Made by a program: the position numbers and the translations under genes. The notes beneath the pieces were generated by a model, which searched no databases, was not told where the DNA came from, and saw only the letters and a program-made list of their open reading frames with translations. From Lacrimispora sphenoides JCM 1415 (GTDB lineage Bacteria; Bacillota; Clostridia; Lachnospirales; Lachnospiraceae), in the NCBI RefSeq assembly GCF_900105615.1, contig NZ_LT630003.1, positions 3,732,501-3,796,500 of the forward strand: 64,000 nt of DNA, read 5' to 3'. Numbering within the stretch: the first letter of the stretch is position 1; each line of letters opens with the position of its first letter. Shown piece after piece: positions 1 through 64,000 of the stretch.

Positions 1-1054
1 CATCTATTGTATTCTCACAAAGAATTCCTGTCTTTCCATTTTCTATCATCTTTTCAAAAGCGCCAACCCGACTTGCCACTGTAGGAACCTTAACTAATGA
101 AGCCTCTATCCACTTGTTTTCTGATTTGGCTCGGTTAAAAATAGTATCGTCTAAAGGCGCAATATTAATATCTATTTCTGCAATTAAATCTGGAAGTCTC
201 TTCCAACTTATCATCTTAGAAACAATAATTCTTTCTTTAAATACTTTCAATTCCCTTGGAATATCTAACTCTCCAACTAATATCAATTCCACATGTTGGT
301 ATTTTTCCATCAAGCGGACCAGTGCAGGCAAAACTATGGCAAAATCCGGATTATGTGTAATACTACCACTAAAATATCCAATTTTTACAATATTTTCTTC
401 TTTATTAGAATTTCTTTTCCATGCATCTTCTGAAATTTTGATCATATATTCAGAAGCTACGTTCCTATTAATCGTTACATCACTTATGTATTTTCCCAAT
501 TCATCCGCAAGTACTTCAGTTGTCGTGATTGCTGCATCACACATAGAAAGCAATTTGCCCATCGCAACTACACCATCATCGTACAACTTTTTATCGTTCT
601 CTGACATTGTTTGTACATAAGGAATCGTTTTTGTATACCTCGTGTCAATCATCAAATCATCAATATCAAAGAGTACAGTTTTATTATACCTTTTTGCCTT
701 TTTGATAAATTCACCTATCAAATCCGTGTATGGGCAACGAAAAAAAATAAATATTCGAAAATTTTTTACTAAATCCATCGATATCTCTTGATAAAAAACT
801 TCAGCAGTAGAAATATTATTTGCTTCCAACTGTTCCCGCTGATGACTTACTCTATATCTGTAAGGATGCTCCAAACAGCAACCATTAATAAACAATACAT
901 CATGATAATAAGACTGCGCCCATTCCATATTAGAAGAGGGCTTATGTTTACACATATTACTTCTTAAGTATAAGTGCGTTTTACGAAGTAATATACCAAC
1001 TCCCTCTTCTTTTAATACTCTTTTAGCTTTTTTTACTAGACTTTTCTCATCCAT
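1..1054 (-). CDS. Glycosyltransferase, GT4/GT1-like, 3' end cut by window edge
   Basis: An open minus-strand frame runs from an ATG at 1054 to the window edge without a stop, so 351 codons are visible and the C-terminus is missing. The start is preceded by GGAAG at a usable distance. The visible part reads as a two-domain glycosyltransferase. An N-terminal half with an FDIDDLM segment is followed by a second-domain beginning (IVKIGYFSGS, then VELILVGELD), and near the edge by NRAKSENKWIEAS and a VPTVASRVGAF block, where GT4-type enzymes bind the sugar nucleotide. It probably adds a sugar in the adjacent exopolysaccharide pathway; donor and acceptor cannot be read. It lies 91 bp downstream of the GT8 gene on the same strand and is AT-rich like its neighbours. 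The family is inferred from motifs only. Confidence 0.75.
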   Translation of the reverse strand, partial: MDEKSLVKKAKRVLKEEGVGILLRKTHLYLRSNMCKHKPSSNMEWAQSYYHDVLFINGCCLEHPYRYRVSHQREQLEANNISTAEVFYQEISMDLVKNFRIFIFFRCPYTDLIGEFIKKAKRYNKTVLFDIDDLMIDTRYTKTIPYVQTMSENDKKLYDDGVVAMGKLLSMCDAAITTTEVLADELGKYISDVTINRNVASEYMIKISEDAWKRNSNKEENIVKIGYFSGSITHNPDFAIVLPALVRLMEKYQHVELILVGELDIPRELKVFKERIIVSKMISWKRLPDLIAEIDINIAPLDDTIFNRAKSENKWIEASLVKVPTVASRVGAFEKMIENGKTGILCENTID

Positions 1055-1145
1055 ACTTGTACTTCCTTATTCTTAAAATAATATAACCTCGTAAACATGT
1101 GAAATAGCAAAACTTTCTAAGATTTCCGCCAACTAAGTTGATATA

Positions 1146-2078
1146 TTACATCCCATTCTTAAGGTGATATAACTTTAAAAAAATAACAAAAGGTAAATGT
1201 TCTGCCAACCATGCCGTCAATAAGGTATGCTTAGAAATAGTAGATGGCTTTATGGTCTTTCCATCAAATACTTCTTTTTCTATTTTTAAATACCCCTCCC
1301 TCAAAGGATGTCTGCTGGGCTTAAACCAAGGGCGTTCATAGAGTTCATTCATATAATGAATGATTTTATACTTCGTTCTAGTTTCCTCTATCTCGGTATC
1401 TGTATAATAAACCGTTGATTTAAATAAATTTCTAATTTGGCTACCTGAATACATGAGCATGGAAGGCATAACATTGAATTCAGGCTTTAATATTCCTATC
1501 CCATAGCGACAAACATAATTAAGTGTACCTTCACTTTGCATGGGAGGATTTCCATTATATTTATTTATATAATTTCTACACTCTTCACTAATATTTTCTT
1601 TCTTCCATCTTTTCATATTAAATAAGACTACACCATCACAAATGTATTTATCATCAAAATTCAAATTACTATCATTTTTAACCTTTTTTGAATAGGGCAT
1701 TAAAACCCCTGCTATAATCTCATTATCCATATTTCTCTGAAATAATTTTTCCAAAGAGTCAGTAACAATAGTATCACTATCTAAATAAAGCAACTTTGGT
1801 TCCTCTATTATGCTATCCAAAAAAAGCTTGGTGTAAATAGTCCTGGGATGCCTGTCCTTCTGATTTAAATATAAATCATTTAAAATATAATCAGCATGAA
1901 TGACTTTTACTTTTTGATTGTATTTTTCTAATGTACATTCCATAAGTTTTATATTATCTAAACTAATATTGTCAGAAATAAGATAAATTTTCACATCAGG
2001 ATTATGTTTTATCAATGACACCATTGACACAGTAGTTTGGTAAAAATAGAAATCATTGCAAGAATATACGACAATCAC
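1146..2078 (-). CDS. Glycosyltransferase family 8 protein
   Basis: This 310-residue protein has the GT8 layout. It opens with IVVYSCNDFYFYQTTVSMVSL, a Rossmann-like nucleotide-sugar entry. The metal-binding DxD motif is LYLDSD at residues 98-102, and a C-terminal HYMNELYERPW segment at 241-251 matches the family's His...KPW diphosphate-contact region. GT8 enzymes are retaining transferases that usually use UDP-glucose or UDP-galactose; which one is used here cannot be told. Length is normal for the family, and no signal peptide or membrane segment is visible, so it should be cytoplasmic. Only one base separates it from the GT4 gene upstream, implying cotranscription and probably coupled translation. 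Confidence 0.9.
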   Translation of the reverse strand: MIVVYSCNDFYFYQTTVSMVSLIKHNPDVKIYLISDNISLDNIKLMECTLEKYNQKVKVIHADYILNDLYLNQKDRHPRTIYTKLFLDSIIEEPKLLYLDSDTIVTDSLEKLFQRNMDNEIIAGVLMPYSKKVKNDSNLNFDDKYICDGVVLFNMKRWKKENISEECRNYINKYNGNPPMQSEGTLNYVCRYGIGILKPEFNVMPSMLMYSGSQIRNLFKSTVYYTDTEIEETRTKYKIIHYMNELYERPWFKPSRHPLREGYLKIEKEVFDGKTIKPSTISKHTLLTAWLAEHLPFVIFLKLYHLKNGM

Positions 2079-2079
2079 C

Positions 2080-3135
2080 TTACACCTCTTCTTTATAAAT
2101 GGAAATTATTTGAGACATATATGCTTCCATATCGCTAAAACGTTTTGCTCTATCCAGAGCCTCTTTACTTTTAATTTTATATTGAAAATGATCTGTCAAA
2201 AGTTGCTTAGCTTTATCCACAAATTCCTCATCACTTTCACAGATTTCCCATGCCTTTTCTCCTAAAATTTCACATGCTCCTGAAGTCTTAGTCGACAGTA
2301 CCGGTACGCCCAAAATATTTGCTTCAGCAATCACCAGTCCGAAGCCTTCCCACCTTGAAGTAAGACATAACAACGATGATTTATTAATGTAAGCATACGG
2401 ATTACTTTGGAATCCTAATAATTGAACATTCTCCTCTAGTCCAATACATTTTACCATTCTCTGGCATTCTTCCAATAGGTTACCATCTCCCAGCATTATG
2501 CAGCAGAGTTTATCAAATCCTTCTTTTTTCAACATTTCAACCAATCGAATAAACCGCTGCGGATTTTTTTGTTCTACGAAACGCCCAACAAATACAATAT
2601 CAATTGCAAAAAAATTATTATATTGTTTATCATTAGCTTTTTGTTTTATTCTCTCCACATCCAAAGGATTCTTTACAACTATCACCTTTTCCTTGAACTT
2701 ATTTGCAAACACCATATTTTGAAACATATCTGTAGAAACTGTTAGTACTTTACTTATTCTCTTTTTACAGCATTTAAAAACTATAGTTCGAATATTCCAA
2801 TTATTGACCCACGGCGGATCATAATGAAGGTGAGAGATTAATCGGAAACTTCGCAAAATCATTGCGCAAAGAACAGTTGCAGTAAAATCATGAGCATGTA
2901 CTATATCCGGCTGGTATTCTTTAATTATTTTGCTAATATTTCTCCTAGTAAATTTATCCAACAAAAAATAACAGATATCTTCTTTTCTTAAAACATCTTC
3001 TATCTCTCCTTTTGTAGCTAAATACACAGCTTCATAATTTTCATCGAGATGCTTTATTATAGTAATAGCTACATTCTCTGCTCCTGAATACGAAGAAGAC
3101 TTTAAGACATGCAACACTTTAATCCTTCTGCTCAT
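2080..3135 (-). CDS. Glycosyltransferase family 4 protein
   Basis: The 351-residue protein shows both halves of a GT-B fold. The N-terminus has VLHVLKSSSYSGAE, where the glycine-containing loop normally contacts the acceptor, and DIVHAHDF at about 78-84. The C-terminal half starts at VFVGRFVEQKNP (181-192) and carries the EX7E motif, here E263 and E271 within RWEGFGLVIAEA. These features fit a retaining GT4 enzyme acting on a lipid-linked oligosaccharide in the cytoplasm. It sits between the GT8 gene (1 bp away) and the priming transferase (83 bp upstream), so it probably adds one of the first sugars of the repeat unit. Substrate specificity is not deducible. Confidence 0.92.
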   Translation of the reverse strand: MSRRIKVLHVLKSSSYSGAENVAITIIKHLDENYEAVYLATKGEIEDVLRKEDICYFLLDKFTRRNISKIIKEYQPDIVHAHDFTATVLCAMILRSFRLISHLHYDPPWVNNWNIRTIVFKCCKKRISKVLTVSTDMFQNMVFANKFKEKVIVVKNPLDVERIKQKANDKQYNNFFAIDIVFVGRFVEQKNPQRFIRLVEMLKKEGFDKLCCIMLGDGNLLEECQRMVKCIGLEENVQLLGFQSNPYAYINKSSLLCLTSRWEGFGLVIAEANILGVPVLSTKTSGACEILGEKAWEICESDEEFVDKAKQLLTDHFQYKIKSKEALDRAKRFSDMEAYMSQIISIYKEEV

Positions 3136-3218
3136 ATGTACCTCTTTACATTATACCTTTCATTCATAAAATATTTCCAAGTAATTCAGATCAATAATAA
3201 GTACCGTGCTTTATCGAT

Positions 3219-4565
3219 TTACTTTTCGATATTTGACTGTACTCCTTCTGTGGCTTCTTTCATAAACATAATCTTAGGTGTCATAAATATTAATTTCAAA
3301 TCCAAAAGAAACGAATAATTACGAATATAGGTTAAATCTAGCTTTAGTTTATCATATGCTGTCGTATTATACTTCCCATAAATCTGTGCATATCCCGTAA
3401 GTCCAGCCTTCACTTTTGTCCTATATGTAAATTCCGGTATATCCTTAAGTATCTCTTCAACTAATTCTGGTCGCTCCGGCCTGGGGCCTACTAAGGACAT
3501 TTCTCCCCTCAATATATTAAAAAGCTGGGGCAGCTCGTCCAGCCTCGTCCTTCTAAGGAAATGCCCGATGGGCAAAATCCTGGAATCTCCTTCCTCAGCC
3601 AGACGGGCCACCCCATCCTTTTCTGCCTCTTGAATCATTGTGCGGAACTTATAGATATAAAATACTTTGTCATCTCTAGTTAATCTGGCCTGTTTAAAAA
3701 AAATTGGTCCTTTATCTGTAAGACTTATTAATACACTTATGATTAAAAAAAGAGGAGAAGCTATCACTATTCCTATCAAAGCCCCTACAATATCCACCAG
3801 TCGCTTGATAAATAGTTGCTCAATGGTCATCCCTTCATTTCTTGATAGTAAAAGCGGTGAATCAAATAGATTCAATTCTACCGAACTCTTCAACAAAATA
3901 TCCGATATCTTTGGTACATTATAAGTACGAATGGAATTTGCAAAACAATATTTTAATATCAGATTCCGCTCATGTGATGAAATATCACCAATAATAACTC
4001 CATCGTAATTCAGTATCTCTTGTTGTAGGATAACAATTCCCTTTTTAATATTAATCGTACGGCATATTTCATATTTGTCTTCCCTTGAATTAATCTTTTC
4101 TGCGAGATGATAATCTGATCTTCCTCCAGAAATTAAGAGCATTTTCCTTGGTGGAAATACCTTTCCATAAAACCATTGATATACCAGAGTCCAGACTATA
4201 ATAATTAAAAAGTCCAACCCTGTCATCTTTATTAATTGTAAAGGACTTAGAAAGTGTTTATCCAGTACTGCAATCTGTAAGTATGTAAAAATATTTGTAA
4301 AAATGACTGCCAAAATTTGGGAATATATTAAATTCCCTTTTTTTAAATATCCAACTTTAAATCCTCCATATATGCTCATAAAAAGAACAAGAAGAATTCC
4401 ATATAAAAATATCATCATCCAATTTCCTCGGCGAAAAAAAGGAAATTCTATTATTCTATTATAATGACCAATCCAAGTCCAGCCATATAACACAATCAAC
4501 ATTGATGTAATACCAAAAGTAAAGAATATTCTTATGAGCCTTTTATATTTCTGATCTACCTTCAT
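3219..4565 (-). CDS. Exopolysaccharide priming sugar-phosphate transferase
   Basis: At 448 residues this is a typical polyprenyl-phosphate glycosylphosphotransferase of the WbaP/EpsL superfamily. Four or five hydrophobic segments occupy residues 1-130, a soluble middle domain follows, a re-entrant membrane helix lies near 253-285, and a C-terminal catalytic domain completes it. Diagnostic blocks are KFRTM at 306-310, RRTRLDELPQLFNIL at 338-352 with the D343-E344 pair, and SLVGPRPERPE at 357-367. The enzyme moves a sugar-1-phosphate from a UDP-sugar to undecaprenyl phosphate, starting the repeat unit that its neighbours extend. The sugar cannot be told from sequence alone. A good promoter lies upstream at 4619-4648, and a terminator separates it from the ligase-like gene. 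Confidence 0.95.
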   Translation of the reverse strand: MKVDQKYKRLIRIFFTFGITSMLIVLYGWTWIGHYNRIIEFPFFRRGNWMMIFLYGILLVLFMSIYGGFKVGYLKKGNLIYSQILAVIFTNIFTYLQIAVLDKHFLSPLQLIKMTGLDFLIIIVWTLVYQWFYGKVFPPRKMLLISGGRSDYHLAEKINSREDKYEICRTINIKKGIVILQQEILNYDGVIIGDISSHERNLILKYCFANSIRTYNVPKISDILLKSSVELNLFDSPLLLSRNEGMTIEQLFIKRLVDIVGALIGIVIASPLFLIISVLISLTDKGPIFFKQARLTRDDKVFYIYKFRTMIQEAEKDGVARLAEEGDSRILPIGHFLRRTRLDELPQLFNILRGEMSLVGPRPERPELVEEILKDIPEFTYRTKVKAGLTGYAQIYGKYNTTAYDKLKLDLTYIRNYSFLLDLKLIFMTPKIMFMKEATEGVQSNIEK

Positions 4566-4618
4566 CTAAAATGCACCTTTATTCGTCATTATTCTACTCC
4601 AACTCTCAAAGCCTTTTT

Positions 4619-4648
4619 AGTATAACATATTTTTCATGCTAAGTACAA
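4619..4648 (-). promoter_or_regulatory. Sigma-A-type promoter of the priming transferase gene
   Basis: On the minus strand TTGTAC (4648-4643) and TATACT (4624-4619) are 18 bp apart, about 50 bp upstream of the start codon at 4565. It lies between the terminator of the preceding gene and this gene, which supports an independent transcript for the glycosyltransferases below it. Confidence 0.6.
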
Positions 4649-4715
4649 TCTTCTACAAGATAAAAAGCATTGTTATTTTTTAATATTTTATGAATATTTT
4701 ACCTTTCTATTAAAA

Positions 4716-4763
4716 AACTTCAAATACTGAGAACAAAAATTAATTTCTCTAGTATTTGAAGTT
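4716..4763 (-). terminator. Rho-independent terminator after the O-antigen ligase-like gene
   Basis: Minus-strand arms AACTTCAAATACT (4763-4751) and AGTATTTGAAGTT (4728-4716) pair perfectly, are extended by GAGA/TCTC, and are followed by a run of Ts. It begins 17 bp past the stop at 4780. Confidence 0.85.
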
Positions 4764-4779
4764 ATGATTAACTCTCAAA

Positions 4780-6339
4780 TTATAGCTTTTCTATTGATTT
4801 TGTCGACCCCATTCCTAACAATAGCCAAAAAACAGGTGTAGTAATAGGAAGGTTAAGGTTTACAAAGGCCTGAATGCTATAGCAGATGATGCCAAACATT
4901 ATTGCCATAATATATGGATTTTTACTATAATTATTAAGACAATTTCTTATATATCCTATTATAAAACTTAAATAAGATATTAATCCCGCAATACCTACCG
5001 TTGTTAACATATGTAAATATTCATTATGTGCACTATCAAACAATTGATTATATGGGTTATTGGCAGTTTTATGCATTACTAAAATACCAAAGGTTTCAGG
5101 TCCATATCCCACAATTTTTTTCCATAAAGGTAAACTCTGAAAACATTCCATAGCCATTCTCCAGATATATCCCCTGTTAGTTCCCCAATCATCATTAAAG
5201 AGAAAATATGAGCTTAAGCTACCATATCTATTTGCATTGCCCGCTACGTTACAATCATAAATAATATATAATACAGCCAAGATAATTAGCAAAAGAAGCG
5301 CTATCCAAAGATATCTGAATAAATTTCCAAATTCCTTGGCTTCATATTTCTTCTTAAAAGTAATAAAATACCAAAGAATGACAATTCCCCATAAACTCAT
5401 TACCAGATATGGCAATCCACGAAATCTTATTACCACTTCAAAAGCACTTTCTATTCCTATTACACTTTCTCCACAATAAATATTTATCCAGTCAATGCAT
5501 TGAATAACCGAAAAAAATGTTGCCAGCACAACGACATACCTTTGAATCCCTTTTGAGCTTTTAAATAAATACAATGGCAAAAAACCAAACAAAACTCCCA
5601 AAGAAAGGTATGCATTATCACTAACACCCATGATAATAGCAAAAAAACCGATCACCATACAGAGATAATGCCATAACATATTTTTAACTTTTGTATCTGT
5701 AGCAAACAAAACCGTCGCAATCGCAACCAAAATCCCAACATATGCGGTATATGTATTTATATTTCCTATTGTTGATGTAAAAATAGGTATTTGTTCTGCA
5801 ACCATATTAGCTTTAAAATGAAGAATATCTAATTTAAAATAATCAGTAATTCCAAACAGACATACAAGCATTCCTGCCGCTAAAATGACATCAATATACC
5901 AACTCTTATACTTCCAAAATCTACTTACACAAAAACAGCTAATAACATACCAAGTTATCAAAAAAAGTCCCGTATATCTCCCCTCATTGCCCCAAAATGA
6001 TTCATATAGATAATCTGATGTGATAGTCGATATGAATGCAACCATTAGATATATCAATACAGCATAATCCGCAACAGTACAATTTCTCAGGAATTTCTTT
6101 AAAGAAAATTCCTTAAAGAACAATGCTGTTTGCTTTGCTCCTACGGTAACAGAATACCCAACAACTAATATAGCCATTAAAATAGTACAAATGCAGTAAT
6201 AATAGTATTTGACTATTAGAATATCAAAATATTGATTTTTAACTACAAGAGGAAGGCCTAAACCGATTAAAATTACGTATATCCCAGTAACTATTGATAA
6301 AAAATTCACCTTTTCAATTTTCTTGCATGATGTCATCAT
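4780..6339 (-). CDS. O-antigen ligase / polymerase-like membrane protein
   Basis: This 519-residue, very hydrophobic protein has about 12 predicted membrane segments. A large extracytoplasmic loop near the C-terminal third contains FDSAHNEYLHMLTTVGIAG, which closely fits the Wzy_C/WaaL family signature (an H-N-x-Y/L pattern followed by a G-rich helix). Such proteins either polymerise lipid-linked repeat units or attach glycans to an acceptor on the outer face of the membrane. With a priming transferase and three glycosyltransferases downstream, a polymerase or ligase for that exopolysaccharide is the natural role; the two cannot be separated by sequence. The ATG at 6339 begins a charged stretch before the first membrane helix. 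Its own promoter and terminator bracket it. Confidence 0.85.
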   Translation of the reverse strand: MMTSCKKIEKVNFLSIVTGIYVILIGLGLPLVVKNQYFDILIVKYYYYCICTILMAILVVGYSVTVGAKQTALFFKEFSLKKFLRNCTVADYAVLIYLMVAFISTITSDYLYESFWGNEGRYTGLFLITWYVISCFCVSRFWKYKSWYIDVILAAGMLVCLFGITDYFKLDILHFKANMVAEQIPIFTSTIGNINTYTAYVGILVAIATVLFATDTKVKNMLWHYLCMVIGFFAIIMGVSDNAYLSLGVLFGFLPLYLFKSSKGIQRYVVVLATFFSVIQCIDWINIYCGESVIGIESAFEVVIRFRGLPYLVMSLWGIVILWYFITFKKKYEAKEFGNLFRYLWIALLLLIILAVLYIIYDCNVAGNANRYGSLSSYFLFNDDWGTNRGYIWRMAMECFQSLPLWKKIVGYGPETFGILVMHKTANNPYNQLFDSAHNEYLHMLTTVGIAGLISYLSFIIGYIRNCLNNYSKNPYIMAIMFGIICYSIQAFVNLNLPITTPVFWLLLGMGSTKSIEKL

Positions 6340-6365
6340 AAGGAACTATCCCTTTCTTTTTTTTT

Positions 6366-6394
6366 ATTTTATCATAAGGGTATCTTCAAAACAA
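6366..6394 (-). promoter_or_regulatory. Probable promoter of the O-antigen ligase-like gene
   Basis: On the minus strand TTGTTT (6394-6389) and TAAAAT (6371-6366) are separated by 17 bp, about 27 bp upstream of the start codon. The -10 is imperfect, so the call is moderate. Confidence 0.45.
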
Positions 6395-6920
6395 CGATAT
6401 TTTTCATTTCCATGAAATTCCTATTCTACCTTTTCTTACTTTTAAGAAATCGGTAACGATTTCTCCCTACTAAATGAAGTTTGATTTGTTGCAGAATTTA
6501 TGACTGTATAAGTTACGCTATTACCGAGAAGGACATTAAGCACCTTTTTCCAGTATTTCAAGAATAACACAATGACCAATAAGAATCAATTCATTCTTAC
6601 TGGTAATCATATAATATCTTTAAGCATTACAAATGAGACTCTTATATAAATCGGTAAAGTAGTTCTCCAAATATGGTCATTGCATAGATTATATAATTTC
6701 AAAGGGTACGTGTCATTTAACATAGAAGATGTAGGGGAAAGGCCAGTGCTCTCATTCTTTTAATTACAAATTATAATAAAAGGGCATGATCAAATTTAAC
6801 TCACTTCAATCATTGAACCATATTCAAATGATGGCTTATACAGAAAATATTAACTAAAAATCGCTATCTATTACTAAATTCTGGTAAATTCTTTAAAATT
6901 TAAATGGTACTAATGTTCTT
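6395..6920. other. AT-rich gene-free stretch
   Basis: About 525 bp between the ligase-like gene's promoter and the terminator of the repeat protein. No convincing reading frame, RNA gene or long repeat was seen on either strand. It marks the junction between the AT-rich polysaccharide cluster and the more GC-balanced remainder of the window. Confidence 0.5.
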
Positions 6921-6972
6921 AAAAAAAGGGGTATCGCCCTATGACAATAATAGTCATTTAGCGATACCCCTT
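6921..6972 (-). terminator. Strong terminator after the cell-wall-binding repeat gene
   Basis: Arms AAGGGGTATCGC (6972-6961) and GCGATACCCCTT (6937-6926) pair perfectly over 12 bp. A second inner stem GTCAT/ATGAC lies in the loop, and seven Ts follow on the minus strand. It starts 32 bp past the stop codon at 7005. Confidence 0.9.
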
Positions 6973-7004
6973 ATTATAAAGCTAATACAATGTCAATCTA
7001 CAAT

Positions 7005-8687
7005 TTATTTCTCTACGTAAACAAAATTGATTGATTCACCTGTCTGGCTATAGCAACGATCGTTACCATCTTTAGCTTTGGATTTGCCCTTCTGTACAGT
7101 ACCAGAAGTATTGATCAACTTGTAGGTAATCTTAGCATCTTTAGCAGCTGCATTATCAACTACAAAGTACTCTGAATAATCTTTTCCAGATGGATTAGTA
7201 GCCGTATTTACATAAGCCTCATCAAGGAAGTCATCAGTTGTTAAAAGTGTGTACTTTGTATTAGCACTAGTCTCGTCAATCTTGATAACTGCATATTTAT
7301 CATCCTTATCAGCTGCTAAAAGCATACCAGCTAAGTAGTACTTGCTGCTATCAACACCATTCTTACCAGAGCCCTTAAAGCTTCCGGACTTGTTGAATAA
7401 GAAGTTGAAAGAATCTCCATCAATGCTTACGCTCTGCTTGTTGGTCTTCATGGAACCATCATCGCCTGAACCGAAGTAATAGCTGTAGTAATCCTGGCCT
7501 AACAGCGTACCAGCGTTCTTCTTGAAGTTCTCTTCAGTATCAAATGGATAATTATCATTATCATCTGCTAATATAGAGTCAATCTTAGTTGTGCTTCCAT
7601 CAACAAATTGGATAAATCTCAGACCAGATTTCATTTTTCCAGAAGCATCGAATGCATACTTCTTTCCATTAATGGTCTTAATTTCAGATGCTACTAACTT
7701 ACCATCCTTATCGGAATAATACCAAGCATCAGAATCATCACTATAATCACCTGAATTCAAATTCTCATCTGGAACAACTTTGAACCAACCCTTGGTTACT
7801 CTTGCTCCATCTTCTGGTGTACCATAGTATCTCCAGTTTCTGGTATAGTCAGCTGAGCCCTGAGTTGCTGTGATGCTGCCAGTAGCTACTTTAGATGTTG
7901 TTGGAGTTGCATCATAAATGATCCACTCTGCGTTCATACGGCCATCTACATCAAAGCTGTACTTCTTACCATTAATGGTCTCACCTTTTTTGTCAGCCAT
8001 CTTCTTACCATTGCTCTTGAAGTAGAAGTAACGAGTCTGATTCTCATCATCAAATACGTTGCCGCTGGAAACGCCTGCGTCTTCTGATGAATCGTAGTTA
8101 TTATCTACGATCTCAAGATAAGCCCAACCGGTAACCTGAGCTCCGTCGTTCTCGTCGCCGCAGTAATAAACGCCTTCCTGCCAAGCTTCATCGCCAGTTT
8201 TTCTTTCGCCGTCGCTGCCGATCCAGCCATATAACATTTTTCCTTCATCATTGAATACATATTTCTTACCATTGATGGTCTTGAAGGAAGCAACAGTACC
8301 GTTGCTGGAAGCTTTAAAAGCTTTACCATTAGATCCAAAATAGTACCAGTTATTTACTGGCTCATTATCGTCATCACCATCATAGTTTTCGTTCTCAACG
8401 GAAACCCACTTATTGGTAGCCATAGCACCGTTCTCATCTACATAATAGTAGTTATCATTGTATTCAACAACAACATCGGTAGCCATCTCGCCATCATCAT
8501 TGAGGTAGAACCAGTTATCTCCTGATTTCTCCCACTTCTCTGTCTCTAAATCGCCGTTCTTGTCATAGTACACCCATGTACCATTTTCTTCCTGCCAGCC
8601 AGTTGCTGCGAAAGAGGACATGGAAGCGCCTAATGCAAGCAGTGCTGCTGTTGATAATACAGCAACTAATTTGGTCTGCTTTCTCAT
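7005..8687 (-). CDS. Secreted cell-wall-binding repeat protein
   Basis: The preferred start at 8687 gives 560 residues beginning MRKQTKLVAVL, a clear signal peptide ending near SSFAA. An in-frame ATG at 8744 is unlikely: it falls only about 10 bases beyond the -10 box, leaving no leader for a ribosome site, whereas AAGGAG precedes 8687. The mature protein is built of aromatic/glycine repeats of the choline-binding type: W-x-YY...NG, then GW or KW at 20-40 residue steps, several with the spacer TINGKKY-F. The C-terminal 150 residues diverge from the repeats and may be a separate domain. Such repeats hold proteins non-covalently on wall polymers, classically on phosphocholine. No catalytic domain was recognised. 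The strong promoter suggests an abundant surface protein. It lies divergent from the licC-licA-like gene. Confidence 0.88.
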   Translation of the reverse strand: MRKQTKLVAVLSTAALLALGASMSSFAATGWQEENGTWVYYDKNGDLETEKWEKSGDNWFYLNDDGEMATDVVVEYNDNYYYVDENGAMATNKWVSVENENYDGDDDNEPVNNWYYFGSNGKAFKASSNGTVASFKTINGKKYVFNDEGKMLYGWIGSDGERKTGDEAWQEGVYYCGDENDGAQVTGWAYLEIVDNNYDSSEDAGVSSGNVFDDENQTRYFYFKSNGKKMADKKGETINGKKYSFDVDGRMNAEWIIYDATPTTSKVATGSITATQGSADYTRNWRYYGTPEDGARVTKGWFKVVPDENLNSGDYSDDSDAWYYSDKDGKLVASEIKTINGKKYAFDASGKMKSGLRFIQFVDGSTTKIDSILADDNDNYPFDTEENFKKNAGTLLGQDYYSYYFGSGDDGSMKTNKQSVSIDGDSFNFLFNKSGSFKGSGKNGVDSSKYYLAGMLLAADKDDKYAVIKIDETSANTKYTLLTTDDFLDEAYVNTATNPSGKDYSEYFVVDNAAAKDAKITYKLINTSGTVQKGKSKAKDGNDRCYSQTGESINFVYVEK

Positions 8688-8753
8688 AATTAATGCACTC
8701 TCCTTTTTTCTTTTTGAAATACTCTTCGAAATTCCTAATTGCATTACGAGGTA

Positions 8754-8782
8754 ATTATACTTCCTATAATGGAAATTATCAA
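8754..8782 (-). promoter_or_regulatory. Strong sigma-A promoter of the repeat-protein gene
   Basis: TTGATA (8782-8777) and a consensus TATAAT (8759-8754) are exactly 17 bp apart on the minus strand. The implied transcript starts near 8747, which decides in favour of the start codon at 8687 over the one at 8744. Confidence 0.8.
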
Positions 8783-9200
8783 TACCTTTTTTACTTTTTT
8801 TGCATTTTTTGCAAAAACAAAAAAATATTTACATTTCCGGCAGAAGCTATCAATTCCTCCATCACATGGTATAGTATAATACAATTTTCTGGAAAATGCT
8901 ATAACATTTATCTGTGCATTTTCTTACATAATCTTTACGAAAATGCATTTTAGGGGAAGAATTGTTTTTTTATTAGTACAATCCTGTTTTTATAGACTTA
9001 TTCTTCTGGTTTTTCTTGATAAACCTTATAATATCTGTTGTTTCAGAAGCAGAAAACAGTGCTCCCTCATGATCAAAAAGTCACCTTTTTTTCCTGCTAA
9101 ACATAACAAATCTAGTTTGTCACAGAGCAAAACAGTACAAGATTAAACCACATATCTTAATCAATTCATAATTATTCTCAAGCACATTAGCCCAAGCCAT
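8783..9200. other. Intergenic stretch, no gene seen
   Basis: AT-rich DNA between two divergent genes. Short poly-T and poly-A runs and a few TATAAT-like words occur, but no frame with a ribosome site and no convincing folded element was found. The repeats to its right are listed separately. Confidence 0.4.
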
Positions 9201-9209
9201 ACCGACAAT

Positions 9210-9320
9210 CTTCTATCGCAATCTCCAAATACTATCTGCTTTCACAATCCAATCGCAGTCCCTATAACTATCCAATCGCAATCTACTATCACCATCCAAT
9301 CTCAATCCCTATTGCAATTT
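9210..9320 (+). repeat. Degenerate direct repeats upstream of the licC-licA-like promoter
   Basis: The word ATCGCAATC or a near variant occurs at about 9215, 9252, 9274 and 9298, and a further relative, TTGCAATT, at 9312, where it overlaps the -35 box. Three copies carry the longer form ATCCAATCKCARTC at 23-24 bp steps, close to two DNA turns. GCAATTTACCA at 9314 recurs at 9381, between promoter and start codon. This could be an operator array, possibly for the gene's own helix-turn-helix domain; that is inference. Confidence 0.45.
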
Positions 9321-9339
9321 ACCATTTCAATGGTATAAT
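9312..9339 (+). promoter_or_regulatory. Promoter of the licC-licA-like gene
   Basis: TTGCAA (9312-9317) and consensus TATAAT (9334-9339) are separated by 16 bp. The leader to the ATG at 9422 is about 75 nt and contains GGAGG at 9407-9411. Confidence 0.7.
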
Positions 9340-9421
9340 GTTCATATATCTATAATAATATCAATTTCTGAACACTTTTCGCAATTTACCAATTTATCAA
9401 CTATACGGAGGTTATACGACT

Positions 9422-11245
9422 ATGGATCGTAACGTCATCATCTGCCGTTCCATTCTGGAAAACCCGGCAGTCACACAGAGAGATTTATCAAAAGAGCTTA
9501 GCGTTTCCCTGGGAACCGTTAATAACTTAATAAAGGAATGCATAGAAAAAAAATACATTGAGATTGGAAACGGCAATGACCTATACGAATTACTCCCAGC
9601 CGGCCAAGCCCTTCTAAACGAAAATAAAGTAGACGGCGCCGTCATCATCGCCGCCGGCTTCGGCTCCCGTTTCGTTCCCTTAACTTTCGAGACCCCCAAA
9701 GGCCTGCTTGAAGTATTCGGAGAGCGAATGATCGAACGGCAGATCCGCCAGCTTCATGAAGCAGGAATTAAAGACATTACCATAGTGGTCGGATATTTAA
9801 AGGAAAAGTTTGAATACCTTATAGACAAATATCAGGTTAAGCTTCTATATAATCCCGAGTATTCCCAGAAAAACACCCTGACCACCATTTATCATGCACG
9901 CAAGCTTCTCCGGGGCAGGAATATGTATGTTCTTTCTTCCGACAACTGGATGCGCCACAATATGTATCATACTTATGAAAGCGGCGCATGGTACTCTGCT
10001 TCATATATGGAAGGAGAAACCTCCGAATGGTGCCTTGATTATAATAAGAAGGGACGCATTTTAAATGTTTCCGTAGGCGGCCAGGACAAGTGGGTGATGT
10101 ATGGACCTGTTTTTTTCTCTAAATTATTCTCAGAACAATTTTTAACGGTACTGGAACATTATTACAACCTTCCTGGAACCGAGCAGTTTTACTGGGAAAA
10201 TGTCTATATGGAAATGCTGTCCGGAGAAGCTGCCAAAAGGCTTCCTCATATTCCGGAAGCAAAACAGGACATTGACCTGTTCGTCAACCGAAGGCCGGCC
10301 GATGAAGTATATGAATTCGAGAACCTGGAAGAGCTTCGCCGTTTTGATTTGAAATACCAGCACCATTCTGATAATGAAGCAATGGAATTAGTATCGACTG
10401 TATTTCAGGTACCGGAGTCAGAAATCACAGAAATACGGTGCTTGAAATCAGGTATGACCAACAAATCCTTCCTATTTAAAATAAAAGACCGCCATTATAT
10501 CTGCCGCATCCCGGGAGCCGGAACAGAGCTTCTGATCAACCGTCAGCAGGAAAAAGCAGTTTATGATGCTTTAAGCGGACTGGATATCACGGAAAAGGTC
10601 ATTTACTTTAATGGAGAAACCGGATATAAGATTGCGGAATTTTATGAAGGTACTCACAATGCCAACCCTTCCAGCCGGGAAGAAATGGAACGCTGCATGG
10701 CGGTTGTCCGAAGGCTCCACAAATCCGGGCTTAAGGTGGACCATTCCTTTGACATTCGCGAACGGATCGACTTCTACGAAAAACTTTGCAAGGCCCACGG
10801 TGGTATCCCGTTTGACGATTACGCCGATGTCCGCAGGCAGATGACTGAGCTATTAGACCATTTGGACAACTTAAAGCATGAGAAAGTCCTTTCCCATATT
10901 GATACAGTAGTCGATAACTTTTTAATGATGCCCGACGGTAACGTACGTCTAATTGATTGGGAATATTCCGGAATGTGTGATCCCCTTATAGATATCAGCA
11001 TGAGTGCAATCTACTCCTACTACAATGAAGAAGAAGCAGATGACCTCATAAGGATCTACTTGGAGCGAGAACCTTCTGAAGAAGAACGTTTCACCATTTA
11101 CGCTTATATCGCACTTGGCGGTTTTCTATGGAGCCTATGGGCAGTATATAAGGCAGCCTTAGGAGATGAATTTGGTGAATATACCATAATCATGTATCGG
11201 TATGCAAAAAACTATTACAAAAAATGCTCCAAAATCTCCAAATAA
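9422..11245 (+). CDS. wHTH / phosphocholine cytidylyltransferase / choline kinase fusion (LicC-LicA-like)
   Basis: This 607-residue protein joins three parts. Residues 1-65 form a winged helix (VTQRDLSKELSVSLGTVNNL). Residues 71-300 are a nucleotidyltransferase with AAGFGSRF (77-84), PKGLLEV (92-98) and an SSDNW metal site around D174, as in LicC. Residues 335-600 are a LicA-type choline/ethanolamine kinase with SHIDTVVDNF, giving H492, D494 and N499, and IDWEYSG with D512. Together they would phosphorylate choline and activate it to CDP-choline in the cytoplasm. LicC and LicA are separate proteins in pneumococcus and Haemophilus. The gene is flanked by three proteins with choline-binding-type repeats, which strongly suggests phosphocholine decoration of a wall or lipid-linked glycan. 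No LicB transporter or LicD transferase is visible. Ethanolamine or another amino alcohol cannot be excluded. Confidence 0.85.
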   Translation: MDRNVIICRSILENPAVTQRDLSKELSVSLGTVNNLIKECIEKKYIEIGNGNDLYELLPAGQALLNENKVDGAVIIAAGFGSRFVPLTFETPKGLLEVFGERMIERQIRQLHEAGIKDITIVVGYLKEKFEYLIDKYQVKLLYNPEYSQKNTLTTIYHARKLLRGRNMYVLSSDNWMRHNMYHTYESGAWYSASYMEGETSEWCLDYNKKGRILNVSVGGQDKWVMYGPVFFSKLFSEQFLTVLEHYYNLPGTEQFYWENVYMEMLSGEAAKRLPHIPEAKQDIDLFVNRRPADEVYEFENLEELRRFDLKYQHHSDNEAMELVSTVFQVPESEITEIRCLKSGMTNKSFLFKIKDRHYICRIPGAGTELLINRQQEKAVYDALSGLDITEKVIYFNGETGYKIAEFYEGTHNANPSSREEMERCMAVVRRLHKSGLKVDHSFDIRERIDFYEKLCKAHGGIPFDDYADVRRQMTELLDHLDNLKHEKVLSHIDTVVDNFLMMPDGNVRLIDWEYSGMCDPLIDISMSAIYSYYNEEEADDLIRIYLEREPSEEERFTIYAYIALGGFLWSLWAVYKAALGDEFGEYTIIMYRYAKNYYKKCSKISK

Positions 11246-11310
11246 TGAGATTTTTGGAAATTGTCCGCAAATCGTAATAAAATGTTTAGGTATTTCTGTC
11301 GGTACTGTGG

Positions 11311-11465
11311 TATAATGTTCACGAAAGCGATGAGCAGTGCGAAATAAGACGGATAGTGATTTTCGTTGTGCCCCGCACATAAGAAAATCACTATCCGTCT
11401 TATTTCATAGGGCGAAAGCCCGTGAGCGAGTAAAACCTACGGTTTTACTCGCTGCACCGCGGACT
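11311..11465 (+). repeat. Structured repeat element, copy 1 (full length)
   Basis: TATAAT (11311-11316, preceded by TGG as an extended -10) is followed three bases later by CACGAAAGC. Inverted pairs then nest: GCAGTGC (11334-11340) with GCACCGC (11454-11460), one mismatch; a perfect 24-bp stem 11341-11364 / 11383-11406 with a small apical GTGC/GCAC hairpin; GGGC-GAAA-GCCC with a GNRA-type loop; and a perfect 12-bp stem 11426-11437 / 11441-11452 with a 3-nt loop. It ends at GGACT, about 40 bp before the next gene's start. Two relatives occur at 31352-31505 and 24723-24817. It is probably transcribed as the leader of the repeat-protein gene; the function is unknown. Confidence 0.8.
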
Positions 11466-11506
11466 ATAGCATATGAATAAAACGGCTAGACAGGAGGAAG
11501 GACGGT

Positions 11507-12610
11507 ATGCAATACAGAAAGAAAATGACAGCACTGCTTATAGCAGGGCTTGTAGGAACCTCTACTCTGATACCGGCAGGCACGGCCTGGGGGGCCACCG
11601 GCTGGGTTTCAGAAGGCTCCCAGTGGAAGTACATAGACCAGGATGGTTCCACTCATAAAGGCTGGGTAAAAACATCTGACGGAACCTTTTATTTTCTTGA
11701 TCTCTCCACAGGCTTTATGGCTACTGGTTGGAAACAGATCAACGGTAACTGGTACTATTTTCATTCCAACGGCGCCATGGCTACCAAATGGATACAGAAT
11801 GGCGGTAAATACTATTACCTAATGGATGATACAGGTGTCCTTGTTAAGGGCTGGTTAAAAATAGGCAATGACTACTACTATATGAAGGGCGACGGATCCA
11901 TGTCCACCGGTTGGCGTGAAATGGACGGCGGCTGGTATTATTTCAAAGAAAACGGAAAATGCACCATTGGATGGGGGCAGATTGGAAGCGACTGGTTTTA
12001 TTTTGGTTCTGACGGCAAGATGGTAACCGGCTGGAAACAGATTGATAATGCCTACTACTATCTGAATGTTGATACCAAGTCTGTGTTGGGACGTATGATG
12101 ACCGGCTGGCTCAGTGATGGAACCAACAAGTATTACATGGATACCAGCAGCGGAAAGATGGCCCACGGCTGGCTGCAGATTGATGGTTCCTATTATTATT
12201 TTAATGATTCAGGTCATATGATGACCGGCTGGGTACAGCTTTCCGGTGTTTATTATTATCTTGATCCATCTACCGGTAAGATGGCAGCAAACACTACCCT
12301 TACCATTGACGGAACAAGTTACACCTTTGGTTCCAATGGAGCTTACCAGGGGAATGCTTCCGGTTCCCCTTCTGGCTCAACTGGCGGAAACACCCCCGGA
12401 GGCTCATCAACAGGCTCCTCCAATGCGCCAGGCGGATCTGCCTCGACTCCATCAGGCTCCGGCGGGCCGGGAGGAAGCTCCTCTTCCGACAGCAATTCCT
12501 TAAGCGGAGCACCGGGAAGCTCTTCTAACGATACTCCTGGCGGTTCCTCCAATTCTTCAAGTAATGGCGTATATCAGCTATCACCAGGGCTTACGTCAGG
12601 CCCCGGCTGA
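11507..12610 (+). CDS. Secreted choline-binding-type repeat protein with Gly/Ser/Pro tail
   Basis: The 367-residue product starts at an ATG with AGGAGG about 9 bp upstream. A signal peptide (MTALLIAGLVG, cleaved near GTAWGA) is followed directly by roughly ten aromatic/glycine repeats of the form GW-x5-WYYF-x4-G-x-MATGW up to residue 285. A low-complexity tail rich in Gly, Ser and Pro follows and ends SPGLTSGPG. There is no enzymatic domain, so it is probably a structural or adhesive wall protein held by phosphocholine or another wall polymer. The structured element 11311-11465 is its leader, and a terminator follows at 12635. It belongs with the CDP-choline gene upstream and the lysozyme downstream. 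Confidence 0.88.
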   Translation: MQYRKKMTALLIAGLVGTSTLIPAGTAWGATGWVSEGSQWKYIDQDGSTHKGWVKTSDGTFYFLDLSTGFMATGWKQINGNWYYFHSNGAMATKWIQNGGKYYYLMDDTGVLVKGWLKIGNDYYYMKGDGSMSTGWREMDGGWYYFKENGKCTIGWGQIGSDWFYFGSDGKMVTGWKQIDNAYYYLNVDTKSVLGRMMTGWLSDGTNKYYMDTSSGKMAHGWLQIDGSYYYFNDSGHMMTGWVQLSGVYYYLDPSTGKMAANTTLTIDGTSYTFGSNGAYQGNASGSPSGSTGGNTPGGSSTGSSNAPGGSASTPSGSGGPGGSSSSDSNSLSGAPGSSSNDTPGGSSNSSSNGVYQLSPGLTSGPG

Positions 12611-12634
12611 TCTCATAGGAATTAGTATCTGTGT

Positions 12635-12670
12635 GGGTATCTGCACCTCGGCGCGGATACCCTTTTATTT
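12635..12670 (+). terminator. Terminator after the choline-binding-type protein gene
   Basis: GGGTATC (12635-12641) pairs with GATACCC (12656-12662) around a 14-nt loop and is followed by TTTTATTT. It separates this gene from the lysozyme gene, which needs its own promoter in 12671-12837; none was pinned down. Confidence 0.8.
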
Positions 12671-12837
12671 ACGCGGATAACGGACCGGATAAATAAAAAT
12701 ATTTTGCATGGTGCCGCCGCGATTACCTGGAAACTTGCAAAGTAAGTTTCTTCTGTTTTTGTGCGCCAATGTTTTCATTCCGGAAGCAAAAAAGCGTACA
12801 GCGTTACATAGTACTCGAATGATAAGGAGGTATCACA

Positions 12838-14640
12838 TTGAGACACAAGAAATTAGGCATACGGTTTGCAGCAGCAGCATTATGTGCCTTTATGGGAATG
12901 TCTGCGGGGTTTGGCCCGGCTATGAATTCCTGGGCAGCAGGCTATGAAAAGGTCAATGGCCATTATCAGCTTGCAAACGGTACGGTGATTGAACAGGTAA
13001 TTGCCAGAGGAATCGACGTTTCCAGATGGCAGGGAAACGTAAACTGGGCGGCTGTAGCAGAAGATGATGTAAGCTTTGTCATGCTGGGCACCAGATCCAA
13101 GGGTATTGTTGACCCTTATTTCCACACCAATGTACAGGGTGCATCAGCGGCAGGTCTGAAAGTCGGTGCTTATATCTATTCTCTGGCTACCACTCCGGAT
13201 ATGGCCAGAGAGGAAGCGGATTTTGTACTCAGCCTGGTAAAGGATTATCCAATCTCCTTTCCCATCGCTTTTGACGCAGAAGACAGTGCCACCCTTGGTA
13301 CCCTCCCCCCGGCACAGGTGAGTGAAATAATCAATGCATTCTGCCAGCGAATTGCAGATGCTGGATATTATCCCATTGTGTATGCCAATGATTACTGGTT
13401 ATCAAATAAAATCGATTTATCCAATATGCCCTATGACGTTTGGGTTGCCCGTTATGAGGCTAAACACGTTTATGCCAACCCCATCATGTGGCAGGTCACC
13501 AGTACCGGCTCGATTAACGGAATCAACGGAAACGTTGACATTGACTTCCTTTATAAGGACTTAACTCCAAAGCTTCCGGGAAATATGTGGAGAACCATAG
13601 GGGGAAAGACCTATTACTACCAGAATTATTCGATCCAGAAAAACACCTGGGTCAACGATGGCTCCGGTTGGTTCTATATGAATGAAGAAGGACTGACTGC
13701 CACCGGATGGTTTGATAAGGATGGGCTGCGTTATTATCTCGATGAAACTTCCGGACGGATGAACACCGGTTGGAAGCAGCTTACGGACAAATGGTATTTC
13801 TTCAATCAAAGCGGTTCCATGAACACCGGATGGCTTACTGACAACGGGTCACGATATTACCTTGGTTCCGATGGTACCATGGCCACCGGCTGGCAGGAAT
13901 TAAACGGCCAGTATTACTACCTGGATCCTTCTTCCGGCAAAATGGCTACCGGATGGAAGAACTTAAACAACAAGTGGTACTTCTTACAGGAAAGCGGTGT
14001 GATGTCCACCGGATGGCTGGATAACAACGGCGCCCGCTATTACTTAAATAACGACGGTTCCATGGCAACGGGATGGCATACCGACGGCTCCTCCAAGTAT
14101 TATCTGGCAGGAAACGGTGCAGTCTCAACCGGATGGCAGCTCATTGATAACAGCTGGTATTTCTTTAACCAGAGCGGAGCCATGACTACAGGCTGGATCA
14201 ATCCTGATGGAAGCTGGTACTACATTGGAAATGACGGAAAGATGCAGTCCGGCTGGCTTGAGGAACGGGGAGCCAAGTACTATTTAAGCGCTTCTTCGGG
14301 TAAGATGACCGTAGGCTGGAGACAGGTCGATGGGTATTGGTATTACTTTGGCGGAAGCGGCGCCATGGCAACCGGTATGACACAGGTAGGCGGACAGCAG
14401 TATTACTTAAATCCAGCTGACGGAAAGATGGCTGCCTCTGCTACCTTTGTACTTGATGGAGTTTCCTATACCGCTGATGCTAACGGAGTATGTACTGTGA
14501 CTCCGCAGACAACCACCGGGCAGACAGAAGGAAATAGCACAGAAAGCCAGGCCGGCCAGACCGGTCAAACGGGGACAGAAACAGCTCCTACCGATTCTGC
14601 CACCAACCAGACAAAAGAAATCGGTCCTGGAATACATTAA
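12838..14640 (+). CDS. GH25 lysozyme with C-terminal choline-binding-type repeats
   Basis: The start is TTG at 12838, 7 bp after AAGGAGG (12823-12830); no better ATG exists in frame. Residues 1-34 are a signal peptide ending NSWAAG. Residues 55-240 are a glycoside hydrolase 25 (N-acetylmuramidase) domain: RGIDVSRWQG holds D60, and FPIAFDAED provides the D146-x-E148 pair expected at the active site. Residues 245-550 are about 14 aromatic/glycine repeats that would bind choline-substituted wall polymer. The end is Ser/Thr/Gln-rich and finishes IGPGIH. This combination parallels pneumococcal and phage choline-binding lysozymes. It probably trims peptidoglycan at the cell's own surface. No phage genes surround it, so a cellular autolysin is preferred over a prophage endolysin. 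Confidence 0.93.
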   Translation: MRHKKLGIRFAAAALCAFMGMSAGFGPAMNSWAAGYEKVNGHYQLANGTVIEQVIARGIDVSRWQGNVNWAAVAEDDVSFVMLGTRSKGIVDPYFHTNVQGASAAGLKVGAYIYSLATTPDMAREEADFVLSLVKDYPISFPIAFDAEDSATLGTLPPAQVSEIINAFCQRIADAGYYPIVYANDYWLSNKIDLSNMPYDVWVARYEAKHVYANPIMWQVTSTGSINGINGNVDIDFLYKDLTPKLPGNMWRTIGGKTYYYQNYSIQKNTWVNDGSGWFYMNEEGLTATGWFDKDGLRYYLDETSGRMNTGWKQLTDKWYFFNQSGSMNTGWLTDNGSRYYLGSDGTMATGWQELNGQYYYLDPSSGKMATGWKNLNNKWYFLQESGVMSTGWLDNNGARYYLNNDGSMATGWHTDGSSKYYLAGNGAVSTGWQLIDNSWYFFNQSGAMTTGWINPDGSWYYIGNDGKMQSGWLEERGAKYYLSASSGKMTVGWRQVDGYWYYFGGSGAMATGMTQVGGQQYYLNPADGKMAASATFVLDGVSYTADANGVCTVTPQTTTGQTEGNSTESQAGQTGQTGTETAPTDSATNQTKEIGPGIH

Positions 14641-14730
14641 TAGACTGTAGATGATTAGGTTGCCTGTTGCAAAGCAGAATCGCAATGATATATCATACAA
14701 AAAAATAGCACTATAAAGTTCAATAAACAA

Positions 14731-14782
14731 GAGAATGCGCTTTGAAAAATGGTATTTAAGCCCAATTCAAAGCGCATTTCTT
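14731..14782. terminator. Terminator after the GH25 gene, probably bidirectional
   Basis: AATGCGCTTTGAA (14734-14746) and TTCAAAGCGCATT (14766-14778) pair perfectly over 13 bp, followed by TTCTTAT. It lies between convergent transcription units and could stop both. Confidence 0.75.
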
Positions 14783-14801
14783 ATCTTAAAAACTTTATAT
14801 T

Positions 14802-15051
14802 AAAATCTTTATCTCAAAATCTTCATCTCAAAGTCTTTATCTCAAAATCTTTATCACAAAATCTTTATCACAAAATCTTTATCACAAAGTCTTTATCACA
14901 AAGTTTTATCACAAAGTTTTATCTCAAAGTCTTTATCTCAAAGTCTTTATCTCAAAGTCTTTATCTCAAAGTCTTTATCCTAAAGTCTTTATCACAAAGC
15001 CTTTATCACAAAGTCTTTATCACAAAGTCTTTATCTCAAAATTTTTATCTA
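14802..15051. repeat. 14-bp tandem repeat array, 18 units
   Basis: Eighteen head-to-tail units of AAAGTCTTTATCTC (plus strand) fill 250 bp. Sixteen units are 14 bp and two are 13 bp. Variation is almost confined to AAAG/AAAA and to the last two bases (TC or AC). The final unit supplies the TAG stop (15051-15049) of the minus-strand glycosyltransferase gene. A 195-codon plus-strand frame crosses it but has no family features and arises because 14-bp units repeat in all three frames. It is a likely variable-number repeat. Confidence 0.9.
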
Positions 15052-15984
15052 CTCCGAAAAATTCTTCGTCTCTCCAACAATATAAATAGGCCTGTCCTTA
15101 AGCTCAGCAAACAGGATGGCAATGTAATTTCCAATAACCCCCACAATCAGGAACAGCACCGAAAACATAAAGCAGATCAGCACAATGGTAGTGGCATACC
15201 CGTTTGGCGTTCCTACCCTTGCCCAGCTCCATATAGTGTAAATCATCATAATGATTCCCAGAACGCCTGCACCGCACCCGGCATAAATCCCAAGTTTAAG
15301 AGGCAGATTAGAAAAGCACATGATGGTATTCAGTGAAAAGACCATTAGCTTTTTAATGCTGTATTTGCTTTCTCCTGCTACCCTGACTCCTGCCTCATAT
15401 TCAATGGTGGTCCGGTTAAACCCGATGTTTTGCACATATCCCCGCAAAAAACGTACCTTTTCCCTGTAATTATCCCGAAGTACGTCACCAGCCCGCCTGG
15501 AAATCACAAAAAAGTCAGAAGCGTTTGGTTCAAATTTCACATCGGAAAGTACGTTGATCAAGTGGTAAAATGCAGAGGAGGCAAAATTCTTAAACCAGCC
15601 TGCGGACTCATTTTTCGTACGCACCATATTGATAACATCATAGCCTTCCTCAAGCTTCCTGACGATTTCCGGCAAATACTGGGGAGGATGCTGTAAATCT
15701 GCATCCATGCAGACGATCCCATCCCCGCTGCTGTAATCCAGACCGGCAATCATAGCTGCCTCATGTCCGAAGTTTCTGGAAAAACTGATGACCTTTACCT
15801 TTTTATCCTTCCTGGACAAGCCGTCCAGAACCTTCATGGTGCCATCCTGGCTTCCGTCATTGACAAAAATCAGTTCATAGTCCCAGTTAAGTTTATTTAA
15901 AATTCTGGCCGTTTCCTGATAGAACTGGTCAAGTGCCAGTTCCTCGTTGTAGCATGATACCACGACCGATATTGTTTTTCCCAT
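15049..15984 (-). CDS. GT2 polyprenyl-phosphate glycosyltransferase (DPM1/GtrB/CsbB type)
   Basis: The 311-residue protein has an N-terminal GT2 domain: SVVVSCYNEE, FVNDGSQDGT, and the DxD site CMDADLQHP at D94-D96. Two C-terminal membrane helices lie at about residues 230-260 and 265-295. This is the layout of GtrB, CsbB and YkcC enzymes, which move a sugar from a nucleotide donor to undecaprenyl phosphate at the inner membrane face. A membrane GT-C transferase then uses the product outside, and three large polytopic proteins directly upstream are candidates for that partner. It is the last gene of the long minus-strand run starting at rfbC. The stop codon lies within the 14-bp repeat array. 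Confidence 0.92.
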   Translation of the reverse strand: MGKTISVVVSCYNEELALDQFYQETARILNKLNWDYELIFVNDGSQDGTMKVLDGLSRKDKKVKVISFSRNFGHEAAMIAGLDYSSGDGIVCMDADLQHPPQYLPEIVRKLEEGYDVINMVRTKNESAGWFKNFASSAFYHLINVLSDVKFEPNASDFFVISRRAGDVLRDNYREKVRFLRGYVQNIGFNRTTIEYEAGVRVAGESKYSIKKLMVFSLNTIMCFSNLPLKLGIYAGCGAGVLGIIMMIYTIWSWARVGTPNGYATTIVLICFMFSVLFLIVGVIGNYIAILFAELKDRPIYIVGETKNFSE

Positions 15985-16013
15985 ATGTGCCTCCTATGAA
16001 TCAAGTGGATATG

Positions 16014-18275
16014 CTATTGATTATCATTTGCTTTCTTTTTTATATAACATTGTTCAAATTCTGTCAATGCCCGTGCTGATTTTTCGCTGTAATCCCCATT
16101 CACCTCTACCGCAGCCAAAAGGTTTCCATTATCATAACACACAGGTACCAGTTTTCCCCATTCGATCAAATCCCTGACCAGGGTATAGGAACGGTTCTCT
16201 TCTCCCGTATAGCCTGCCTGGACATAAACATAATCTGATTTTGCATAATCCATAAATTCCACGAAATAATCCATTTTCTTTACCAGGGCCACATTTCCCC
16301 ATACCCCGGTTATATCATCATAAGACTGAACGTTACATGGGAATGCCAGTACATCCGGATGGTCTCCAATGGCAATGAGACGGGTTTCCGGGTCGGCAGC
16401 AAGGATATCCCATACCTCTCCATTTCCCTTTGATACCATGTCCTGTCTGGCGGCTTCCTGATGGTTATAATAGCCTTTATGACGAAATGACACAGGTGTA
16501 AAGCCAAGGCTCCAATTCCAGCTGGTCATGGCTGTAAAAAACACAGCAAACATAAGGACCCAGACTCCGGCTCCTACGCCTCCCCGCCAGACAGTCTTTT
16601 CCCCTGTTTCAACCGCTGCCTTTAAGACATAGACCGCTGTAAGTACATAGAACAGCATGAAATAATTCCCGTCAACCTGGGTCAGCATACCTAAACTGAT
16701 AAGATTGACCACCAAAAACGGTACATAGATGACTTTTAAGAAAACGGACAGCTGAGATTTTTTCCCTCTATCCACATTCTTGCCGTAAAAACAGCTTACA
16801 ATCCACAATAAGAGAAGAAAGTACAGCAGGAATCCACCCCAGGCGAGGATCACATGATCCATATCCTCTCCTACAGGGCAAAAGAAAAATCCATGAAGCC
16901 GGTTTGCCAGGTGTACGGTCCTTTCCTTTAGGGACATTCCGGAGCCGGAATTGGGTATGGTATTAACCATGAACGGATATTTTAGATGAAATCCTATCCT
17001 TGTAAGAAGGGAGGAGAACACCGAGGTAAGGGGAAGACCTGTTAATACCTGAGTTCTTGCCCAGATACCTCCTAAAGCCAAAAGTGCGCCTGCCACAACT
17101 GCCAACCCACCGGTATTTCCCCCTTCCGCTCCGAATTTGGGAAGCAAAAACTTCCCTAACAGATATAAAAATCCCATTCCAAAGACAGCGGTGGAAAAGA
17201 TCAGAGCCGTTGGTTTTAAAGTCAGACTGAGAAAAAAGGCCGCTGTGCCGTAGCCCAGATAACGCCAGGACTTTTGCCCCGCTTTTATATAGCACAGCAG
17301 GTAATACAACATGATCTCCTGAACAAGCAGCGTAATGATATCGCTTTTGGCTGTGACTGCCATATTCATTATACCTGGAACTCCTGACAACAGGGCTGCC
17401 AAAAAGACCGCCTGCTCCCGCTTCATATAAAACCGTCCGATTTTGTAACCCATAAGAAGGACTCCCAGAGACAGCCACAGATTGATTGAGGTCACAAAGC
17501 TATAGGAAGGAAGCTGGGACAGGGGCAGAGTTAAAACCTCAAAGCCTTTGGAGTAGGTGTAGACGATCCCTATGGTTCCCAGATTTTCATAAATCCCATG
17601 TCCATTGTCCAGGATATACCGGGACCTGACCCCATACCACAGGCTGTCGTAATCCACGGCAATGTTAAGCCGCCCCGCCTGGAGGCACACCATGGTCAGG
17701 AGAAATGCCAGTAAAAAAATCTCTTTGCAGCTGAAAGCCAAACCAGACCCATTCCCTTCGCCTCCCAGACTGGACCTTCCGACAAGAAGCAGGATCCCGC
17801 CGCTGATAAAGACAAACACGGTCAGATGACCGATAGCGCCAATGCCAACAGCCGACATGAAGCAAAAGATAACGATGAGAAAGACAGCACCGGTAAGAAA
17901 GTCAGATGCCACCCCGTCATCCTTTGGAAGTTTCCATAAGGATACCCGGAGAAAACGTCCAAAAAACAGGATATAAGCCAGATAAAGACCGGATACAAGC
18001 ACCGGGACAAAGGCCACATGCGCCCACAAAAAGACGGCCGTAATAAGGACCGCCGCCACAAGTTTCTGTATGTTCTTAGGGAATAAAAACCCTGTCAAAC
18101 AGAAGGCAGCAAACAGCTCTGCCGTCTCTGCCATCATGGTCTTATATTCCCTCTGGTTCATAATCCACTGAAAAACTTCCTGGTTTAAAATCTGATTCAG
18201 AGAATACAGGATCCCTGCCGCTGAAAATACCATAAACAGCAGGACTCCATATTTATGTTTCTGCAATCGACCCAT
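16014..18275 (-). CDS. Large polytopic membrane protein, GT-C-like
   Basis: A 753-residue protein dominated by hydrophobic helices, with an estimated 14 or more membrane segments. It ends in a soluble domain of about 170 residues containing LIAIGDHPDVLAFP and YVYVQAGYTGEEN. After the first membrane cluster there is an acidic-aromatic motif, VDYDSLWYGVRSRYIL, placed like the catalytic acidic loop of GT-C glycosyltransferases that use polyprenyl-phosphate sugars. No family could be assigned with certainty. It lies 29 bp upstream of the GtrB-like gene and downstream of two further polytopic proteins, so a role in transferring lipid-linked sugars outside the cell is inferred. A surface-polymer polymerase is an alternative. 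Confidence 0.6.
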   Translation of the reverse strand: MGRLQKHKYGVLLFMVFSAAGILYSLNQILNQEVFQWIMNQREYKTMMAETAELFAAFCLTGFLFPKNIQKLVAAVLITAVFLWAHVAFVPVLVSGLYLAYILFFGRFLRVSLWKLPKDDGVASDFLTGAVFLIVIFCFMSAVGIGAIGHLTVFVFISGGILLLVGRSSLGGEGNGSGLAFSCKEIFLLAFLLTMVCLQAGRLNIAVDYDSLWYGVRSRYILDNGHGIYENLGTIGIVYTYSKGFEVLTLPLSQLPSYSFVTSINLWLSLGVLLMGYKIGRFYMKREQAVFLAALLSGVPGIMNMAVTAKSDIITLLVQEIMLYYLLCYIKAGQKSWRYLGYGTAAFFLSLTLKPTALIFSTAVFGMGFLYLLGKFLLPKFGAEGGNTGGLAVVAGALLALGGIWARTQVLTGLPLTSVFSSLLTRIGFHLKYPFMVNTIPNSGSGMSLKERTVHLANRLHGFFFCPVGEDMDHVILAWGGFLLYFLLLLWIVSCFYGKNVDRGKKSQLSVFLKVIYVPFLVVNLISLGMLTQVDGNYFMLFYVLTAVYVLKAAVETGEKTVWRGGVGAGVWVLMFAVFFTAMTSWNWSLGFTPVSFRHKGYYNHQEAARQDMVSKGNGEVWDILAADPETRLIAIGDHPDVLAFPCNVQSYDDITGVWGNVALVKKMDYFVEFMDYAKSDYVYVQAGYTGEENRSYTLVRDLIEWGKLVPVCYDNGNLLAAVEVNGDYSEKSARALTEFEQCYIKKKANDNQ

Positions 18276-18323
18276 AAAAACCCCCGTCTGTCATTTTGTA
18301 TACTGATGTAGCTACCGGATCAG

Positions 18324-19703
18324 TTACCGTTTAAGATCATTCCGGAATACACTGTATCCGTTTTCCTTTAATATCGTAAGCGCACTCCGCACCTTGGCCC
18401 CACTGTCAGACCGGCTGGTTCTGTATTCAAAACCGGCCCGCAGTTCATCATCCGTGACTGATTCAAAGTTTAATGCTAACACCGCCATTCCTTCAAAGCT
18501 GTCTCTGCGGTTAGGGGCCTTTTTTATCTCTGTATATGTGGTGTAGCAGTTTCCTGCCAGAAACATCACACAGGCCCCGCAGGCAGCGATCCTAAGGAAA
18601 GTCTTACCCTTACTCTTCCACTGCTTCGATAATAAAGCAAAGGTCAGCAAGATCCCAAGGATCCCGGACTGGAACTGAAGGGCATATCTTGAGCTTAAGC
18701 CGTAATTTTCCTGAAGGAATATCCACCTGGACAAGAGAATGAGCACGTGGTTCAGTCCACCCGATATTATGAGAATGGCAGGCAGAACCGTCTTCTCATA
18801 CAGGCGGTACCGCAGATTTAACCATAGCGCAAACAGATACAGCAGGATAACCAGAAAACCAAGGATCAAAAACGGTGTATTGGTCCGAAAGATGTACTCA
18901 GCCTGCTCCCCTTCTATGACCATGGAGGAAAAAGACTTTACGAAAAAGCGGACAAAAAAACCGGGTGTATCTCTCAGCTGGACAAGAAGAGGCACGGTCG
19001 CCGGGGCCGCATGGTCTTCCACCGCATAGGCATTGCTCCACAAATAAAGGAGAAGAGGAATCAGTGCACAGAGGCCGTATAACCCCCAGTCCTTTCTCGA
19101 ATCGCCCTTTTTTAACAGGAACATGAGACCGCAGGCTATTATTACCGTCACCGAATAGATTGCACAGTAGGGGCCTGCCACCAAAAGCGTTGTAAAAAAC
19201 GGAAGAAGCATGAGCTTTACCCTGTCATATTTCTTTTCCTGTCTGCTCCATACCCGGTCCATCACCTCATAATGATAATAGAAGCAGGCAAAAGACAGAA
19301 AATGGGCCCAACCGCTTCCATTGGTCAGCATTTCCCACTTATTAAGGCTGAAAAGTACGATCATTAAAGCCCCAAACCAGCCAGGAGAAACCTTCCTGCG
19401 GCAGCAGTAGCTTCCCAGGGCCAAGCCGGAAAGTCCAAGGGCCAGGACGCCTAACACACGGTCAAACATGGTGTTGTATCCGAAAAGTGATACATTAAGG
19501 ATCCTTCCCAGATAATTGACCGGAATCCTGGTCAGGACATCCGGCACAAAGAACTTAGCCGGATTCCATACGTCAGGCAGATAACTGTTTACAAGGCGGA
19601 CGTAATCGGTATAGATTCCGTCACAGGTTGCCGTAAAGATATACCAGAGGCCAAAAACAGTCCCCAAAAGGGGAAACAGGCCGTACAGATACTTTCTATT
19701 CAT
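18324..19703 (-). CDS. Polytopic membrane protein of unknown function in glycan operon
   Basis: A 459-residue protein with about 10-11 predicted membrane helices and a short soluble C-terminus (FEGMAVLALNFE...). After the first helix a loop begins CDGIYTDYVRLVNSY, an acidic-aromatic stretch that may correspond to the first outer loop of GT-C proteins. The match is weak and no family is claimed. It is 48 bp from the 753-residue protein and 17 bp from the 599-residue protein, all on one strand, so the three are probably made together. The most economical inference is a membrane glycosyltransferase or an accessory of one. Confidence 0.5.
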   Translation of the reverse strand: MNRKYLYGLFPLLGTVFGLWYIFTATCDGIYTDYVRLVNSYLPDVWNPAKFFVPDVLTRIPVNYLGRILNVSLFGYNTMFDRVLGVLALGLSGLALGSYCCRRKVSPGWFGALMIVLFSLNKWEMLTNGSGWAHFLSFACFYYHYEVMDRVWSRQEKKYDRVKLMLLPFFTTLLVAGPYCAIYSVTVIIACGLMFLLKKGDSRKDWGLYGLCALIPLLLYLWSNAYAVEDHAAPATVPLLVQLRDTPGFFVRFFVKSFSSMVIEGEQAEYIFRTNTPFLILGFLVILLYLFALWLNLRYRLYEKTVLPAILIISGGLNHVLILLSRWIFLQENYGLSSRYALQFQSGILGILLTFALLSKQWKSKGKTFLRIAACGACVMFLAGNCYTTYTEIKKAPNRRDSFEGMAVLALNFESVTDDELRAGFEYRTSRSDSGAKVRSALTILKENGYSVFRNDLKR

Positions 19704-19720
19704 GCGTTTCTCCTATGCCC

Positions 19721-21520
19721 TTAATTTGCGGTTATGGAAGCAACGACGGAGAGGTGCTTTTCTCCTCTTTGCTCCGATGCATTTTCGTAGTAAAAGTTGC
19801 TTTCAAACGTAAGCTCCGTAACCTGAAAGGCTGTCGTGTCAATTTCAGCTGTTACCGTATTGGAAGTAATGGGAATGACCTGGTTTTCTGTTCCATTTAT
19901 GGTCACAGTAATCTGTTCCAGGCCGGTAATAACGCCGGGATAATAGAATTTAAATCCGATCTTGCCTTCTTTCCCTGCCATGATCCGGACTTTAGCGCTT
20001 TCATCCAGCCAACCGTCCCCATAACAGCCATAGACCGGCTCAAATTTTAAGTTCCGGACAAATTCCGTTACATCCTGAAATGCGTTATGGGCCGGGTCTT
20101 CCCTCAGTATCAGCATGTTTGGAGTTACCAGGCCGATATCGTGGATGGATTCAATAAAAGTAACTTCGGTTCCTTCTGCCAGCCGTTCTTTATCAAAGGT
20201 TTTGAAAAAGGTCCTGGCAGTAAAATCGCTCATCTCGTAGGAATTGCCGATGATGTAAATTTTCTTTCCGAATATCTCAGCCTTATATTTCCCGAAAGTC
20301 TCTTCTGCCAGGGAATTGTACCTAAGCTGGGAGGACCAGTAATAAAGATTCTCGTATTTCCCCCGGTAAAAACTTTCTACCGGAAGCATGAGAATGCCGT
20401 AAAGCAGAAACAGACCGCAGTATATCAGAGGCCTGGTACGCTTTACCACACCGCACATGTAAGCTACAAATAGCCACGCCGCTGTCATGGAAACATAGAT
20501 CCACCGGGTCTCCACCCTTATGGTGACGCTTGAAGAGCCGATGCACAGGGCGATAAATAAAAGAAACAAGCAGATTACAGGAAGACGTTTTTTAAGCTGC
20601 TTCCGTTCCCGTATAACTGTTACAAGAAAAATCACGGTCATAATAAGGAGAAAGAAATCTGCAAACACTACAAGAACATGAACCCAGTAAGGCGATCTTC
20701 CCCAGCTAAGTCCATTTAAATGATCAGGGCCTGCATTGATTCCAAATAAGTAAAGCACCTGGCTTAAGGCATACCGGATGGTTTCCGAAAGATGGAAGGT
20801 ATCCGCCACATCCGTTCCGCCTGTCCCTGCCGGAGAAATACTTCCGATGGTAAGAAAGCGGATCGCCTGAACCACCAGGAACGACCCGGTAATGCTAAGC
20901 CACGGCTTTAGACTCCTCTCCTTTTTCATGAGAAACGCGGCATAAAATAAGGGCAGAAGCACCATATAGCGTTCATGAATGAAGCAGACAGAGAAATACA
21001 TTGCCGTTGCAGCCGGTACAAGCCACCTTCTCTCCTCTTCACCGGAGAGATAACGGTAGAGACAGTAGAAAATGCCGATAGCCGCCCACAGCGCTATGCT
21101 TTCCATCAGTCCGTATACCTGGCTGATCTGGTAATAAGACATCCGGGAGAGCAGGTATAAAATCCCGCACAAAAAGCCAATGACCCGCCTGCCTGACAAA
21201 CGCTTTCCAAACCGGTAAACCGTATAGGCGATACAGCTGTTTAAAAGGATATTAAAAGGTACGAACCAGCCGATGTGGTTTGCGAAGACCATCAGTTCCA
21301 GCCAGGCCGCCAGATAATAGACAAAACGGAACCGGGTGCTTCCCAGAGGGAATACAAATTCACGGAAAGACTGCTCTCCGTAACAGGACCAAAGATATAA
21401 ATCATCCATATAAAGCCCTTTTATCTCTATCCCTCTGTTTATGAAAAAAGCAAATCCCAGCAAAAGCGCGGCTGCGATGATCTCTTCCTTCCACTCAGCT
21501 TTCCACTTTTTATCTTTCAT
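19721..21520 (-). CDS. Polytopic membrane protein with MDD motif, GT-C-like
   Basis: The 599-residue protein starts with a short charged segment and one helix. A loop follows carrying GLYMDDLYLWSCYGEQSF; a paired-acid motif at this place is typical of GT-C transferases and of GtrII-like glucosyltransferase domains. About 10-12 helices follow to residue 400. The last 200 residues are soluble, with IYIIGNSYEMSD and a beta-rich tail, probably extracytoplasmic. The gene is 30 bp downstream of gmhA. With the GtrB-like protein it would fit a lipid-sugar donor/membrane-transferase system. The function is inferred from topology and context only. Confidence 0.55.
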   Translation of the reverse strand: MKDKKWKAEWKEEIIAAALLLGFAFFINRGIEIKGLYMDDLYLWSCYGEQSFREFVFPLGSTRFRFVYYLAAWLELMVFANHIGWFVPFNILLNSCIAYTVYRFGKRLSGRRVIGFLCGILYLLSRMSYYQISQVYGLMESIALWAAIGIFYCLYRYLSGEEERRWLVPAATAMYFSVCFIHERYMVLLPLFYAAFLMKKERSLKPWLSITGSFLVVQAIRFLTIGSISPAGTGGTDVADTFHLSETIRYALSQVLYLFGINAGPDHLNGLSWGRSPYWVHVLVVFADFFLLIMTVIFLVTVIRERKQLKKRLPVICLFLLFIALCIGSSSVTIRVETRWIYVSMTAAWLFVAYMCGVVKRTRPLIYCGLFLLYGILMLPVESFYRGKYENLYYWSSQLRYNSLAEETFGKYKAEIFGKKIYIIGNSYEMSDFTARTFFKTFDKERLAEGTEVTFIESIHDIGLVTPNMLILREDPAHNAFQDVTEFVRNLKFEPVYGCYGDGWLDESAKVRIMAGKEGKIGFKFYYPGVITGLEQITVTINGTENQVIPITSNTVTAEIDTTAFQVTELTFESNFYYENASEQRGEKHLSVVASITAN

Positions 21521-21550
21521 CTTTAGCCCCTTTCTTATTTTAATTCACGC

Positions 21551-22195
21551 TTAAAAGAATCGTTCCTCTAACATCAGGCAGAGGGTATGGTAAACCGGTA
21601 GGTGGAGTTCCTGAATTTTAAATGTCTCTGTTTCCGGAACCACTACCGTCACATCCGCTGCCATCTTTAAAAGCCCTCCGTCTTTCCCGGAAAGACCTAT
21701 GGTTTTTATGCCAATGGCCTTTGCCGCTGTTACGGCATACATAACATTCTTCGCATTACCTGAGGTGGATATTCCTAAAAATACATCCCCCTTCTTTCCG
21801 TATCCATACGTCTGCTGGGCGTAGATCATTTCCCCGTCCACATCGTTTAAAAATGCTGTGGAAAGGCTGGGATGACCGGTTAAGGCAATGGCCGGAAGCC
21901 CACCCTGAAGCTTATCCCCAAGCTCCTTACCAAGAACTTGGTCTGCCTCTAAGAGCTTTGCGGCAAAATCTTCTGATACAGGACGGCGTTTTACAAAACC
22001 CTTCATCAATTCTCCTACAATGTGCTCAGCATCCGCACAGCTGCCGCCGTTTCCTGCGATCAGCAGCTTACCGCCGTTTTCATAACATGATTCCAGGATC
22101 TCGTAAGCTTCCCTGATCTGAGGCTTTACGCCAGCCAGCACAGGATAGCGTTCGATCAGCTCTTCTAAATAGTTCATAGGTTCCATGTTTCTCAC
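21551..22195 (-). CDS. gmhA: Sedoheptulose-7-phosphate isomerase
   Basis: This 214-residue SIS-domain protein carries LLIAGNGGSCADAEHIVGEL, the phosphate-sugar binding block of GmhA, and a second SIS block VFLGISTSGNAKNV. It converts sedoheptulose 7-phosphate to D-glycero-D-manno-heptose 7-phosphate, the first step toward nucleotide-activated heptose. Its start overlaps the gmhB stop by 4 bp, so translation is probably coupled. With hddA, gmhB and hddC just upstream the full GDP-heptose route is present, which makes heptose isomerase more likely than a general sugar isomerase. It is slightly longer than the usual 190-200 residues. Confidence 0.93.
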   Translation of the reverse strand: MRNMEPMNYLEELIERYPVLAGVKPQIREAYEILESCYENGGKLLIAGNGGSCADAEHIVGELMKGFVKRRPVSEDFAAKLLEADQVLGKELGDKLQGGLPAIALTGHPSLSTAFLNDVDGEMIYAQQTYGYGKKGDVFLGISTSGNAKNVMYAVTAAKAIGIKTIGLSGKDGGLLKMAADVTVVVPETETFKIQELHLPVYHTLCLMLEERFF

Positions 22196-22770
22196 ACTCC
22201 TTCTCTGTTCAGTATCCAGTCTGCAGCTTCTTTCATGGCAGGGGCATAGAAGTCAAAAGAATTCCTTTTCTCTGACTGGGTCAGATTGCCGTATAATTCT
22301 TTTCCATATCCGGTCCCTACTAATATCGTGTTCACTCCATATCTTTTTCCAGCTTCTGTATCCAGAAGCTTATCTCCGATCATATATGAATGGGACTTGT
22401 CCACCTGAAAGCTTGTCTCTGCCATTTCAAACATCCCTGTTTCCGGCTTCCGGCAGTGACATTCCACCCGGTATTTTCCGATCCCATGAACCGGATGGTG
22501 GGGGCAGTAATAAAAGCGGTCTATCTGGGCTCCTTCTTTTGTAAGAAGGCTGTTTAAATATTCATGGAGAGCTCTCACATCCTCTTCCCCATAATATCCC
22601 CTTGCCACTCCGGCCTGGTTGGTGACTACCACAAGCTTAAATCCCTGCTCCCTAAGCCGCCTTAAGGCTTCCGGCACTCCTGGAAGGATCACCAGGTCCT
22701 TAGGCCGGTGCAGGTATTCTACTTCTTCGTTGATGGTTCCATCCCGGTCTAAAAATACGATTCTGTCCAT
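22192..22770 (-). CDS. gmhB: D-glycero-D-manno-heptose 1,7-bisphosphate 7-phosphatase
   Basis: The 192-residue HAD phosphatase opens DRIVFLDRDGTIN, with D8 and D10 as nucleophile and general acid, followed by VVTNQAGVARG. The GmhB zinc loop is visible: YYCPHHP, then ECHCRKPE, supplying Cys and His ligands. It removes the 7-phosphate from heptose 1,7-bisphosphate, so the product keeps the 1-phosphate for activation. AAGGAGG precedes the start. The 133-bp spacer from hddA is unusually long for this operon and is described separately. Confidence 0.94.
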   Translation of the reverse strand: MDRIVFLDRDGTINEEVEYLHRPKDLVILPGVPEALRRLREQGFKLVVVTNQAGVARGYYGEEDVRALHEYLNSLLTKEGAQIDRFYYCPHHPVHGIGKYRVECHCRKPETGMFEMAETSFQVDKSHSYMIGDKLLDTEAGKRYGVNTILVGTGYGKELYGNLTQSEKRNSFDFYAPAMKEAADWILNREGV

Positions 22771-22903
22771 GGTTTCCCCCTCCTTTTTCCGCTCTTTTTA
22801 ACTGACAGGCGCTCCGCTATCAATGCATGTAGCCCACTAATGTAATAGGATTGCCATAGCAGCCGTGCTCCGGCGCGAGAATCTGCATTAAGACTTTTTA
22901 GGT
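22771..22903 (-). other. 133-bp gene-free spacer between hddA and gmhB
   Basis: This gap breaks an otherwise tightly packed operon. On the minus strand it holds AGAC/GTCT and AATGCA/TGCATT self-complementary words and ends in the AAGGAGG of gmhB. A short frame crosses it but has no ribosome site. It could be an inserted small repeat, but no second copy was found in the window. Confidence 0.35.
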
Positions 22904-23974
22904 CTACACTTGAAAGTGATATTCGCCTCCTGGTATAGCAACCCGGACCTCCTGGTAATCCCAGCGTTTTTCGTCTGTGACCCACGCCTGAGCGCCCCGA
23001 AGTTCAAAGTTCCAGTCCGTAAGCTGTCCTCCGGCTGCTTCCATACGTGCGGCCACCTTATGACGGACGTTATAGGGACAGTACACCAGAAGGAATCCTC
23101 CTCCGCCGGCTCCTAAAAGCTTTCCGCCCAGAGCACCTGCCTTTAATGCCTCCTCATAAAGCTCGTCAATATGGGGAGTGGAGATCTTGCTGCTCATGCG
23201 CTTCTTGCTCTTCCAGCCATAATCCAGAAGCTTTCCAAAGCTGTAAAGGTTACCTTTTAACAGTTCATCCTTCATGGCATAAGAAAGTGCCTTTACCTCA
23301 CACATCGCATCGAATGGATCCTTCTTTTCGTAGTTTTTCACCTGGTCTTTTATGATGTTGGCGGATACATGGATGTTTCCTGTATAGCAAAGAAGCAGAT
23401 TATACTGCAGCTCATGGATAATCTCTTTTTTTATGCGGAGAGGGTTAACCACCACATTGTTGCGGCCGTGGAACTCGATGAAGTTAAAGCCTCCAAAAGT
23501 AGCAGCATACTGGTCCTGATAGCCGCCGTCGATTTTTAAATCCTCTCTCTCCACCTGATAGGCTAAGTCTGCCATGGCATAGCTGTCCATTTCCACGCCT
23601 TTCCATTTGGCCATGGCCGTTAATAAGGCCACCATAACGGTGGAGGATGTACCAAGGCCCGATCCGGGAGGAGCATCGCACTGTAAGTACACCTCACAGC
23701 CCTGCTTGATATCCATTGCCTTTAATGCCGCCGTCACCAGATCCAGGCGTCCGTCATATACATAATTTTCATTCGTGTTGTACTTTACCGTCATATCAAA
23801 GTCCAGAGAATGAACGATGATCTGATCATCATCCCTTGGTACGATGGAGCAGTATGCGTACTTATTGATGGTGCTGCCGATGATGGCTCCTCCCTGCTCC
23901 ACACAGAAGGGAGCTACATCGGTTCCTCCTCCGCCAAAGCTCACCCGCAGGGGAGCACGTCCTCTGATTACCAT
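22904..23974 (-). CDS. hddA: D-glycero-alpha-D-manno-heptose 7-phosphate kinase
   Basis: This 356-residue GHMP kinase shows RAPLRVSFGGGGTDV at the N-terminus, the ATP-binding PPGSGLGTSSTVMVAL block at about 105-120, and the C-terminal GALGGKLLGAGGGGF motif. These identify the HddA type, which phosphorylates C1 of heptose 7-phosphate in the GDP-alpha-heptose branch; the ADP-beta-heptose branch uses HldE instead. The hddA start overlaps the end of hddC by 7 bp. The neighbouring HddC confirms the GDP branch. Confidence 0.93.
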   Translation of the reverse strand: MVIRGRAPLRVSFGGGGTDVAPFCVEQGGAIIGSTINKYAYCSIVPRDDDQIIVHSLDFDMTVKYNTNENYVYDGRLDLVTAALKAMDIKQGCEVYLQCDAPPGSGLGTSSTVMVALLTAMAKWKGVEMDSYAMADLAYQVEREDLKIDGGYQDQYAATFGGFNFIEFHGRNNVVVNPLRIKKEIIHELQYNLLLCYTGNIHVSANIIKDQVKNYEKKDPFDAMCEVKALSYAMKDELLKGNLYSFGKLLDYGWKSKKRMSSKISTPHIDELYEEALKAGALGGKLLGAGGGGFLLVYCPYNVRHKVAARMEAAGGQLTDWNFELRGAQAWVTDEKRWDYQEVRVAIPGGEYHFQV

Positions 23975-24678
23975 AAGTTCAACTCTCCTTTCCCTACATC
24001 TTCTGCAAACCGGTAATAATCCTCCGGAATTCCTATATCAATGAAATACCCGCTGCTTACAAGGCCGCCCAGCTTTTTCCCTTCTGAAAGCCACTTTGGA
24101 ATCATTACCTGTTCCAGGGACACCTTTCCTTCAGGAATCTCATCAAGCAGATTGCGCCTGAGTAAATAAATGCCGCCGTTTATGGTTCCCCGGCGTTTTT
24201 CTTTAGTCTTCTCATTAAAGGCAGAAAGCCAGCCGTCTTCCAAAACAGCCTGTCCGTAACGGGACACATCTGGCACCTCCCGGAGTACCAGGGCCATGTC
24301 TAAATCCCGTTCTTTGCCAAGTTCCATAAGCTTGTTGTAATCAATCCGGTAAAAAGTATCAGCATTTAGTACTAAGAATCGGTCTGAATGTATTTGAGAT
24401 CCTGCATTTTTAATGGCTCCTGCGGTTCCTAACAACTCTTCTTCATAAGCATAAGAAACCCGGATCCCCCATTTGGATCCGTCTTTAAAATATTCTTCTA
24501 CCATCGAGCCTTTATAGCCCACGGCGAAAATTATCTCCGTCACTCCATAGCGGACCAGTTCCAATACTACATATTCCATAAATGGCTTATCCCCGATCAG
24601 GGCCATAGGCTTTGGTCTGTCGCTTACTACGGAACGGAGCCGTGTGCCCAGGCCGCCTGCCAGTAAAACTGCCTGCAT
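23968..24678 (-). CDS. hddC: D-glycero-alpha-D-manno-heptose 1-phosphate guanylyltransferase
   Basis: The 236-residue nucleotidyltransferase begins AVLLAGGLGTRLRSVV with the DRPKPMALIGDKPF block, followed by LVLNADTFYRID with the catalytic aspartate. It would couple GTP with heptose 1-phosphate to yield GDP-D-glycero-alpha-D-manno-heptose, the donor used for S-layer and capsule glycans. Sequence alone cannot separate HddC from other NDP-sugar pyrophosphorylases; the call rests on its position with hddA, gmhB and gmhA. A ribosome site GGAGGG precedes the start. The shortened structured element (24723-24817) is its leader. Confidence 0.9.
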   Translation of the reverse strand: MQAVLLAGGLGTRLRSVVSDRPKPMALIGDKPFMEYVVLELVRYGVTEIIFAVGYKGSMVEEYFKDGSKWGIRVSYAYEEELLGTAGAIKNAGSQIHSDRFLVLNADTFYRIDYNKLMELGKERDLDMALVLREVPDVSRYGQAVLEDGWLSAFNEKTKEKRRGTINGGIYLLRRNLLDEIPEGKVSLEQVMIPKWLSEGKKLGGLVSSGYFIDIGIPEDYYRFAEDVGKGELNLW

Positions 24679-24722
24679 AACTGTACCCTCCTGATATTAT
24701 TTCTTATGGTTATTATAACATA

Positions 24723-24817
24723 AGTCCGCAGTGATGAGATTTTTTATTATGTACAAGTACAAAGATAATCTTTCCCAGCCTTATTTCGCACTGCTCATTG
24801 CTTTCGTGGTTAGTATA
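24723..24817 (-). repeat. Structured repeat element, copy 3 (shortened)
   Basis: On the minus strand TATACT (24817-24812), preceded by TGA as in an extended -10, is followed after three bases by CACGAAAGCAATGAGCAGTG. The closing stem GCAGTG/CACTGC is perfect. The apical hairpin is GTAC-TT-GTAC, where the full copies have GTGC/GCAC, so both sides changed together. Compared with copies 1 and 2, about 59 bp are missing: the far arm of the long stem, the GNRA-type hairpin and the 12-bp stem. The element ends GGACT, 45 bp before the hddC start. Confidence 0.75.
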
Positions 24818-24847
24818 TCATATATCCTTTAGAACAATCCAGGAAGA

Positions 24848-25939
24848 TCATTTCCCCGGATTCCCTGACCGGGACCGAAGCATGCCTCCCAGGCCATGAA
24901 TGACCTTTCTTGCCCCAATTGCAAATAAGACCGGAAGGGCAATTCCCATAACAAGATACAGAACATGAAGTTCCGGATAGGAATGAGGGAAGCCTCCCTG
25001 ATTTTCTGCAGGCTCCAGTATCATCTGGGCATAAATCCGGTCGCAGACCTTAAATGCCAGAAAATGCAGAGCCATGATGTCAAAAGAATATTTTCCAAGC
25101 AAGGCCGCAGTCTTCCCTGCGATCGGAGCCTTCTGCAAACACCTGGCTGCATAGCAGCAGAGATAAATACCGGCTGCAGAAATGATATAAAAGTTGATTC
25201 CTCCTGGTATCTGATTGGCGGACAGCTCCACACTTTCCTCTGTAAACATCAGGAAATAATAGAAAATCCCTGCGCACAAAGCAGCACCATACCATGTTAC
25301 ATATTTTTCAACAGAAATCTTCCATGTCCGCACAGCATATCCACCATAGTAAACCGGAATCACCAATAGGGCTGTCTGAAGGTGGTAGTTTAAGAAAATC
25401 TCTCTTCGGATGAGGACTGCGCCAAAAAGTCCTGCTCCAACACAGAGAGCCGCTGCTGCCCATGGCCGGAAAGAATCCGGAAGATAGTTCCTGCAGAACC
25501 AGAGAATGACCGAAAAGCCTGTTCCTGCCCCCAGTATAAGAGGCACGAACCACATCGCTCCTGACGGTCCTTCCGGGCATCGTAAGAACAGGGTATTTGC
25601 CATGGCAAGGATCATCTCCTTTTTGCCGTAGTTCGCATCAGACAGAAAAAGCAGATACTTTGAAAGCAGGTTATGTAGTAAAACGAACAGGCCTCCATAA
25701 CAGAAATAGGGCACCCACATATTCTTTAACCGCCTTGCAAAAAAGTCAAAGGGGGCATCCCCGTAACGCTCTTCATTATAGAAGTATCCTGAAATGAAAA
25801 AGAATATGGCCAGATGGTAATAATACACCGTCCGAATGGCAATCCCTAGGTTCTGTGAATGACCAAACACAATGGATACGATTCCGATCCCCTTTAAAAT
25901 ATCCCAGAACAGAAGCCGGTCTATTTTTTTCTCTTCCAT
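24848..25939 (-). CDS. Membrane acyltransferase, family 3 (OafA/WecH-like)
   Basis: Starting at the ATG at 25939 gives 363 residues; GGAAGAGG lies just upstream of it, whereas the in-frame ATG at 25972 has its AAAGGA too close. About ten membrane helices are visible. The N-terminal LLFWDILKGIGIVSIVFGHS carries the histidine expected for acyl transfer, followed by FFFISGYFYNEE and the RRLKNMWVPYF block typical of the family. Such proteins move acetyl or related groups onto glycan sugars across the membrane. Its place in the heptose operon suggests O-acylation of that polymer. The acyl donor and target hydroxyl are unknown. Confidence 0.88.
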   Translation of the reverse strand: MEEKKIDRLLFWDILKGIGIVSIVFGHSQNLGIAIRTVYYYHLAIFFFISGYFYNEERYGDAPFDFFARRLKNMWVPYFCYGGLFVLLHNLLSKYLLFLSDANYGKKEMILAMANTLFLRCPEGPSGAMWFVPLILGAGTGFSVILWFCRNYLPDSFRPWAAAALCVGAGLFGAVLIRREIFLNYHLQTALLVIPVYYGGYAVRTWKISVEKYVTWYGAALCAGIFYYFLMFTEESVELSANQIPGGINFYIISAAGIYLCCYAARCLQKAPIAGKTAALLGKYSFDIMALHFLAFKVCDRIYAQMILEPAENQGGFPHSYPELHVLYLVMGIALPVLFAIGARKVIHGLGGMLRSRSGNPGK

Positions 25940-26087
25940 GCGATCCTCTTCCTTTCCCCTTACTTTCACCATAGTTCCTTTCTCTTTTCAAGTACGCCCT
26001 TACAATCTGCCGTCCGGCACAGCCAAAGGCTTAAAACGGCATGGCACCGCGCCCGGTCATACCGGGACGGGTTTACCTGTTTGCCGT
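25940..26087 (-). other. Spacer with several potential hairpins
   Basis: 148 bp between the kinase/GT2/GT4 gene and the acyltransferase gene. Plus-strand words CCGTCC (26010-26015) and GGACGG (26065-26070) can pair and enclose AGCC-AAA-GGCT (26021-26031), a weaker CGG/CCG hairpin (26037-26049), and CCCGGT-CAT-ACCGGG (26052-26066), which competes with the outer stem for two bases. There is no poly-T run, so it is not an ordinary terminator. It could be a processing or regulatory structure or a small repeat. Confidence 0.5.
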
Positions 26088-29000
26088 TTAAAAATCTTCT
26101 CCGATTATGTTCCAGGCAGCATCTATACTATGATAGCTGCGGATATAATTCTGGGTTTCCATGCACATCTGCCTGCATCGTTCCGTATCCTGATACAGGG
26201 AAATAACATCCCCTGCAAAGGCAGCCGGCTCATCTCTCACAACCATAACCTTATCTGCCTCCGGGATTCCCTCTGCACCGATGGAGGTGGTGACCACCGG
26301 AGCGCCGTTATATAGGGCTTCGATGACTTTTCCCTTAACTCCTGCGCCGTAACGCAAAGGCACTACGACTACCCGGCAGCTTGAATAGAGCCTTGTCAGT
26401 TCCTCTTCAGATACGAATCCCTTTACAATGATTCCGCTGCCCGGCTGCTCCAAAGCCTTGATTTCATCCGTCACCTTGGAACCTACAATATAGAAATCAA
26501 TGGGAAGCTTTTCCCGGATCAGAGGGAATATTTCCTGTGCAAACCACAAAACTGCATCTGCGTTAGGGGGATGGGCAAATCCTCCTACAAACAAGAGCCC
26601 TTCCCTCTTTTCAAAGTTATCAGGAATGTGGTTTAAGAACTTTTCGTAAACATAGGCCACAATGGCTTTTACATGGATGGTCGGCTCTATCTCATGAATG
26701 GCCTCCCGTTCCACATAGGATGGATAATAGGATACCGCAGCCTTTCTCATCAGGCGAAGCTCCACGGACCTCCAGTATTCAGAGGATTCCCTTTTCTTAG
26801 GATCTCCGGTCAACTCATACTCCCGGCCTTCCCTCAAGAAGTGTAGATCATGCCCATAATAGATCATCTTAATGTTTGTCTTATCTTTGATAAAATCTAC
26901 ATACTTTGCAGCAATATGGGGACGGTTTAAATAAGCTACCTTGATATCGTCTCCATGCTCCTTTAACCAGTCCCAGATTTTTACCTGGAATTCCTTTCCG
27001 TAAAGAATCTCAATTCCCATCTGCTGCAAAGCGGTGGAATAAGGTTCCTCATGAAGGAAATTATCTCCCAGGAACTTTACAACGTAGCCCTTTTCCAAAA
27101 ACATTTTCAAATACTGGAAGGTGGTCTTGGAACCGGCATCCCGGTCATAGGTGGGAACATAATGATCCACTACCAGAATGATGTCCTTGCCCTGGCTTCT
27201 CTCCCTGGCCCGGAATACATCAGGATTCCCGTCATTTTCACTTTGCAGTTTGAATTCAGCTGCCCATTTTTCCCTTAACTTAAGGCCATTTTCCACCTGG
27301 TACCGTTTAAGGCCTGAGCCATTGACATCCGTTCCGTTGGAAATACCCTCAAAATGAATGACCTTGGATAAAGGCTGGTAAACCACCCGAAGGCCCGCTT
27401 TGCGCACCTCAAAGGCAAGGTCAGAATCCTCACAATAGGCAGGGGCAAACCGGTCGTCAAATCCGCCGATCCGCTTCCATAAGTCACTGGAAAGAAGGAT
27501 GGCGGCTCCGGATATATAGTCCACATCTTTTACATAGTTGTATTCCGGCTTGTCCGGATCATCAAGGCGTCCGTAATTCCAGCCGGAACCGTCACGGAAG
27601 ATGATCCCCCCTGCTTCCTGCAGGCGTCCATCAGGATAAACCAGCTTGGACCCTACCATGCCGATGGTTGGGTCTGATTCGATTAAGTTCACCAGGCTGC
27701 TTAGCCACCCTTCTGTTACCTGGGTGTCATTGTTAAGGAACATGACATATTTTCCCCTGGCAGCTTTGGCTGCCTGGTTGCAGTTCCGCAAAAATCCCTG
27801 ATTGGTTTCATTGCGGCATATGATCACGTTTTCCGTAAATTTTGAAAGTTCAGCCGTTGCATCTGTAGAAACATCGTCTGCTATGATAACCTCATACACC
27901 ACGTCCCTGGTATGTTCCAGAATAGATGCAAGACAGGCATAGGTATAATGGATCTGATTGTAGACCGGGATGACGATGGATACCATGGGATGGCCCTCTT
28001 TAATAAAACGGAGCTTTCCATGGGTACGGTAGGCATCTCCAATCTTCATATCTCCTTCGATCAGATTCCTCCCTTCCTCTGTTGTATAGAGGCGGAAAGA
28101 TTTCAGCGGATGAAATACCGTGTCCTTGGCATAAAACAGCAGCTTCCGCTTTCTTGTCCCTTTGGGGAACCTTTCGTTAAAGATTCTTCCTAGCTTTCTT
28201 CTGGCACGGAAGGTTAATGCCTCGTGCCCCTGAAGCCAGGTGATCATCTCTCTCATATCGTCACAATCCGTCCGCAGGGTCTGTATGATCATCTCCTGGT
28301 TGGTCACATGATTGTCAGTCAGGCGCTTTTCTTCCTGCTGCCTGGTGATGAGCACATCCTTTTCCCGTATCTCCATTTCCATCTGGGAAAGGCGTTCCTT
28401 TGTCTCATCGATTACCTGGGATAGGCTATACATATCCTCAGGCAGGGCATGGGTTTCCTGCATATAATTGACCAGATAGATCTGCTGGTTCTCTCCGTGG
28501 ACATAATCCTGAAAACAGCGTTCCATCTCCTCATACGTTGCAATACGCTCTGCCTCCACGCCGAACTCTTCCATAAAGGCTTCCATGGAGCCATAGGACA
28601 AAAGACTTTTATACTGCTCATAAAAGTAATAAAGAACCCGGAACTTTATAAAAGTGACTGGGACCGGAAAGGAAAATACCCATTCATAGTCCAGGAGATA
28701 AGGACCGTCCTCTGTCATCATGATGTTCTCAAATAGGCAGTCAATGTTGGAGGTTTTAAACGCCCAGTCTTTTTCATCTGCCTTTGCGAGTTTTCCAAAC
28801 ACCTCTTCAAATTCAGCCGTAATGGTGAAGGGGATGATGCAGTTTTCTTTCACGCCCAGGATCAGGGAAAGCCCGTCTTCCATATGGGATACGGAAACCT
28901 TTCCGTTACGGATCTCCCTTCCAAGCAGCTCGGAAAGGGTCTGACCTTTAAGGAAATCGAAACGGGCGGTTTTCTCATCCGGGCTTATGGAAACCCCTGC

Positions 29001-29192
29001 AACCTTAAGCTTTTGGCTTTGCGCCGTAAGGCTTTTATATTTTTCACCAAGGGATTTTATATGTGCAGCACCCTCAGGCCTTAAGGCTGTCTTCTCCACA
29101 AATGGACAGCCTTCCTCTTCCACCAGACTGGTGCGGATCTGGAACGCTTCCCTGCGGGTCTTATTGTATTTAACAAAGTTAATTTTCTTCAT
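26088..29192 (-). CDS. Three-part protein: kinase-like domain, coiled coil, GT2 and GT4 glycosyltransferases
   Basis: This is a 1034-residue cytoplasmic protein. Residues 1-210 resemble an APH/choline-kinase fold: a possible ATP-site lysine in FVEKTAL (K34), a hinge-like FDFLKGQTLSELL, and SNIDCLFENIMM followed by YLLDYEW, giving D151, N156 and D168. The His of the usual HxD is Asn here. Residues 255-325 are a predicted coiled coil. Residues 402-640 form a GT2 domain (VSIVIPVYNQ, ADDVSTDATA, FLNNDT). Residues 690-1034 form a GT4-type domain (LFVGGFAHPPNADAV, VVVPLRYGAGVKGKVIEAL). Dual GT2-GT4 proteins extend or cap ABC-exported glycans. The N-terminal part may phosphorylate the glycan end or may be an inactive fold. 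The start overlaps the methyltransferase gene by 14 bp. Confidence 0.88.
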   Translation of the reverse strand: MKKINFVKYNKTRREAFQIRTSLVEEEGCPFVEKTALRPEGAAHIKSLGEKYKSLTAQSQKLKVAGVSISPDEKTARFDFLKGQTLSELLGREIRNGKVSVSHMEDGLSLILGVKENCIIPFTITAEFEEVFGKLAKADEKDWAFKTSNIDCLFENIMMTEDGPYLLDYEWVFSFPVPVTFIKFRVLYYFYEQYKSLLSYGSMEAFMEEFGVEAERIATYEEMERCFQDYVHGENQQIYLVNYMQETHALPEDMYSLSQVIDETKERLSQMEMEIREKDVLITRQQEEKRLTDNHVTNQEMIIQTLRTDCDDMREMITWLQGHEALTFRARRKLGRIFNERFPKGTRKRKLLFYAKDTVFHPLKSFRLYTTEEGRNLIEGDMKIGDAYRTHGKLRFIKEGHPMVSIVIPVYNQIHYTYACLASILEHTRDVVYEVIIADDVSTDATAELSKFTENVIICRNETNQGFLRNCNQAAKAARGKYVMFLNNDTQVTEGWLSSLVNLIESDPTIGMVGSKLVYPDGRLQEAGGIIFRDGSGWNYGRLDDPDKPEYNYVKDVDYISGAAILLSSDLWKRIGGFDDRFAPAYCEDSDLAFEVRKAGLRVVYQPLSKVIHFEGISNGTDVNGSGLKRYQVENGLKLREKWAAEFKLQSENDGNPDVFRARERSQGKDIILVVDHYVPTYDRDAGSKTTFQYLKMFLEKGYVVKFLGDNFLHEEPYSTALQQMGIEILYGKEFQVKIWDWLKEHGDDIKVAYLNRPHIAAKYVDFIKDKTNIKMIYYGHDLHFLREGREYELTGDPKKRESSEYWRSVELRLMRKAAVSYYPSYVEREAIHEIEPTIHVKAIVAYVYEKFLNHIPDNFEKREGLLFVGGFAHPPNADAVLWFAQEIFPLIREKLPIDFYIVGSKVTDEIKALEQPGSGIIVKGFVSEEELTRLYSSCRVVVVPLRYGAGVKGKVIEALYNGAPVVTTSIGAEGIPEADKVMVVRDEPAAFAGDVISLYQDTERCRQMCMETQNYIRSYHSIDAAWNIIGEDF

Positions 29193-29958
29193 GACGGCTC
29201 CAAATGGTTAAAAATGAATTGGCAAATGTCTCAAACTGCTTTCCCTCACATACCTCGTCGAACATCTTTCCTAAATCAAACTTCAGATATTTCGGATAAT
29301 CATAGGCCAGTATGGCGTGAGTTAAATCTCCCTTGCCTGGCAGATATTGATCGGAATACAGGGTGATGGGCAGGCGGTAGTCGGGCATGGGATAATGGAA
29401 TTCGGCATTCCCCGATCTTCCGTCTTCTCCGCACAAAAGCTCCAGGACCTCTGCCCTTGAAAGACGGTCCTTATCCGGAACCGCACCGGCCTGATATTTA
29501 AGGCCCAGGCGGTTGCATATGGAAAGGATCAGCTTTCCTTCCGGCTTTAATAGGGATTTTGCTTTTCTTATGTGTTTGTCATATGGCGGCCTTAAGGAAC
29601 CCACTATCACCACATAGTCGAAGCCTTCCTCTTCAAAAGAGTCTAAATCTCCGGTTATATATCGGATGTTTCCCTGTTTTTCATTGCGCAAACGATTGAA
29701 TGACAGATTATTACTGTCAGGGTCAAGGACGGTTACCTCTCTGACCCGCCTGCTGTATAGGCCGGTCAGGGCGCCGTAATCGGATCCTACCTGAAGCAGA
29801 GAGCTCTCCTCATCAAATTCATACCACTCCAGAAGGTTCTCACGTATATCTGATAATGCATAGAGGTAATCCAGGTTTGGATTCTCCTGCAGCAGCTTTT
29901 TTGTATCCCCATTATATTTTAAAAACAGCTTCTTAAGTTCAGGGCTTAAATCATTCAT
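29179..29958 (-). CDS. Class I SAM-dependent methyltransferase
   Basis: The 259-residue protein carries a SAM-binding motif I, LLQVGSDYGALTGLYSRR, then VTVLDPDSNN for the ribose-binding acidic residue and FDYVVIVGSLRPPY at motif IV. No membrane segments are seen. It sits between wzt and the kinase/GT2/GT4 gene. In ABC-exported O-antigens, chain length is often set by methylating or phosphorylating the non-reducing end, which the Wzt C-terminal domain then recognises. This methyltransferase together with the kinase-like domain next door fits that scheme, but specificity is inferred from context. Confidence 0.85.
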   Translation of the reverse strand: MNDLSPELKKLFLKYNGDTKKLLQENPNLDYLYALSDIRENLLEWYEFDEESSLLQVGSDYGALTGLYSRRVREVTVLDPDSNNLSFNRLRNEKQGNIRYITGDLDSFEEEGFDYVVIVGSLRPPYDKHIRKAKSLLKPEGKLILSICNRLGLKYQAGAVPDKDRLSRAEVLELLCGEDGRSGNAEFHYPMPDYRLPITLYSDQYLPGKGDLTHAILAYDYPKYLKFDLGKMFDEVCEGKQFETFANSFLTIWSRHEEN

Positions 29959-29971
29959 GGACGTTTCCTCC

Positions 29972-31318
29972 TCACTCTCCTGCCCGGTGAAGCTTTACGC
30001 TTACTTCCGGTTCCATATCATAAATACCTACTGTATTTTTATTGGAAATGACCGTAATATTTGCGATGTCATACAGGCGGTGGTAAACCACATGCTCCCC
30101 GTTTTCAAATCCGGTGCAGCTCATGGAAAGAAGATACTCCCCTCCCTGAAGGGTCATTTTCTGGTTAAATTCCACCTCATATTCATCGCCTTTTCCCACG
30201 GCCTGCACATCAGAGGCCTCGTACATGGTGTTGGTGCCGGTTAAATCGGCTCCCCGTTTATCTTTGATGGTGTAGGTAAAGATGGGCGTTTCGATTTGGG
30301 TATGGAAATGGATCCTCTCTTTGATGGTAAAACGTTCTCCTTTAAGGAGGAGGTTGGTTACATTTCCTCTTTCATCCAGAAGTCCAAAGTCTACAATCTC
30401 CGCTCTCTTGTCACCGTATTCGGTACGGGTCGGGTTGATCGTCAGCTTTTCCTTCATAAGGCCTTCCTGGCGGGAGTTTTTAGACTGTGCCAGAATTGCA
30501 GCCTGGTCTCCGGAAAAATCGTTTAATATGCCGCTTCTTATTTCTTCCAGTTCTTCTCCAAGATCGTCCATTTGATTTGCCAGGATCTTTTTATAGAGAT
30601 CTACCATCTTTCCGGGCTCTCCTTCGGCGATAAAGTTGCCTTTGTTTAATACTACCACACGGTCGCAGTATTTGATGATTGCACCCATATCATGAGTGAC
30701 CATTAATATCGTGGTTCCATTCTGGCGGATATCTTCCATTCGGCGGTAGCATTTGGCCTGGAAAAACACGTCTCCAACGGACAGGGCCTCGTCAACGATC
30801 AGGATTTCAGGCTCCACGTTGATTGCCAGCGCAAACGCCAGGCGGACGAACATACCGCTTGAGTAGGTTTTTACCGGCTGATAAACGAAGTCACCGATGT
30901 CTGCGAAGTCTAAGATGTCCTGAAGCTTTCCATCCATTTCTTTTTTGGAGAAGCCCATCATGGTGCCATTCATGTAAATGTTTTCGATTCCGGTATAATC
31001 CATATTAAATCCGGCCCCCAGCTCTAAAAGAGCGGAAATCACACCGTTTACCTCTAAACTGCCTGAGGTAGGGGTGAGGACTCCGGTAATGATCTTTAGT
31101 ATGGTGGACTTGCCTGATCCATTGGTTCCGATGATTCCTACGGTTTGTCCTTTATCTACATCAAAAGAAATGCCGTTTAGGGCATAGAAATCTCTATGGT
31201 AGTTTTTGTGGGTTATGCTTAAAGCCTCCTTTAACCGGTCGGAGGGCTTTTCGTATAATTTGTAGATTTTTGTTACGTTATTAACAGATATTGCTTTGTT
31301 GTTCCATTCTACGGACAT
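29972..31318 (-). CDS. wzt: Polysaccharide ABC exporter ATPase with glycan-binding C-domain
   Basis: The start at 31318 gives 448 residues (MSVEWNNKAISV...) and has GGAGG 5 bp upstream. An in-frame ATG at 31486 exists, but the extra 56 codons would run through the structured element and match nothing. The ATPase domain shows Walker A GTNGSGKST, signature SSGMFVRLAFALA and Walker B ILIVDEALSVGD. The last 150 residues form the beta-rich Wzt C-terminal domain that recognises the capped glycan end (EVEFNQKMTLQGGEYLLS). With Wzm it exports a completed lipid-linked polysaccharide to the outer face. The gene is separated from wzm by the structured element. Confidence 0.94.
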   Translation of the reverse strand: MSVEWNNKAISVNNVTKIYKLYEKPSDRLKEALSITHKNYHRDFYALNGISFDVDKGQTVGIIGTNGSGKSTILKIITGVLTPTSGSLEVNGVISALLELGAGFNMDYTGIENIYMNGTMMGFSKKEMDGKLQDILDFADIGDFVYQPVKTYSSGMFVRLAFALAINVEPEILIVDEALSVGDVFFQAKCYRRMEDIRQNGTTILMVTHDMGAIIKYCDRVVVLNKGNFIAEGEPGKMVDLYKKILANQMDDLGEELEEIRSGILNDFSGDQAAILAQSKNSRQEGLMKEKLTINPTRTEYGDKRAEIVDFGLLDERGNVTNLLLKGERFTIKERIHFHTQIETPIFTYTIKDKRGADLTGTNTMYEASDVQAVGKGDEYEVEFNQKMTLQGGEYLLSMSCTGFENGEHVVYHRLYDIANITVISNKNTVGIYDMEPEVSVKLHRAGE

Positions 31319-31351
31319 TGAATCCTCCATGTTACATAAAATTATCCCACA

Positions 31352-31505
31352 GGTCCGTAGTGCAGCTTGGGAAACTTTCAGTTTCCCAAGCTCACGGGCA
31401 TTCGCCCTATGAAATATGCCAGGAAAAGATTTTCTTATGTGCGAGCACAACGAAAATCTTTTTCTGCCATAGTTCGCACTACTCATTGCTTTCGTGAAGG
31501 TTATA
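31352..31505 (-). repeat. Structured repeat element, copy 2 (full length)
   Basis: Minus strand: TATAAC (31505-31500, overlapping the wzm stop) is followed after three bases by CACGAAAGCAATGAG. The closing stem GTAGTGC (31482-31476) / GCACTAC (31363-31357) is perfect. The long stem 31475-31452 / 31434-31411 pairs at 21 of 24 positions. GGGC-GAAT-GCCC follows, then a perfect 12-bp stem 31391-31380 / 31376-31365 with a 3-nt loop. Geometry is the same as copy 1 to within one base, yet the stem sequences are unrelated. It ends GGACC, 34 bp before the wzt start. Confidence 0.8.
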
Positions 31506-32313
31506 GTACATCAGAAAAGTGTGGGCGCAGTTTTTTAAATACTTTCAGCCCTATAAGCATCAGGACAATGGTCACTGTCCAGAAATAAAGTCCCAGGGTC
31601 GGCCGTTCTGTCAGCCAGTTTCCGGTCAGCATGCTGTCACGGTATCCGGCCACAATATAATAGAAAGGATTTAGCTTAAGCAGTACCGGCAGCCAGGATG
31701 GAATTGATTGAAACATCTCCGGCGCCCACATAATCGGCACCATCCACATGCCAAACTGCAGAAAGATCCCTATGATCTGAGCCATATCCTTGAAAAATAC
31801 ATGAATGGCACTGGTAAAATAAGCAATGGCCAGTGACAGCATGGAGCTTGCAAAGGAATAATACAAAATCTGGATCCAGCTTGCCTTTGGAAGGAAGCCG
31901 TAGCAGAAAAATACCAGGATCATGATGATTGCAAATATACCATGTACCATCAGACAGGAAATCATCTTAATGACCGGAAGGATTTCTACCCGGAACACCA
32001 CCTTTTTCACCAGATAATTATATTCCTGAAGACAGCCCGTCCCCATATTCAGCACCTCGCTGAAATAAAACCATGGCACAATGCCTGGAATCAGCCAAAG
32101 CACGTAAGGGTAATCCGGGACCGGAGGTACGCTTTTAAAGCCCATCTGGAATACGAAAAAGTATACCAGCACGGTTGCCATAGGCTGCAGGAACATCCAG
32201 GCGATTCCAAAATAGGAACCTACAAACCGTTTTTTAAAATCCGCCTTTGACAGATCCAGAATAAGCTTTCTTTTTGTAATAATTTCTTTTATTAAGGAAA
32301 CCAGATAATTCAT
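31501..32313 (-). CDS. wzm: Polysaccharide ABC exporter permease
   Basis: The 270-residue protein has the ABC-2 permease layout of Wzm/TagG: an amphipathic N-terminus (DLSKADFKKRFVGSYFGIAW), six membrane helices, and the family block LVYFFVFQMGFKS with a re-entrant loop near the middle. It forms the channel through which the glycan made by this operon leaves the cytoplasm. The stop TAA overlaps the TATAAC box of the structured element that precedes wzt. It is 15 bp downstream of rfbC. Confidence 0.93.
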   Translation of the reverse strand: MNYLVSLIKEIITKRKLILDLSKADFKKRFVGSYFGIAWMFLQPMATVLVYFFVFQMGFKSVPPVPDYPYVLWLIPGIVPWFYFSEVLNMGTGCLQEYNYLVKKVVFRVEILPVIKMISCLMVHGIFAIIMILVFFCYGFLPKASWIQILYYSFASSMLSLAIAYFTSAIHVFFKDMAQIIGIFLQFGMWMVPIMWAPEMFQSIPSWLPVLLKLNPFYYIVAGYRDSMLTGNWLTERPTLGLYFWTVTIVLMLIGLKVFKKLRPHFSDVL

Positions 32314-32328
32314 GGTTTTCTCCTCTCA

Positions 32329-32883
32329 CTAAAATTTGAAGGTATCCCGGATTCCGCTCCATTTCTGATCCTTCTCAGAAATGACCAGCTCCATACCTTC
32401 CTCAATCGGCCAGCCAATGCCAATTGACGGGTCACTCCATAAAATACCGCCCTCATCACCCGGGTGATAGAAATCGGTACATTTATATGCGAATTCTGCC
32501 TCATCGGATAAAACTAAAAATCCATGGGCAAAGCCTTCCGGAATGTAGAACTGCTTTTTGTTTTCTGCAGACAGCTCCACCCCAAACCATTTACCATAAG
32601 TTTCAGAAGCGGAACGCAAATCCACCGCAACGTCAAATACTTTTCCTCTTACGACCCTTACCAGCTTTCCCTGGGGGAACTGCTTCTGGAAATGAAGCCC
32701 CCGCAGTACGCCTTTTGTAGACATGGACTGGTTGTCCTGTACAAAAACCATGTCAAGTCCGGCTTCTCTAAAATCATTCTGATTATAGGTTTCCATGAAA
32801 TATCCTCTGGTATCGTGAAATACCGCAGGCTCAATGACAAAAAGTCCTTCTATTCCGCATGTTGATACCTTTATCTTTCCCAT
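32329..32883 (-). CDS. rfbC: dTDP-4-dehydrorhamnose 3,5-epimerase
   Basis: The 184-residue RmlC protein has the cupin pattern AVFHDTRGYFMETYNQNDF, then QDNQSMSTKGVLRGLHFQ, with the catalytic histidine in LRGLHFQ, and later YIPEGFAHGFLVLSDEAEF. It epimerises C3 and C5 in the dTDP-L-rhamnose pathway. RmlA, RmlB and RmlD are not in this window, so the other steps must be encoded elsewhere. It is the first gene of the long minus-strand glycan run and implies that rhamnose is part of the polymer. Confidence 0.95.
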   Translation of the reverse strand: MGKIKVSTCGIEGLFVIEPAVFHDTRGYFMETYNQNDFREAGLDMVFVQDNQSMSTKGVLRGLHFQKQFPQGKLVRVVRGKVFDVAVDLRSASETYGKWFGVELSAENKKQFYIPEGFAHGFLVLSDEAEFAYKCTDFYHPGDEGGILWSDPSIGIGWPIEEGMELVISEKDQKWSGIRDTFKF

Positions 32884-32977
32884 AATTTATGTTCCTTTCC
32901 ACTTTCTGTCTATTTTTTTGACATAATCGTATACCTCTAAGGTATTTATCTTTTAAAAACATTCTTTTACTTGTAGC

Positions 32978-32988
32978 ATTCTACCACA
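32978..32988 (-). promoter_or_regulatory. Extended -10 promoter candidate for the rfbC operon
   Basis: Minus-strand TGTGGTAGAAT, an extended -10 with TG one base before TAGAAT, lies about 95 bp upstream of rfbC. No good -35 is seen. The same TGTGG word precedes the TATAAT of structured element copy 1. Confidence 0.35.
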
Positions 32989-33094
32989 AGTTTGACCAGA
33001 TTTCTATATATAGGGGGATTTTTATTAAAATAAGCCGCTCATTCTCAGGAGAATCCAGGTAGAATGAAATGCGAAAAATGTCTTTTATTGAAGA

Positions 33095-33141
33095 TTAAAA
33101 AATGCTGCATCTCGTACATCTGTACAAGATAACAGCATTTT
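33095..33141 (-). terminator. Terminator of the sugar ABC transporter operon
   Basis: Minus-strand AAAATGCTG (33141-33133) pairs with CAGCATTTT (33107-33099). The loop contains a second GTAC/GTAC pair, and a run of six Ts follows. It lies about 70 bp past the mmsB stop. The rest of the 32884-33210 gap holds the rfbC leader and nothing else recognisable. Confidence 0.85.
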
Positions 33142-33210
33142 AATTCTTTATGGACTCATATTTCCATATCTGATCAACAATTTAATGATTCGGGAGAAAT
33201 TCTTCTCAAT

Positions 33211-34386
33211 TTACTGCTTAACTATAAATGACTTTCTCTTACTTACCACATCAAAAATAACCGCCGCCATAAGAACCGCACCCTTTACCACCTTCTGAAG
33301 GTTCTGGTCCACACCCATGATGCTCATGCCTAAGTTAAGCACGCCCATCAGGGTCGCACCCACGATTACTCCCGGTACAGTTCCGGTACCGCCGTATGCG
33401 GAAGCGCCTCCGATAAAGCAGGCACCGATGGCATCCATTTCATAGCTGTTTCCTGCTGTGGGATTGGCGGAATTTAAGCGGGCAACCGTCACCATGCCTG
33501 CCACTGCTGCCAGCAGTCCCATATTTAAATAAGCGAGGAAATACACCTTATTGGTATCAATACCGGAGAGTCTGGTTGCCTTCTCATTTCCACCCACAGC
33601 GTAAAAATACCGCCCTGTGGTAGTTTTGGAAGAAATATAGCTGTAAATCCCGATGATCGCAGTCACCCAGATCAGGGCATTGGGAATGCCTTTATATCTT
33701 GCCAGCTTATACATAACAAACAGGACCACAAAACTGATAAGAGTCATCTTGATTGCCATGCCTCCAATCGGATCCACCCTGTATCCCTTTTGAAGCTTTC
33801 TTCTGCGGTTTAAAAGTTCCAGTGCCACAAAAACCAGGCAGGCAATGATTCCCACTAAAAAACAGGTCAGGTTAAAGCCCTGCATCCCGAACAGATCCGG
33901 AACATAGGTATTAAACAGATTTAAAAACGGATCCGGAATGGGGGACAAGGTCATTCCCTGCAAAACCACATTGGACAACCCACGGAACATGAGCATGCCG
34001 GCCAGAGTCACGATAAAGGGAGGGATCCGTACATAGGCGATCCAGAAGCCCTGCCATGCGCCTACCAGCATACCGATGATCAGCATTGCAAGCAGGGTCA
34101 GATAGGGGTTGATCCCCATGGTGATCATCATACTTCCGCCTACGGCTCCTACAAAGCAGACCACAGAGCCTACGGATAAGTCAATGTTACCTCCCGTAAG
34201 AATGCAAAAAAGCATGCCGGTTGCCAGAATAAATACGTAGGCGTTTTGGGCAATCAAGTTGTTCACATTCTGGGGCAGAAGCATCTTCCCTCCGGTATTG
34301 ACCGTGAAAAGAAAGATTACAACGGCCAGAACGATCACCATCGTATATTTTTTTAATCCCTCAGATAATTTCATCTTATTCTCCAT
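33211..34386 (-). CDS. mmsB: Multiple-monosaccharide ABC transporter permease
   Basis: The 391-residue protein has about ten hydrophobic helices and the sugar-permease pattern GMLFCILTGGNIDLSVGSVV, with a later GASAYGGTGTVPGVIVGA block near the C-terminus. It is the membrane channel of a CUT2-type importer for xylose, arabinose, galactose or glucose, in the GguB/XylH group. It follows mmsA by 3 bp. Sugar specificity is not readable from sequence; the binding protein belongs to the ChvE group. Confidence 0.93.
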   Translation of the reverse strand: MENKMKLSEGLKKYTMVIVLAVVIFLFTVNTGGKMLLPQNVNNLIAQNAYVFILATGMLFCILTGGNIDLSVGSVVCFVGAVGGSMMITMGINPYLTLLAMLIIGMLVGAWQGFWIAYVRIPPFIVTLAGMLMFRGLSNVVLQGMTLSPIPDPFLNLFNTYVPDLFGMQGFNLTCFLVGIIACLVFVALELLNRRRKLQKGYRVDPIGGMAIKMTLISFVVLFVMYKLARYKGIPNALIWVTAIIGIYSYISSKTTTGRYFYAVGGNEKATRLSGIDTNKVYFLAYLNMGLLAAVAGMVTVARLNSANPTAGNSYEMDAIGACFIGGASAYGGTGTVPGVIVGATLMGVLNLGMSIMGVDQNLQKVVKGAVLMAAVIFDVVSKRKSFIVKQ

Positions 34387-34389
34387 CTT

Positions 34390-35928
34390 CTACTCTCCTT
34401 TATCTGATTTTAAAATACAGGCCATAATCTTCTCCTGAGTTGCCTCGGCCGCACTGACCTCTCCCACCATACGGCCCTCATTCATGATATAAATGCGGTC
34501 GGACATTCCAAGTACCTCAGGAAGCTCCGATGATATCATGATGACAGATTTGCCTTCCGCAGCCAGGCGGTTGATGATACAGTATATTTCGTATTTTGCG
34601 CCCACATCGATTCCTCTGGTGGGTTCATCTAAAATCAGAATATCCGGCTCTGCAAACATCCATTTTGAAAGGAGGACCTTCTGCTGGTTTCCGCCGCTTA
34701 AGTTCCCTACATTCTGTTCCACAGAGGGGCACTTGGTCTTTAACTTATCCCGGTAATCCTCTGCAACTGCAAATTCCTTATCCTTATCAATAATGGAGCG
34801 GCGGCTGACTGCCTGCATATTTGCAAGGGTCGTGTTGATCTTAATAGGATTTCCAAGGATCAGGCCATTGCCTTTCCGGTCTTCGGTAACATAGGCAAGC
34901 TTATGGCGTATGGCTTCCCGGACGGAGTTTAACGCTACTTCCTGCCCTTTGATGCGGACCTTTCCCGAAATATTGACACCGTAGCTCTTTCCGAAAATGC
35001 TCATGGCAAGCTCTGTTCTTCCGGCGCCCATCAGGCCGCAGATTCCTACGACCTCTCCTTTCCTCACATAAAAGGAGACATCATTTACTACCTTCCGGTC
35101 CGAATACAGAGGATGGCAGGCATTCCAGTGCTCCACCTCCATGGCTTTTTCACCAATTTCCACGTCTTCCCGCTTGGGAAACCGGTCCACCAGTTCCCGC
35201 CCTACCATGCCTTTGATAATACGGTCCTCGGTAATGGCATCTTTTTTCCTGTCCAGTGTTTCTATGGTTGAGCCGTCGCGGATGACTGTGATCTTATCCG
35301 CCACATAGGCAATTTCATTCAGTTTATGAGAAATAATGATAGAGGTTAATCCCTCTGATTTAAATTTCAACAAAAGCTCCAGAAGCGCTTTGGAATCATC
35401 TTCATTTAAGGATGCTGTAGGCTCATCCAGGATCAAAAGCCTGGCATCCTTTGCAAGTGCCTTTGCAATTTCCACCAGCTGCTGCTTTCCCACGCTGATA
35501 TCCTTAATTAAAGTATGGGAAGATTCCATAAGTCCCACTGTATTTAAGTACCGGTCCGCCTCTCCATAGGTTTCATTCCAGTTGATCGCGTACCTTTTAC
35601 CCTTTTCATTTCCCAGATACATATTTTCAGCAATCGTCATATAGGGGACAAGAGCCAGCTCCTGATGAATGATGACGATTCCCTTTTGTTCACTGTCACT
35701 GATACGGTTAAATTTGCAGATCTCTCCGTTATAAATAATATCTCCCTCATAGGTGCCATAGGGATAAATGCCGCTGAGCACGTTCATCAAGGTAGATTTG
35801 CCAGCTCCATTTTCACCCACCAGGGCATGGATCTCACCTTCCTCTACCTGAAGGTTTACATTATCCAGAGCCTTAACGCCTGGAAATGTCTTGGTTATGC
35901 TCTTCATTTCCAAAAGTATTTTTGCCAA
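34390..35928 (-). CDS. mmsA: Multiple-monosaccharide ABC transporter ATPase (two ABC domains)
   Basis: A 512-residue duplicated ATPase. The first half has Walker [10 protein letters not shown], signature [15 protein letters not shown] and Walker [13 protein letters not shown]. The second half has a degenerate Walker A (GLMGAGRTE) but an intact signature [15 protein letters not shown] and [11 protein letters not shown]. This asymmetry is normal for CUT2 sugar importers of the RbsA/XylG/GguA kind. It energises uptake through MmsB. A hairpin in the 81-bp spacer after chvE probably lowers its expression relative to the binding protein. Confidence 0.95.
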
Positions 35929-35957
35929 GAATATCCCTCCCTTGCCGTCATTTCTTA

Positions 35958-35990
35958 AGGACGGCCTCTCTATCTGTAAGAAGCCGTCCT
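35958..35990 (-). promoter_or_regulatory. Intercistronic hairpin between chvE and mmsA
   Basis: AGGACGGC and GCCGTCCT pair perfectly over 8 bp around a 17-nt loop. No U-run follows, so partial attenuation or 3'-end protection of chvE mRNA is more likely than full termination. Confidence 0.6.
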
Positions 35991-36009
35991 CATAAGAAAA
36001 TAATTTCTA

Positions 36010-37170
36010 TTACTTTAACTGGTCTTCCGTGTAATATCCGGAAGTAATTAACATATCTTTATAGTTGTCAACCGTTACAACCACTGGGTCACACAGATAA
36101 GTTGGGATAATTCCGGTTCCGTTATCATAGGATTTGGTATCATTGATCTCGGCTTCTCCTCCCTGCATAACGGAATCCACCATTTTTACTACCTGAGAAG
36201 CAAGGGTACGGGTATCCTTAAAGATACTCATGGACTGTTTCCCCTGAAGCATGTTCTTTACATTGGCAATATCGCAATCCTGCCCGGTGATGACCGGGTA
36301 TTTTCCGGTATAGGAAGAAGCAAGGGCATTCTCCACGCCAAGAGCGGTGGAGTCGTTGGAGCAGAGGACTGCATCCAATACAGTTCCGTCGGAATAGTTA
36401 CCTGCGATAATGGTATCCATACGATTCTGGGATTTCTCTGAATCCCAGTTAGCGGTTGCTACCTGCTCAAAAGCAGTCTGGCCGGATTTTACTACAAGCT
36501 TTCCGTTGTCAATATACTTTTTAAGGACATCCATGGCTCCGCCAAAGAAGAAGTTACAGTTGTTATCCGCCGGATCACCGGTAAACAGCTCGATGTTCTT
36601 AGGTTCCGTTGCCTTCTCAAGATCCAGAGCTTCTACCAGATACTCACCCTGTTTTTGTCCGACTTTATAGTTATCAAAGGTAGCATAATATGTAACTGCA
36701 TCAGAGTTCATAATCAGACGGTCGTAGGAAATAACCGGAATTCCCATGGCTTTGGCCTGGCTTAAAGGCTCTCCCAAAGAGCTTCCGTCAATAGAAGCAA
36801 TGACCAATATCTGGCAGCCGTTGGAGATCATGTTCTCCACCTGGGATACCTGGGTCTGGACATCATTGCTGGCATACTGTAAATCTACCTTATAGCCGGC
36901 ATCTTCCAGTTCCTTCTTCATATTAGTTCCATCCTGGTTCCATCTCTGCAGATCCTTGGTGGGCATGGCGACTCCGACTAAGGTTCCATTCCCCTTCGTT
37001 GCTTTTGTTTCCTCTGCCTTGGTCTCAGCTTTGGCAGCTTCTGTGGTGGCTGCTGCAGTTGTCTGTGTTTCTTTGTTCTCCGGTGCAGAACTTTTAGAGC
37101 TCCCGCATCCGGAAAGCATTCCTGCCGTTAAGGCAAGGGCCATTGCAGCCGCTAAAAATTTTCGTTTCAT
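36010..37170 (-). CDS. chvE: Sugar-binding lipoprotein of the ABC transporter
   Basis: The 386-residue protein starts with a lipoprotein signal, ALTAGMLSGCGSS, giving Cys22 as the lipid anchor. An Ala/Thr/Lys-rich linker follows, then a periplasmic-binding-protein fold beginning TLVGVAMPTKDLQRWNQDG. Features of the ChvE/GBP group include NDVQTQVSQVENMI, AIDGSSLGEPLSQA (residue pattern) and CSNDSTALGVENAL. It delivers monosaccharides to MmsAB on the outer membrane face of this Gram-positive. It is the first gene of the operon, with GGAGGAGG before the start. Confidence 0.95.
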   Translation of the reverse strand: MKRKFLAAAMALALTAGMLSGCGSSKSSAPENKETQTTAAATTEAAKAETKAEETKATKGNGTLVGVAMPTKDLQRWNQDGTNMKKELEDAGYKVDLQYASNDVQTQVSQVENMISNGCQILVIASIDGSSLGEPLSQAKAMGIPVISYDRLIMNSDAVTYYATFDNYKVGQKQGEYLVEALDLEKATEPKNIELFTGDPADNNCNFFFGGAMDVLKKYIDNGKLVVKSGQTAFEQVATANWDSEKSQNRMDTIIAGNYSDGTVLDAVLCSNDSTALGVENALASSYTGKYPVITGQDCDIANVKNMLQGKQSMSIFKDTRTLASQVVKMVDSVMQGGEAEINDTKSYDNGTGIIPTYLCDPVVVTVDNYKDMLITSGYYTEDQLK

Positions 37171-37270
37171 GTTTCTCTTCCTCCTCCAATTTTTGTTTTT
37201 GCTGACAGTTTTATCTTAACACGAATAGAACAGGACTTGTTTGCGAATCATTAGCACTGATTAATCCAGA

Positions 37271-37330
37271 AAAAAAAATGCCCTGGATGCACAGGACTTT
37301 TTCGAGTCAAGAAAATGCTACTGATGCTGG
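37271..37330. repeat. Left imperfect direct repeat flanking the tryptophan segment
   Basis: This stretch, upstream of both chvE and the LysR gene, resembles 41648-41704. The shared core is CAGGACTTTTTC followed by CAAGAAA and CTACTG, with about three quarters of positions equal by eye over 50 bp. On the minus strand both contain a weak hairpin plus T-run. Together they bracket LysR, the MetS-like gene, the NSS gene and tnaA. Confidence 0.55.
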
Positions 37331-37453
37331 CATAGCAATTGCTGTAAACAGAGAGGAAATTAAGACTTAAGGTTGCAATTTTTCAGACATCTTGTTAAAA
37401 TAGGAATGGTATAAGTTTTTCTTATAGTCTCATTGAAAAGATATGGTGGTTAA

Positions 37454-38341
37454 ATGGAAATCAGGAAATTATCTTATTTTATTTCAGTTGTAAAACATAA
37501 GAATTTTACAAAAGCTGCCCAGGAACACCACATGGTGCAAACAGCGATGAGCCGCCAGATTGCATCGATCGAAGAAGAATTGGGAGTCGTTTTGCTAAAA
37601 CGTAACAACAGGACTGTTTTACTTACATCTGCCGGAGAAGTTTTTTATAACAAGGCTTTAAAGGTAATAGATCTGTACAATGATATGATCTCCCAAACCC
37701 AAAAAACGGCTAAGCTGCATCCCAAAGTATTAGAAATCGGCTTTGGTCATTATGAGCATATTTTAATAGCACAAGTAGTTTCTGAGTTTCGAACCCTTTA
37801 TCCGGATATTGATGTCCTGGTTGCCAAATATAGCTATAACGACCTTATAACATACTTACAGGCAGGAAAATTAGATATCGTCTTCACTCTTCCGTTTAGT
37901 CCCGCTTTTGTATCACAGGATGAGACGGTGGTAAAGCAGGTTTTCCCTTCTACGATGTATATCATTGTAAATAAAAAGCATCCCCTTGCTCAGTATGATA
38001 CCATATCGGCTGATTCACTTAATGATTGTACATTAATTACTTTAAGTGAAGATTCAGGTCCCTGCTCCCTGGATATCTTAAGACAATTTACGATGACGGC
38101 CGGTCTTAACATCAATAATATTATTAATGCAAATAGCCTGGAATCACAGATATTAATGGTAGAATCCGGGCTTGGTGTGGCATTCTTACCGAGTATTTGT
38201 ACCAAGCATTTAACACCGAATGTGAAAGCGATTAATTTAAAGGATTTTGATCCTGGTAATTTTGTTGCCATGTTCCAAAAATCCAATGAGAATCCTTTTA
38301 TAAATATTTTTCTTGGATTGGCTTCTCTAAAAGACAGTTAA
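37454..38341 (+). CDS. LysR-family transcriptional regulator
   Basis: The 295-residue protein has the standard N-terminal helix-turn-helix: MEIRKLSYFISVVKHKNFTKAA, then TAMSRQIASIEEELGVVLLKR. Two effector-binding subdomains follow from residue 90. Length is typical. It is the only plus-strand gene among its neighbours and converges on the tnaA-NSS-metS operon, which makes that operon a plausible target; control of the sugar operon at its other side is also possible, since chvE is divergent and 283 bp away. The inducer is unknown. Confidence 0.92.
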   Translation: MEIRKLSYFISVVKHKNFTKAAQEHHMVQTAMSRQIASIEEELGVVLLKRNNRTVLLTSAGEVFYNKALKVIDLYNDMISQTQKTAKLHPKVLEIGFGHYEHILIAQVVSEFRTLYPDIDVLVAKYSYNDLITYLQAGKLDIVFTLPFSPAFVSQDETVVKQVFPSTMYIIVNKKHPLAQYDTISADSLNDCTLITLSEDSGPCSLDILRQFTMTAGLNINNIINANSLESQILMVESGLGVAFLPSICTKHLTPNVKAINLKDFDPGNFVAMFQKSNENPFINIFLGLASLKDS

Positions 38342-38351
38342 CATATGTACT

Positions 38352-38405
38352 AAGGGATATTGCCCGACTAACCTGGTTAGTTTTGCAATATCCCTTTTGA
38401 TTTTT
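38352..38405. terminator. Bidirectional terminator between the LysR gene and the tna operon
   Basis: GGGATATTGC (38354-38363) pairs with GCAATATCCC (38385-38394), with an inner ACTAACC/GGTTAGT stem, and is followed by TTTTGATTTTT on the plus strand. It lies between convergent genes. Confidence 0.85.
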
Positions 38406-38410
38406 ATGCC

Positions 38411-38518
38411 TTATTTATTATCCGGCTTTTTAGTCAGGGCTATGCCAACGCATAGGAACAGTCCACCCCATACAACGGAACAGCCAACAATCATCATAAC
38501 CAATGCAAATGGATTCAT
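38411..38518 (-). CDS. Small subunit of NSS amino acid transporter (MetS-like)
   Basis: A 35-codon minus-strand frame starts at an ATG (38518) preceded by GGGGGA, 16 bp after the NSS transporter stop. The peptide has one membrane helix with MMIVGCSVVWGGLFLCVGIA and a basic end (LTKKPDNK). The MM...WGGL pattern and the position directly after a neurotransmitter:sodium symporter gene match the small MetS partner of the MetP transporter known from Corynebacterium. It is probably needed for transporter activity or stability. It is too short for most gene finders. Confidence 0.8.
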   Translation of the reverse strand: MNPFALVMMIVGCSVVWGGLFLCVGIALTKKPDNK

Positions 38519-38534
38519 AGTAATTCCCCCTTAG

Positions 38535-40037
38535 TTATTCAATTTCAACTTGCCATGGACGCTTACAGAACACAATGGCAACACCGATCATAAGCACAAC
38601 AGTTCCCCAGCCAAACACAACATTAGACATCAAGGTTACAGAATCCATACCAAACATCTTCATAATACCGGACACAAAATTTGAAATAACGGTAATTCCA
38701 AGTAATATTGGCGTAAAATATTTTAGCAAGTAATCCCACCATTTACCGACCTTGAAGTCAGAATACTGATTCGCATCTTCTCTGAGTTTCTCCGTGCCAT
38801 AAATGTAACTGATTGCAATAACTTCCACCAGTCCAAGAGTCGCAATTACATAGTTTGCCACGTAAGAATCCACAAGATCCAAAATATAGTTGAATCCGCA
38901 GTATGTAGCAAAGGTGGCACTTCCAATAAAGCCGGCGATGGATATGATGCCTGTTAGCTTTTTACGTGAAATTTTAAATTTATCCAGGGCTGCGGTATTG
39001 AATGCCTCAAGCATAGAAATACTGGAGGAAATACCGGCTATAAATAAGCAGAAGAAGAATAAAAATCCTAAAATGCCTTGAACCAAAATATTTGATGACA
39101 TGGTTGAAATTGCGATAGGAAATGCGATAAAAGCAACTCCGGCTCCGTTTCCAAATGAGTCAAAGGAAACTCCCTGCTTATTAACCAGAAATCCCAGGGT
39201 TGAAAATACGGTAATCCCTGCAATAATATCAAACGAGCTGTTTGAAAGTACCGTGATAAACGAGTTGTTTACGATATCCTGTTTTTCTCCCAGATAAGAG
39301 CCGTATGCAATCATAACACCCACAGCTAGTGTGGTGGAGAAAAATACCTGTGCATATGCTGCAACCCATATACTGGGGTTTAAAATTTTAGTAAAGTCCG
39401 GTGTAAATAATGCATTTAACCCGATACTGGCCCCCTCTAACCTCATGGAATTAATCATAAATATTATCATTAGAATCATGAGCAGTGGAGTAAATATCTT
39501 TGAGGCTTTTTCAATTCCTCCGGAAATTCCCTGCCGGACGATGGCCCAGTTGGCAAACCACACGACAACCACTGCGCCCAGCATATAAAAGCTGAAGCCG
39601 CTTGCAAAGTCGAAGGCATTCTGGGCCTGCCCGGTAATAGCACCTAGCAAAGGGCCTGGATTGCTCATCCAGTTTACCATACCGAAGGTATGACCGATAC
39701 AGTAGATCATGAAGACGACGGATATGGAAATAATGGTGCTGTAGAACATCATGACTACGATCGGTACCATAACCTGTACCCAGCCAATAATCTCAAACTT
39801 CTTTTTCAGTTTGGCAAATGCTTTTGTGGAACCGCCACGTATTCTCCGACCATAGGTGTATTCCATGATCATTAAGGGAACGGCACATGTAATAATAGCT
39901 ACAAAGTATGGAAGGAAAAATGCTCCTCCACCATTTTTATAAGCTTGAAACGGAAATCTCCATAAATTACCTAATCCTACCGCAGCCCCAATTGCTGCAA
40001 ATAAAAATCCTGTTCTGCTATTCCATTGATCACGCAT
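38535..40037 (-). CDS. NSS-family sodium-dependent amino acid transporter
   Basis: The 500-residue protein has 12 helices and the NSS/SNF signature WNSRTGFLFAAIGAAVGLGNLWRFP, in which helix 1 holds the two sodium sites and the substrate. It is close to bacterial tyrosine/tryptophan members in layout. It lies 29 bp downstream of tryptophanase, so sodium-driven tryptophan uptake is the likely role, as with TnaT of Symbiobacterium. The MetS-like gene follows. Confidence 0.92.
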   Translation of the reverse strand: MRDQWNSRTGFLFAAIGAAVGLGNLWRFPFQAYKNGGGAFFLPYFVAIITCAVPLMIMEYTYGRRIRGGSTKAFAKLKKKFEIIGWVQVMVPIVVMMFYSTIISISVVFMIYCIGHTFGMVNWMSNPGPLLGAITGQAQNAFDFASGFSFYMLGAVVVVWFANWAIVRQGISGGIEKASKIFTPLLMILMIIFMINSMRLEGASIGLNALFTPDFTKILNPSIWVAAYAQVFFSTTLAVGVMIAYGSYLGEKQDIVNNSFITVLSNSSFDIIAGITVFSTLGFLVNKQGVSFDSFGNGAGVAFIAFPIAISTMSSNILVQGILGFLFFFCLFIAGISSSISMLEAFNTAALDKFKISRKKLTGIISIAGFIGSATFATYCGFNYILDLVDSYVANYVIATLGLVEVIAISYIYGTEKLREDANQYSDFKVGKWWDYLLKYFTPILLGITVISNFVSGIMKMFGMDSVTLMSNVVFGWGTVVLMIGVAIVFCKRPWQVEIE

Positions 40038-40066
40038 AGTAAATACCCCCTGGTGTCGGATATAAT

Positions 40067-41458
40067 CTAATATTCGATGGGTTCCAAAGATGCCTGGAAG
40101 TGACGTAAAATCGGCGGCTCCCAGGTGATGCGGTATCCTCGCTCAATTTCCGACGCTCTTTGCTTGATTGCGATTAATGCATCAGCCATAATGTCAATAT
40201 GTGCCTGTGTATAAACACGGCGCGGAATCGCAAAGCGGGTAAATTCAAACTCGGAATGAAGCTGCACTCCGGTATCAGGATCGTTACCCAGCATAAAAGA
40301 ACCGATGTCACAGGTTCTGATTCCAGCCTCTTTGTAAAGCTCTATTGCCAGCACCTGCGCAGGGAATTCATTATAAGGGATATGCGGGAAAAATTCTGCC
40401 GCATCTACAAAGACTCCATGGCCTCCAACCGGGGCTTGGTAAGCGATTCCTGCATCATCTAATTTAGCTGCCAGGTATTCCATCTGGCCGATGCGGTATC
40501 TTAAGAAGTCTTCATCGATTCCTTCGTAAAGTCCAATTGCCAGGGCTTCAAGATCACGTCCGGAAAGTCCACCATAAGTAAAAAATCCTTCGAAAGAAAT
40601 ACAGTTAGCTTTCACTTTTAATATAATTGGTGAATTGTCATCCTTTATTCCAATCAGGCCGCCGATATTTACGATGGTATCCTTTTTGGCAGACATCGTA
40701 AACATATCGCCATAACTGAAGATTTTATTGACAATTTCTTTAATGGACATATCTTTGCATTCTTCTTCCCGCTGCTTTAAGAAAAAAGCATTTTCAGCGT
40801 ATCTGGCAGCATCAATATTAAGAGGAATACGATACTTCTTACAGATTTCTGATACCTCTCTCATATTTGCCATGGATACAGGCTGACCGCCTGCCGAATT
40901 GTTCGTAATCGTCATTACAACAAGACCAACATTTTCAGCACCCAGTTCATTGATCAGCTTTTCTAATTTAACAACATCCATGTTGCCTTTAAAGGGAGCT
41001 CTTACAGAAGGATTTTTTGCTTCTTCTACCACGCAGTCGATGGCTCTGGCTCCTGCTAGTTCCACATGAGCTCTTGTTGTATCAAAGAACATATTGGAAA
41101 TAGCATATTTGCCCTTGGAAAGGAAAATAGGAAAAAGTACCTTCTCTCCAGCGCGGCCCTGGTGAACCGGCTGTATAAAATCATAACCGAATATATCTTT
41201 ACCGGCGTCAAATAATTTATAGTAACTGGATGAACCGGCGTATGCTTCATCACCCTTCATAACGCCTGACCATTGGTCATCACTCATAGCATTGGTTCCG
41301 CTATCGGTTAAAAGGTCAATATAAACATCTTCGCCCCTTAACCCAAACATATTATACTTAGCCTCTTTGATCTTTTCAATACGTTCCTCTCGAGTTAACA
41401 TTTTAATTCGTTCTACCATTTTAATTCTAAACGGTTCTGGAATATACTTTACAGCCAT
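40067..41458 (-). CDS. tnaA: Tryptophanase (tryptophan indole-lyase)
   Basis: This 463-residue PLP enzyme of the beta-eliminating lyase family carries [29 protein letters not shown] and the PLP lysine in FTMSAKKDT. Tryptophanase and tyrosine phenol-lyase differ at three places, and all three read as tryptophanase here: Asp in [10 protein letters not shown] (Thr in tyrosine phenol-lyase), Ile in [12 protein letters not shown] (Arg), and His in ILRHFQASL (Phe). It cleaves L-tryptophan to indole, pyruvate and ammonia in the cytoplasm. The NSS transporter and its small subunit follow. A leader of about 175 nt precedes it. Confidence 0.92.
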
Positions 41459-41645
41459 GATTGTTTTCTCTCCTTTTTGCTTTTTTGTATATTTTTGATA
41501 TAGTTTTATTTTAATACAATACCATTTGTTTGTAAAATGACTAAAAGGAGTGGCATAACAACAATTCTATTATGATATATATCCAAAAGACTTGTTTGAT
41601 CAGATACTGAATGTGCATCCCAGGAGATACCCATGAGGGATTATA
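41459..41645 (-). promoter_or_regulatory. Promoter and long leader of the tnaA operon
   Basis: A consensus TATAAT (41645-41640) implies a transcript start near 41633 and a leader of about 175 nt; the -35 is poor. The leader contains a 25-codon frame (41618-41541) with Trp at position 12, as in TnaC of E. coli, but it lacks a Shine-Dalgarno sequence and the other key residues. AAAAGGAGAG precedes tnaA. Confidence 0.4.
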
Positions 41646-41647
41646 AT

Positions 41648-41704
41648 AAAAAAGCACTGAATGCTCAGGACTTTTTCACAACAAGAAAGCACTACTGCTG
41701 TTTC
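41648..41704. repeat. Right imperfect direct repeat flanking the tryptophan segment
   Basis: Partner of 37271-37330. It overlaps the last codons of the sugar-binding protein gene (stop at 41692). On the minus strand it forms CTGA-GCAT-TCAG followed by TGCTTTTTT, a weak terminator. Confidence 0.55.
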
Positions 41705-42744
41705 ACATTTAGGTAAACATCTTCCTTACCATGGAATCCACCCTGAATGATAACGGAATCCATATTTTCCCTGGTAACTGCAACCGGCTTTAACTCAAGA
41801 CTTGGAACATCATAAGTTCCATCGTCAATGGTCGTTACAATTCCCACCAAAGGCTCTCCCCTGCCAAGCTTCACCGCGTATTCCGCTGCGATTCTGGCCT
41901 CTTCCTCCACGGATTTAAAAGCCGTCATATTCTGGGTTCCTTCCACAATCCTCTGACAGGCCATCAGATCCCCATCCTGGCCCACCAGACAGACCCTTCC
42001 TGCCATCCTGTCCTCAGATAAGGCACGGAAAACCTGAGTTGCCAGATCGTCGTTTCCGCACATGATCCCCTTCACATCCGGATGCTCTTCCAGCGCTTCT
42101 TTGGCATAGTCAAAGGCATGCTCGGAAAGCCAGCCCTCACAGTTGCTTTTATAAACCACTTCCAGATTTCTCCCCTTTATTACCGAATCAAACCCCTCCC
42201 GGACCAATGCCACATTATAATCCGTTTCAGGACCCTGGATCATAAAAATCTTACCTCCCTCAGGAATGTCTCTTACCAGGCTTTCCGCCATGAGTATTCC
42301 GACCTCCCTGTTGTCAAAAGATATGTACATATCGCTGTCCGCATTCTGGATCAGGCGGTCATAGCTCATGGTCTTGATCCCCGCCTCTTTTGCCTTTTTC
42401 ATAACATCGGATAAAGCTTCACAGTCCCCTGCCACCACTACGATTACATCCATCTGCTTTTTTATGAAGTACTTTATCTGTTCGATCTGTTCGTTTACAT
42501 CCCCGTTTGCATTTTGTACATTAACCTCTGCCCCAAGTTCCTTTGCGGTTGATACAAAAACATCCCGGTCCCTGATCCACCGCTCGATCACAAAGGAATC
42601 AATGCTTAACCCGATCTGTAAGGGCCTATCCCAGGCCTTTGCCGATACCTCGGTCTCTGCCTCTGCCTTGGTATTTACACAGCCTGCCGCCAAGGTACAG
42701 CAGAGCATCACCACCAGTAACAAACTCCCTCGACCCATTTTCAT
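41692..42744 (-). CDS. Sugar-binding lipoprotein linked to a two-component system
   Basis: The 350-residue protein has a lipobox LAAGC (lipid on Cys22), then a ChvE/XylF-like binding fold: LQIGLSIDSFVIERWIRD, ANGDVNEQIEQIKYFI, SYDRLIQNADSDMYISFDN and MCGNDDLATQVFRAL. No transporter genes are attached; it follows the response regulator by 5 bp. In clostridia, XylFII-type binding proteins present sugar to the LytS/YesM sensor rather than to a permease. This one could be that sensor partner or a second donor for MmsAB. Confidence 0.88.
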   Translation of the reverse strand: MKMGRGSLLLVVMLCCTLAAGCVNTKAEAETEVSAKAWDRPLQIGLSIDSFVIERWIRDRDVFVSTAKELGAEVNVQNANGDVNEQIEQIKYFIKKQMDVIVVVAGDCEALSDVMKKAKEAGIKTMSYDRLIQNADSDMYISFDNREVGILMAESLVRDIPEGGKIFMIQGPETDYNVALVREGFDSVIKGRNLEVVYKSNCEGWLSEHAFDYAKEALEEHPDVKGIMCGNDDLATQVFRALSEDRMAGRVCLVGQDGDLMACQRIVEGTQNMTAFKSVEEEARIAAEYAVKLGRGEPLVGIVTTIDDGTYDVPSLELKPVAVTRENMDSVIIQGGFHGKEDVYLNVKQQ

Positions 42745-42749
42745 AACAC

Positions 42750-44342
42750 TTACCTCTCCCTATATTCGCTTGGCGTCATCCCTTCATACTTTTTGAATAT
42801 CCGGCTGAAATAATTGGGATCGCTGTAGCCGGACATGATACATACCTCCTTAATGCTGTATCTGGAATCCTCCAGAAGACGCCTGGCGTTCTTAATCCTG
42901 GTTCTGGTTACATACTCGATAAAGTTCTCTCCCACCTCCTGCTTAAATAATTTACTGAAATAATAAGGACTTATGTCAACCATTCGGGAAGCATCGTCAA
43001 GAGAAATGTCCTTTGCATAATTCTCATCAATATAACTCTTGACCCTGGAAACCACATTTTCATACTCCTTCTCCCTGGAAGTGCTGATGTTTTCGCATAT
43101 CTCCCTTGTCTTATTTAAAAACCAGCGCCTTAGCGCATCCGTATCGGGGGCTTCCATCAGTTCTTCTAAGTAGTTCTCCCGATAACGGAAACCATAACGG
43201 ACATTCCCTGCTTCAAAGGCCCTTCTCTCAAGTCTCATGACCAGCTCCAGTATCTTTACCTCAATATTGGACCTCACATTTCCGTCATGAGCCAGCATCC
43301 AGTCAAAAAATTCACCGGCACAGGACAATGCTCCTTCCCGGTCCGCCTTTGTCCCCCTTTGAAGGTACTGGTTTTCTAAGTCCAGGGGATATTCTCCGTC
43401 ATAATCAGCCACCGCCGGGATGTCCGTGATATGCACTACATGGCTGTCGCTGTCCCGCAGGGATTTTAAGGCCTCTTTATAGGAGTCTCTGATCCCTTCC
43501 AGAGGTTTTACAGAACCGATCCCTCCCCTGCATTTGATATCCGTGGTGCTTTCCAGCTTATGGATCATATTCCGGGTCCTTGTAATGATTTCCACCCGCT
43601 CCTCATACCGTACTTTTTCCTGTTCAAAGGATAGGAAAAGTACCAGCCGGTTTCCCATGGCAGGCCCCATGACACAATCAAAGTAATCCTTAACAATCTC
43701 TCTGACCATGGGATAATACTTATTCACCCGGACGCTGACCCCTATGGCATTGGTCATGGTCCCTCCCTCAATGCTGTCCCCGAATTCCAGAATAATCATA
43801 AAGCCATAAGGGCTTTTTATGTCCAGCATTTCAATGTATCCGTTCTTAGAAAGCTCTAAATCCTCTTGAAGCACACTGTAGATGAACCCGCTTTCGATCA
43901 TGGGAATTACGATCTCAAGCTTTTCCCTGATCTTTAAATCATCGCTTAACTTCTGTCTGGCCTCCTCCACCTGGTGCATGGCCTTTACGCACACATCCAG
44001 GATTTTCTTTTTATTGACCGGCTTCATGATAAACTCCATGACTCCTAAGTTCACCGCTTCCTGGGCATAAGAAAATTTATCATAGGCTGTTATGATAATG
44101 AATACAACGGAAGGATTGAATTTACGTACCTCCCTGATTGCCTGGATCCCGTTTAATCCAGGCATCTGAATATCCACGAATGCAATATCCGGCCGGAAGG
44201 AGCCGGCCTGCTCAATGACCGCCCTGCCTGTTTTGACACAGACGATCTCACAATCACTGCCGAAATTGGACTTTATGATATGACTGATGGATTCCAGCAT
44301 GATCCCCTCATCATCAGCTACCAGTATGCGAAACATGTACAT
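42750..44342 (-). CDS. YesN-type response regulator with AraC DNA-binding domain
   Basis: The 530-residue protein has an N-terminal receiver (ILVADDEGIMLESI, phosphoacceptor D57 in AFVDIQMPG, and the MKPVNKK lysine), a long middle region, and a C-terminal AraC/XylS domain with two helix-turn-helix motifs (ISLDDASRMVDISPYYFSKLFK and SIKEVCIMSGYSDPNYFSRIFK, each read across its helices). It overlaps the histidine kinase gene by 29 bp, so the pair is made together. Likely targets are the promoters of chvE-mmsA-mmsB and of this operon. Confidence 0.94.
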   Translation of the reverse strand: MYMFRILVADDEGIMLESISHIIKSNFGSDCEIVCVKTGRAVIEQAGSFRPDIAFVDIQMPGLNGIQAIREVRKFNPSVVFIIITAYDKFSYAQEAVNLGVMEFIMKPVNKKKILDVCVKAMHQVEEARQKLSDDLKIREKLEIVIPMIESGFIYSVLQEDLELSKNGYIEMLDIKSPYGFMIILEFGDSIEGGTMTNAIGVSVRVNKYYPMVREIVKDYFDCVMGPAMGNRLVLFLSFEQEKVRYEERVEIITRTRNMIHKLESTTDIKCRGGIGSVKPLEGIRDSYKEALKSLRDSDSHVVHITDIPAVADYDGEYPLDLENQYLQRGTKADREGALSCAGEFFDWMLAHDGNVRSNIEVKILELVMRLERRAFEAGNVRYGFRYRENYLEELMEAPDTDALRRWFLNKTREICENISTSREKEYENVVSRVKSYIDENYAKDISLDDASRMVDISPYYFSKLFKQEVGENFIEYVTRTRIKNARRLLEDSRYSIKEVCIMSGYSDPNYFSRIFKKYEGMTPSEYRER

Positions 44343-45825
44343 TTCCCCCTCTTTTTGGAATCCTTAATACCACAGTGGTTCCTTTATCCTTCCCATCACT
44401 GAACATATGGAAAATACCGTCATCATTATAATAAAGCTCCAGCCGGGATATAACATTGCGAATACCGATCCCGGTAGAATTCTCCCCTTCTGCGGCTTGT
44501 CCACCGGCCAGGATCCTCTCAAGAGTTTCCATTTCAAGTCCGGCCCCATTATCCCTGATGCGGATTTCTATTTTCTCCTCATGATTCTCCACGGTCAGAT
44601 AAATTTCTCCCGGCCGTTCGATATTCCGGATCCCATGGTTCACCGCATTCTCCACCAGGGGCTGTAAGATCATGCTGGGAATGGAAAAATCCATTGCCTC
44701 CTCATCGATCTTTGAATGATACCGGATATCCCCTGCAAAACGGACATTCAATATATAAACATAGTTCTCCACTGCCTCTACCTCTTCACGGATGGTGGCA
44801 TCCCTCGAACCCTTTTTTACATTATAGCGAAAAAAATCCGCCATCTTTTCCATAAATACCGAAGTCTTCTCTGCATCCTCCATCATGGCTAACTGGACGC
44901 CGGCGTTCAAGGAATTAAAAAGAAAGTGGGGATTGATCTGGGACTGAAGATACTTTAACTGGGCTTCCTTTAAGTGGTTTTCCATTAAAAGCTCCCGCTC
45001 CTTCATCTCCTGCTCTTTTTCCGCGCTCTCCTTAATCTTATTCACATACTCGTCCAAACTGTCCACCATTTGATTAAAGGTTCCTGTTACGATCCCCAGT
45101 TCATCTCCGGTACCTAAGGACGGTACCTTTACGTGGAAATTCCCCTGCCCTACAAGCTTTGCCGTATGGGCTAAATTGGTGAGCGGTGTAACGATATCCT
45201 TTGTCATCATCATCATGACCGTCAAGCTTATGACCATTACGATCATTAAGATCACAGTACTTATAACCTCCAGATACTGAAGGGCTGCCTGCAGAGTCTG
45301 ATAGCTGGCGGAATTGTTTTTAAACTGCCGGCTGTTTAAGACTGAAATGTCACGGTTGATAAACTGGTAAAGCTTTAAAGCCGATTCGTAGGAGCTTTTG
45401 TATTTTTCTACATTCTGCCCCCTCTTGGCCTGTACTGTCTCATCCGTGATAGCCAGATAACTGTCCGACATGTTGCGGATATTTTTTTCCAGGATCTGAA
45501 TCTGATTATCCGTTACCGTAACATTAAGCCCCTCTAACAGCTTCCTGTAATCCTGCTCCGCCCGGTAATAATCGGTTAAGGACTCGGAATCCTTTACCTG
45601 TAAGTATTTGTACATGAAATTCTGTACATCGGAAAAAACATCCGACAGCTCATTGAGATTCACATTGCTTATGTATACAGAATTCATACGCTCTACCATC
45701 TGGTTGATCTGGGCGTAGATGAATAAATTGCTGGCAAAAAGCGTGGCTGCCGTTACCGCAACTTCCAAAAACAGCTTGCGGGCAATCGGTAAATTTTCCC
45801 ATAGGTGTTCCCATTTATTTTTCAT
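44314..45825 (-). CDS. YesM/LytS-type sensor histidine kinase
   Basis: The 503-residue membrane kinase has a helix at about 17-38, an outside sensor region of about 145 residues predicted to be helical, a second helix at 187-207, a HAMP domain, and a His_kinase domain with H300 in QSQINPHFLFNSLN. The ATPase part has QPLVENAVNHGIRN and GIGIRNVISRL. It phosphorylates the overlapping YesN-like regulator. The helical sensor region is suited to contacting a binding protein, and one is encoded 10 bp upstream. Confidence 0.94.
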   Translation of the reverse strand: MKNKWEHLWENLPIARKLFLEVAVTAATLFASNLFIYAQINQMVERMNSVYISNVNLNELSDVFSDVQNFMYKYLQVKDSESLTDYYRAEQDYRKLLEGLNVTVTDNQIQILEKNIRNMSDSYLAITDETVQAKRGQNVEKYKSSYESALKLYQFINRDISVLNSRQFKNNSASYQTLQAALQYLEVISTVILMIVMVISLTVMMMMTKDIVTPLTNLAHTAKLVGQGNFHVKVPSLGTGDELGIVTGTFNQMVDSLDEYVNKIKESAEKEQEMKERELLMENHLKEAQLKYLQSQINPHFLFNSLNAGVQLAMMEDAEKTSVFMEKMADFFRYNVKKGSRDATIREEVEAVENYVYILNVRFAGDIRYHSKIDEEAMDFSIPSMILQPLVENAVNHGIRNIERPGEIYLTVENHEEKIEIRIRDNGAGLEMETLERILAGGQAAEGENSTGIGIRNVISRLELYYNDDGIFHMFSDGKDKGTTVVLRIPKRGGNVHVSHTGS

Positions 45826-45835
45826 AGCCGCTCCA

Positions 45836-46873
45836 CTAATTACTCATGAAATCTGACGTATTTTCCTTTGTTACAAACTGCAGGTCCACACTGTAAAAGG
45901 AATTGGTCCTCCCGTCATGTATGGATTCGGTAAGAGCCTGCACGCTGAATTTCCCCATCTGGTCGGTGTCAATGTAAAGGGTCATGGCCATCGTTCCCTT
46001 TCTTACTGCCTCTAAGGCTGCCTTTGATTTATAATAACCGATGACCTGAGTCTTACCTACGCTGTTATAGTCGATGACCGCCTGATACACGGCCTCCGTA
46101 TCCACCTCATCCATGCAGACAATAATATCCGGGGGACCCTGGGGGTTCTGAAACAAATTACGCACAATTTCCTCAGCTTCAAATGCCCGTCCGGACGGAA
46201 TCTTGATCTCTTCCACCTTAATCCGGTCCGCAGTTTCCTTTGAAGTGACCATCCGGTTGTTGATCTGATTAAAAATCTGGGACTGGTTGCTGTCAATGGA
46301 ATTATCATGAAGGAGCATCATCACTCTGGCCTTCCGGGAATCCTGGGGTAATATCTTTAAAATCTGATTTCCGTATTCCTGCCCCAGCTCATAGGAATTA
46401 ATTCCAACATAGCTTTTCCGGTCCGTTGCAGGAGCATCGTTTAATATCGTTACCACAGGTATTCCTTTTGCAGCCGCTTCATTGATCCGCTCTTCCAGCT
46501 TCTCTTCTCCCGTAAATTCCAGCAGGATCCCATCTACCTTTGCCGCTATGCTCATGTCCATAAAATCCACAGCATTATATTCCGATGACTGATTCCTTCC
46601 TTTAAGCTCCACATAAGCATCGTGTAAGGCTGCTTCTTTCCTTACACTCTGGTACACGTCATTCCAGAACTGAGAATCCAGGTCATTGATGATCATGACA
46701 TAATGGTATCGGTAGGTTCTGGTATTTTCCGCATGTTCTACCCCGATTCTTTTTAACACGAATCCGTAAAAGGAGGCGGTCAGAAGCGTAAGAAATACGA
46801 TACTGGACAATCCCCCCAGAACCAGCAGCAGCAGGCTTTTCTTTCTGTTATCCATGGTTATCCCCTTTTTCAT
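45836..46873 (-). CDS. Membrane-anchored sugar-binding protein, probable sensor partner
   Basis: The 345-residue protein has one N-terminal membrane helix (SLLLLVLGGLSSIVFLTLL) without a lipobox cysteine, then a periplasmic-binding fold of the RbsB/LacI type: YVMIINDLDSQFWNDVYQS, FTGEEKLEERINEAAAKG, and DIIVCMDEVDTEAVYQA. It is the first gene of the kinase/regulator operon. Its transmembrane anchor and position suit a sugar-receptor subunit for the kinase, like the XylFII-LytS pair of clostridia. The ligand is unknown. Confidence 0.85.
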   Translation of the reverse strand: MKKGITMDNRKKSLLLLVLGGLSSIVFLTLLTASFYGFVLKRIGVEHAENTRTYRYHYVMIINDLDSQFWNDVYQSVRKEAALHDAYVELKGRNQSSEYNAVDFMDMSIAAKVDGILLEFTGEEKLEERINEAAAKGIPVVTILNDAPATDRKSYVGINSYELGQEYGNQILKILPQDSRKARVMMLLHDNSIDSNQSQIFNQINNRMVTSKETADRIKVEEIKIPSGRAFEAEEIVRNLFQNPQGPPDIIVCMDEVDTEAVYQAVIDYNSVGKTQVIGYYKSKAALEAVRKGTMAMTLYIDTDQMGKFSVQALTESIHDGRTNSFYSVDLQFVTKENTSDFMSN

Positions 46874-46998
46874 ATAGCACTAGAACCATTATACTAAATC
46901 ACAGGGAAAAAATAAATGGAAAAGAGTCCGGATTTTTACCGGACTGACAGAAAGGTTATCATAATTTGTTAATTTTTTAATTATTTAAAAATATGTCT

Positions 46999-47027
46999 TG
47001 CAATTAATTTTTAATTAACCTATCTTA
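46999..47027 (+). promoter_or_regulatory. Promoter of the serine hydrolase gene
   Basis: TTGCAA (46999-47004) and TATCTT (47022-47027) are 17 bp apart, with AT-rich DNA upstream that could act as an UP element. AAAGGAGG precedes the ATG at 47068. Confidence 0.5.
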
Positions 47028-47067
47028 ATCTTAAGGATATCCTTTACAACTTAAAGGAGGAAATTAT

Positions 47068-48042
47068 ATGAATCAAGAAAAAATGAAAGAGATTGAAAAG
47101 ACGATTAACAGTGACTATAGCAATATCGCGGGCATACTTGTACAAAAAAACGGCATAAAATTATATGAAAACTATTTTAATGGATATACCGCCGATAACG
47201 CAGTTCATGTGTTTTCGGTGACAAAGAGCGTATTTTCTGCATTGATTGGTATCGCCATTGATAAGGGACTTATCAAAAGCGCAGACCAGAAGGTATTAGA
47301 TTTTTTCCCGGATTACGCTGTTAAAGCAAGCGAAAAAACAATACAGGGCATTACGCTTAAGAATTTGCTTACCATGACGGCCCCATATAAATATAAGTCT
47401 GAGCCATACGAAGAGTTTTTCGCAAGCGATAACTGGGTAAATTCCGCCCTTGATTTATTGGGAGGCGAGAAACATACAGGAGAATTTATGTATTCTCCTA
47501 TCATAGGTACACATATCTTGTCAGGTATTCTTGTAAAAGCAACGGGGCAGCCGGTACTTGATTTTGCTGCGGAACATTTATTCTCTCCACTGGGAATCAA
47601 GGTTACGCACAATGTGGTACTACGCAATAAAGAAGAGCATATCGCCGTTATGAATGATAAGAACACCAGCGGCTGGGTCGTTGATCCACAAGGGATAAAC
47701 ACGGCAAGCTGGGGGCTTTTCCTGACGCCTGAGGATATGGCAAAAATAGGTCAATTGTATCTAAACGGTGGAAAATGGGAAAACAAACAAATCATATCAG
47801 AAAAATGGATAGAAGAAAGCACAAAGGAGCATATCAGATTGGATCGGCTGTCTTATGGCTACCTGTGGTGGATATTTGATAATAAAGAACCTGTCTATGC
47901 AGCTTTGGGAGACGGGGGAAATGTAATTTACATCAATACAAAGAAAAAGATGGTTGTTTCTATCGCTTCTCTTTTCATGCCGGACGCTAAGGACAGGATA
48001 GGGCTGATTATGGAGTGTATTGAACCAATATTTGAGGACTGA
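47068..48042 (+). CDS. Serine hydrolase of the class C beta-lactamase / DD-peptidase fold
   Basis: The 324-residue protein has the SxxK catalytic motif in HVFSVTKSVFSALIG (S50, K53), LKNLLTMTA after it, and a C-terminal GYLWWIFDN block typical of the beta-lactamase-related (Pfam Beta-lactamase) family. No signal peptide is visible, so it is probably cytoplasmic and acts as an esterase or small amide hydrolase rather than as a secreted resistance enzyme. It stands alone between its own promoter and a terminator. Substrate unknown. Confidence 0.88.
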   Translation: MNQEKMKEIEKTINSDYSNIAGILVQKNGIKLYENYFNGYTADNAVHVFSVTKSVFSALIGIAIDKGLIKSADQKVLDFFPDYAVKASEKTIQGITLKNLLTMTAPYKYKSEPYEEFFASDNWVNSALDLLGGEKHTGEFMYSPIIGTHILSGILVKATGQPVLDFAAEHLFSPLGIKVTHNVVLRNKEEHIAVMNDKNTSGWVVDPQGINTASWGLFLTPEDMAKIGQLYLNGGKWENKQIISEKWIEESTKEHIRLDRLSYGYLWWIFDNKEPVYAALGDGGNVIYINTKKKMVVSIASLFMPDAKDRIGLIMECIEPIFED

Positions 48043-48126
48043 GTATAACGAACACCCATGCTCAGCATGATAACCCAAATGTAGAGTACAAGGTGTAACT
48101 GCTCCCTACTAAAATAACCATATAAT

Positions 48127-48158
48127 AAAAAATAGGCTCAAAGTTGAGCCTATTTTTT
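48127..48158. terminator. Bidirectional terminator
   Basis: AAAAAATAGGCTCAA and TTGAGCCTATTTTTT form a long stem with a tiny loop, with A- and T-runs on both sides. It serves the serine hydrolase (+) and the GT2 gene ending at 48205 (-). Confidence 0.9.
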
Positions 48159-48204
48159 AACAGCATTGCAGTCTGGCTTTTAACCAGGCTGCATTTCTCA
48201 ATGT

Positions 48205-49161
48205 TTATCTTTCTTTTTTCCAATATTCCTTGTTCATAGTAAAGCTTAAAACCAGCCCCTTGGGCAGGCTGCGATACCGTTTTCCCATAAGATATCCCAT
48301 GTATTTAAAACCACTCTTTACAATTACTCCGGGAATGAGCCATGGCTTTTTTACCTTTAAAAGCCAGGCGCAGGTCTTTTTCACAAGACGGATTCCCTCG
48401 CCTTCCGAGCGGATTCCCTCAAACACCTCCGGGTGGTCGGCCTGGGATACCGCAAGATCAAAATTCCGCTTAAACTGGGCGATGCAGCCGTAATTATGAG
48501 AATGATACACGTTTGCATCGGCTGCATAGGCTACCGCCTGCCCCCGGTGTCTTACTGCATTTCCCGCATAAATCATATCCTCATTAAAAATAGTCCGTTT
48601 AATAAATCTGCCGGCCTCCATAAATGCAGCCCGGTCATAGGCGCAGCAGACGTTGGAGGCAAAAAAGGTCTTGATTCCCAGCTCCTTTAGGTCTCCGCCT
48701 GTTTTCACCCGGCTTTGTTCCGGATAATTAAAGGAACGGGTATACTGCTCCGCCAGGGCACAGTCTGGATTCGGCAGCTGCCTTCCATAGGCCATGACCA
48801 CCTTTTCTCCGCCTTTTCCTGTCTGGTCAAGGCCTCTTACCAGCGCTCCTATTAAATTCCCATCGGCCGGAACTGCATCATCAGTCATAAATACCATAAT
48901 ATCTGCCTCAGAATAACCGGCTCCCTGGTTTCTGGTGCCGCCATGGTCAAATTCCTCTTTTGTCACATGGTGTACTTCCAGATTGGGGACCCAGCCATAT
49001 TCCTCATCCTTCCAATAGGACCGTTCCGTGTTCATGATGATGATCCGCCGGATAGGATATGACTGTTCCCCAAGGCGTTTCAGCAAAAGCTGCAGCTTTT
49101 CATCAGGTCTATATACGGGAATAATCACATCTACCGATTTTTCCTGCCTTTTTTCTTCCAT
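48205..49161 (-). CDS. GT2 glycosyltransferase, rhamnosyltransferase-like
   Basis: The 318-residue protein starts DVIIPVYRPDEKLQLLLKRL and has FDHGGTRNQGAGYS (the WbbL/RfbF-like HGGTRN block) and an acidic metal site in VFMTDDAVP. These fit GT2 enzymes that often transfer rhamnose from dTDP-rhamnose to a lipid-linked glycan. There are no membrane helices. It is the last gene of a minus-strand group beginning with the flippase at 53225. The donor is inferred from similarity of motifs only. Confidence 0.88.
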   Translation of the reverse strand: MEEKRQEKSVDVIIPVYRPDEKLQLLLKRLGEQSYPIRRIIIMNTERSYWKDEEYGWVPNLEVHHVTKEEFDHGGTRNQGAGYSEADIMVFMTDDAVPADGNLIGALVRGLDQTGKGGEKVVMAYGRQLPNPDCALAEQYTRSFNYPEQSRVKTGGDLKELGIKTFFASNVCCAYDRAAFMEAGRFIKRTIFNEDMIYAGNAVRHRGQAVAYAADANVYHSHNYGCIAQFKRNFDLAVSQADHPEVFEGIRSEGEGIRLVKKTCAWLLKVKKPWLIPGVIVKSGFKYMGYLMGKRYRSLPKGLVLSFTMNKEYWKKER

Positions 49162-49248
49162 TGCAATTTCCTACCTTCCAGTAAAATACTCCGCAAGCAG
49201 CCGCCAAGATCAAGCGAGCTTTCATCTGGCTCGTTGCCTTCGTATGAA

Positions 49249-50853
49249 TCAATAGCGCAGACACGCCGTGGAACAGATGCGTATCAGGGCATAGATGCTC
49301 ACAAAGCATTCCAGATACCATGCACTTTTCCTTAAATCCATGTTTATAACCAGGCGTTTATCAAATACAACTAACAGCACGAGGGGCAGCAGAGGGATAA
49401 AATACCTTCCCTGGACACCCGTTATATAGGTAAGCTCCCGTGGCGTCCAGCCTAATAGCATGGAGGCAAGAACCAGACAGGCACTTAAAAACACCAGAAT
49501 GACCATCCAAAGCTTCTGGCAGCCAGACATCGGAGCTTCTTCCCCTTCTCTCCTTATCACGCTGACAAAGAGCACATACCACAAAATCATGAGACAGAAG
49601 GGGGGCACGGTCAGGTTAGGGTCCAAATTGCCCAGAAATCCTCCAAGCATGGTAGTCAGATAATAATCAAACTGGGTCACCATAGTTTCATAATATACTT
49701 GAAAGATGCGATAGGGGTGTTCCCATACATCCTGCAGCGTATATCCTGCTGCTTCACTCCAGCCCACATAGCTTTCCGTTGTGGTTGCCCACGCAGATAG
49801 TACCAGACGGTTTACCAAAAACACCGCCAAAACAACTGCAGTTATAACGCTTATGACAGAGATCCAATAATTCCTTTTTGACTTAAACTTAGAAGAAGGA
49901 ATAAACAGGCAGATCCCAGCCACCGGCAGATAAACGATCTTTCCAGGCTCAAGAATGATCAGCAAAAGCGCCAGAAGAACCGTATCCTTTACGGTCACTT
50001 TCTCTTTCTCAAAGGCTAAATAAAAGCACCAGGCCAGAAAAAGCATGGACAGACCGATAAAGGCCGTATCATAGGAAAAGGAAGCTGCCAGATGAAGGGT
50101 CATGGGAAGACACGATACCGCCATGAGAAGCTCTTTTTTAAATGGCATGATCCTCACAGCCAGGGCTGCCATACCTGCAAAAGCAAGAAGATTGAACAGC
50201 CTGCCAAGATATACCAAAGGGATGTATCCCAGATGGAGCAGCCTGGCAAGGCAAATCCCAAGGGCCTGGGGTAAGTAAACCACAGGCGTAGTGTTCACCG
50301 GTATTTCATAACGGACCGTCATTCCCTGGCTGTTATCAAGGGAAAACATCTCCTTAAGAACCAGGTTATATGTGGCCCGTCCCACATTGGTATAAAGTCC
50401 GGGAGCATCATCGCCGCTCCGTACCAGAACATTGGCTCCCCGGCTGATCCTCTCCTTTTCCTCCTCTGTTGCATGGGAAAGAAAAGAGTCATCTGCCACC
50501 GCCGGTTTTCCCATAAGCTGGCTGGAGAGCCGGTAAGCGCTGGTAAAATGGGCCGCTTCATCGGGCGTTGAAAAGGGGGTCAGAACCAGCATGTAAAACA
50601 GTCCAAGAATTACCACGGTCCCCGGATACAATAAGAAGGAGGGAGTCTTAACTATCCACAAAGCTGCTCCCAAACACGCCAGAAATCCACATCCGAACAC
50701 GATGATCCACCAGTAAAAGCGGCGGACTGCCTCAAATTCCGGTGAGGGGATTCCCACAATGGTTTCCTCATAGGTTTTTATAAAGAGAAAGGCGAGAAAT
50801 AAACAAGTTCCCGCCGTAAGCCACAATCCCTTTTTATTCAGAATGAGCTTCAT
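49249..50853 (-). CDS. DUF2142 polytopic membrane protein
   Basis: The start at 50853 (MKLILNKKG) has AAGGAGG about 9 bp upstream and gives 534 residues; a farther in-frame ATG at 50898 lacks a site. About 12-13 helices are predicted. The first outer loop holds VLTPFSTPDEAAHFTSAYRL, the PDE-x2-H motif of DUF2142, a GT-C-like family found in wall-glycan clusters. It probably uses a polyprenyl-phosphate sugar made by the GT2 at 51223. It overlaps the DUF2304 gene by 20 bp. The 87-bp spacer to the next gene contains a CGAGC/GCTCG hairpin. Confidence 0.82.
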   Translation of the reverse strand: MKLILNKKGLWLTAGTCLFLAFLFIKTYEETIVGIPSPEFEAVRRFYWWIIVFGCGFLACLGAALWIVKTPSFLLYPGTVVILGLFYMLVLTPFSTPDEAAHFTSAYRLSSQLMGKPAVADDSFLSHATEEEKERISRGANVLVRSGDDAPGLYTNVGRATYNLVLKEMFSLDNSQGMTVRYEIPVNTTPVVYLPQALGICLARLLHLGYIPLVYLGRLFNLLAFAGMAALAVRIMPFKKELLMAVSCLPMTLHLAASFSYDTAFIGLSMLFLAWCFYLAFEKEKVTVKDTVLLALLLIILEPGKIVYLPVAGICLFIPSSKFKSKRNYWISVISVITAVVLAVFLVNRLVLSAWATTTESYVGWSEAAGYTLQDVWEHPYRIFQVYYETMVTQFDYYLTTMLGGFLGNLDPNLTVPPFCLMILWYVLFVSVIRREGEEAPMSGCQKLWMVILVFLSACLVLASMLLGWTPRELTYITGVQGRYFIPLLPLVLLVVFDKRLVINMDLRKSAWYLECFVSIYALIRICSTACLRY

Positions 50854-51205
50854 GATGACCTTCCTCCTTTTCCCTGGCATCTTCCCGGTCCAGAGCAAGC
50901 ATCTGGATCAGCTCCGTCATCTTCCGCTCCAGCTGGGATATTTTGACAGACTGGAAGAAAACCTTTACCAGCAGGATAAATATCATGAAGGTAAAGATAA
51001 AATTAGCGGTGGAATAGGTTCCCACCATCCGGGAAATGAAATCAGCCAACGGAGGGAATAAGCTGAATACCACCAAAAGCAGGGCAAACATCACCCAAAA
51101 GATGGAATCCTCAATCTTCATCTTAGAATGGCGTATTCTTCTAAGTACATAAAATGTAAGTAATATGGAAACGCATATCAGTACGCAGCGAAGCAAAACT
51201 GTCAT
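50834..51205 (-). CDS. DUF2304 small membrane protein
   Basis: The 123-residue protein has three hydrophobic segments (VLLRCVLICVSILLTFYVL; DSIFWVMFALLLVVFSLFP; FIFTFMIFILLVKVFF), then a charged amphipathic stretch, SQLERKMTELIQMLAL, and a Glu/His-rich end. This is the DUF2304 pattern, usually next to a polyprenyl-phosphate GT2, where it may hold the enzyme at the membrane. Here it lies 17 bp after such a GT2 and overlaps the DUF2142 gene. Confidence 0.88.
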   Translation of the reverse strand: MTVLLRCVLICVSILLTFYVLRRIRHSKMKIEDSIFWVMFALLLVVFSLFPPLADFISRMVGTYSTANFIFTFMIFILLVKVFFQSVKISQLERKMTELIQMLALDREDAREKEEGHHEAHSE

Positions 51206-51222
51206 GTTCGTTCTCCCTTCCT

Positions 51223-51921
51223 TTATCTCCTGTCCCTAATGCGGATACTCTGTACCAGCAATATGGAAAACAGCATCTTTCCCATATACCGGGCCGCATT
51301 GACCGGATTTAAATAACTCTCTCCCAGAATCCGTTCATCCATGATCACAGGGATTTCCGCGACCTTTGCCCCCTGGCTGATCAAATAGGAGATCGTATCA
51401 GGTTCCGGACCATAATTTAACCCATCAGCAAATTCCTTGATCATCTTCCTGCTGAACATGCGCATACCAGAGGTAGGGTCACTGACCTTTACCCCAGTGG
51501 TAAACCAGATGGAGCCGCTTAAGAGCCTGCTCCCAAGCATCCGCATGGTATGGGGTTTCTTCCCTGTCATAAATCTGGAGCCGATAACAATATCATAGCC
51601 CTCGTCCATCTTCTCTTTCATGGGAAGGATATATTCCGGCCGGTGCTGCCCATCCCCGTCAAACTGTATGGCATACCGGTAACCGCGCCTGTGAGCATAT
51701 TTAAGCCCGGTCTGGAACGCTCCGGCAAGCCCCAGATTCATGGGCAGGTCAATGATCTTCCATCCATGCTTTCTGCAGATATCTGCTGTTTGATCGGTAG
51801 AACCGTCGTTAATGATCACATAATCAAACATGGGATAGTTCGTAATGACATCTCCTACCACGCGCTCAATATTTAAAGCTTCATTGTATGCAGGTATTAC
51901 TACCAGTACCTTATCCATCAT
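51223..51921 (-). CDS. GT2 polyprenyl-phosphate glycosyltransferase (DPM1-like, soluble)
   Basis: A 232-residue GT2 enzyme with VLVVIPAYNEALNIERVV, VIINDGSTDQTADIC, the DxD-like IQFDGDGQHRPEY and VIGSRFMTGKKP. It lacks the C-terminal membrane helices of GtrB; the adjacent DUF2304 protein probably supplies the anchor. It would load a sugar on undecaprenyl phosphate for the DUF2142 protein. Its start overlaps the flippase stop by 4 bp. Confidence 0.92.
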   Translation of the reverse strand: MMDKVLVVIPAYNEALNIERVVGDVITNYPMFDYVIINDGSTDQTADICRKHGWKIIDLPMNLGLAGAFQTGLKYAHRRGYRYAIQFDGDGQHRPEYILPMKEKMDEGYDIVIGSRFMTGKKPHTMRMLGSRLLSGSIWFTTGVKVSDPTSGMRMFSRKMIKEFADGLNYGPEPDTISYLISQGAKVAEIPVIMDERILGESYLNPVNAARYMGKMLFSILLVQSIRIRDRR

Positions 51922-53225
51922 TTCTTCCGCTCCATTCTCTCTTTTACCTCTGCACCGCCCATGTTTCCGGGGCGTAACGGTATGCCTGCATGACGTTCCT
52001 CAGTAATAAAAATATGGATCGCCTGTCCCATAAAGCAAAGCATGAGAATCAGCATTTCCAGCATATAAGAGAAGGCCGCTCCGTTGATTCCTCCCACTCC
52101 TACCAGCCAAAAAGAGAGAAAGAAGGAAAGGATGCAGACCGGTACATAGCCAAAAAAGATTCCCTTCTGCTTTTTCATGATAACAAGCACATAATAAAAC
52201 AGATTCATAACCGCAAAGAAACCGCCGCCCAGCACGATGAAAAGAAGCCCGGATTTATACGGTTTAAGCTCCACATTGGAAATGGCTCCCAGTACAGGAA
52301 CCCCAATCGCCCAGGCTCCTGCCAGTGCAATGACCGTAAGAAGGAATATGATTCCGGAAAGCTTCTTTAGGCAGGTCCCCAATTCTATAAAGTTCCGTTC
52401 CTCCCATTGATAAGACATCTTGGTCAAAAAGGGGCGGATCACAAAGTTAGCAGCCAGGTTAATGACCGAGGTCGGCATAAAAATTGCCACAAAAACAGCG
52501 TTGTCCGTGGAAGTCATCCGGGCATCCACCGCATATTTTGCCATGGCAAAAATAAGCCCGTCCAGAAAAACGGATAAAAACAGCAAAAAACTGTCCTGCA
52601 AAAGCTTCCACTGCCTGCCGGGTGTTCTGGTAAACACCATTCCGGGGACATTCTCCGCCATTCTTTTATCAAACAGCAGGATCCCTGCTCCCTGGGACAG
52701 GACCGCAACCACGCAGGAAAATACAAGCTCCCTTGTAACAGCAAGGGTCCCTAAAAAACAAAACACTGACAACAGGGTTCTAAATGCCATGGCCTGTCCT
52801 GTAAGATACAGCCGCCCGTTTCTCTGAAATTCCGATTCATACACATCGGCAAACCCGTCCAGCACCTTATAAAGCACCATCAAAAATACTACCAGTGCTT
52901 TTTGAGCCGTATAGCCTGCCGACGGAGACAGGGTATTAAAAATGATATAACAGATTCCAAAAATGACTGCCATGGAACAGGTGGTGAACCGGGCCAGACG
53001 ATATTCGGAAAACGTATAACTTTGGCTTGTATCCGTGCTCTGCAAAGGCCTCATGCCAAAATAGGCCACCAAAAACATCTGCTGCCCAAATGTGCTGAAT
53101 GCAAAGCCAAAGATCCCTCCCTGTTCCGTTCCTATGAGATGGTTGACCAGAGCCGTGAGTATCATGCTGGAACCGGCATAAACCAGGCTTCCGATCATAT
53201 TCCAGGCCACATTTTTTCGTTCCAT
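51918..53225 (-). CDS. Polysaccharide flippase-like membrane protein (MOP superfamily)
   Basis: The 435-residue protein has about 12 helices, beginning VAWNMIGSLVYAGSSMILTALVNHLIGTEQGG, the N-terminal pattern of Wzx-like flippases. No catalytic motifs are expected. It would move a lipid-linked intermediate across the membrane. It is the first gene of a group with GT2, DUF2304, DUF2142 and a rhamnosyltransferase-like gene. Promoter at 53302-53330. Confidence 0.85.
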   Translation of the reverse strand: MERKNVAWNMIGSLVYAGSSMILTALVNHLIGTEQGGIFGFAFSTFGQQMFLVAYFGMRPLQSTDTSQSYTFSEYRLARFTTCSMAVIFGICYIIFNTLSPSAGYTAQKALVVFLMVLYKVLDGFADVYESEFQRNGRLYLTGQAMAFRTLLSVFCFLGTLAVTRELVFSCVVAVLSQGAGILLFDKRMAENVPGMVFTRTPGRQWKLLQDSFLLFLSVFLDGLIFAMAKYAVDARMTSTDNAVFVAIFMPTSVINLAANFVIRPFLTKMSYQWEERNFIELGTCLKKLSGIIFLLTVIALAGAWAIGVPVLGAISNVELKPYKSGLLFIVLGGGFFAVMNLFYYVLVIMKKQKGIFFGYVPVCILSFFLSFWLVGVGGINGAAFSYMLEMLILMLCFMGQAIHIFITEERHAGIPLRPGNMGGAEVKERMERKK

Positions 53226-53301
53226 TTATTTTCCTCTTATTTGTCCACGGTTTTGGGGTATAATCATATACCCACCGGTTATTTCCTCGCAATGTCCCTT
53301 T

Positions 53302-53330
53302 ATTCTACAATATCCGGCTTTAAAAGTAAA
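53302..53330 (-). promoter_or_regulatory. Promoter of the flippase/GT2/DUF2304 group
   Basis: TTTACT (53330-53325) and TAGAAT (53307-53302) are 17 bp apart on the minus strand. A GGGTATA/TATACCC hairpin lies between promoter and start codon. Confidence 0.6.
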
Positions 53331-53345
53331 CTTAAAACCACCCCG

Positions 53346-54788
53346 CTACTCTTTTGTGATCCCGGAAATACGGCACAGGTACAAAAAAGCCTCCAGCCGG
53401 AACAGCCAGGAAAGCCCTGCATAAACAACGACTCCTACCAGAATCTGTACAACCAGGGTTAAGAGTGTTCCTTCTATTACATATTGTACTCCGTATGCGA
53501 AGAGGCACATCACCGCTGATAAAAGAAGAGAAGGAAGTACATCCTTCCACTGCTCAAAAAAGCTGTAGTTTAAAAGCTTTTTATTGGGATAGGCATTGAT
53601 AAAGGTACAGATGAAATCGGTTACTGCCCTTAAAGCAACCATGGTATAAATCCCAAAGGGAATGCTGATCAGAAGCGCAGTCATACTGACTGCCTTCTTT
53701 ATTATTTCCAGTTTGAGGAATATCTCGCTTTTTCCCATGGCATTGATAGCCTGCAAATTCGCCACATGAAGGGGCCAGGTTGCATAGGCGATGCATAACA
53801 GCCGAAGCATGGGGACACAGGGTAAATACCGGTCCGTCAAAAGCAGCTTAACCATAGGCTCAGCTACGGCAATCAATCCGGCCATCATGGGAAACACCAG
53901 GTAAGAGCTGGTGACAATGGACCTTCTCACCATACGCTTTAGCGTCTCCTTGTCCTCCTGGCAGGCCGAAAAAGCAGGAAGCATGACCGACTGGATCGCC
54001 GCTCCGAGATTATTTGCAATCAGAGCAGGAAACTGGTTTCCTCTTGAGTATTGCCCCATCATGGCGGAATTATATAATTTCCCGATGACTAGCCCGTAAA
54101 CATTATTAAATACTGTATCTATAAGACCGGAACAAAGTATCTTCCAGCCATAAGAGAACAATTCCTTCGCCTTCTTAACGGAAAACAGAAGCCTTGGCCT
54201 CCACTTCACCAGAAATACCAGCATGACCATTAAGAAAAAACTGTAGAAAAACTGCTGCATGACAAGGGCCCACAGACCCAGTCCCCTGTATGCCATAAAT
54301 ACGCCTATGATACCGGAGCAAAGGGCGGCAAAAAGGCTTGCCAGACAAAGCTTTCGAAACTCCATATTCCTGGCAACCACAGCAGACTGCACGGAGGTGA
54401 CGGCACCAAAAAACAGGGTCACAGAAAGGACCCGGAGCACGGTCGTAAAAACAGGCTGTCCGTAAAAAGAAGCTATGGCCGGAGCCGAGAAAAAGAGAAT
54501 TACATATAAAACAAAAGCAATGGCTCCGCTGATATAAAATGCAGAGGAATAATCGGCCTCATCCACCGTCCGTTTCTGGATCAGGGAGGTATTAAAACCG
54601 CTTTGGACAAACACATTTCCAATGGTGATAAATATCATGATGAGCATGACTTCCCCGGACTCTGCCGGTGTCAGCATCCTTGCAAGCAGAACCGAAACAA
54701 GGAACTGAATCCCCTGTGTACCTCCGTTTTCCATCACTTTCCAGAACAGACCGGAAAGGACCTTTTTTTTCATGTTTTCCTGGTACAT
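53346..54788 (-). CDS. Oligosaccharide flippase (Wzx/WzxC-like)
   Basis: A 480-residue protein with about 12-14 helices, starting KKVLSGLFWKVMENGGTQGIQFLVSVLLARMLTP (read as a pattern), the classic entry of WzxC/Polysacc_synt_3 flippases, and GFNTSLIQKRTVDEADYSSAF between helices 2 and 3. It would flip an undecaprenyl-linked oligosaccharide. It is monocistronic or nearly so, with its own promoter at 54830-54858. Two flippases in adjacent positions suggest two separate lipid-linked products. Confidence 0.92.
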   Translation of the reverse strand: MYQENMKKKVLSGLFWKVMENGGTQGIQFLVSVLLARMLTPAESGEVMLIMIFITIGNVFVQSGFNTSLIQKRTVDEADYSSAFYISGAIAFVLYVILFFSAPAIASFYGQPVFTTVLRVLSVTLFFGAVTSVQSAVVARNMEFRKLCLASLFAALCSGIIGVFMAYRGLGLWALVMQQFFYSFFLMVMLVFLVKWRPRLLFSVKKAKELFSYGWKILCSGLIDTVFNNVYGLVIGKLYNSAMMGQYSRGNQFPALIANNLGAAIQSVMLPAFSACQEDKETLKRMVRRSIVTSSYLVFPMMAGLIAVAEPMVKLLLTDRYLPCVPMLRLLCIAYATWPLHVANLQAINAMGKSEIFLKLEIIKKAVSMTALLISIPFGIYTMVALRAVTDFICTFINAYPNKKLLNYSFFEQWKDVLPSLLLSAVMCLFAYGVQYVIEGTLLTLVVQILVGVVVYAGLSWLFRLEAFLYLCRISGITKE

Positions 54789-54829
54789 ACTGGCTTTTCT
54801 CCTTGCTTACCAATTTACATTTACGCCTT

Positions 54830-54858
54830 ATTGTACTATATTCCCCAATAATTGTAAA
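54830..54858 (-). promoter_or_regulatory. Promoter of the Wzx-like flippase gene
   Basis: TTTACA (54858-54853) and TACAAT (54835-54830) are 17 bp apart. The 13-bp word ATATAGTACAATA is identical to the promoter at 62711-62739. Confidence 0.65.
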
Positions 54859-54872
54859 TCGTATATAGCATT

Positions 54873-54909
54873 TTGAACTTACTTGTGTTAGAGTATAAAG
54901 GAATATAAT
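54873..54909 (+). promoter_or_regulatory. Possible promoter of the L,D-transpeptidase gene
   Basis: Two overlapping candidates, TTGAAC/TATAAA (54873/54894) and TTGTGT/TATAAT (54883/54904), each have a short 15-bp spacer. AGGAGG precedes the ATG at 54942. Confidence 0.35.
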
Positions 54910-54941
54910 TTTCATTTTTAGAATTCAGGAGGTTTTAAATT

Positions 54942-56393
54942 ATGCGTAAACTGACACGAAGCCTGACGCTTCTCTGCCTGACGGCTGCTCTTGTTTCCGG
55001 ACAGGCCTCCCTTGCATGGGCAGATGAAGCATATGGACCGGGATTTAAGAATGGTGTCCCCATCAGTCAGAGCGACGGGCAGTCTGAAGATCAGAAGCAG
55101 ACGAACACCCAGACGCAGGAAGGCGTAACTACAGATGAAGCGGAAAACGCTTTGGCAAATGCCGGTATAGACATTGGAAAAGAAGGGGAAGGCGGCGGCG
55201 AAGACGGCGAGGTAGATGAAGCTACCAGAGCTGCTCAGGAAGCGTTAAAGGCCAATTTCCCACGTCTCCAGACTACCGTTATGGTCGGTGACAGCAACTG
55301 GTCACAGCCATTTGTTAATGATGCATGGATCACAAATAACGGACAGGGCTTTCACGGAATGTCCACCTTTCTTACCAACATTGTTGGAAATGTGCTTTAT
55401 CGGACCTATACCTCCAGCACCGGCTGGTCTCCATGGGTTTTAAACGGACAGCAGACTACCAACTATGCCAATGACATAAACATCGAAGCTGTACAGATGA
55501 GGTTTTCCGGTTATGTGAATAACCAGTTCGATCTCTACTATACCGCACAGTTGGAAGACGGGACCACCATGGACTGGGCGAAGAATGGGACCACTACAGG
55601 AACCATGGGAACCGGACATTACATAACCGGGCTGAGAATGGCCTTTTACACCAAGAATTCCCAGTTCCCTTATGCCACGGAGAAGCCTCTGATTTCCGCC
55701 GTCGCAGACGGAATGCGGCTGATCGATGGCGGCCTCCGTTACTTTAACGGAGATGGAACATCCTTCACCGGCTGGGCATGGGCAGGCAATGAACGTTACT
55801 ATTTCCAGGATTCCTATCCGGTGACCGGCTGGCAGTATCTTGACGGCTACAAATATTATTTCGACGAATCCGGAAAAATGCTCACTGACTTAGAGCCAAT
55901 TATCGGCGCTAAGGGACCATTCCTCATCAGCATCAACAAATCCATGAACTGCATGACCATCTTCGCCAAAGATGGGAACAACGGTTTTATTATTCCGTTA
56001 AAATCCTTTTTGACCTCCACCGGACCGGATACCCCTCTTGGGACATACCAGACTCCGGAAAAGTACCGCTGGAGGGATATGAATCACGGAATCTTTACCC
56101 AGTACGCAACCCGTATCTGGAAGGGCTTCTTAATTCATTCCATTCTGTACAGCAAACCTAACAATATGACGCTGGATCCGATGACTTATAATTATATGAG
56201 CATTGCTCAGTCAGCGGGATGCGTCCGGCTCCTCTCCGGAGATGCCAAGTGGGTATATGATCACTGTGCTATTGGAACTACCGTTACGATTTACGAATCA
56301 CCGGTTCCAGGCCCTTATGAGAGACCAGCCATTGAACAGATCATACCCGAAACCCAGACCTGGGATCCTACGGACCCTAATATTGCAAGATAA
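54942..56393 (+). CDS. Secreted L,D-transpeptidase with ChW-like and wall-binding repeats
   Basis: The 483-residue protein starts with a signal peptide (MRKLTRSLTLLCLTAALVSG, cleaved near SLAWA). An acidic linker is followed by two clostridial hydrophobic-W (ChW)-like repeats at about 115-250 (GWSPWVLNGQQ...IEAVQMRF and MDWAKNG...ITGLRMAFY). Two or three aromatic/glycine wall-binding repeats and a C-terminal YkuD domain complete it. The YkuD site is complete: H399 in FLIHSIL and C427 in QSAGCVRL. It should form 3-3 cross-links in peptidoglycan or attach proteins to it, outside the cell. It is divergent from the flippase gene and followed by a terminator. Confidence 0.92.
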   Translation: MRKLTRSLTLLCLTAALVSGQASLAWADEAYGPGFKNGVPISQSDGQSEDQKQTNTQTQEGVTTDEAENALANAGIDIGKEGEGGGEDGEVDEATRAAQEALKANFPRLQTTVMVGDSNWSQPFVNDAWITNNGQGFHGMSTFLTNIVGNVLYRTYTSSTGWSPWVLNGQQTTNYANDINIEAVQMRFSGYVNNQFDLYYTAQLEDGTTMDWAKNGTTTGTMGTGHYITGLRMAFYTKNSQFPYATEKPLISAVADGMRLIDGGLRYFNGDGTSFTGWAWAGNERYYFQDSYPVTGWQYLDGYKYYFDESGKMLTDLEPIIGAKGPFLISINKSMNCMTIFAKDGNNGFIIPLKSFLTSTGPDTPLGTYQTPEKYRWRDMNHGIFTQYATRIWKGFLIHSILYSKPNNMTLDPMTYNYMSIAQSAGCVRLLSGDAKWVYDHCAIGTTVTIYESPVPGPYERPAIEQIIPETQTWDPTDPNIAR

Positions 56394-56427
56394 CCTGGGC
56401 AGATAATTTTATCATAATAAAATGCAT

Positions 56428-56467
56428 GGGCAGGAAACGGATTATACCGGATCCTGCCCATATTTTT
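56428..56467. terminator. Terminator after the L,D-transpeptidase gene
   Basis: GGGCAGGA (56428-56435) pairs with TCCTGCCC (56452-56459), followed by ATATTTTT. It lies between convergent genes and may also stop the GT2 gene ending at 56474. Confidence 0.8.
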
Positions 56468-56473
56468 GCCGCT

Positions 56474-57460
56474 TTACCGTTTCTTTCCCAGGAATATCTT
56501 CCTTAACAGCCTATAAGCTCCAGGAGTCCTGTACTCAGCCTGAATAAAAAACCTGGTTCTTGGTGTCAATTCTTTATAATATCTGGCGTATTCCGGGTTC
56601 ACGATCTCCTCAAACTGCCTGGTATTGACCATGGTATGATAATAAGTCCGTTTTGCCGCACTATCTGCAGCTTCCTTTAAACGCCCCTCTGTGGCAACGT
56701 TAAATTCCTCATACACCGTTTTCATCCGCTCCCAGTAAATCTTCTGCTTTTGGGCGTAATTCCCGCTTTTTCCTTCCACGGTCCAGGAGCCTGCTACTCC
56801 CACCCGGTAGGCACTCATAGGTTGATCCATGTAATAGCCGTACCCTTTTTCAGCCGCCATCATCTGCAGGGGAGTATCTCCCACCGGGCAATCCACGTAA
56901 TAATCCGGAAGATCTTTCACAAGGCGGGAGGGAAACGCCATGGAGGACATGGCATAACCGGAAGGCTTATCTACGATCTCCTCCGGGGTGATGACCCGGC
57001 TCTCCCTGTAAGGACGCATCTGTTTTTCTGTCAGAGCCTTTCCCACCAGTTCGATTTTTGCACTGTGTATACAAAGGGTGCAGTCCGGATGGGCCTCCAT
57101 GTAATCCACCTGCTTTTGCATCTTATCCGGTGTCGTCCAGTAATCATCTCCATCGCACATGAAAATGTATTTTCCTCTGGCCCGGGGGAAATTAAACGCT
57201 CCGCTGATATTGTCGATTCCCTGAGAATACTGGTTCTCTGTCTGTATAAGGGGTTTCACCTTATCCGGGTATTTTTCAGCATATTCTCTTATGATATCTC
57301 CCGTCCCATCGGTGGAAGCATCATCATGGACCAGAATCTCAAATTCAAAATCCGTCTTCTGCATGAGAAAGCTGTCCAAGGCCTGCCTGATATAAGCTCC
57401 ATGGTTATAGGTCACACAATTAATGCTGGCCATTATGTTTGATTCTGAACTGCCGCTCAT
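56474..57460 (-). CDS. GT2 glycosyltransferase
   Basis: The 328-residue protein has the GT2 core: ASINCVTYNHGAYIRQALDSF, ILVHDDASTDGTGDI and the metal site FMCDGDDYW. No membrane helices. The C-terminal 100 residues contain aromatic and basic patches and may bind the acceptor. It starts downstream of the duplicated terminator region that follows the ATP-grasp gene, so it may be poorly cotranscribed with it. Substrates unknown. Confidence 0.9.
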   Translation of the reverse strand: MSGSSESNIMASINCVTYNHGAYIRQALDSFLMQKTDFEFEILVHDDASTDGTGDIIREYAEKYPDKVKPLIQTENQYSQGIDNISGAFNFPRARGKYIFMCDGDDYWTTPDKMQKQVDYMEAHPDCTLCIHSAKIELVGKALTEKQMRPYRESRVITPEEIVDKPSGYAMSSMAFPSRLVKDLPDYYVDCPVGDTPLQMMAAEKGYGYYMDQPMSAYRVGVAGSWTVEGKSGNYAQKQKIYWERMKTVYEEFNVATEGRLKEAADSAAKRTYYHTMVNTRQFEEIVNPEYARYYKELTPRTRFFIQAEYRTPGAYRLLRKIFLGKKR

Positions 57461-57507
57461 TCCTCTCCGCCCTTTCCTGCATCTGCTTTTGTAATATACT
57501 TATCTTC

Positions 57508-57688
57508 ACTTGCAACGCAAGGTTAGATAAAAGGGCTGCTTTTTAGCCCGTCCATCCGATTATGGGAATTGCTATTTAATTCCCATAATATTATAGTTAT
57601 CTGAACTTGCAACGCAAGGTTAGATAAAAGGGCTGCTTTCTAGCCCGTCCATCCGATTATGGGAATTGCTATTTAATTCCCATAATAT
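57508..57688 (-). repeat. Tandem duplication of a gene end plus terminator
   Basis: Two 84-bp copies, 57508-57591 and 57605-57688, differ at one base and are offset by 97 bp. Each holds, on the minus strand, an 11-bp inverted repeat (TTATGGGAATT/AATTCCCATAA), a GGGCT/AGCCC stem followed by TTTTAT (terminator), and a CTTGC/GCAAG hairpin. The copy nearest the gene also encodes the last residues (MGIK) and the TAG of the ATP-grasp protein. Confidence 0.92.
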
Positions 57689-58634
57689 ATTCCTCATATT
57701 TTCTCGCAATATACATACCCGTAATTCCTTTTAAGGGTTCTATGGCCTCTCCGATAAAGCATCTTAAATGGTTGGTAACACAATCGTATCCTGCCAGGCA
57801 GGAAAACTCTACGCCGCCGGAAAAACGAGGATTACACTCCAGCATATGATACGATCCATCCTCTGTCTGAATGAATTCAAAGTTCACACATCCGTTGATA
57901 CCAAGGGCATTGGCTATATCCCTGCACGTTGCTTCCAGAACCGGATCCAGAAACACCAGCACCGAGGTTCCTGCTCCGTTCGGGGTCCGCAAAAGCTCCT
58001 TCCGGCATACGGCAACGCTCTCTCCTGTTTCCGCCTGCCTTACCACGTCAACGGTAATGATGCTTCCCTGATAATAGGGCTGGACGATCAGCCCCTCAGA
58101 GTCCCCGCATTCCAGAAAGCCTTTCATCTCGTCAAGGGATTGTATATAGCGAAGCCCCTGACTGCTTCTTCCGTTAAAAGGTTTGATAACCGCAGGATAG
58201 GAAAGGCGCTCTGCGTCAGCCTCCATAAGCTCCAGCGTGGGAATGGGGCTGCCTATGCCCTTTTCCTTAAGAAAACGGTACAGCTCCCTTTTATCCCTGC
58301 ACAGAAGAAGGGTTTCCTCCGATGACAGACATAATGTCACCGAAGCAAGGGCCAGTTCGTCCCTGTAGCGGTTCCACACATCTACCTCCACATCCGTGAG
58401 AACGATCAGCACTTTTGCCTGTTCCTCCCTGCATATCTTCAGTATGGAGTTCACATACCGTTTCTCGTCCGTAGCAAGGGGGACCTGGTAAAAAGATGCC
58501 ACATTCCCGGAATCCGCAATCCATTCTGCCGGATAAATATCACAGCCAACTACCCGGAAACCGCCTTTTTTTAAGTTTTTTATAACGATATCTGCTGAAA
58601 ACGACCCAATTGCAGTCACCAATGCTGTATTCAT
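57669..58634 (-). CDS. ATP-grasp protein, carbamoyl-phosphate-synthase-large-subunit-like
   Basis: The start at 58634 (MNTALVTAIGSFSADIV) has GGAAGG upstream and gives 321 residues; an in-frame ATG at 58664 has none. An N-terminal nucleotide-binding fold is followed by an ATP-grasp domain: YPAVIKPFNGRSSQGLRYI, then FEFIQTEDGSYHMLECNPRFSGGVE, with the Glu/Asn metal ligands. Such enzymes join a carboxylate to an amine through an acyl phosphate. It lies next to a sugar aminotransferase, so it may acylate an aminosugar with an amino acid or other carboxylate. That coupling is inference. Confidence 0.85.
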   Translation of the reverse strand: MNTALVTAIGSFSADIVIKNLKKGGFRVVGCDIYPAEWIADSGNVASFYQVPLATDEKRYVNSILKICREEQAKVLIVLTDVEVDVWNRYRDELALASVTLCLSSEETLLLCRDKRELYRFLKEKGIGSPIPTLELMEADAERLSYPAVIKPFNGRSSQGLRYIQSLDEMKGFLECGDSEGLIVQPYYQGSIITVDVVRQAETGESVAVCRKELLRTPNGAGTSVLVFLDPVLEATCRDIANALGINGCVNFEFIQTEDGSYHMLECNPRFSGGVEFSCLAGYDCVTNHLRCFIGEAIEPLKGITGMYIARKYEEYIMGIK

Positions 58635-58703
58635 AATTTCCTTCCTCTCTGTTACCCAGGGCATATGGGTATCCCTGTAAGGGGCTTCCTCTTTCCTTTC
58701 CTC

Positions 58704-59810
58704 CTATCTGGCACCTAAAATAATGGCGCAGATGCGGTCGACCTGATCCAGGGAAAGTTCTGCATATAAGGGCAGGGTCAGTACGCTGTCTGCCGCTTTT
58801 TTTGCCACAGGAAGATGTACATTTGAAAACCGTTCCCGATAGCATTCAAAGTCAGTGATCAGAGGATAAAAATACTTTCTCGCAAAGACATGGTGCGTGG
58901 CCAGCAGGTCATATACCTCATTTCGTGTTAAAGAAAAGCCGTCAAAGGCAACAGGAAAATAAGCATAATTCTGGCGGATCCCTTCTTTGGGATTCATCAG
59001 GCGGATTCCCGGTACTCCCGCCAAATGTTCCCGGTACCGTTCTGCCACAAGCCTGCGCTTTTCAATGTTATCATTCACATGGCGGAGGTTGCAGATACCC
59101 ATAGCCGCCTGAAACTCATTCATTTTTGCATTACCGCCGATATATTCTACGGTTTCCTTGCCGGTGATGCCGAAATTCTTTAAATAATTGAACAAGATCT
59201 CCAGGGATGGATCCTGAAAGGTCACAGCACCACCTTCAATGGTATTAAACACCTTTGTGGCATGGAAGCTGAACATGGAAGCGTCTCCGTAGGTCCCGAT
59301 CCCTCTCCCATTTACATCTACACCAAAGGCATGGGCGGCATCATAAATTACCTTTAAATTATGTTTTTTCGCGATTTTTTCAATTTTATCTACATCACAG
59401 ATATTTCCATAAACATGAACCGGTAAAATGGCGGTCGTCTTTTCCGTAATCATTGCTTCAATCTTATCCGGATCAATGGTATAATCCTCCTCCCGGATAT
59501 CGCAGAACACGGGAGTCAAGTTATTTCTTACAATGGCATGGGTGGTGGAAGCGAAAGAAAATGGGGTGGTGATCACCTCACCGGATAGATTCATGGCCTG
59601 GAGCGCCATTTCAAGAGCCATATGTCCATTGACAAACAAAAGAAGCTTCTGTATCTTTAAATACTCCTTTAACTGCTCCATCAGTTTTTCATGAAATTCT
59701 CCCATATTCGTCATCCAGGCAGTTTCCCAGATCGGCTTGATCTCTTCTATAAATTCTTCATAGGAAGGCATGGAAGCCCTCGTCACTAATATGTCCTCTT
59801 TGTTGTCCAT
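58704..59810 (-). CDS. DegT/DnrJ/EryC1-type sugar aminotransferase
   Basis: The 368-residue PLP enzyme has TTPFSFASTTHAIVRN, the PLP-contact aspartate D157 in VIYDAAHAFGV, and lysine K186 in SFHATKVFNTIEGG, the hallmark of NDP-4-keto- or 3-keto-sugar aminotransferases. It would make an aminosugar nucleotide for a surface glycan. It heads the pair with the ATP-grasp gene and is 21 bp downstream of a GT2 gene. The keto-sugar it uses is unknown. Confidence 0.92.
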   Translation of the reverse strand: MDNKEDILVTRASMPSYEEFIEEIKPIWETAWMTNMGEFHEKLMEQLKEYLKIQKLLLFVNGHMALEMALQAMNLSGEVITTPFSFASTTHAIVRNNLTPVFCDIREEDYTIDPDKIEAMITEKTTAILPVHVYGNICDVDKIEKIAKKHNLKVIYDAAHAFGVDVNGRGIGTYGDASMFSFHATKVFNTIEGGAVTFQDPSLEILFNYLKNFGITGKETVEYIGGNAKMNEFQAAMGICNLRHVNDNIEKRRLVAERYREHLAGVPGIRLMNPKEGIRQNYAYFPVAFDGFSLTRNEVYDLLATHHVFARKYFYPLITDFECYRERFSNVHLPVAKKAADSVLTLPLYAELSLDQVDRICAIILGAR

Positions 59811-59831
59811 GCGTTATCCTCCATTTTCCGG

Positions 59832-60752
59832 TCAGATGGAAAGCATCTGGCCCAGCGTCCGTATAAGGGTGCTTTTCATTAATTTGAATTTCCAAATCGT
59901 ATATATCTTTACCGCCCTGTTTTTTTCGGGCAGTCCGATAAAATGCTCCAGAACCGCTCTTTGCTCACTGGACATCTCATTTCCATAGAGTTTTAAAAAC
60001 ATCTGTGCCTGCACAAACATTTTCCTGTAATTTTCCCGGACCGCATTCTGATTCCGGATCCGCGCCGCATACTGCTCCTTACCGCTTTTGGATCCCATCT
60101 GATTTTCTCCATGCTGCCGGTATAAGACCAGGGGTCGGTCAATGTAGGATATCCTTCCAAAACAACTTGCCAAAAGCCCCAGCCACCAGTCATGCATAAC
60201 GCATTCCCTGGGAACATCGGTCAGGAACTCCAAAAATGCCTTGTTGATCATGACTGTATTCCCTGTGATATTATTCTCAACCAGATAATGGCTGAACCGG
60301 TTATCATGAACTGCGATTTTCTGGTATTCCGCCATGGATTCGTGAAGAATGCTGCCCTCCTTATCGGTTACCGATAAGTCACCATGGACCAGAAGGGGAA
60401 CCGCTTTCCCCCATTCCGTTTCCAGCTTCTTCATTTCCCTTAAGGTGACCTCTGCCTTATCCGGCAGCCATACATCATCCTGGTCACACAGCATGATATA
60501 CTCATCAGTTACCACCTTAAGCAGGCGGAAGAAATTATTCTGGGCACTGCCGGATCTTTCGCTGTTCCTAAGGCTCCTCACACGTCCCGGATATCGTTCT
60601 TCATATTCCCGGATAATGGCAGGGGTGCCGTCTGTAGAAAGATCGTCGGAAATCACGATGGACAGATCGGAAAACGTCTGGTTTAATATAGATTCCAGCT
60701 GCTCCCGTATATATTTTTCTCCGTTATAGGATGCAAGCAGCACCGAAACCAT
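59832..60752 (-). CDS. GT2 glycosyltransferase
   Basis: The 306-residue protein has VSVLLASYNGEKYIREQLES, VISDDLSTDGTPAII and the LCDQDDVW metal site, a pattern common in RgpB/WsaE-like rhamnosyl- or glucosyltransferases. It is cytoplasmic, with no membrane helices. It lies in a run with another GT2, a GT8 and the aminotransferase, all reading the same way, with 21-27 bp spacers. Donor unknown. Confidence 0.9.
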   Translation of the reverse strand: MVSVLLASYNGEKYIREQLESILNQTFSDLSIVISDDLSTDGTPAIIREYEERYPGRVRSLRNSERSGSAQNNFFRLLKVVTDEYIMLCDQDDVWLPDKAEVTLREMKKLETEWGKAVPLLVHGDLSVTDKEGSILHESMAEYQKIAVHDNRFSHYLVENNITGNTVMINKAFLEFLTDVPRECVMHDWWLGLLASCFGRISYIDRPLVLYRQHGENQMGSKSGKEQYAARIRNQNAVRENYRKMFVQAQMFLKLYGNEMSSEQRAVLEHFIGLPEKNRAVKIYTIWKFKLMKSTLIRTLGQMLSI

Positions 60753-60779
60753 ATATTTTCCCCCTTTCCACGTTTCTAT

Positions 60780-61661
60780 CTACCAGGATAATCCCACGAT
60801 CTTTGTCAAAAACCAGATTTCAGCCATGAGAAATGCCAGGAAAGCCTTTACCAGACATTCCTGGAACCGGTTGATCCCCAGATAGTTTTTATAATAGTGA
60901 AGCTTGCTCTCATGAAGAATTGCCTGCTTCTTTAAAATAGATTTCACATTCTTATTAATAGACACGGAATGAAGGTGTATATAGGACTGGTTTAAAAGAA
61001 GTACCGTCCCGTATCCCTTTTTCTTAAGCTGAAATCCAAGTATCTTTTCCTCATAGTAAAGAAAGACATCTTCATCATAAAGACCGCATTCCATCAGAGC
61101 ATTAATATCCGCCATAAAAAGGGAGCCAAGCACAGCATCTACATAAACGTACCGCTCCTTTTCAAAATCTGCTTTAAGTTCCGGCCGGTCATTCAGCCAG
61201 CGGGCAAAAATACGCCTTGTAATAAGGCCAGTATCCAGAAGATCACCCATCAGGCCGTTAATGCGCCAGCTTGACAGCGCCACCTCTCCCGCTCCATCCC
61301 TGGTGACTGCTGCCGCAACTCCCAGCCTGCTTATCTTTAAAAAGGAATCCTTCATGGCCTGTATACATCCTTCTGTAACCTTAACATCAGGATTTGCGAT
61401 GAGCACATGGGAAGCGTGAAGCGTCCCATATGCATACCGGATCCCCTGATTATTGCCGTATCCGTACCCCCCGTTCCTTTCCGTGGAGATAAGATGGACC
61501 TTTCCGCCCGCAACTGCCTGAAGCCTCGATACGGAATCATCGGTGGAGTAGTTGTCCACGATCACGATAGAATCCAGGATTTTATAATTTACTATGGAGT
61601 TTACCAGGCTTATGGTGGTTTCCGGATCATTATAATTAAGAATGATACAGCTAATGTTCAT
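60780..61661 (-). CDS. GT2 glycosyltransferase (WbbL/GlfT-like)
   Basis: The 293-residue protein has ISCIILNYNDPETTISLV, VIVDNYSTDDSV and NGGYGYGNNQGIRYA, the NxGxxxxxNxG pattern of rhamnosyl- and galactofuranosyltransferases. A C-terminal hydrophobic stretch (CLVKAFLAFLMAEIWFL) may bind the membrane. Since UDP-galactopyranose mutase is two genes upstream, galactofuranose is a possible donor as well as rhamnose. It is 12 bp after the GT8 gene. Confidence 0.88.
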   Translation of the reverse strand: MNISCIILNYNDPETTISLVNSIVNYKILDSIVIVDNYSTDDSVSRLQAVAGGKVHLISTERNGGYGYGNNQGIRYAYGTLHASHVLIANPDVKVTEGCIQAMKDSFLKISRLGVAAAVTRDGAGEVALSSWRINGLMGDLLDTGLITRRIFARWLNDRPELKADFEKERYVYVDAVLGSLFMADINALMECGLYDEDVFLYYEEKILGFQLKKKGYGTVLLLNQSYIHLHSVSINKNVKSILKKQAILHESKLHYYKNYLGINRFQECLVKAFLAFLMAEIWFLTKIVGLSW

Positions 61662-61673
61662 ATCCGCTCCTCT

Positions 61674-62651
61674 TTAAGAACCTTTTCTGGAATTGATTAC
61701 CCGCATCCCAAACCTGATGCTCACAAAGTCTCTCACGGCAGGACATAAAAAGGTGGCGTAATCCATCAGGTGATAAGCAGCCATATAAAGACGGCTTCCC
61801 TTTTCCTTAGGTGTTCCGGCCCAAGGCGTAAGTGATAGATAATGATCATAAGCCCTGCGGTAATGGTTTAAATTTCCCTCTTTCCAGGGTCTTTCATCCC
61901 CCATAAAGTGTAGGATCGCAGGATGTTTTTTTGCCTCCCGGAACCCTTTTTGCCCAAGCTTTCCATACACAGGAGACAGCCTTACCAGATGACTGTACCG
62001 GTAATATCGGTAATTGGTAAAAAAGTTATATCTGGGAGATAAGGGTTTTATCCTTCCCTTTAACGCCCCATTAATGGTATCCTGATCTCCTGCAAACAGC
62101 TTCCCGCCCATGGAACAGTAAAAGTCCAAAAGCTGCTTCTGGGCGTTTTCCTCTCTCCAACGGGTCATATCAATGAGGAGAACACCGGAATTGAAATAAG
62201 GAGCTTCGGATAAAAGGCCGATTTCTTCCTTAATGGAAGGGTATATGGTAGGTTCCATGACCGCTCCTAAAAGGAAGGACCCCAGATCCTTTTCCCACAG
62301 CATTTTTAAGGAAGACAGCACTACCGTATCACAGTCTAGATACAGCACTCGGTCCGTTACCTCCGGGAGAACCTCTCCCATAAACAGGCGGGCCATAATG
62401 CTTAAATCAAAACCGCCCGTATCAACTTCATAGGAAAAGCGCTCCTTTAAATCTCCCAGCTCCACGACCGTCAGTTCCCGACCAAACCCATCTGCCACGG
62501 ACTTAAGCCGTTCTTTCGTCTCTTTGGACAGGCTCATGGACAAAACATAGATATGGATGTCACCCATGTCCCTGTTATGATCCAAAAGGGAATAAAGGGA
62601 TACGGCCAGATGCCTGGCATAATTATCGTTGGAAGCGTATACAACGTTCAT
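61674..62651 (-). CDS. Glycosyltransferase family 8 protein
   Basis: The 325-residue protein has MNVVYASNDNYARHLAVSLYSL, the DxD site YLDCD at 104-108, GDQDTINGALKGR, and ILHFMGDERPW at about 249-259, all in GT8 order. It would use UDP-glucose or UDP-galactose. It heads a five-gene run (GT8, GT2, GT2, aminotransferase, ATP-grasp) driven by the promoter at 62711-62739. Confidence 0.93.
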   Translation of the reverse strand: MNVVYASNDNYARHLAVSLYSLLDHNRDMGDIHIYVLSMSLSKETKERLKSVADGFGRELTVVELGDLKERFSYEVDTGGFDLSIMARLFMGEVLPEVTDRVLYLDCDTVVLSSLKMLWEKDLGSFLLGAVMEPTIYPSIKEEIGLLSEAPYFNSGVLLIDMTRWREENAQKQLLDFYCSMGGKLFAGDQDTINGALKGRIKPLSPRYNFFTNYRYYRYSHLVRLSPVYGKLGQKGFREAKKHPAILHFMGDERPWKEGNLNHYRRAYDHYLSLTPWAGTPKEKGSRLYMAAYHLMDYATFLCPAVRDFVSIRFGMRVINSRKGS

Positions 62652-62710
62652 AGATTCCTCCAGTTTACGTACGTATCAGGGCATGGAAAATCCAGCCCTG
62701 GTTCCGTAGT

Positions 62711-62739
62711 ATTGTACTATATCTGCTATAAAAAGTAAA
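62711..62739 (-). promoter_or_regulatory. Promoter of the GT8-led operon
   Basis: TTTACT (62739-62734) and TACAAT (62716-62711) are 17 bp apart. A CAGGGC/GCCCTG hairpin lies in the leader before the start codon at 62651. Confidence 0.65.
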
Positions 62740-62760
62740 CAGCTATGCCTGTATGCAGGA

Positions 62761-63861
62761 TTAGCCCAATTCCTTTTCTGCCCGGTTCATGGCTGATTCA
62801 ATAACCTTGTCCATATCGTAGTATTTATATTCCCCTAACCGTCCGCCGAAAATCACATGATCTTCCGTTTCAGCCAAAGCTGCATATTTTAAGAATAATC
62901 CCTGATTTTTTTCATCGTTTACCGGATAATAGGGCTCCATGCCCTCGGTCCAGTCTACCGAATATTCCCGGGTTATAACAGATTTAGGCTGAGTTCCGAA
63001 TTCAAAATGCTTATGCTCAATGATCCTGGTATAAGGAGTTTCCCGGTCCGTGTAGTTAACGACTGCCACTCCCTGGTAGTTATCCGTATCCACTACCTGG
63101 GTTTCAAACCGCAAGCTCCGGTATTCCAGCTTTCCAAACTGATATCCGTAATAAGCATCAATGGTTCCGGTATAAATCACCCGTTCTCCTAACCCATCAT
63201 AATATTCCTTATTTTCCAGATAATCGACTCCCATTTCCACATCGCAGCCTTCAAACAGCTTTTCAATGATCACATTATATCCGCCTATGGGAATTCCCTG
63301 GTATAAGTCATTGAAGTAGTTGTTGTCATAGGTAAAGCGAACGGGAAGGCGTTTGATGATAAAGGCAGGAAGATCCTTACAGTCTCTGCCCCACTGTTTC
63401 TCCGTATAGCCTTTCACCAGCTTTTCATAAATATCCCTGCCCACAAGGCTGATCGCCTGCTCCTCTAAGTTCCTGGGTTCTCCGGTTACAGAAGCTTTCT
63501 GCTCTTCGATTTTTGCCTTTGCTTCCGCAGGGGTGGATATTCCCCACATCTTGCTGAAGGTGTTCATATTAAAGGGCATGTTGTACATTTCACCCTTGAA
63601 ATTTGCTACCGGGCTGTTGGTATAGCGGTTGAACTCTGCCAGCTCATTGACAAACTGCCATACCTTCTTGTTGCTGGTATGGAAAATATGGGCTCCGTAA
63701 CGGTGTACGTGGATTCCTTCTGTTTCCTCGCAGAAAATGTTGCCGCCCATGTGGTCCCTCTTCTCTACCACAAGACACTTTTTCCCTTTTTGCCTTGCCA
63801 AATATGCGAAGACACCGGAATAAAGGCCGCCGCCTACCAGCACATAATCATATTTTTTCAT
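62761..63861 (-). CDS. glf: UDP-galactopyranose mutase
   Basis: The 366-residue flavoprotein starts YDYVLVGGGLYSGVFAYLA, an FAD-binding dinucleotide fold, then MGGNIFCEE, HRYGAHIFHT and NMPFNMNTF, which are Glf signatures. NYTDRETPYTRIIEHKHFE lies in the substrate domain. It interconverts UDP-galactopyranose and UDP-galactofuranose, so galactofuranose is likely present in a surface polymer. It has its own promoter; a weak CCTG/CAGG hairpin follows its stop. Confidence 0.95.
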   Translation of the reverse strand: MKKYDYVLVGGGLYSGVFAYLARQKGKKCLVVEKRDHMGGNIFCEETEGIHVHRYGAHIFHTSNKKVWQFVNELAEFNRYTNSPVANFKGEMYNMPFNMNTFSKMWGISTPAEAKAKIEEQKASVTGEPRNLEEQAISLVGRDIYEKLVKGYTEKQWGRDCKDLPAFIIKRLPVRFTYDNNYFNDLYQGIPIGGYNVIIEKLFEGCDVEMGVDYLENKEYYDGLGERVIYTGTIDAYYGYQFGKLEYRSLRFETQVVDTDNYQGVAVVNYTDRETPYTRIIEHKHFEFGTQPKSVITREYSVDWTEGMEPYYPVNDEKNQGLFLKYAALAETEDHVIFGGRLGEYKYYDMDKVIESAMNRAEKELG

Positions 63862-63897
63862 GGTTTCCTTCTCCTGTCTCGTTTATAAACTGTCTAC

Positions 63898-63926
63898 ATT
63901 ATACTAAAACCATTTAGAAAAGTAAA
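63898..63926 (-). promoter_or_regulatory. Promoter of glf
   Basis: TTTACT (63926-63921) and consensus TATAAT (63903-63898) are 17 bp apart on the minus strand, about 37 bp before the ATG. The remaining bases to 64000 hold no recognisable feature. Confidence 0.75.
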
Positions 63927-64000
63927 TGTATGTGCTTATTTCCTTCAAGAGGATAAATATATAAGTGATTTAATTGCCAAACCTAACTTATTAGAGGTAA

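Follow-up and report, generated by a model that had tools for sequence, protein, structure and literature searches.

Covariation is what normally serves to prove that an RNA fold is functional. The family in Rfam that comes nearest to the element analyzed here is Clostridiales-1 (RF01699), itself a dispersed repeat; the Clostridiales-1 RNA was described by Weinberg et al. (2010; PMC2864571). In the Bacillus cereus group, the intergenic repeats bcr1-bcr18, of which bcr1-3 are described as MITE-like, are reported to be transcribed in about half of the copies, which lie in UTRs or within operons (PMC3446304). A different kind of precedent comes from work on mutation: template switching in hairpins is described as a source of paired changes, loop inversions and stem extension that operates without selection on the fold, and in rRNA genes, loop inversion combined with compensatory change was recorded 6 times and loop inversion alone 69 times (PMC8794818).

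The repeat family reported here is new; its general kind (MITE-like palindromic) is known. In the literature on Clostridiales-1 and on MITE-like or palindromic bacterial repeats, we found no account of this family. The reading that we favor, and hold with moderate confidence to be the right one, is that of a non-autonomous, MITE-like palindromic repeat of ~147 bp that is targeted to TATAAT, retains its paired arms through template switching and is constrained in its tip and junction blocks.

Copies in the window and distribution of the family

The window, that is, the whole stretch of 64,000 nt under analysis (positions 3732501-3796500 of a 5.30-Mb genome), contains three elements with common blocks, two complete and one truncated (Table 1), in agreement with an earlier reading made from the DNA letters alone (hereafter, the sequence-only reading). 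Allowing up to 3 mismatches, the first block was found at 3 places in the window, where shuffles lead one to expect 0.00, and at 21 in the whole genome; 20 of these 21 left ends have a right end no more than 220 nt away, and one (L011) has none within its locus. In copies 1 and 2, a closing stem surrounds three hairpins: one of 24 bp, whose top consists of an internal loop with unequal sides and a short apical hairpin, a GGGC hairpin and one of 12-13 bp. Most of the earlier description of the stems is borne out: the first stem is perfect over 24 bp in copy 1 and pairs at 21 of 24 positions in copy 2, the stem given as 12 bp is present in both (12-13 bp by our measurement), the closing stem shows the C-G to T-A swap, and the tip of copy 3 is GTAC. 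Three points required correction. The loop consensus given earlier matches, at up to 3 mismatches, only copy 2, the copy 1 loop having an extra C (GTGCCCCGCAC); and the arms said to be unrelated between copies go back to a single sequence from which they have diverged, as a comparison of 16 full copies from this genome shows. Finally, copy 3 does belong to the family, as proposed, but is internally deleted and lacks the second and third hairpins. At its site, there is no element in G008 (empty allele ATATATGATATAATAAC) and a ~31-nt remnant in G002; in the filled allele, the element has TATGATATACTAAC to its left and TATGTTATAATAAC to its right.

Table 1. Coordinates of the three copies and of their parts within the window
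Feature	Position	Strand	Basis or remark
TATAAT (-10-like hexamer), three bases 5' of copy 1	11311..11316	+	sequence; family-wide offset
Copy 1, full element, 147 nt	11320..11466	+	sequence, fold, covariance model
Copy 1 neighbours: upstream ORF end; downstream ORF start	11245; 11507	both +	
Copy 1 closing stem, 5' arm GCAGTGC	11334..11340	+	fold, covariation
Copy 1 first hairpin, 5' arm, 24 bp perfect	11341..11364	+	fold
Copy 1 conserved tip GTTGTGCCCCGCACATAA (asymmetric internal loop and apical hairpin)	11365..11382	+	
Copy 1 first hairpin, 3' arm	11383..11406	+	fold
Copy 1 second hairpin GGGCGAAAGCCC	11410..11421	+	sequence, fold
Copy 1 third hairpin, 13 bp, 3-nt loop	11425..11453	+	fold
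Copy 1 closing stem, 3' arm GCACCGC	11454..11460	+	fold; GCACTGC in six orthologous copies
Copy 2, full element, 146 nt	31351..31496	-	sequence, fold, covariance model
ORF upstream of copy 2	31501-32313	-	transporter permease-like by eye; stop codon adjoins copy 2 start
Copy 2 first hairpin, 5' arm	31452..31475	-	sequence, fold
Copy 2 first hairpin, 3' arm	31411..31434	-	sequence, fold
Copy 2 third hairpin	31364..31392	-	sequence, fold
Copy 3, internally deleted remnant, 87 nt	24722..24808	-	covariance-model match, allele comparison

A covariance model of the kind suggested by the sequence-only reading, built from 16 copies of this genome, yielded 37 matches in it at E ≤1. We take the top 20 to be full elements, and the remaining matches to be remnants or hairpins read on the reverse strand. 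With the matches in further genomes, 50 of the 116 genomes searched, this one included, contain at least one. Seven genomes of the genus (G000, G002, G006, G008, G009, G012 and G014) have 24-27 matches each among the matches listed (E ≤0.001, reverse-strand readings included, with a maximum of 27 candidates scored in any one genome); of the other genus genomes (25 in total), 17 have 1-4 and one has none. In all, we collected 142 copies at 42 sites (7 secondary matches and L062, identical to L214, were left out, and L040 is not included). Among the fetched copies at the 36 sites in the seven multi-copy genomes, 24 sites are filled in at least two genomes and seven in all seven. Remnants are found at several sites; thus, the elements also decay. 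Copy 1 had no match in plasmid and phage collections at E 1e-5.

The element is short, non-coding, dispersed and patchy among related genomes, as MITEs are; terminal inverted repeats of the MITE type are not present, the inverted part being the 6-7-bp closing stem and the outer ends not being complementary. Some related arrangements were seen on the way. The element or Clostridiales-1 is arranged in head-to-tail arrays in G012 (L205, 646-1065) and in G027, G036 and G092 (L237-L240); repeated pieces of the third-hairpin arm with GCACTGCGGACT lie 3' of elements at L022, L191, L197 and L171. A more diverged member is located, by eye, directly 3' of an ORF ending in YMENQDY throughout the genus, including species without the expansion (L041, L066, L068, L069, L071-L074, L076 and L178).

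Covariation and proposed copying between hairpin arms

Compared with shuffled sequences, the folding energy is lower by 12.6 SD for copy 1, 7.3 SD for copy 2 and 10.5 SD for another copy in the same genome (L002). In the alignment of 16 copies from this genome, 97.0% of 800 cells are paired, and 29 of the 50 pairs have changed on both sides, values that were not equalled in any of 500 shuffles; covariation scores 0.421, vs 0.147 in shuffled and 0.05-0.09 in slid versions. Given this strong covariation, the observation made in the sequence-only reading stands: the multi-copy, multi-stem, covarying family is real, with parts of its fold constrained.

The conclusion drawn from it, namely, that compensatory change means selection for the fold, does not hold in that form, because the copies contain exact loop inversions and symmetric tips, several with no donor copy among those fetched, so that covariation alone is not proof of a selected RNA. 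The clearest cases come from G000 and G006, which have 17 sites in common and whose flanks differ at 289 of 11620 positions (2.5%). At 3 of these 17 sites, the loop of the third hairpin is the exact reverse complement (GGA/TCC, GCA/TGC and TGC/GCA), and the TGC/GCA flip is the sole difference in 146 nt. For the first two flips, none of the fetched copies of the same genome could have served as donor of the derived loop. Among 185 orthologous pairs with a parsed triloop in the seven genomes (parsing succeeded for 102 of the 142 copies), 64 are the same and 21 are exact inversions, the remainder differing by one base (46), by two (23) or by three in another manner (31); overall, exact inversions were detected at 9 sites. 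The tips of the 142 copies include one that is inverted as a whole (L232, G014) and two that have been symmetrised, one side being copied from the other (L233 in G014 and L157 in G006). Window copy 1 itself differs from its G006 counterpart by two adjacent pairs changed on both arms, the G006 state being found in G014 and G008 as well.

The frequency of double changes rises with flank divergence, from 9 of 1285 pairs (<4%) to 523 of 5039 (>22%); the corresponding figures for single changes are 65 of 1285 and 430 of 5039. Of 118 distinct double changes, 52 are transversions, which are not explicable by a G-U intermediate. The paired changes thus appear to derive, at least in part, from DNA copying errors between hairpin arms, and the inverted loops and symmetric tips, as read from the aligned copies, bear the signature of template switching between such arms.

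Paired changes could also spread by gene conversion among copies (concerted evolution), with no need for local template switching. Similar or identical third hairpins do occur at different sites within one genome, and the G006 state of the TGC/GCA flip (L024/L142) is present in four other G006 copies, so that gene conversion is possible at that site. However, for six derived states (L031, L155, L232, L233, L157 and L033), including the unique inverted and symmetric tips and the AGTG/CACT change of window copy 1, a comparison with the other full copies that had been fetched from each genome, 15-18 in number, revealed no donor. We consider gene conversion an improbable source of the paired changes.

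At the trpS leader, the third hairpin has been lengthened by ~30 nt of new, mostly palindromic sequence in G009 (L179) and G012 (L213), an extension of the kind that template switching can produce.

Insertion sites, gene context and residual selection

Located three bases 5' of the element, TATAAT is exact at 12 of 36 sites and is found with at most one mismatch at 21 and at most two at 25, compared with no more than one exact occurrence at each of the other offsets from 0 to 11. This test and that for duplications covered 36 of the 42 sites, namely, those that belong to the multi-copy genomes. Clean empty alleles are available for 6 sites (L051, L031, L030, L187, L182 and L023), each with a single TATAAT-like hexamer; an empty allele within the multi-copy clade could represent precise loss of the element. 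The L134 site, where G000 and G006 have remnants and the G001 allele is unclear, was kept apart from these six. At the trpS site, the empty alleles contain promoter-like TTGACA and TACAAT. The target at L023 is inside the end of the upstream coding sequence, which indicates that the target is the sequence and not promoter function. Four sites (L051, L031, L030 and L187) visibly have the hexamer within an imperfect direct repeat of ~9-14 bp; site-specific duplication is a weak signal overall in a pairwise permutation test (222 observed vs 210.5 ± 6.7 in shuffles, with 98 of 2000 reaching the observed value).

Insertion three bases 3' of a TATAAT-like sequence would account for the orientation of the elements, most of which lie in sense ahead of a gene. 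By script, the following gene is in sense at 21 of the 25 loci of this genome, as would be expected of cis-regulatory leaders, and at 23 when L029 and L031 are added by eye; L011 and L039 have no sense-oriented next gene. The distance from the element to that gene is mostly 14-140 nt, and 11 of the 25 elements start between -28 and +4 nt from the stop codon of an upstream gene that runs in the same direction. Judging from this placement, the elements should be transcribed as leader or intercistronic RNA.

The same placement, with a promoter-like box directly 5' and a gene in sense, raises the question of whether the element is a functional structured leader RNA or sRNA that is transcribed from the adjacent promoter and folds co-transcriptionally, with its stems under RNA selection and a role in mRNA stability, attenuation or trans-acting regulation as an sRNA. 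On this reading, a transcript should start at CACGAAAG and the leader should run through the element. The assignment of the nearest family, Clostridiales-1, to sRNA genes in Rfam is in line with it, and so is the conservation of the tip and junction blocks in situ at orthologous sites. Among 43 copy pairs with flanks >20% apart, the differing fraction is 6.2% in the tip, 7.8% in the second-hairpin block, 5.1% in the closing stem and 7.3% in the 5' tail, compared with 17.3% in the first stem, 16.4% in the third hairpin, 13.7% in the 40 bases upstream and 49.6% in the 40 bases downstream. For 35 pairs with flanks <5% apart, the values are 2.9% (tip), 4.1% (first stem), 3.3% (300-nt flanks) and 6.3% (40 bases downstream), so that at this distance, the element is no better conserved than the 300-nt flanks. 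At high divergence, the comparison thus shows sequence-level constraint on the tip and junction blocks at fixed sites.

The mismatches in the stems are less consistent, and the three wobble counts disagree. Counted as distinct events at 20 sites, G-T outnumbers A-C by 53 to 26 (p 0.003), and over copy pairs, which are not independent, by 378 to 272, both in favor of a leader RNA or sRNA; in raw cells from 141 of the 142 copies, there is no preference, the first hairpin having 66 G-T and 57 A-C, the third 24 and 26, and the two together 90 and 83. The excess by distinct events points to some RNA-level selection. However, G-T is rare in the 16-copy alignment (11 of 800 cells, 1.4%) compared with the 42 distinct tRNAs of the same genome (68 of 916 pairs, 7.4%, and no A-C, which the tRNA finder may favour). 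A leader RNA or sRNA is further at odds with the tolerance of loop inversions and symmetric tips, with the remnant-only or empty state of several sites in some species, and with the nature of the downstream genes, which, read by eye, have no obvious common pathway. Altogether, we regard it as rather unlikely that such a function explains the family. In view of the loop inversions, the many transversion pairs and the few G-U pairs, we reject selection for an RNA fold as the sole cause. Neither do we accept a purely mutational origin, given that the tip and junction are conserved in place and that G-T exceeds A-C by distinct events.

The history of a MITE-like palindromic repeat shaped by template switching, which we prefer, might run as follows. 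The element would insert ~3 bp 3' of a TATAAT-like sequence, be it the -10 box of a promoter or a sequence at a gene end, and the insertion would leave an imperfect direct repeat of ~9-14 bp across the hexamer, as suggested by the four sites above with weak statistical support overall. Placed in sense before a gene, the element would be transcribed as part of a leader or intercistronic RNA. During replication, long DNA hairpins could form and the polymerase could switch template between the arms, a mechanism that we take from established knowledge; such switching would keep the arms complementary, invert loops and render tips symmetric. The constraint on the tip and junction would most likely reflect recognition of the hairpin, or of its RNA, by a host or mobilising factor.

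A common hairpin tip and the relation to known repeats

No transposase could be tied to the family. An IS200/IS605-type (Y1) transposase that mobilises the hairpin, as in REP/RAYT systems, would be compatible with a conserved tip with flanking blocks and with copies dispersed genome-wide; nevertheless, Y1 transposases (PF01797) are absent from 2 of the 7 multi-copy genomes (G009 and G014) and present in 15 of 18 others, and, to our knowledge, these enzymes are not expected to duplicate their target. The distribution of the Y1 enzyme does not match that of the repeats, and we rejected it as partner; mobilization of this type seems highly improbable.

The tip GTTGTGCTTGCACATAAG is found at no fewer than 120 places in at least 117 stretches of genome contigs, whereas ~7-8 chance matches are expected in 257 Gb by our own arithmetic. 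Sorted by pattern, the tip-bearing places among the matches listed comprise 42 of this family, 46 of a family marked by GTTACTATTCA, 13 Clostridiales-1-like, 18 other and 1 at an edge. We know of no name for the GTTACTATTCA palindromic repeats. The same hairpin tip occurs in palindromic repeats that contain GTTACTATTCAC, at L248, L256, L257, L263, L267 and L275, L263 having a full terminal inverted repeat; apart from a tRNA, Rfam gave no match at cut-off in L256, L257, L263, L267, L275 and L277. The sequence GTTACTATTCACNG does not occur in the window. In the 117 tip loci, 16 ORF families recur in three or more loci, none of them a transposase partner by eye: on inspection, the commonest resemble ABC ATPases (13 loci) and, in 6 loci, response regulators, whereas those with 3 loci each have mostly the look of ordinary or spurious ORFs. 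A 620-aa AAA-ATPase/PDDEXK protein recurs in 3 tip loci; an ORF located at most 52 nt from the tip in L246, L261 and L345 had no Pfam match. Tentatively, the tip may be a recognition signal common to at least three families of Lachnospiraceae palindromic repeats, namely, this one, Clostridiales-1 and GTTACTATTCA, and to one putative trans-acting factor, a mobilising or an RNA- or DNA-binding candidate; this appears possible to us, if somewhat doubtful. One conserved hairpin tip that ties several repeats together makes the search for a common factor concrete.

The claim that no named element has this layout holds insofar as the Rfam scan, the comparison that had been called for, returned no family at its cut-off in the window; it does not hold insofar as Clostridiales-1 has a similar layout, with a score below cut-off. 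The RF01699 cut-off of 48 bits is not reached by the best copies in the genus (41.2 bits in G008 and 30.8 in G002) or by L070 from another genus (38.3), and of the 61 genomes searched, the 9 with a match over the cut-off are all outside the 25 of the genus. Conversely, the model of the present family (R1) scores up to 33 bits on 44 Clostridiales-1 stretches, and a number of the higher-scoring matches are limited to the first hairpin. Long perfect hairpins draw spurious miRNA matches, so that a weak RF01699 score alone is not evidence; we dismissed weak miRNA, traJ-II and L20 matches as chance or as an effect of such hairpins. Among the matches listed, Clostridiales-1 has 17 copies in G092 and 23-36 in each of G026, G027 and G031, some in tandem. 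By eye, 10 of 40 rows show a Clostridiales-1 copy flanked by identical 5-mers (such as TTATA, TTTGA, TGAAA or TAATA), four of them in G027 (L400, L402, L403 and L406) and six in G026 (L410, L412, L413, L414, L418 and L419); with these flanks, the 'sRNA' of Rfam looks like a transposable repeat. Because paired changes and inversions fit template switching, covariation tests on long perfect hairpins need a control for inversion, possibly also for Rfam families such as Clostridiales-1.

Among described phenomena, the template-switch mutations in RNA hairpins (PMC8794818) resemble the changes seen here in their multiple paired changes, loop inversions and stem extension, but that 2022 study concerns rRNA genes, unlike the repeat family analyzed here. 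The bcr1-bcr18 repeats (PMC3446304) are intergenic as well, in a different host group, and the likeness is one of description only. The GTTACTATTCA family carries the same 18-base tip on a long hairpin but has another stem and, in L263, terminal inverted repeats GTTACTATTCAC...GTGAATAGTAAC. Like the present family, Clostridiales-1 has several hairpins within a closing stem, the first being long and, in most cases, tipped by GCUUGC, and 2 of the 27 distinct first hairpins examined carry the exact tip GTTGTGCTTGCACATAAG. It differs in its long second hairpin with ATATGAG/CGAATAT (in most copies read), where our family has the 4-bp GGGC hairpin, in a third hairpin of the GGGAGUGCGUAGCAC type vs the variable 12-13-bp hairpin here, and in its ends, with flanking repeats of 5 bp as opposed to ~9-14 bp.
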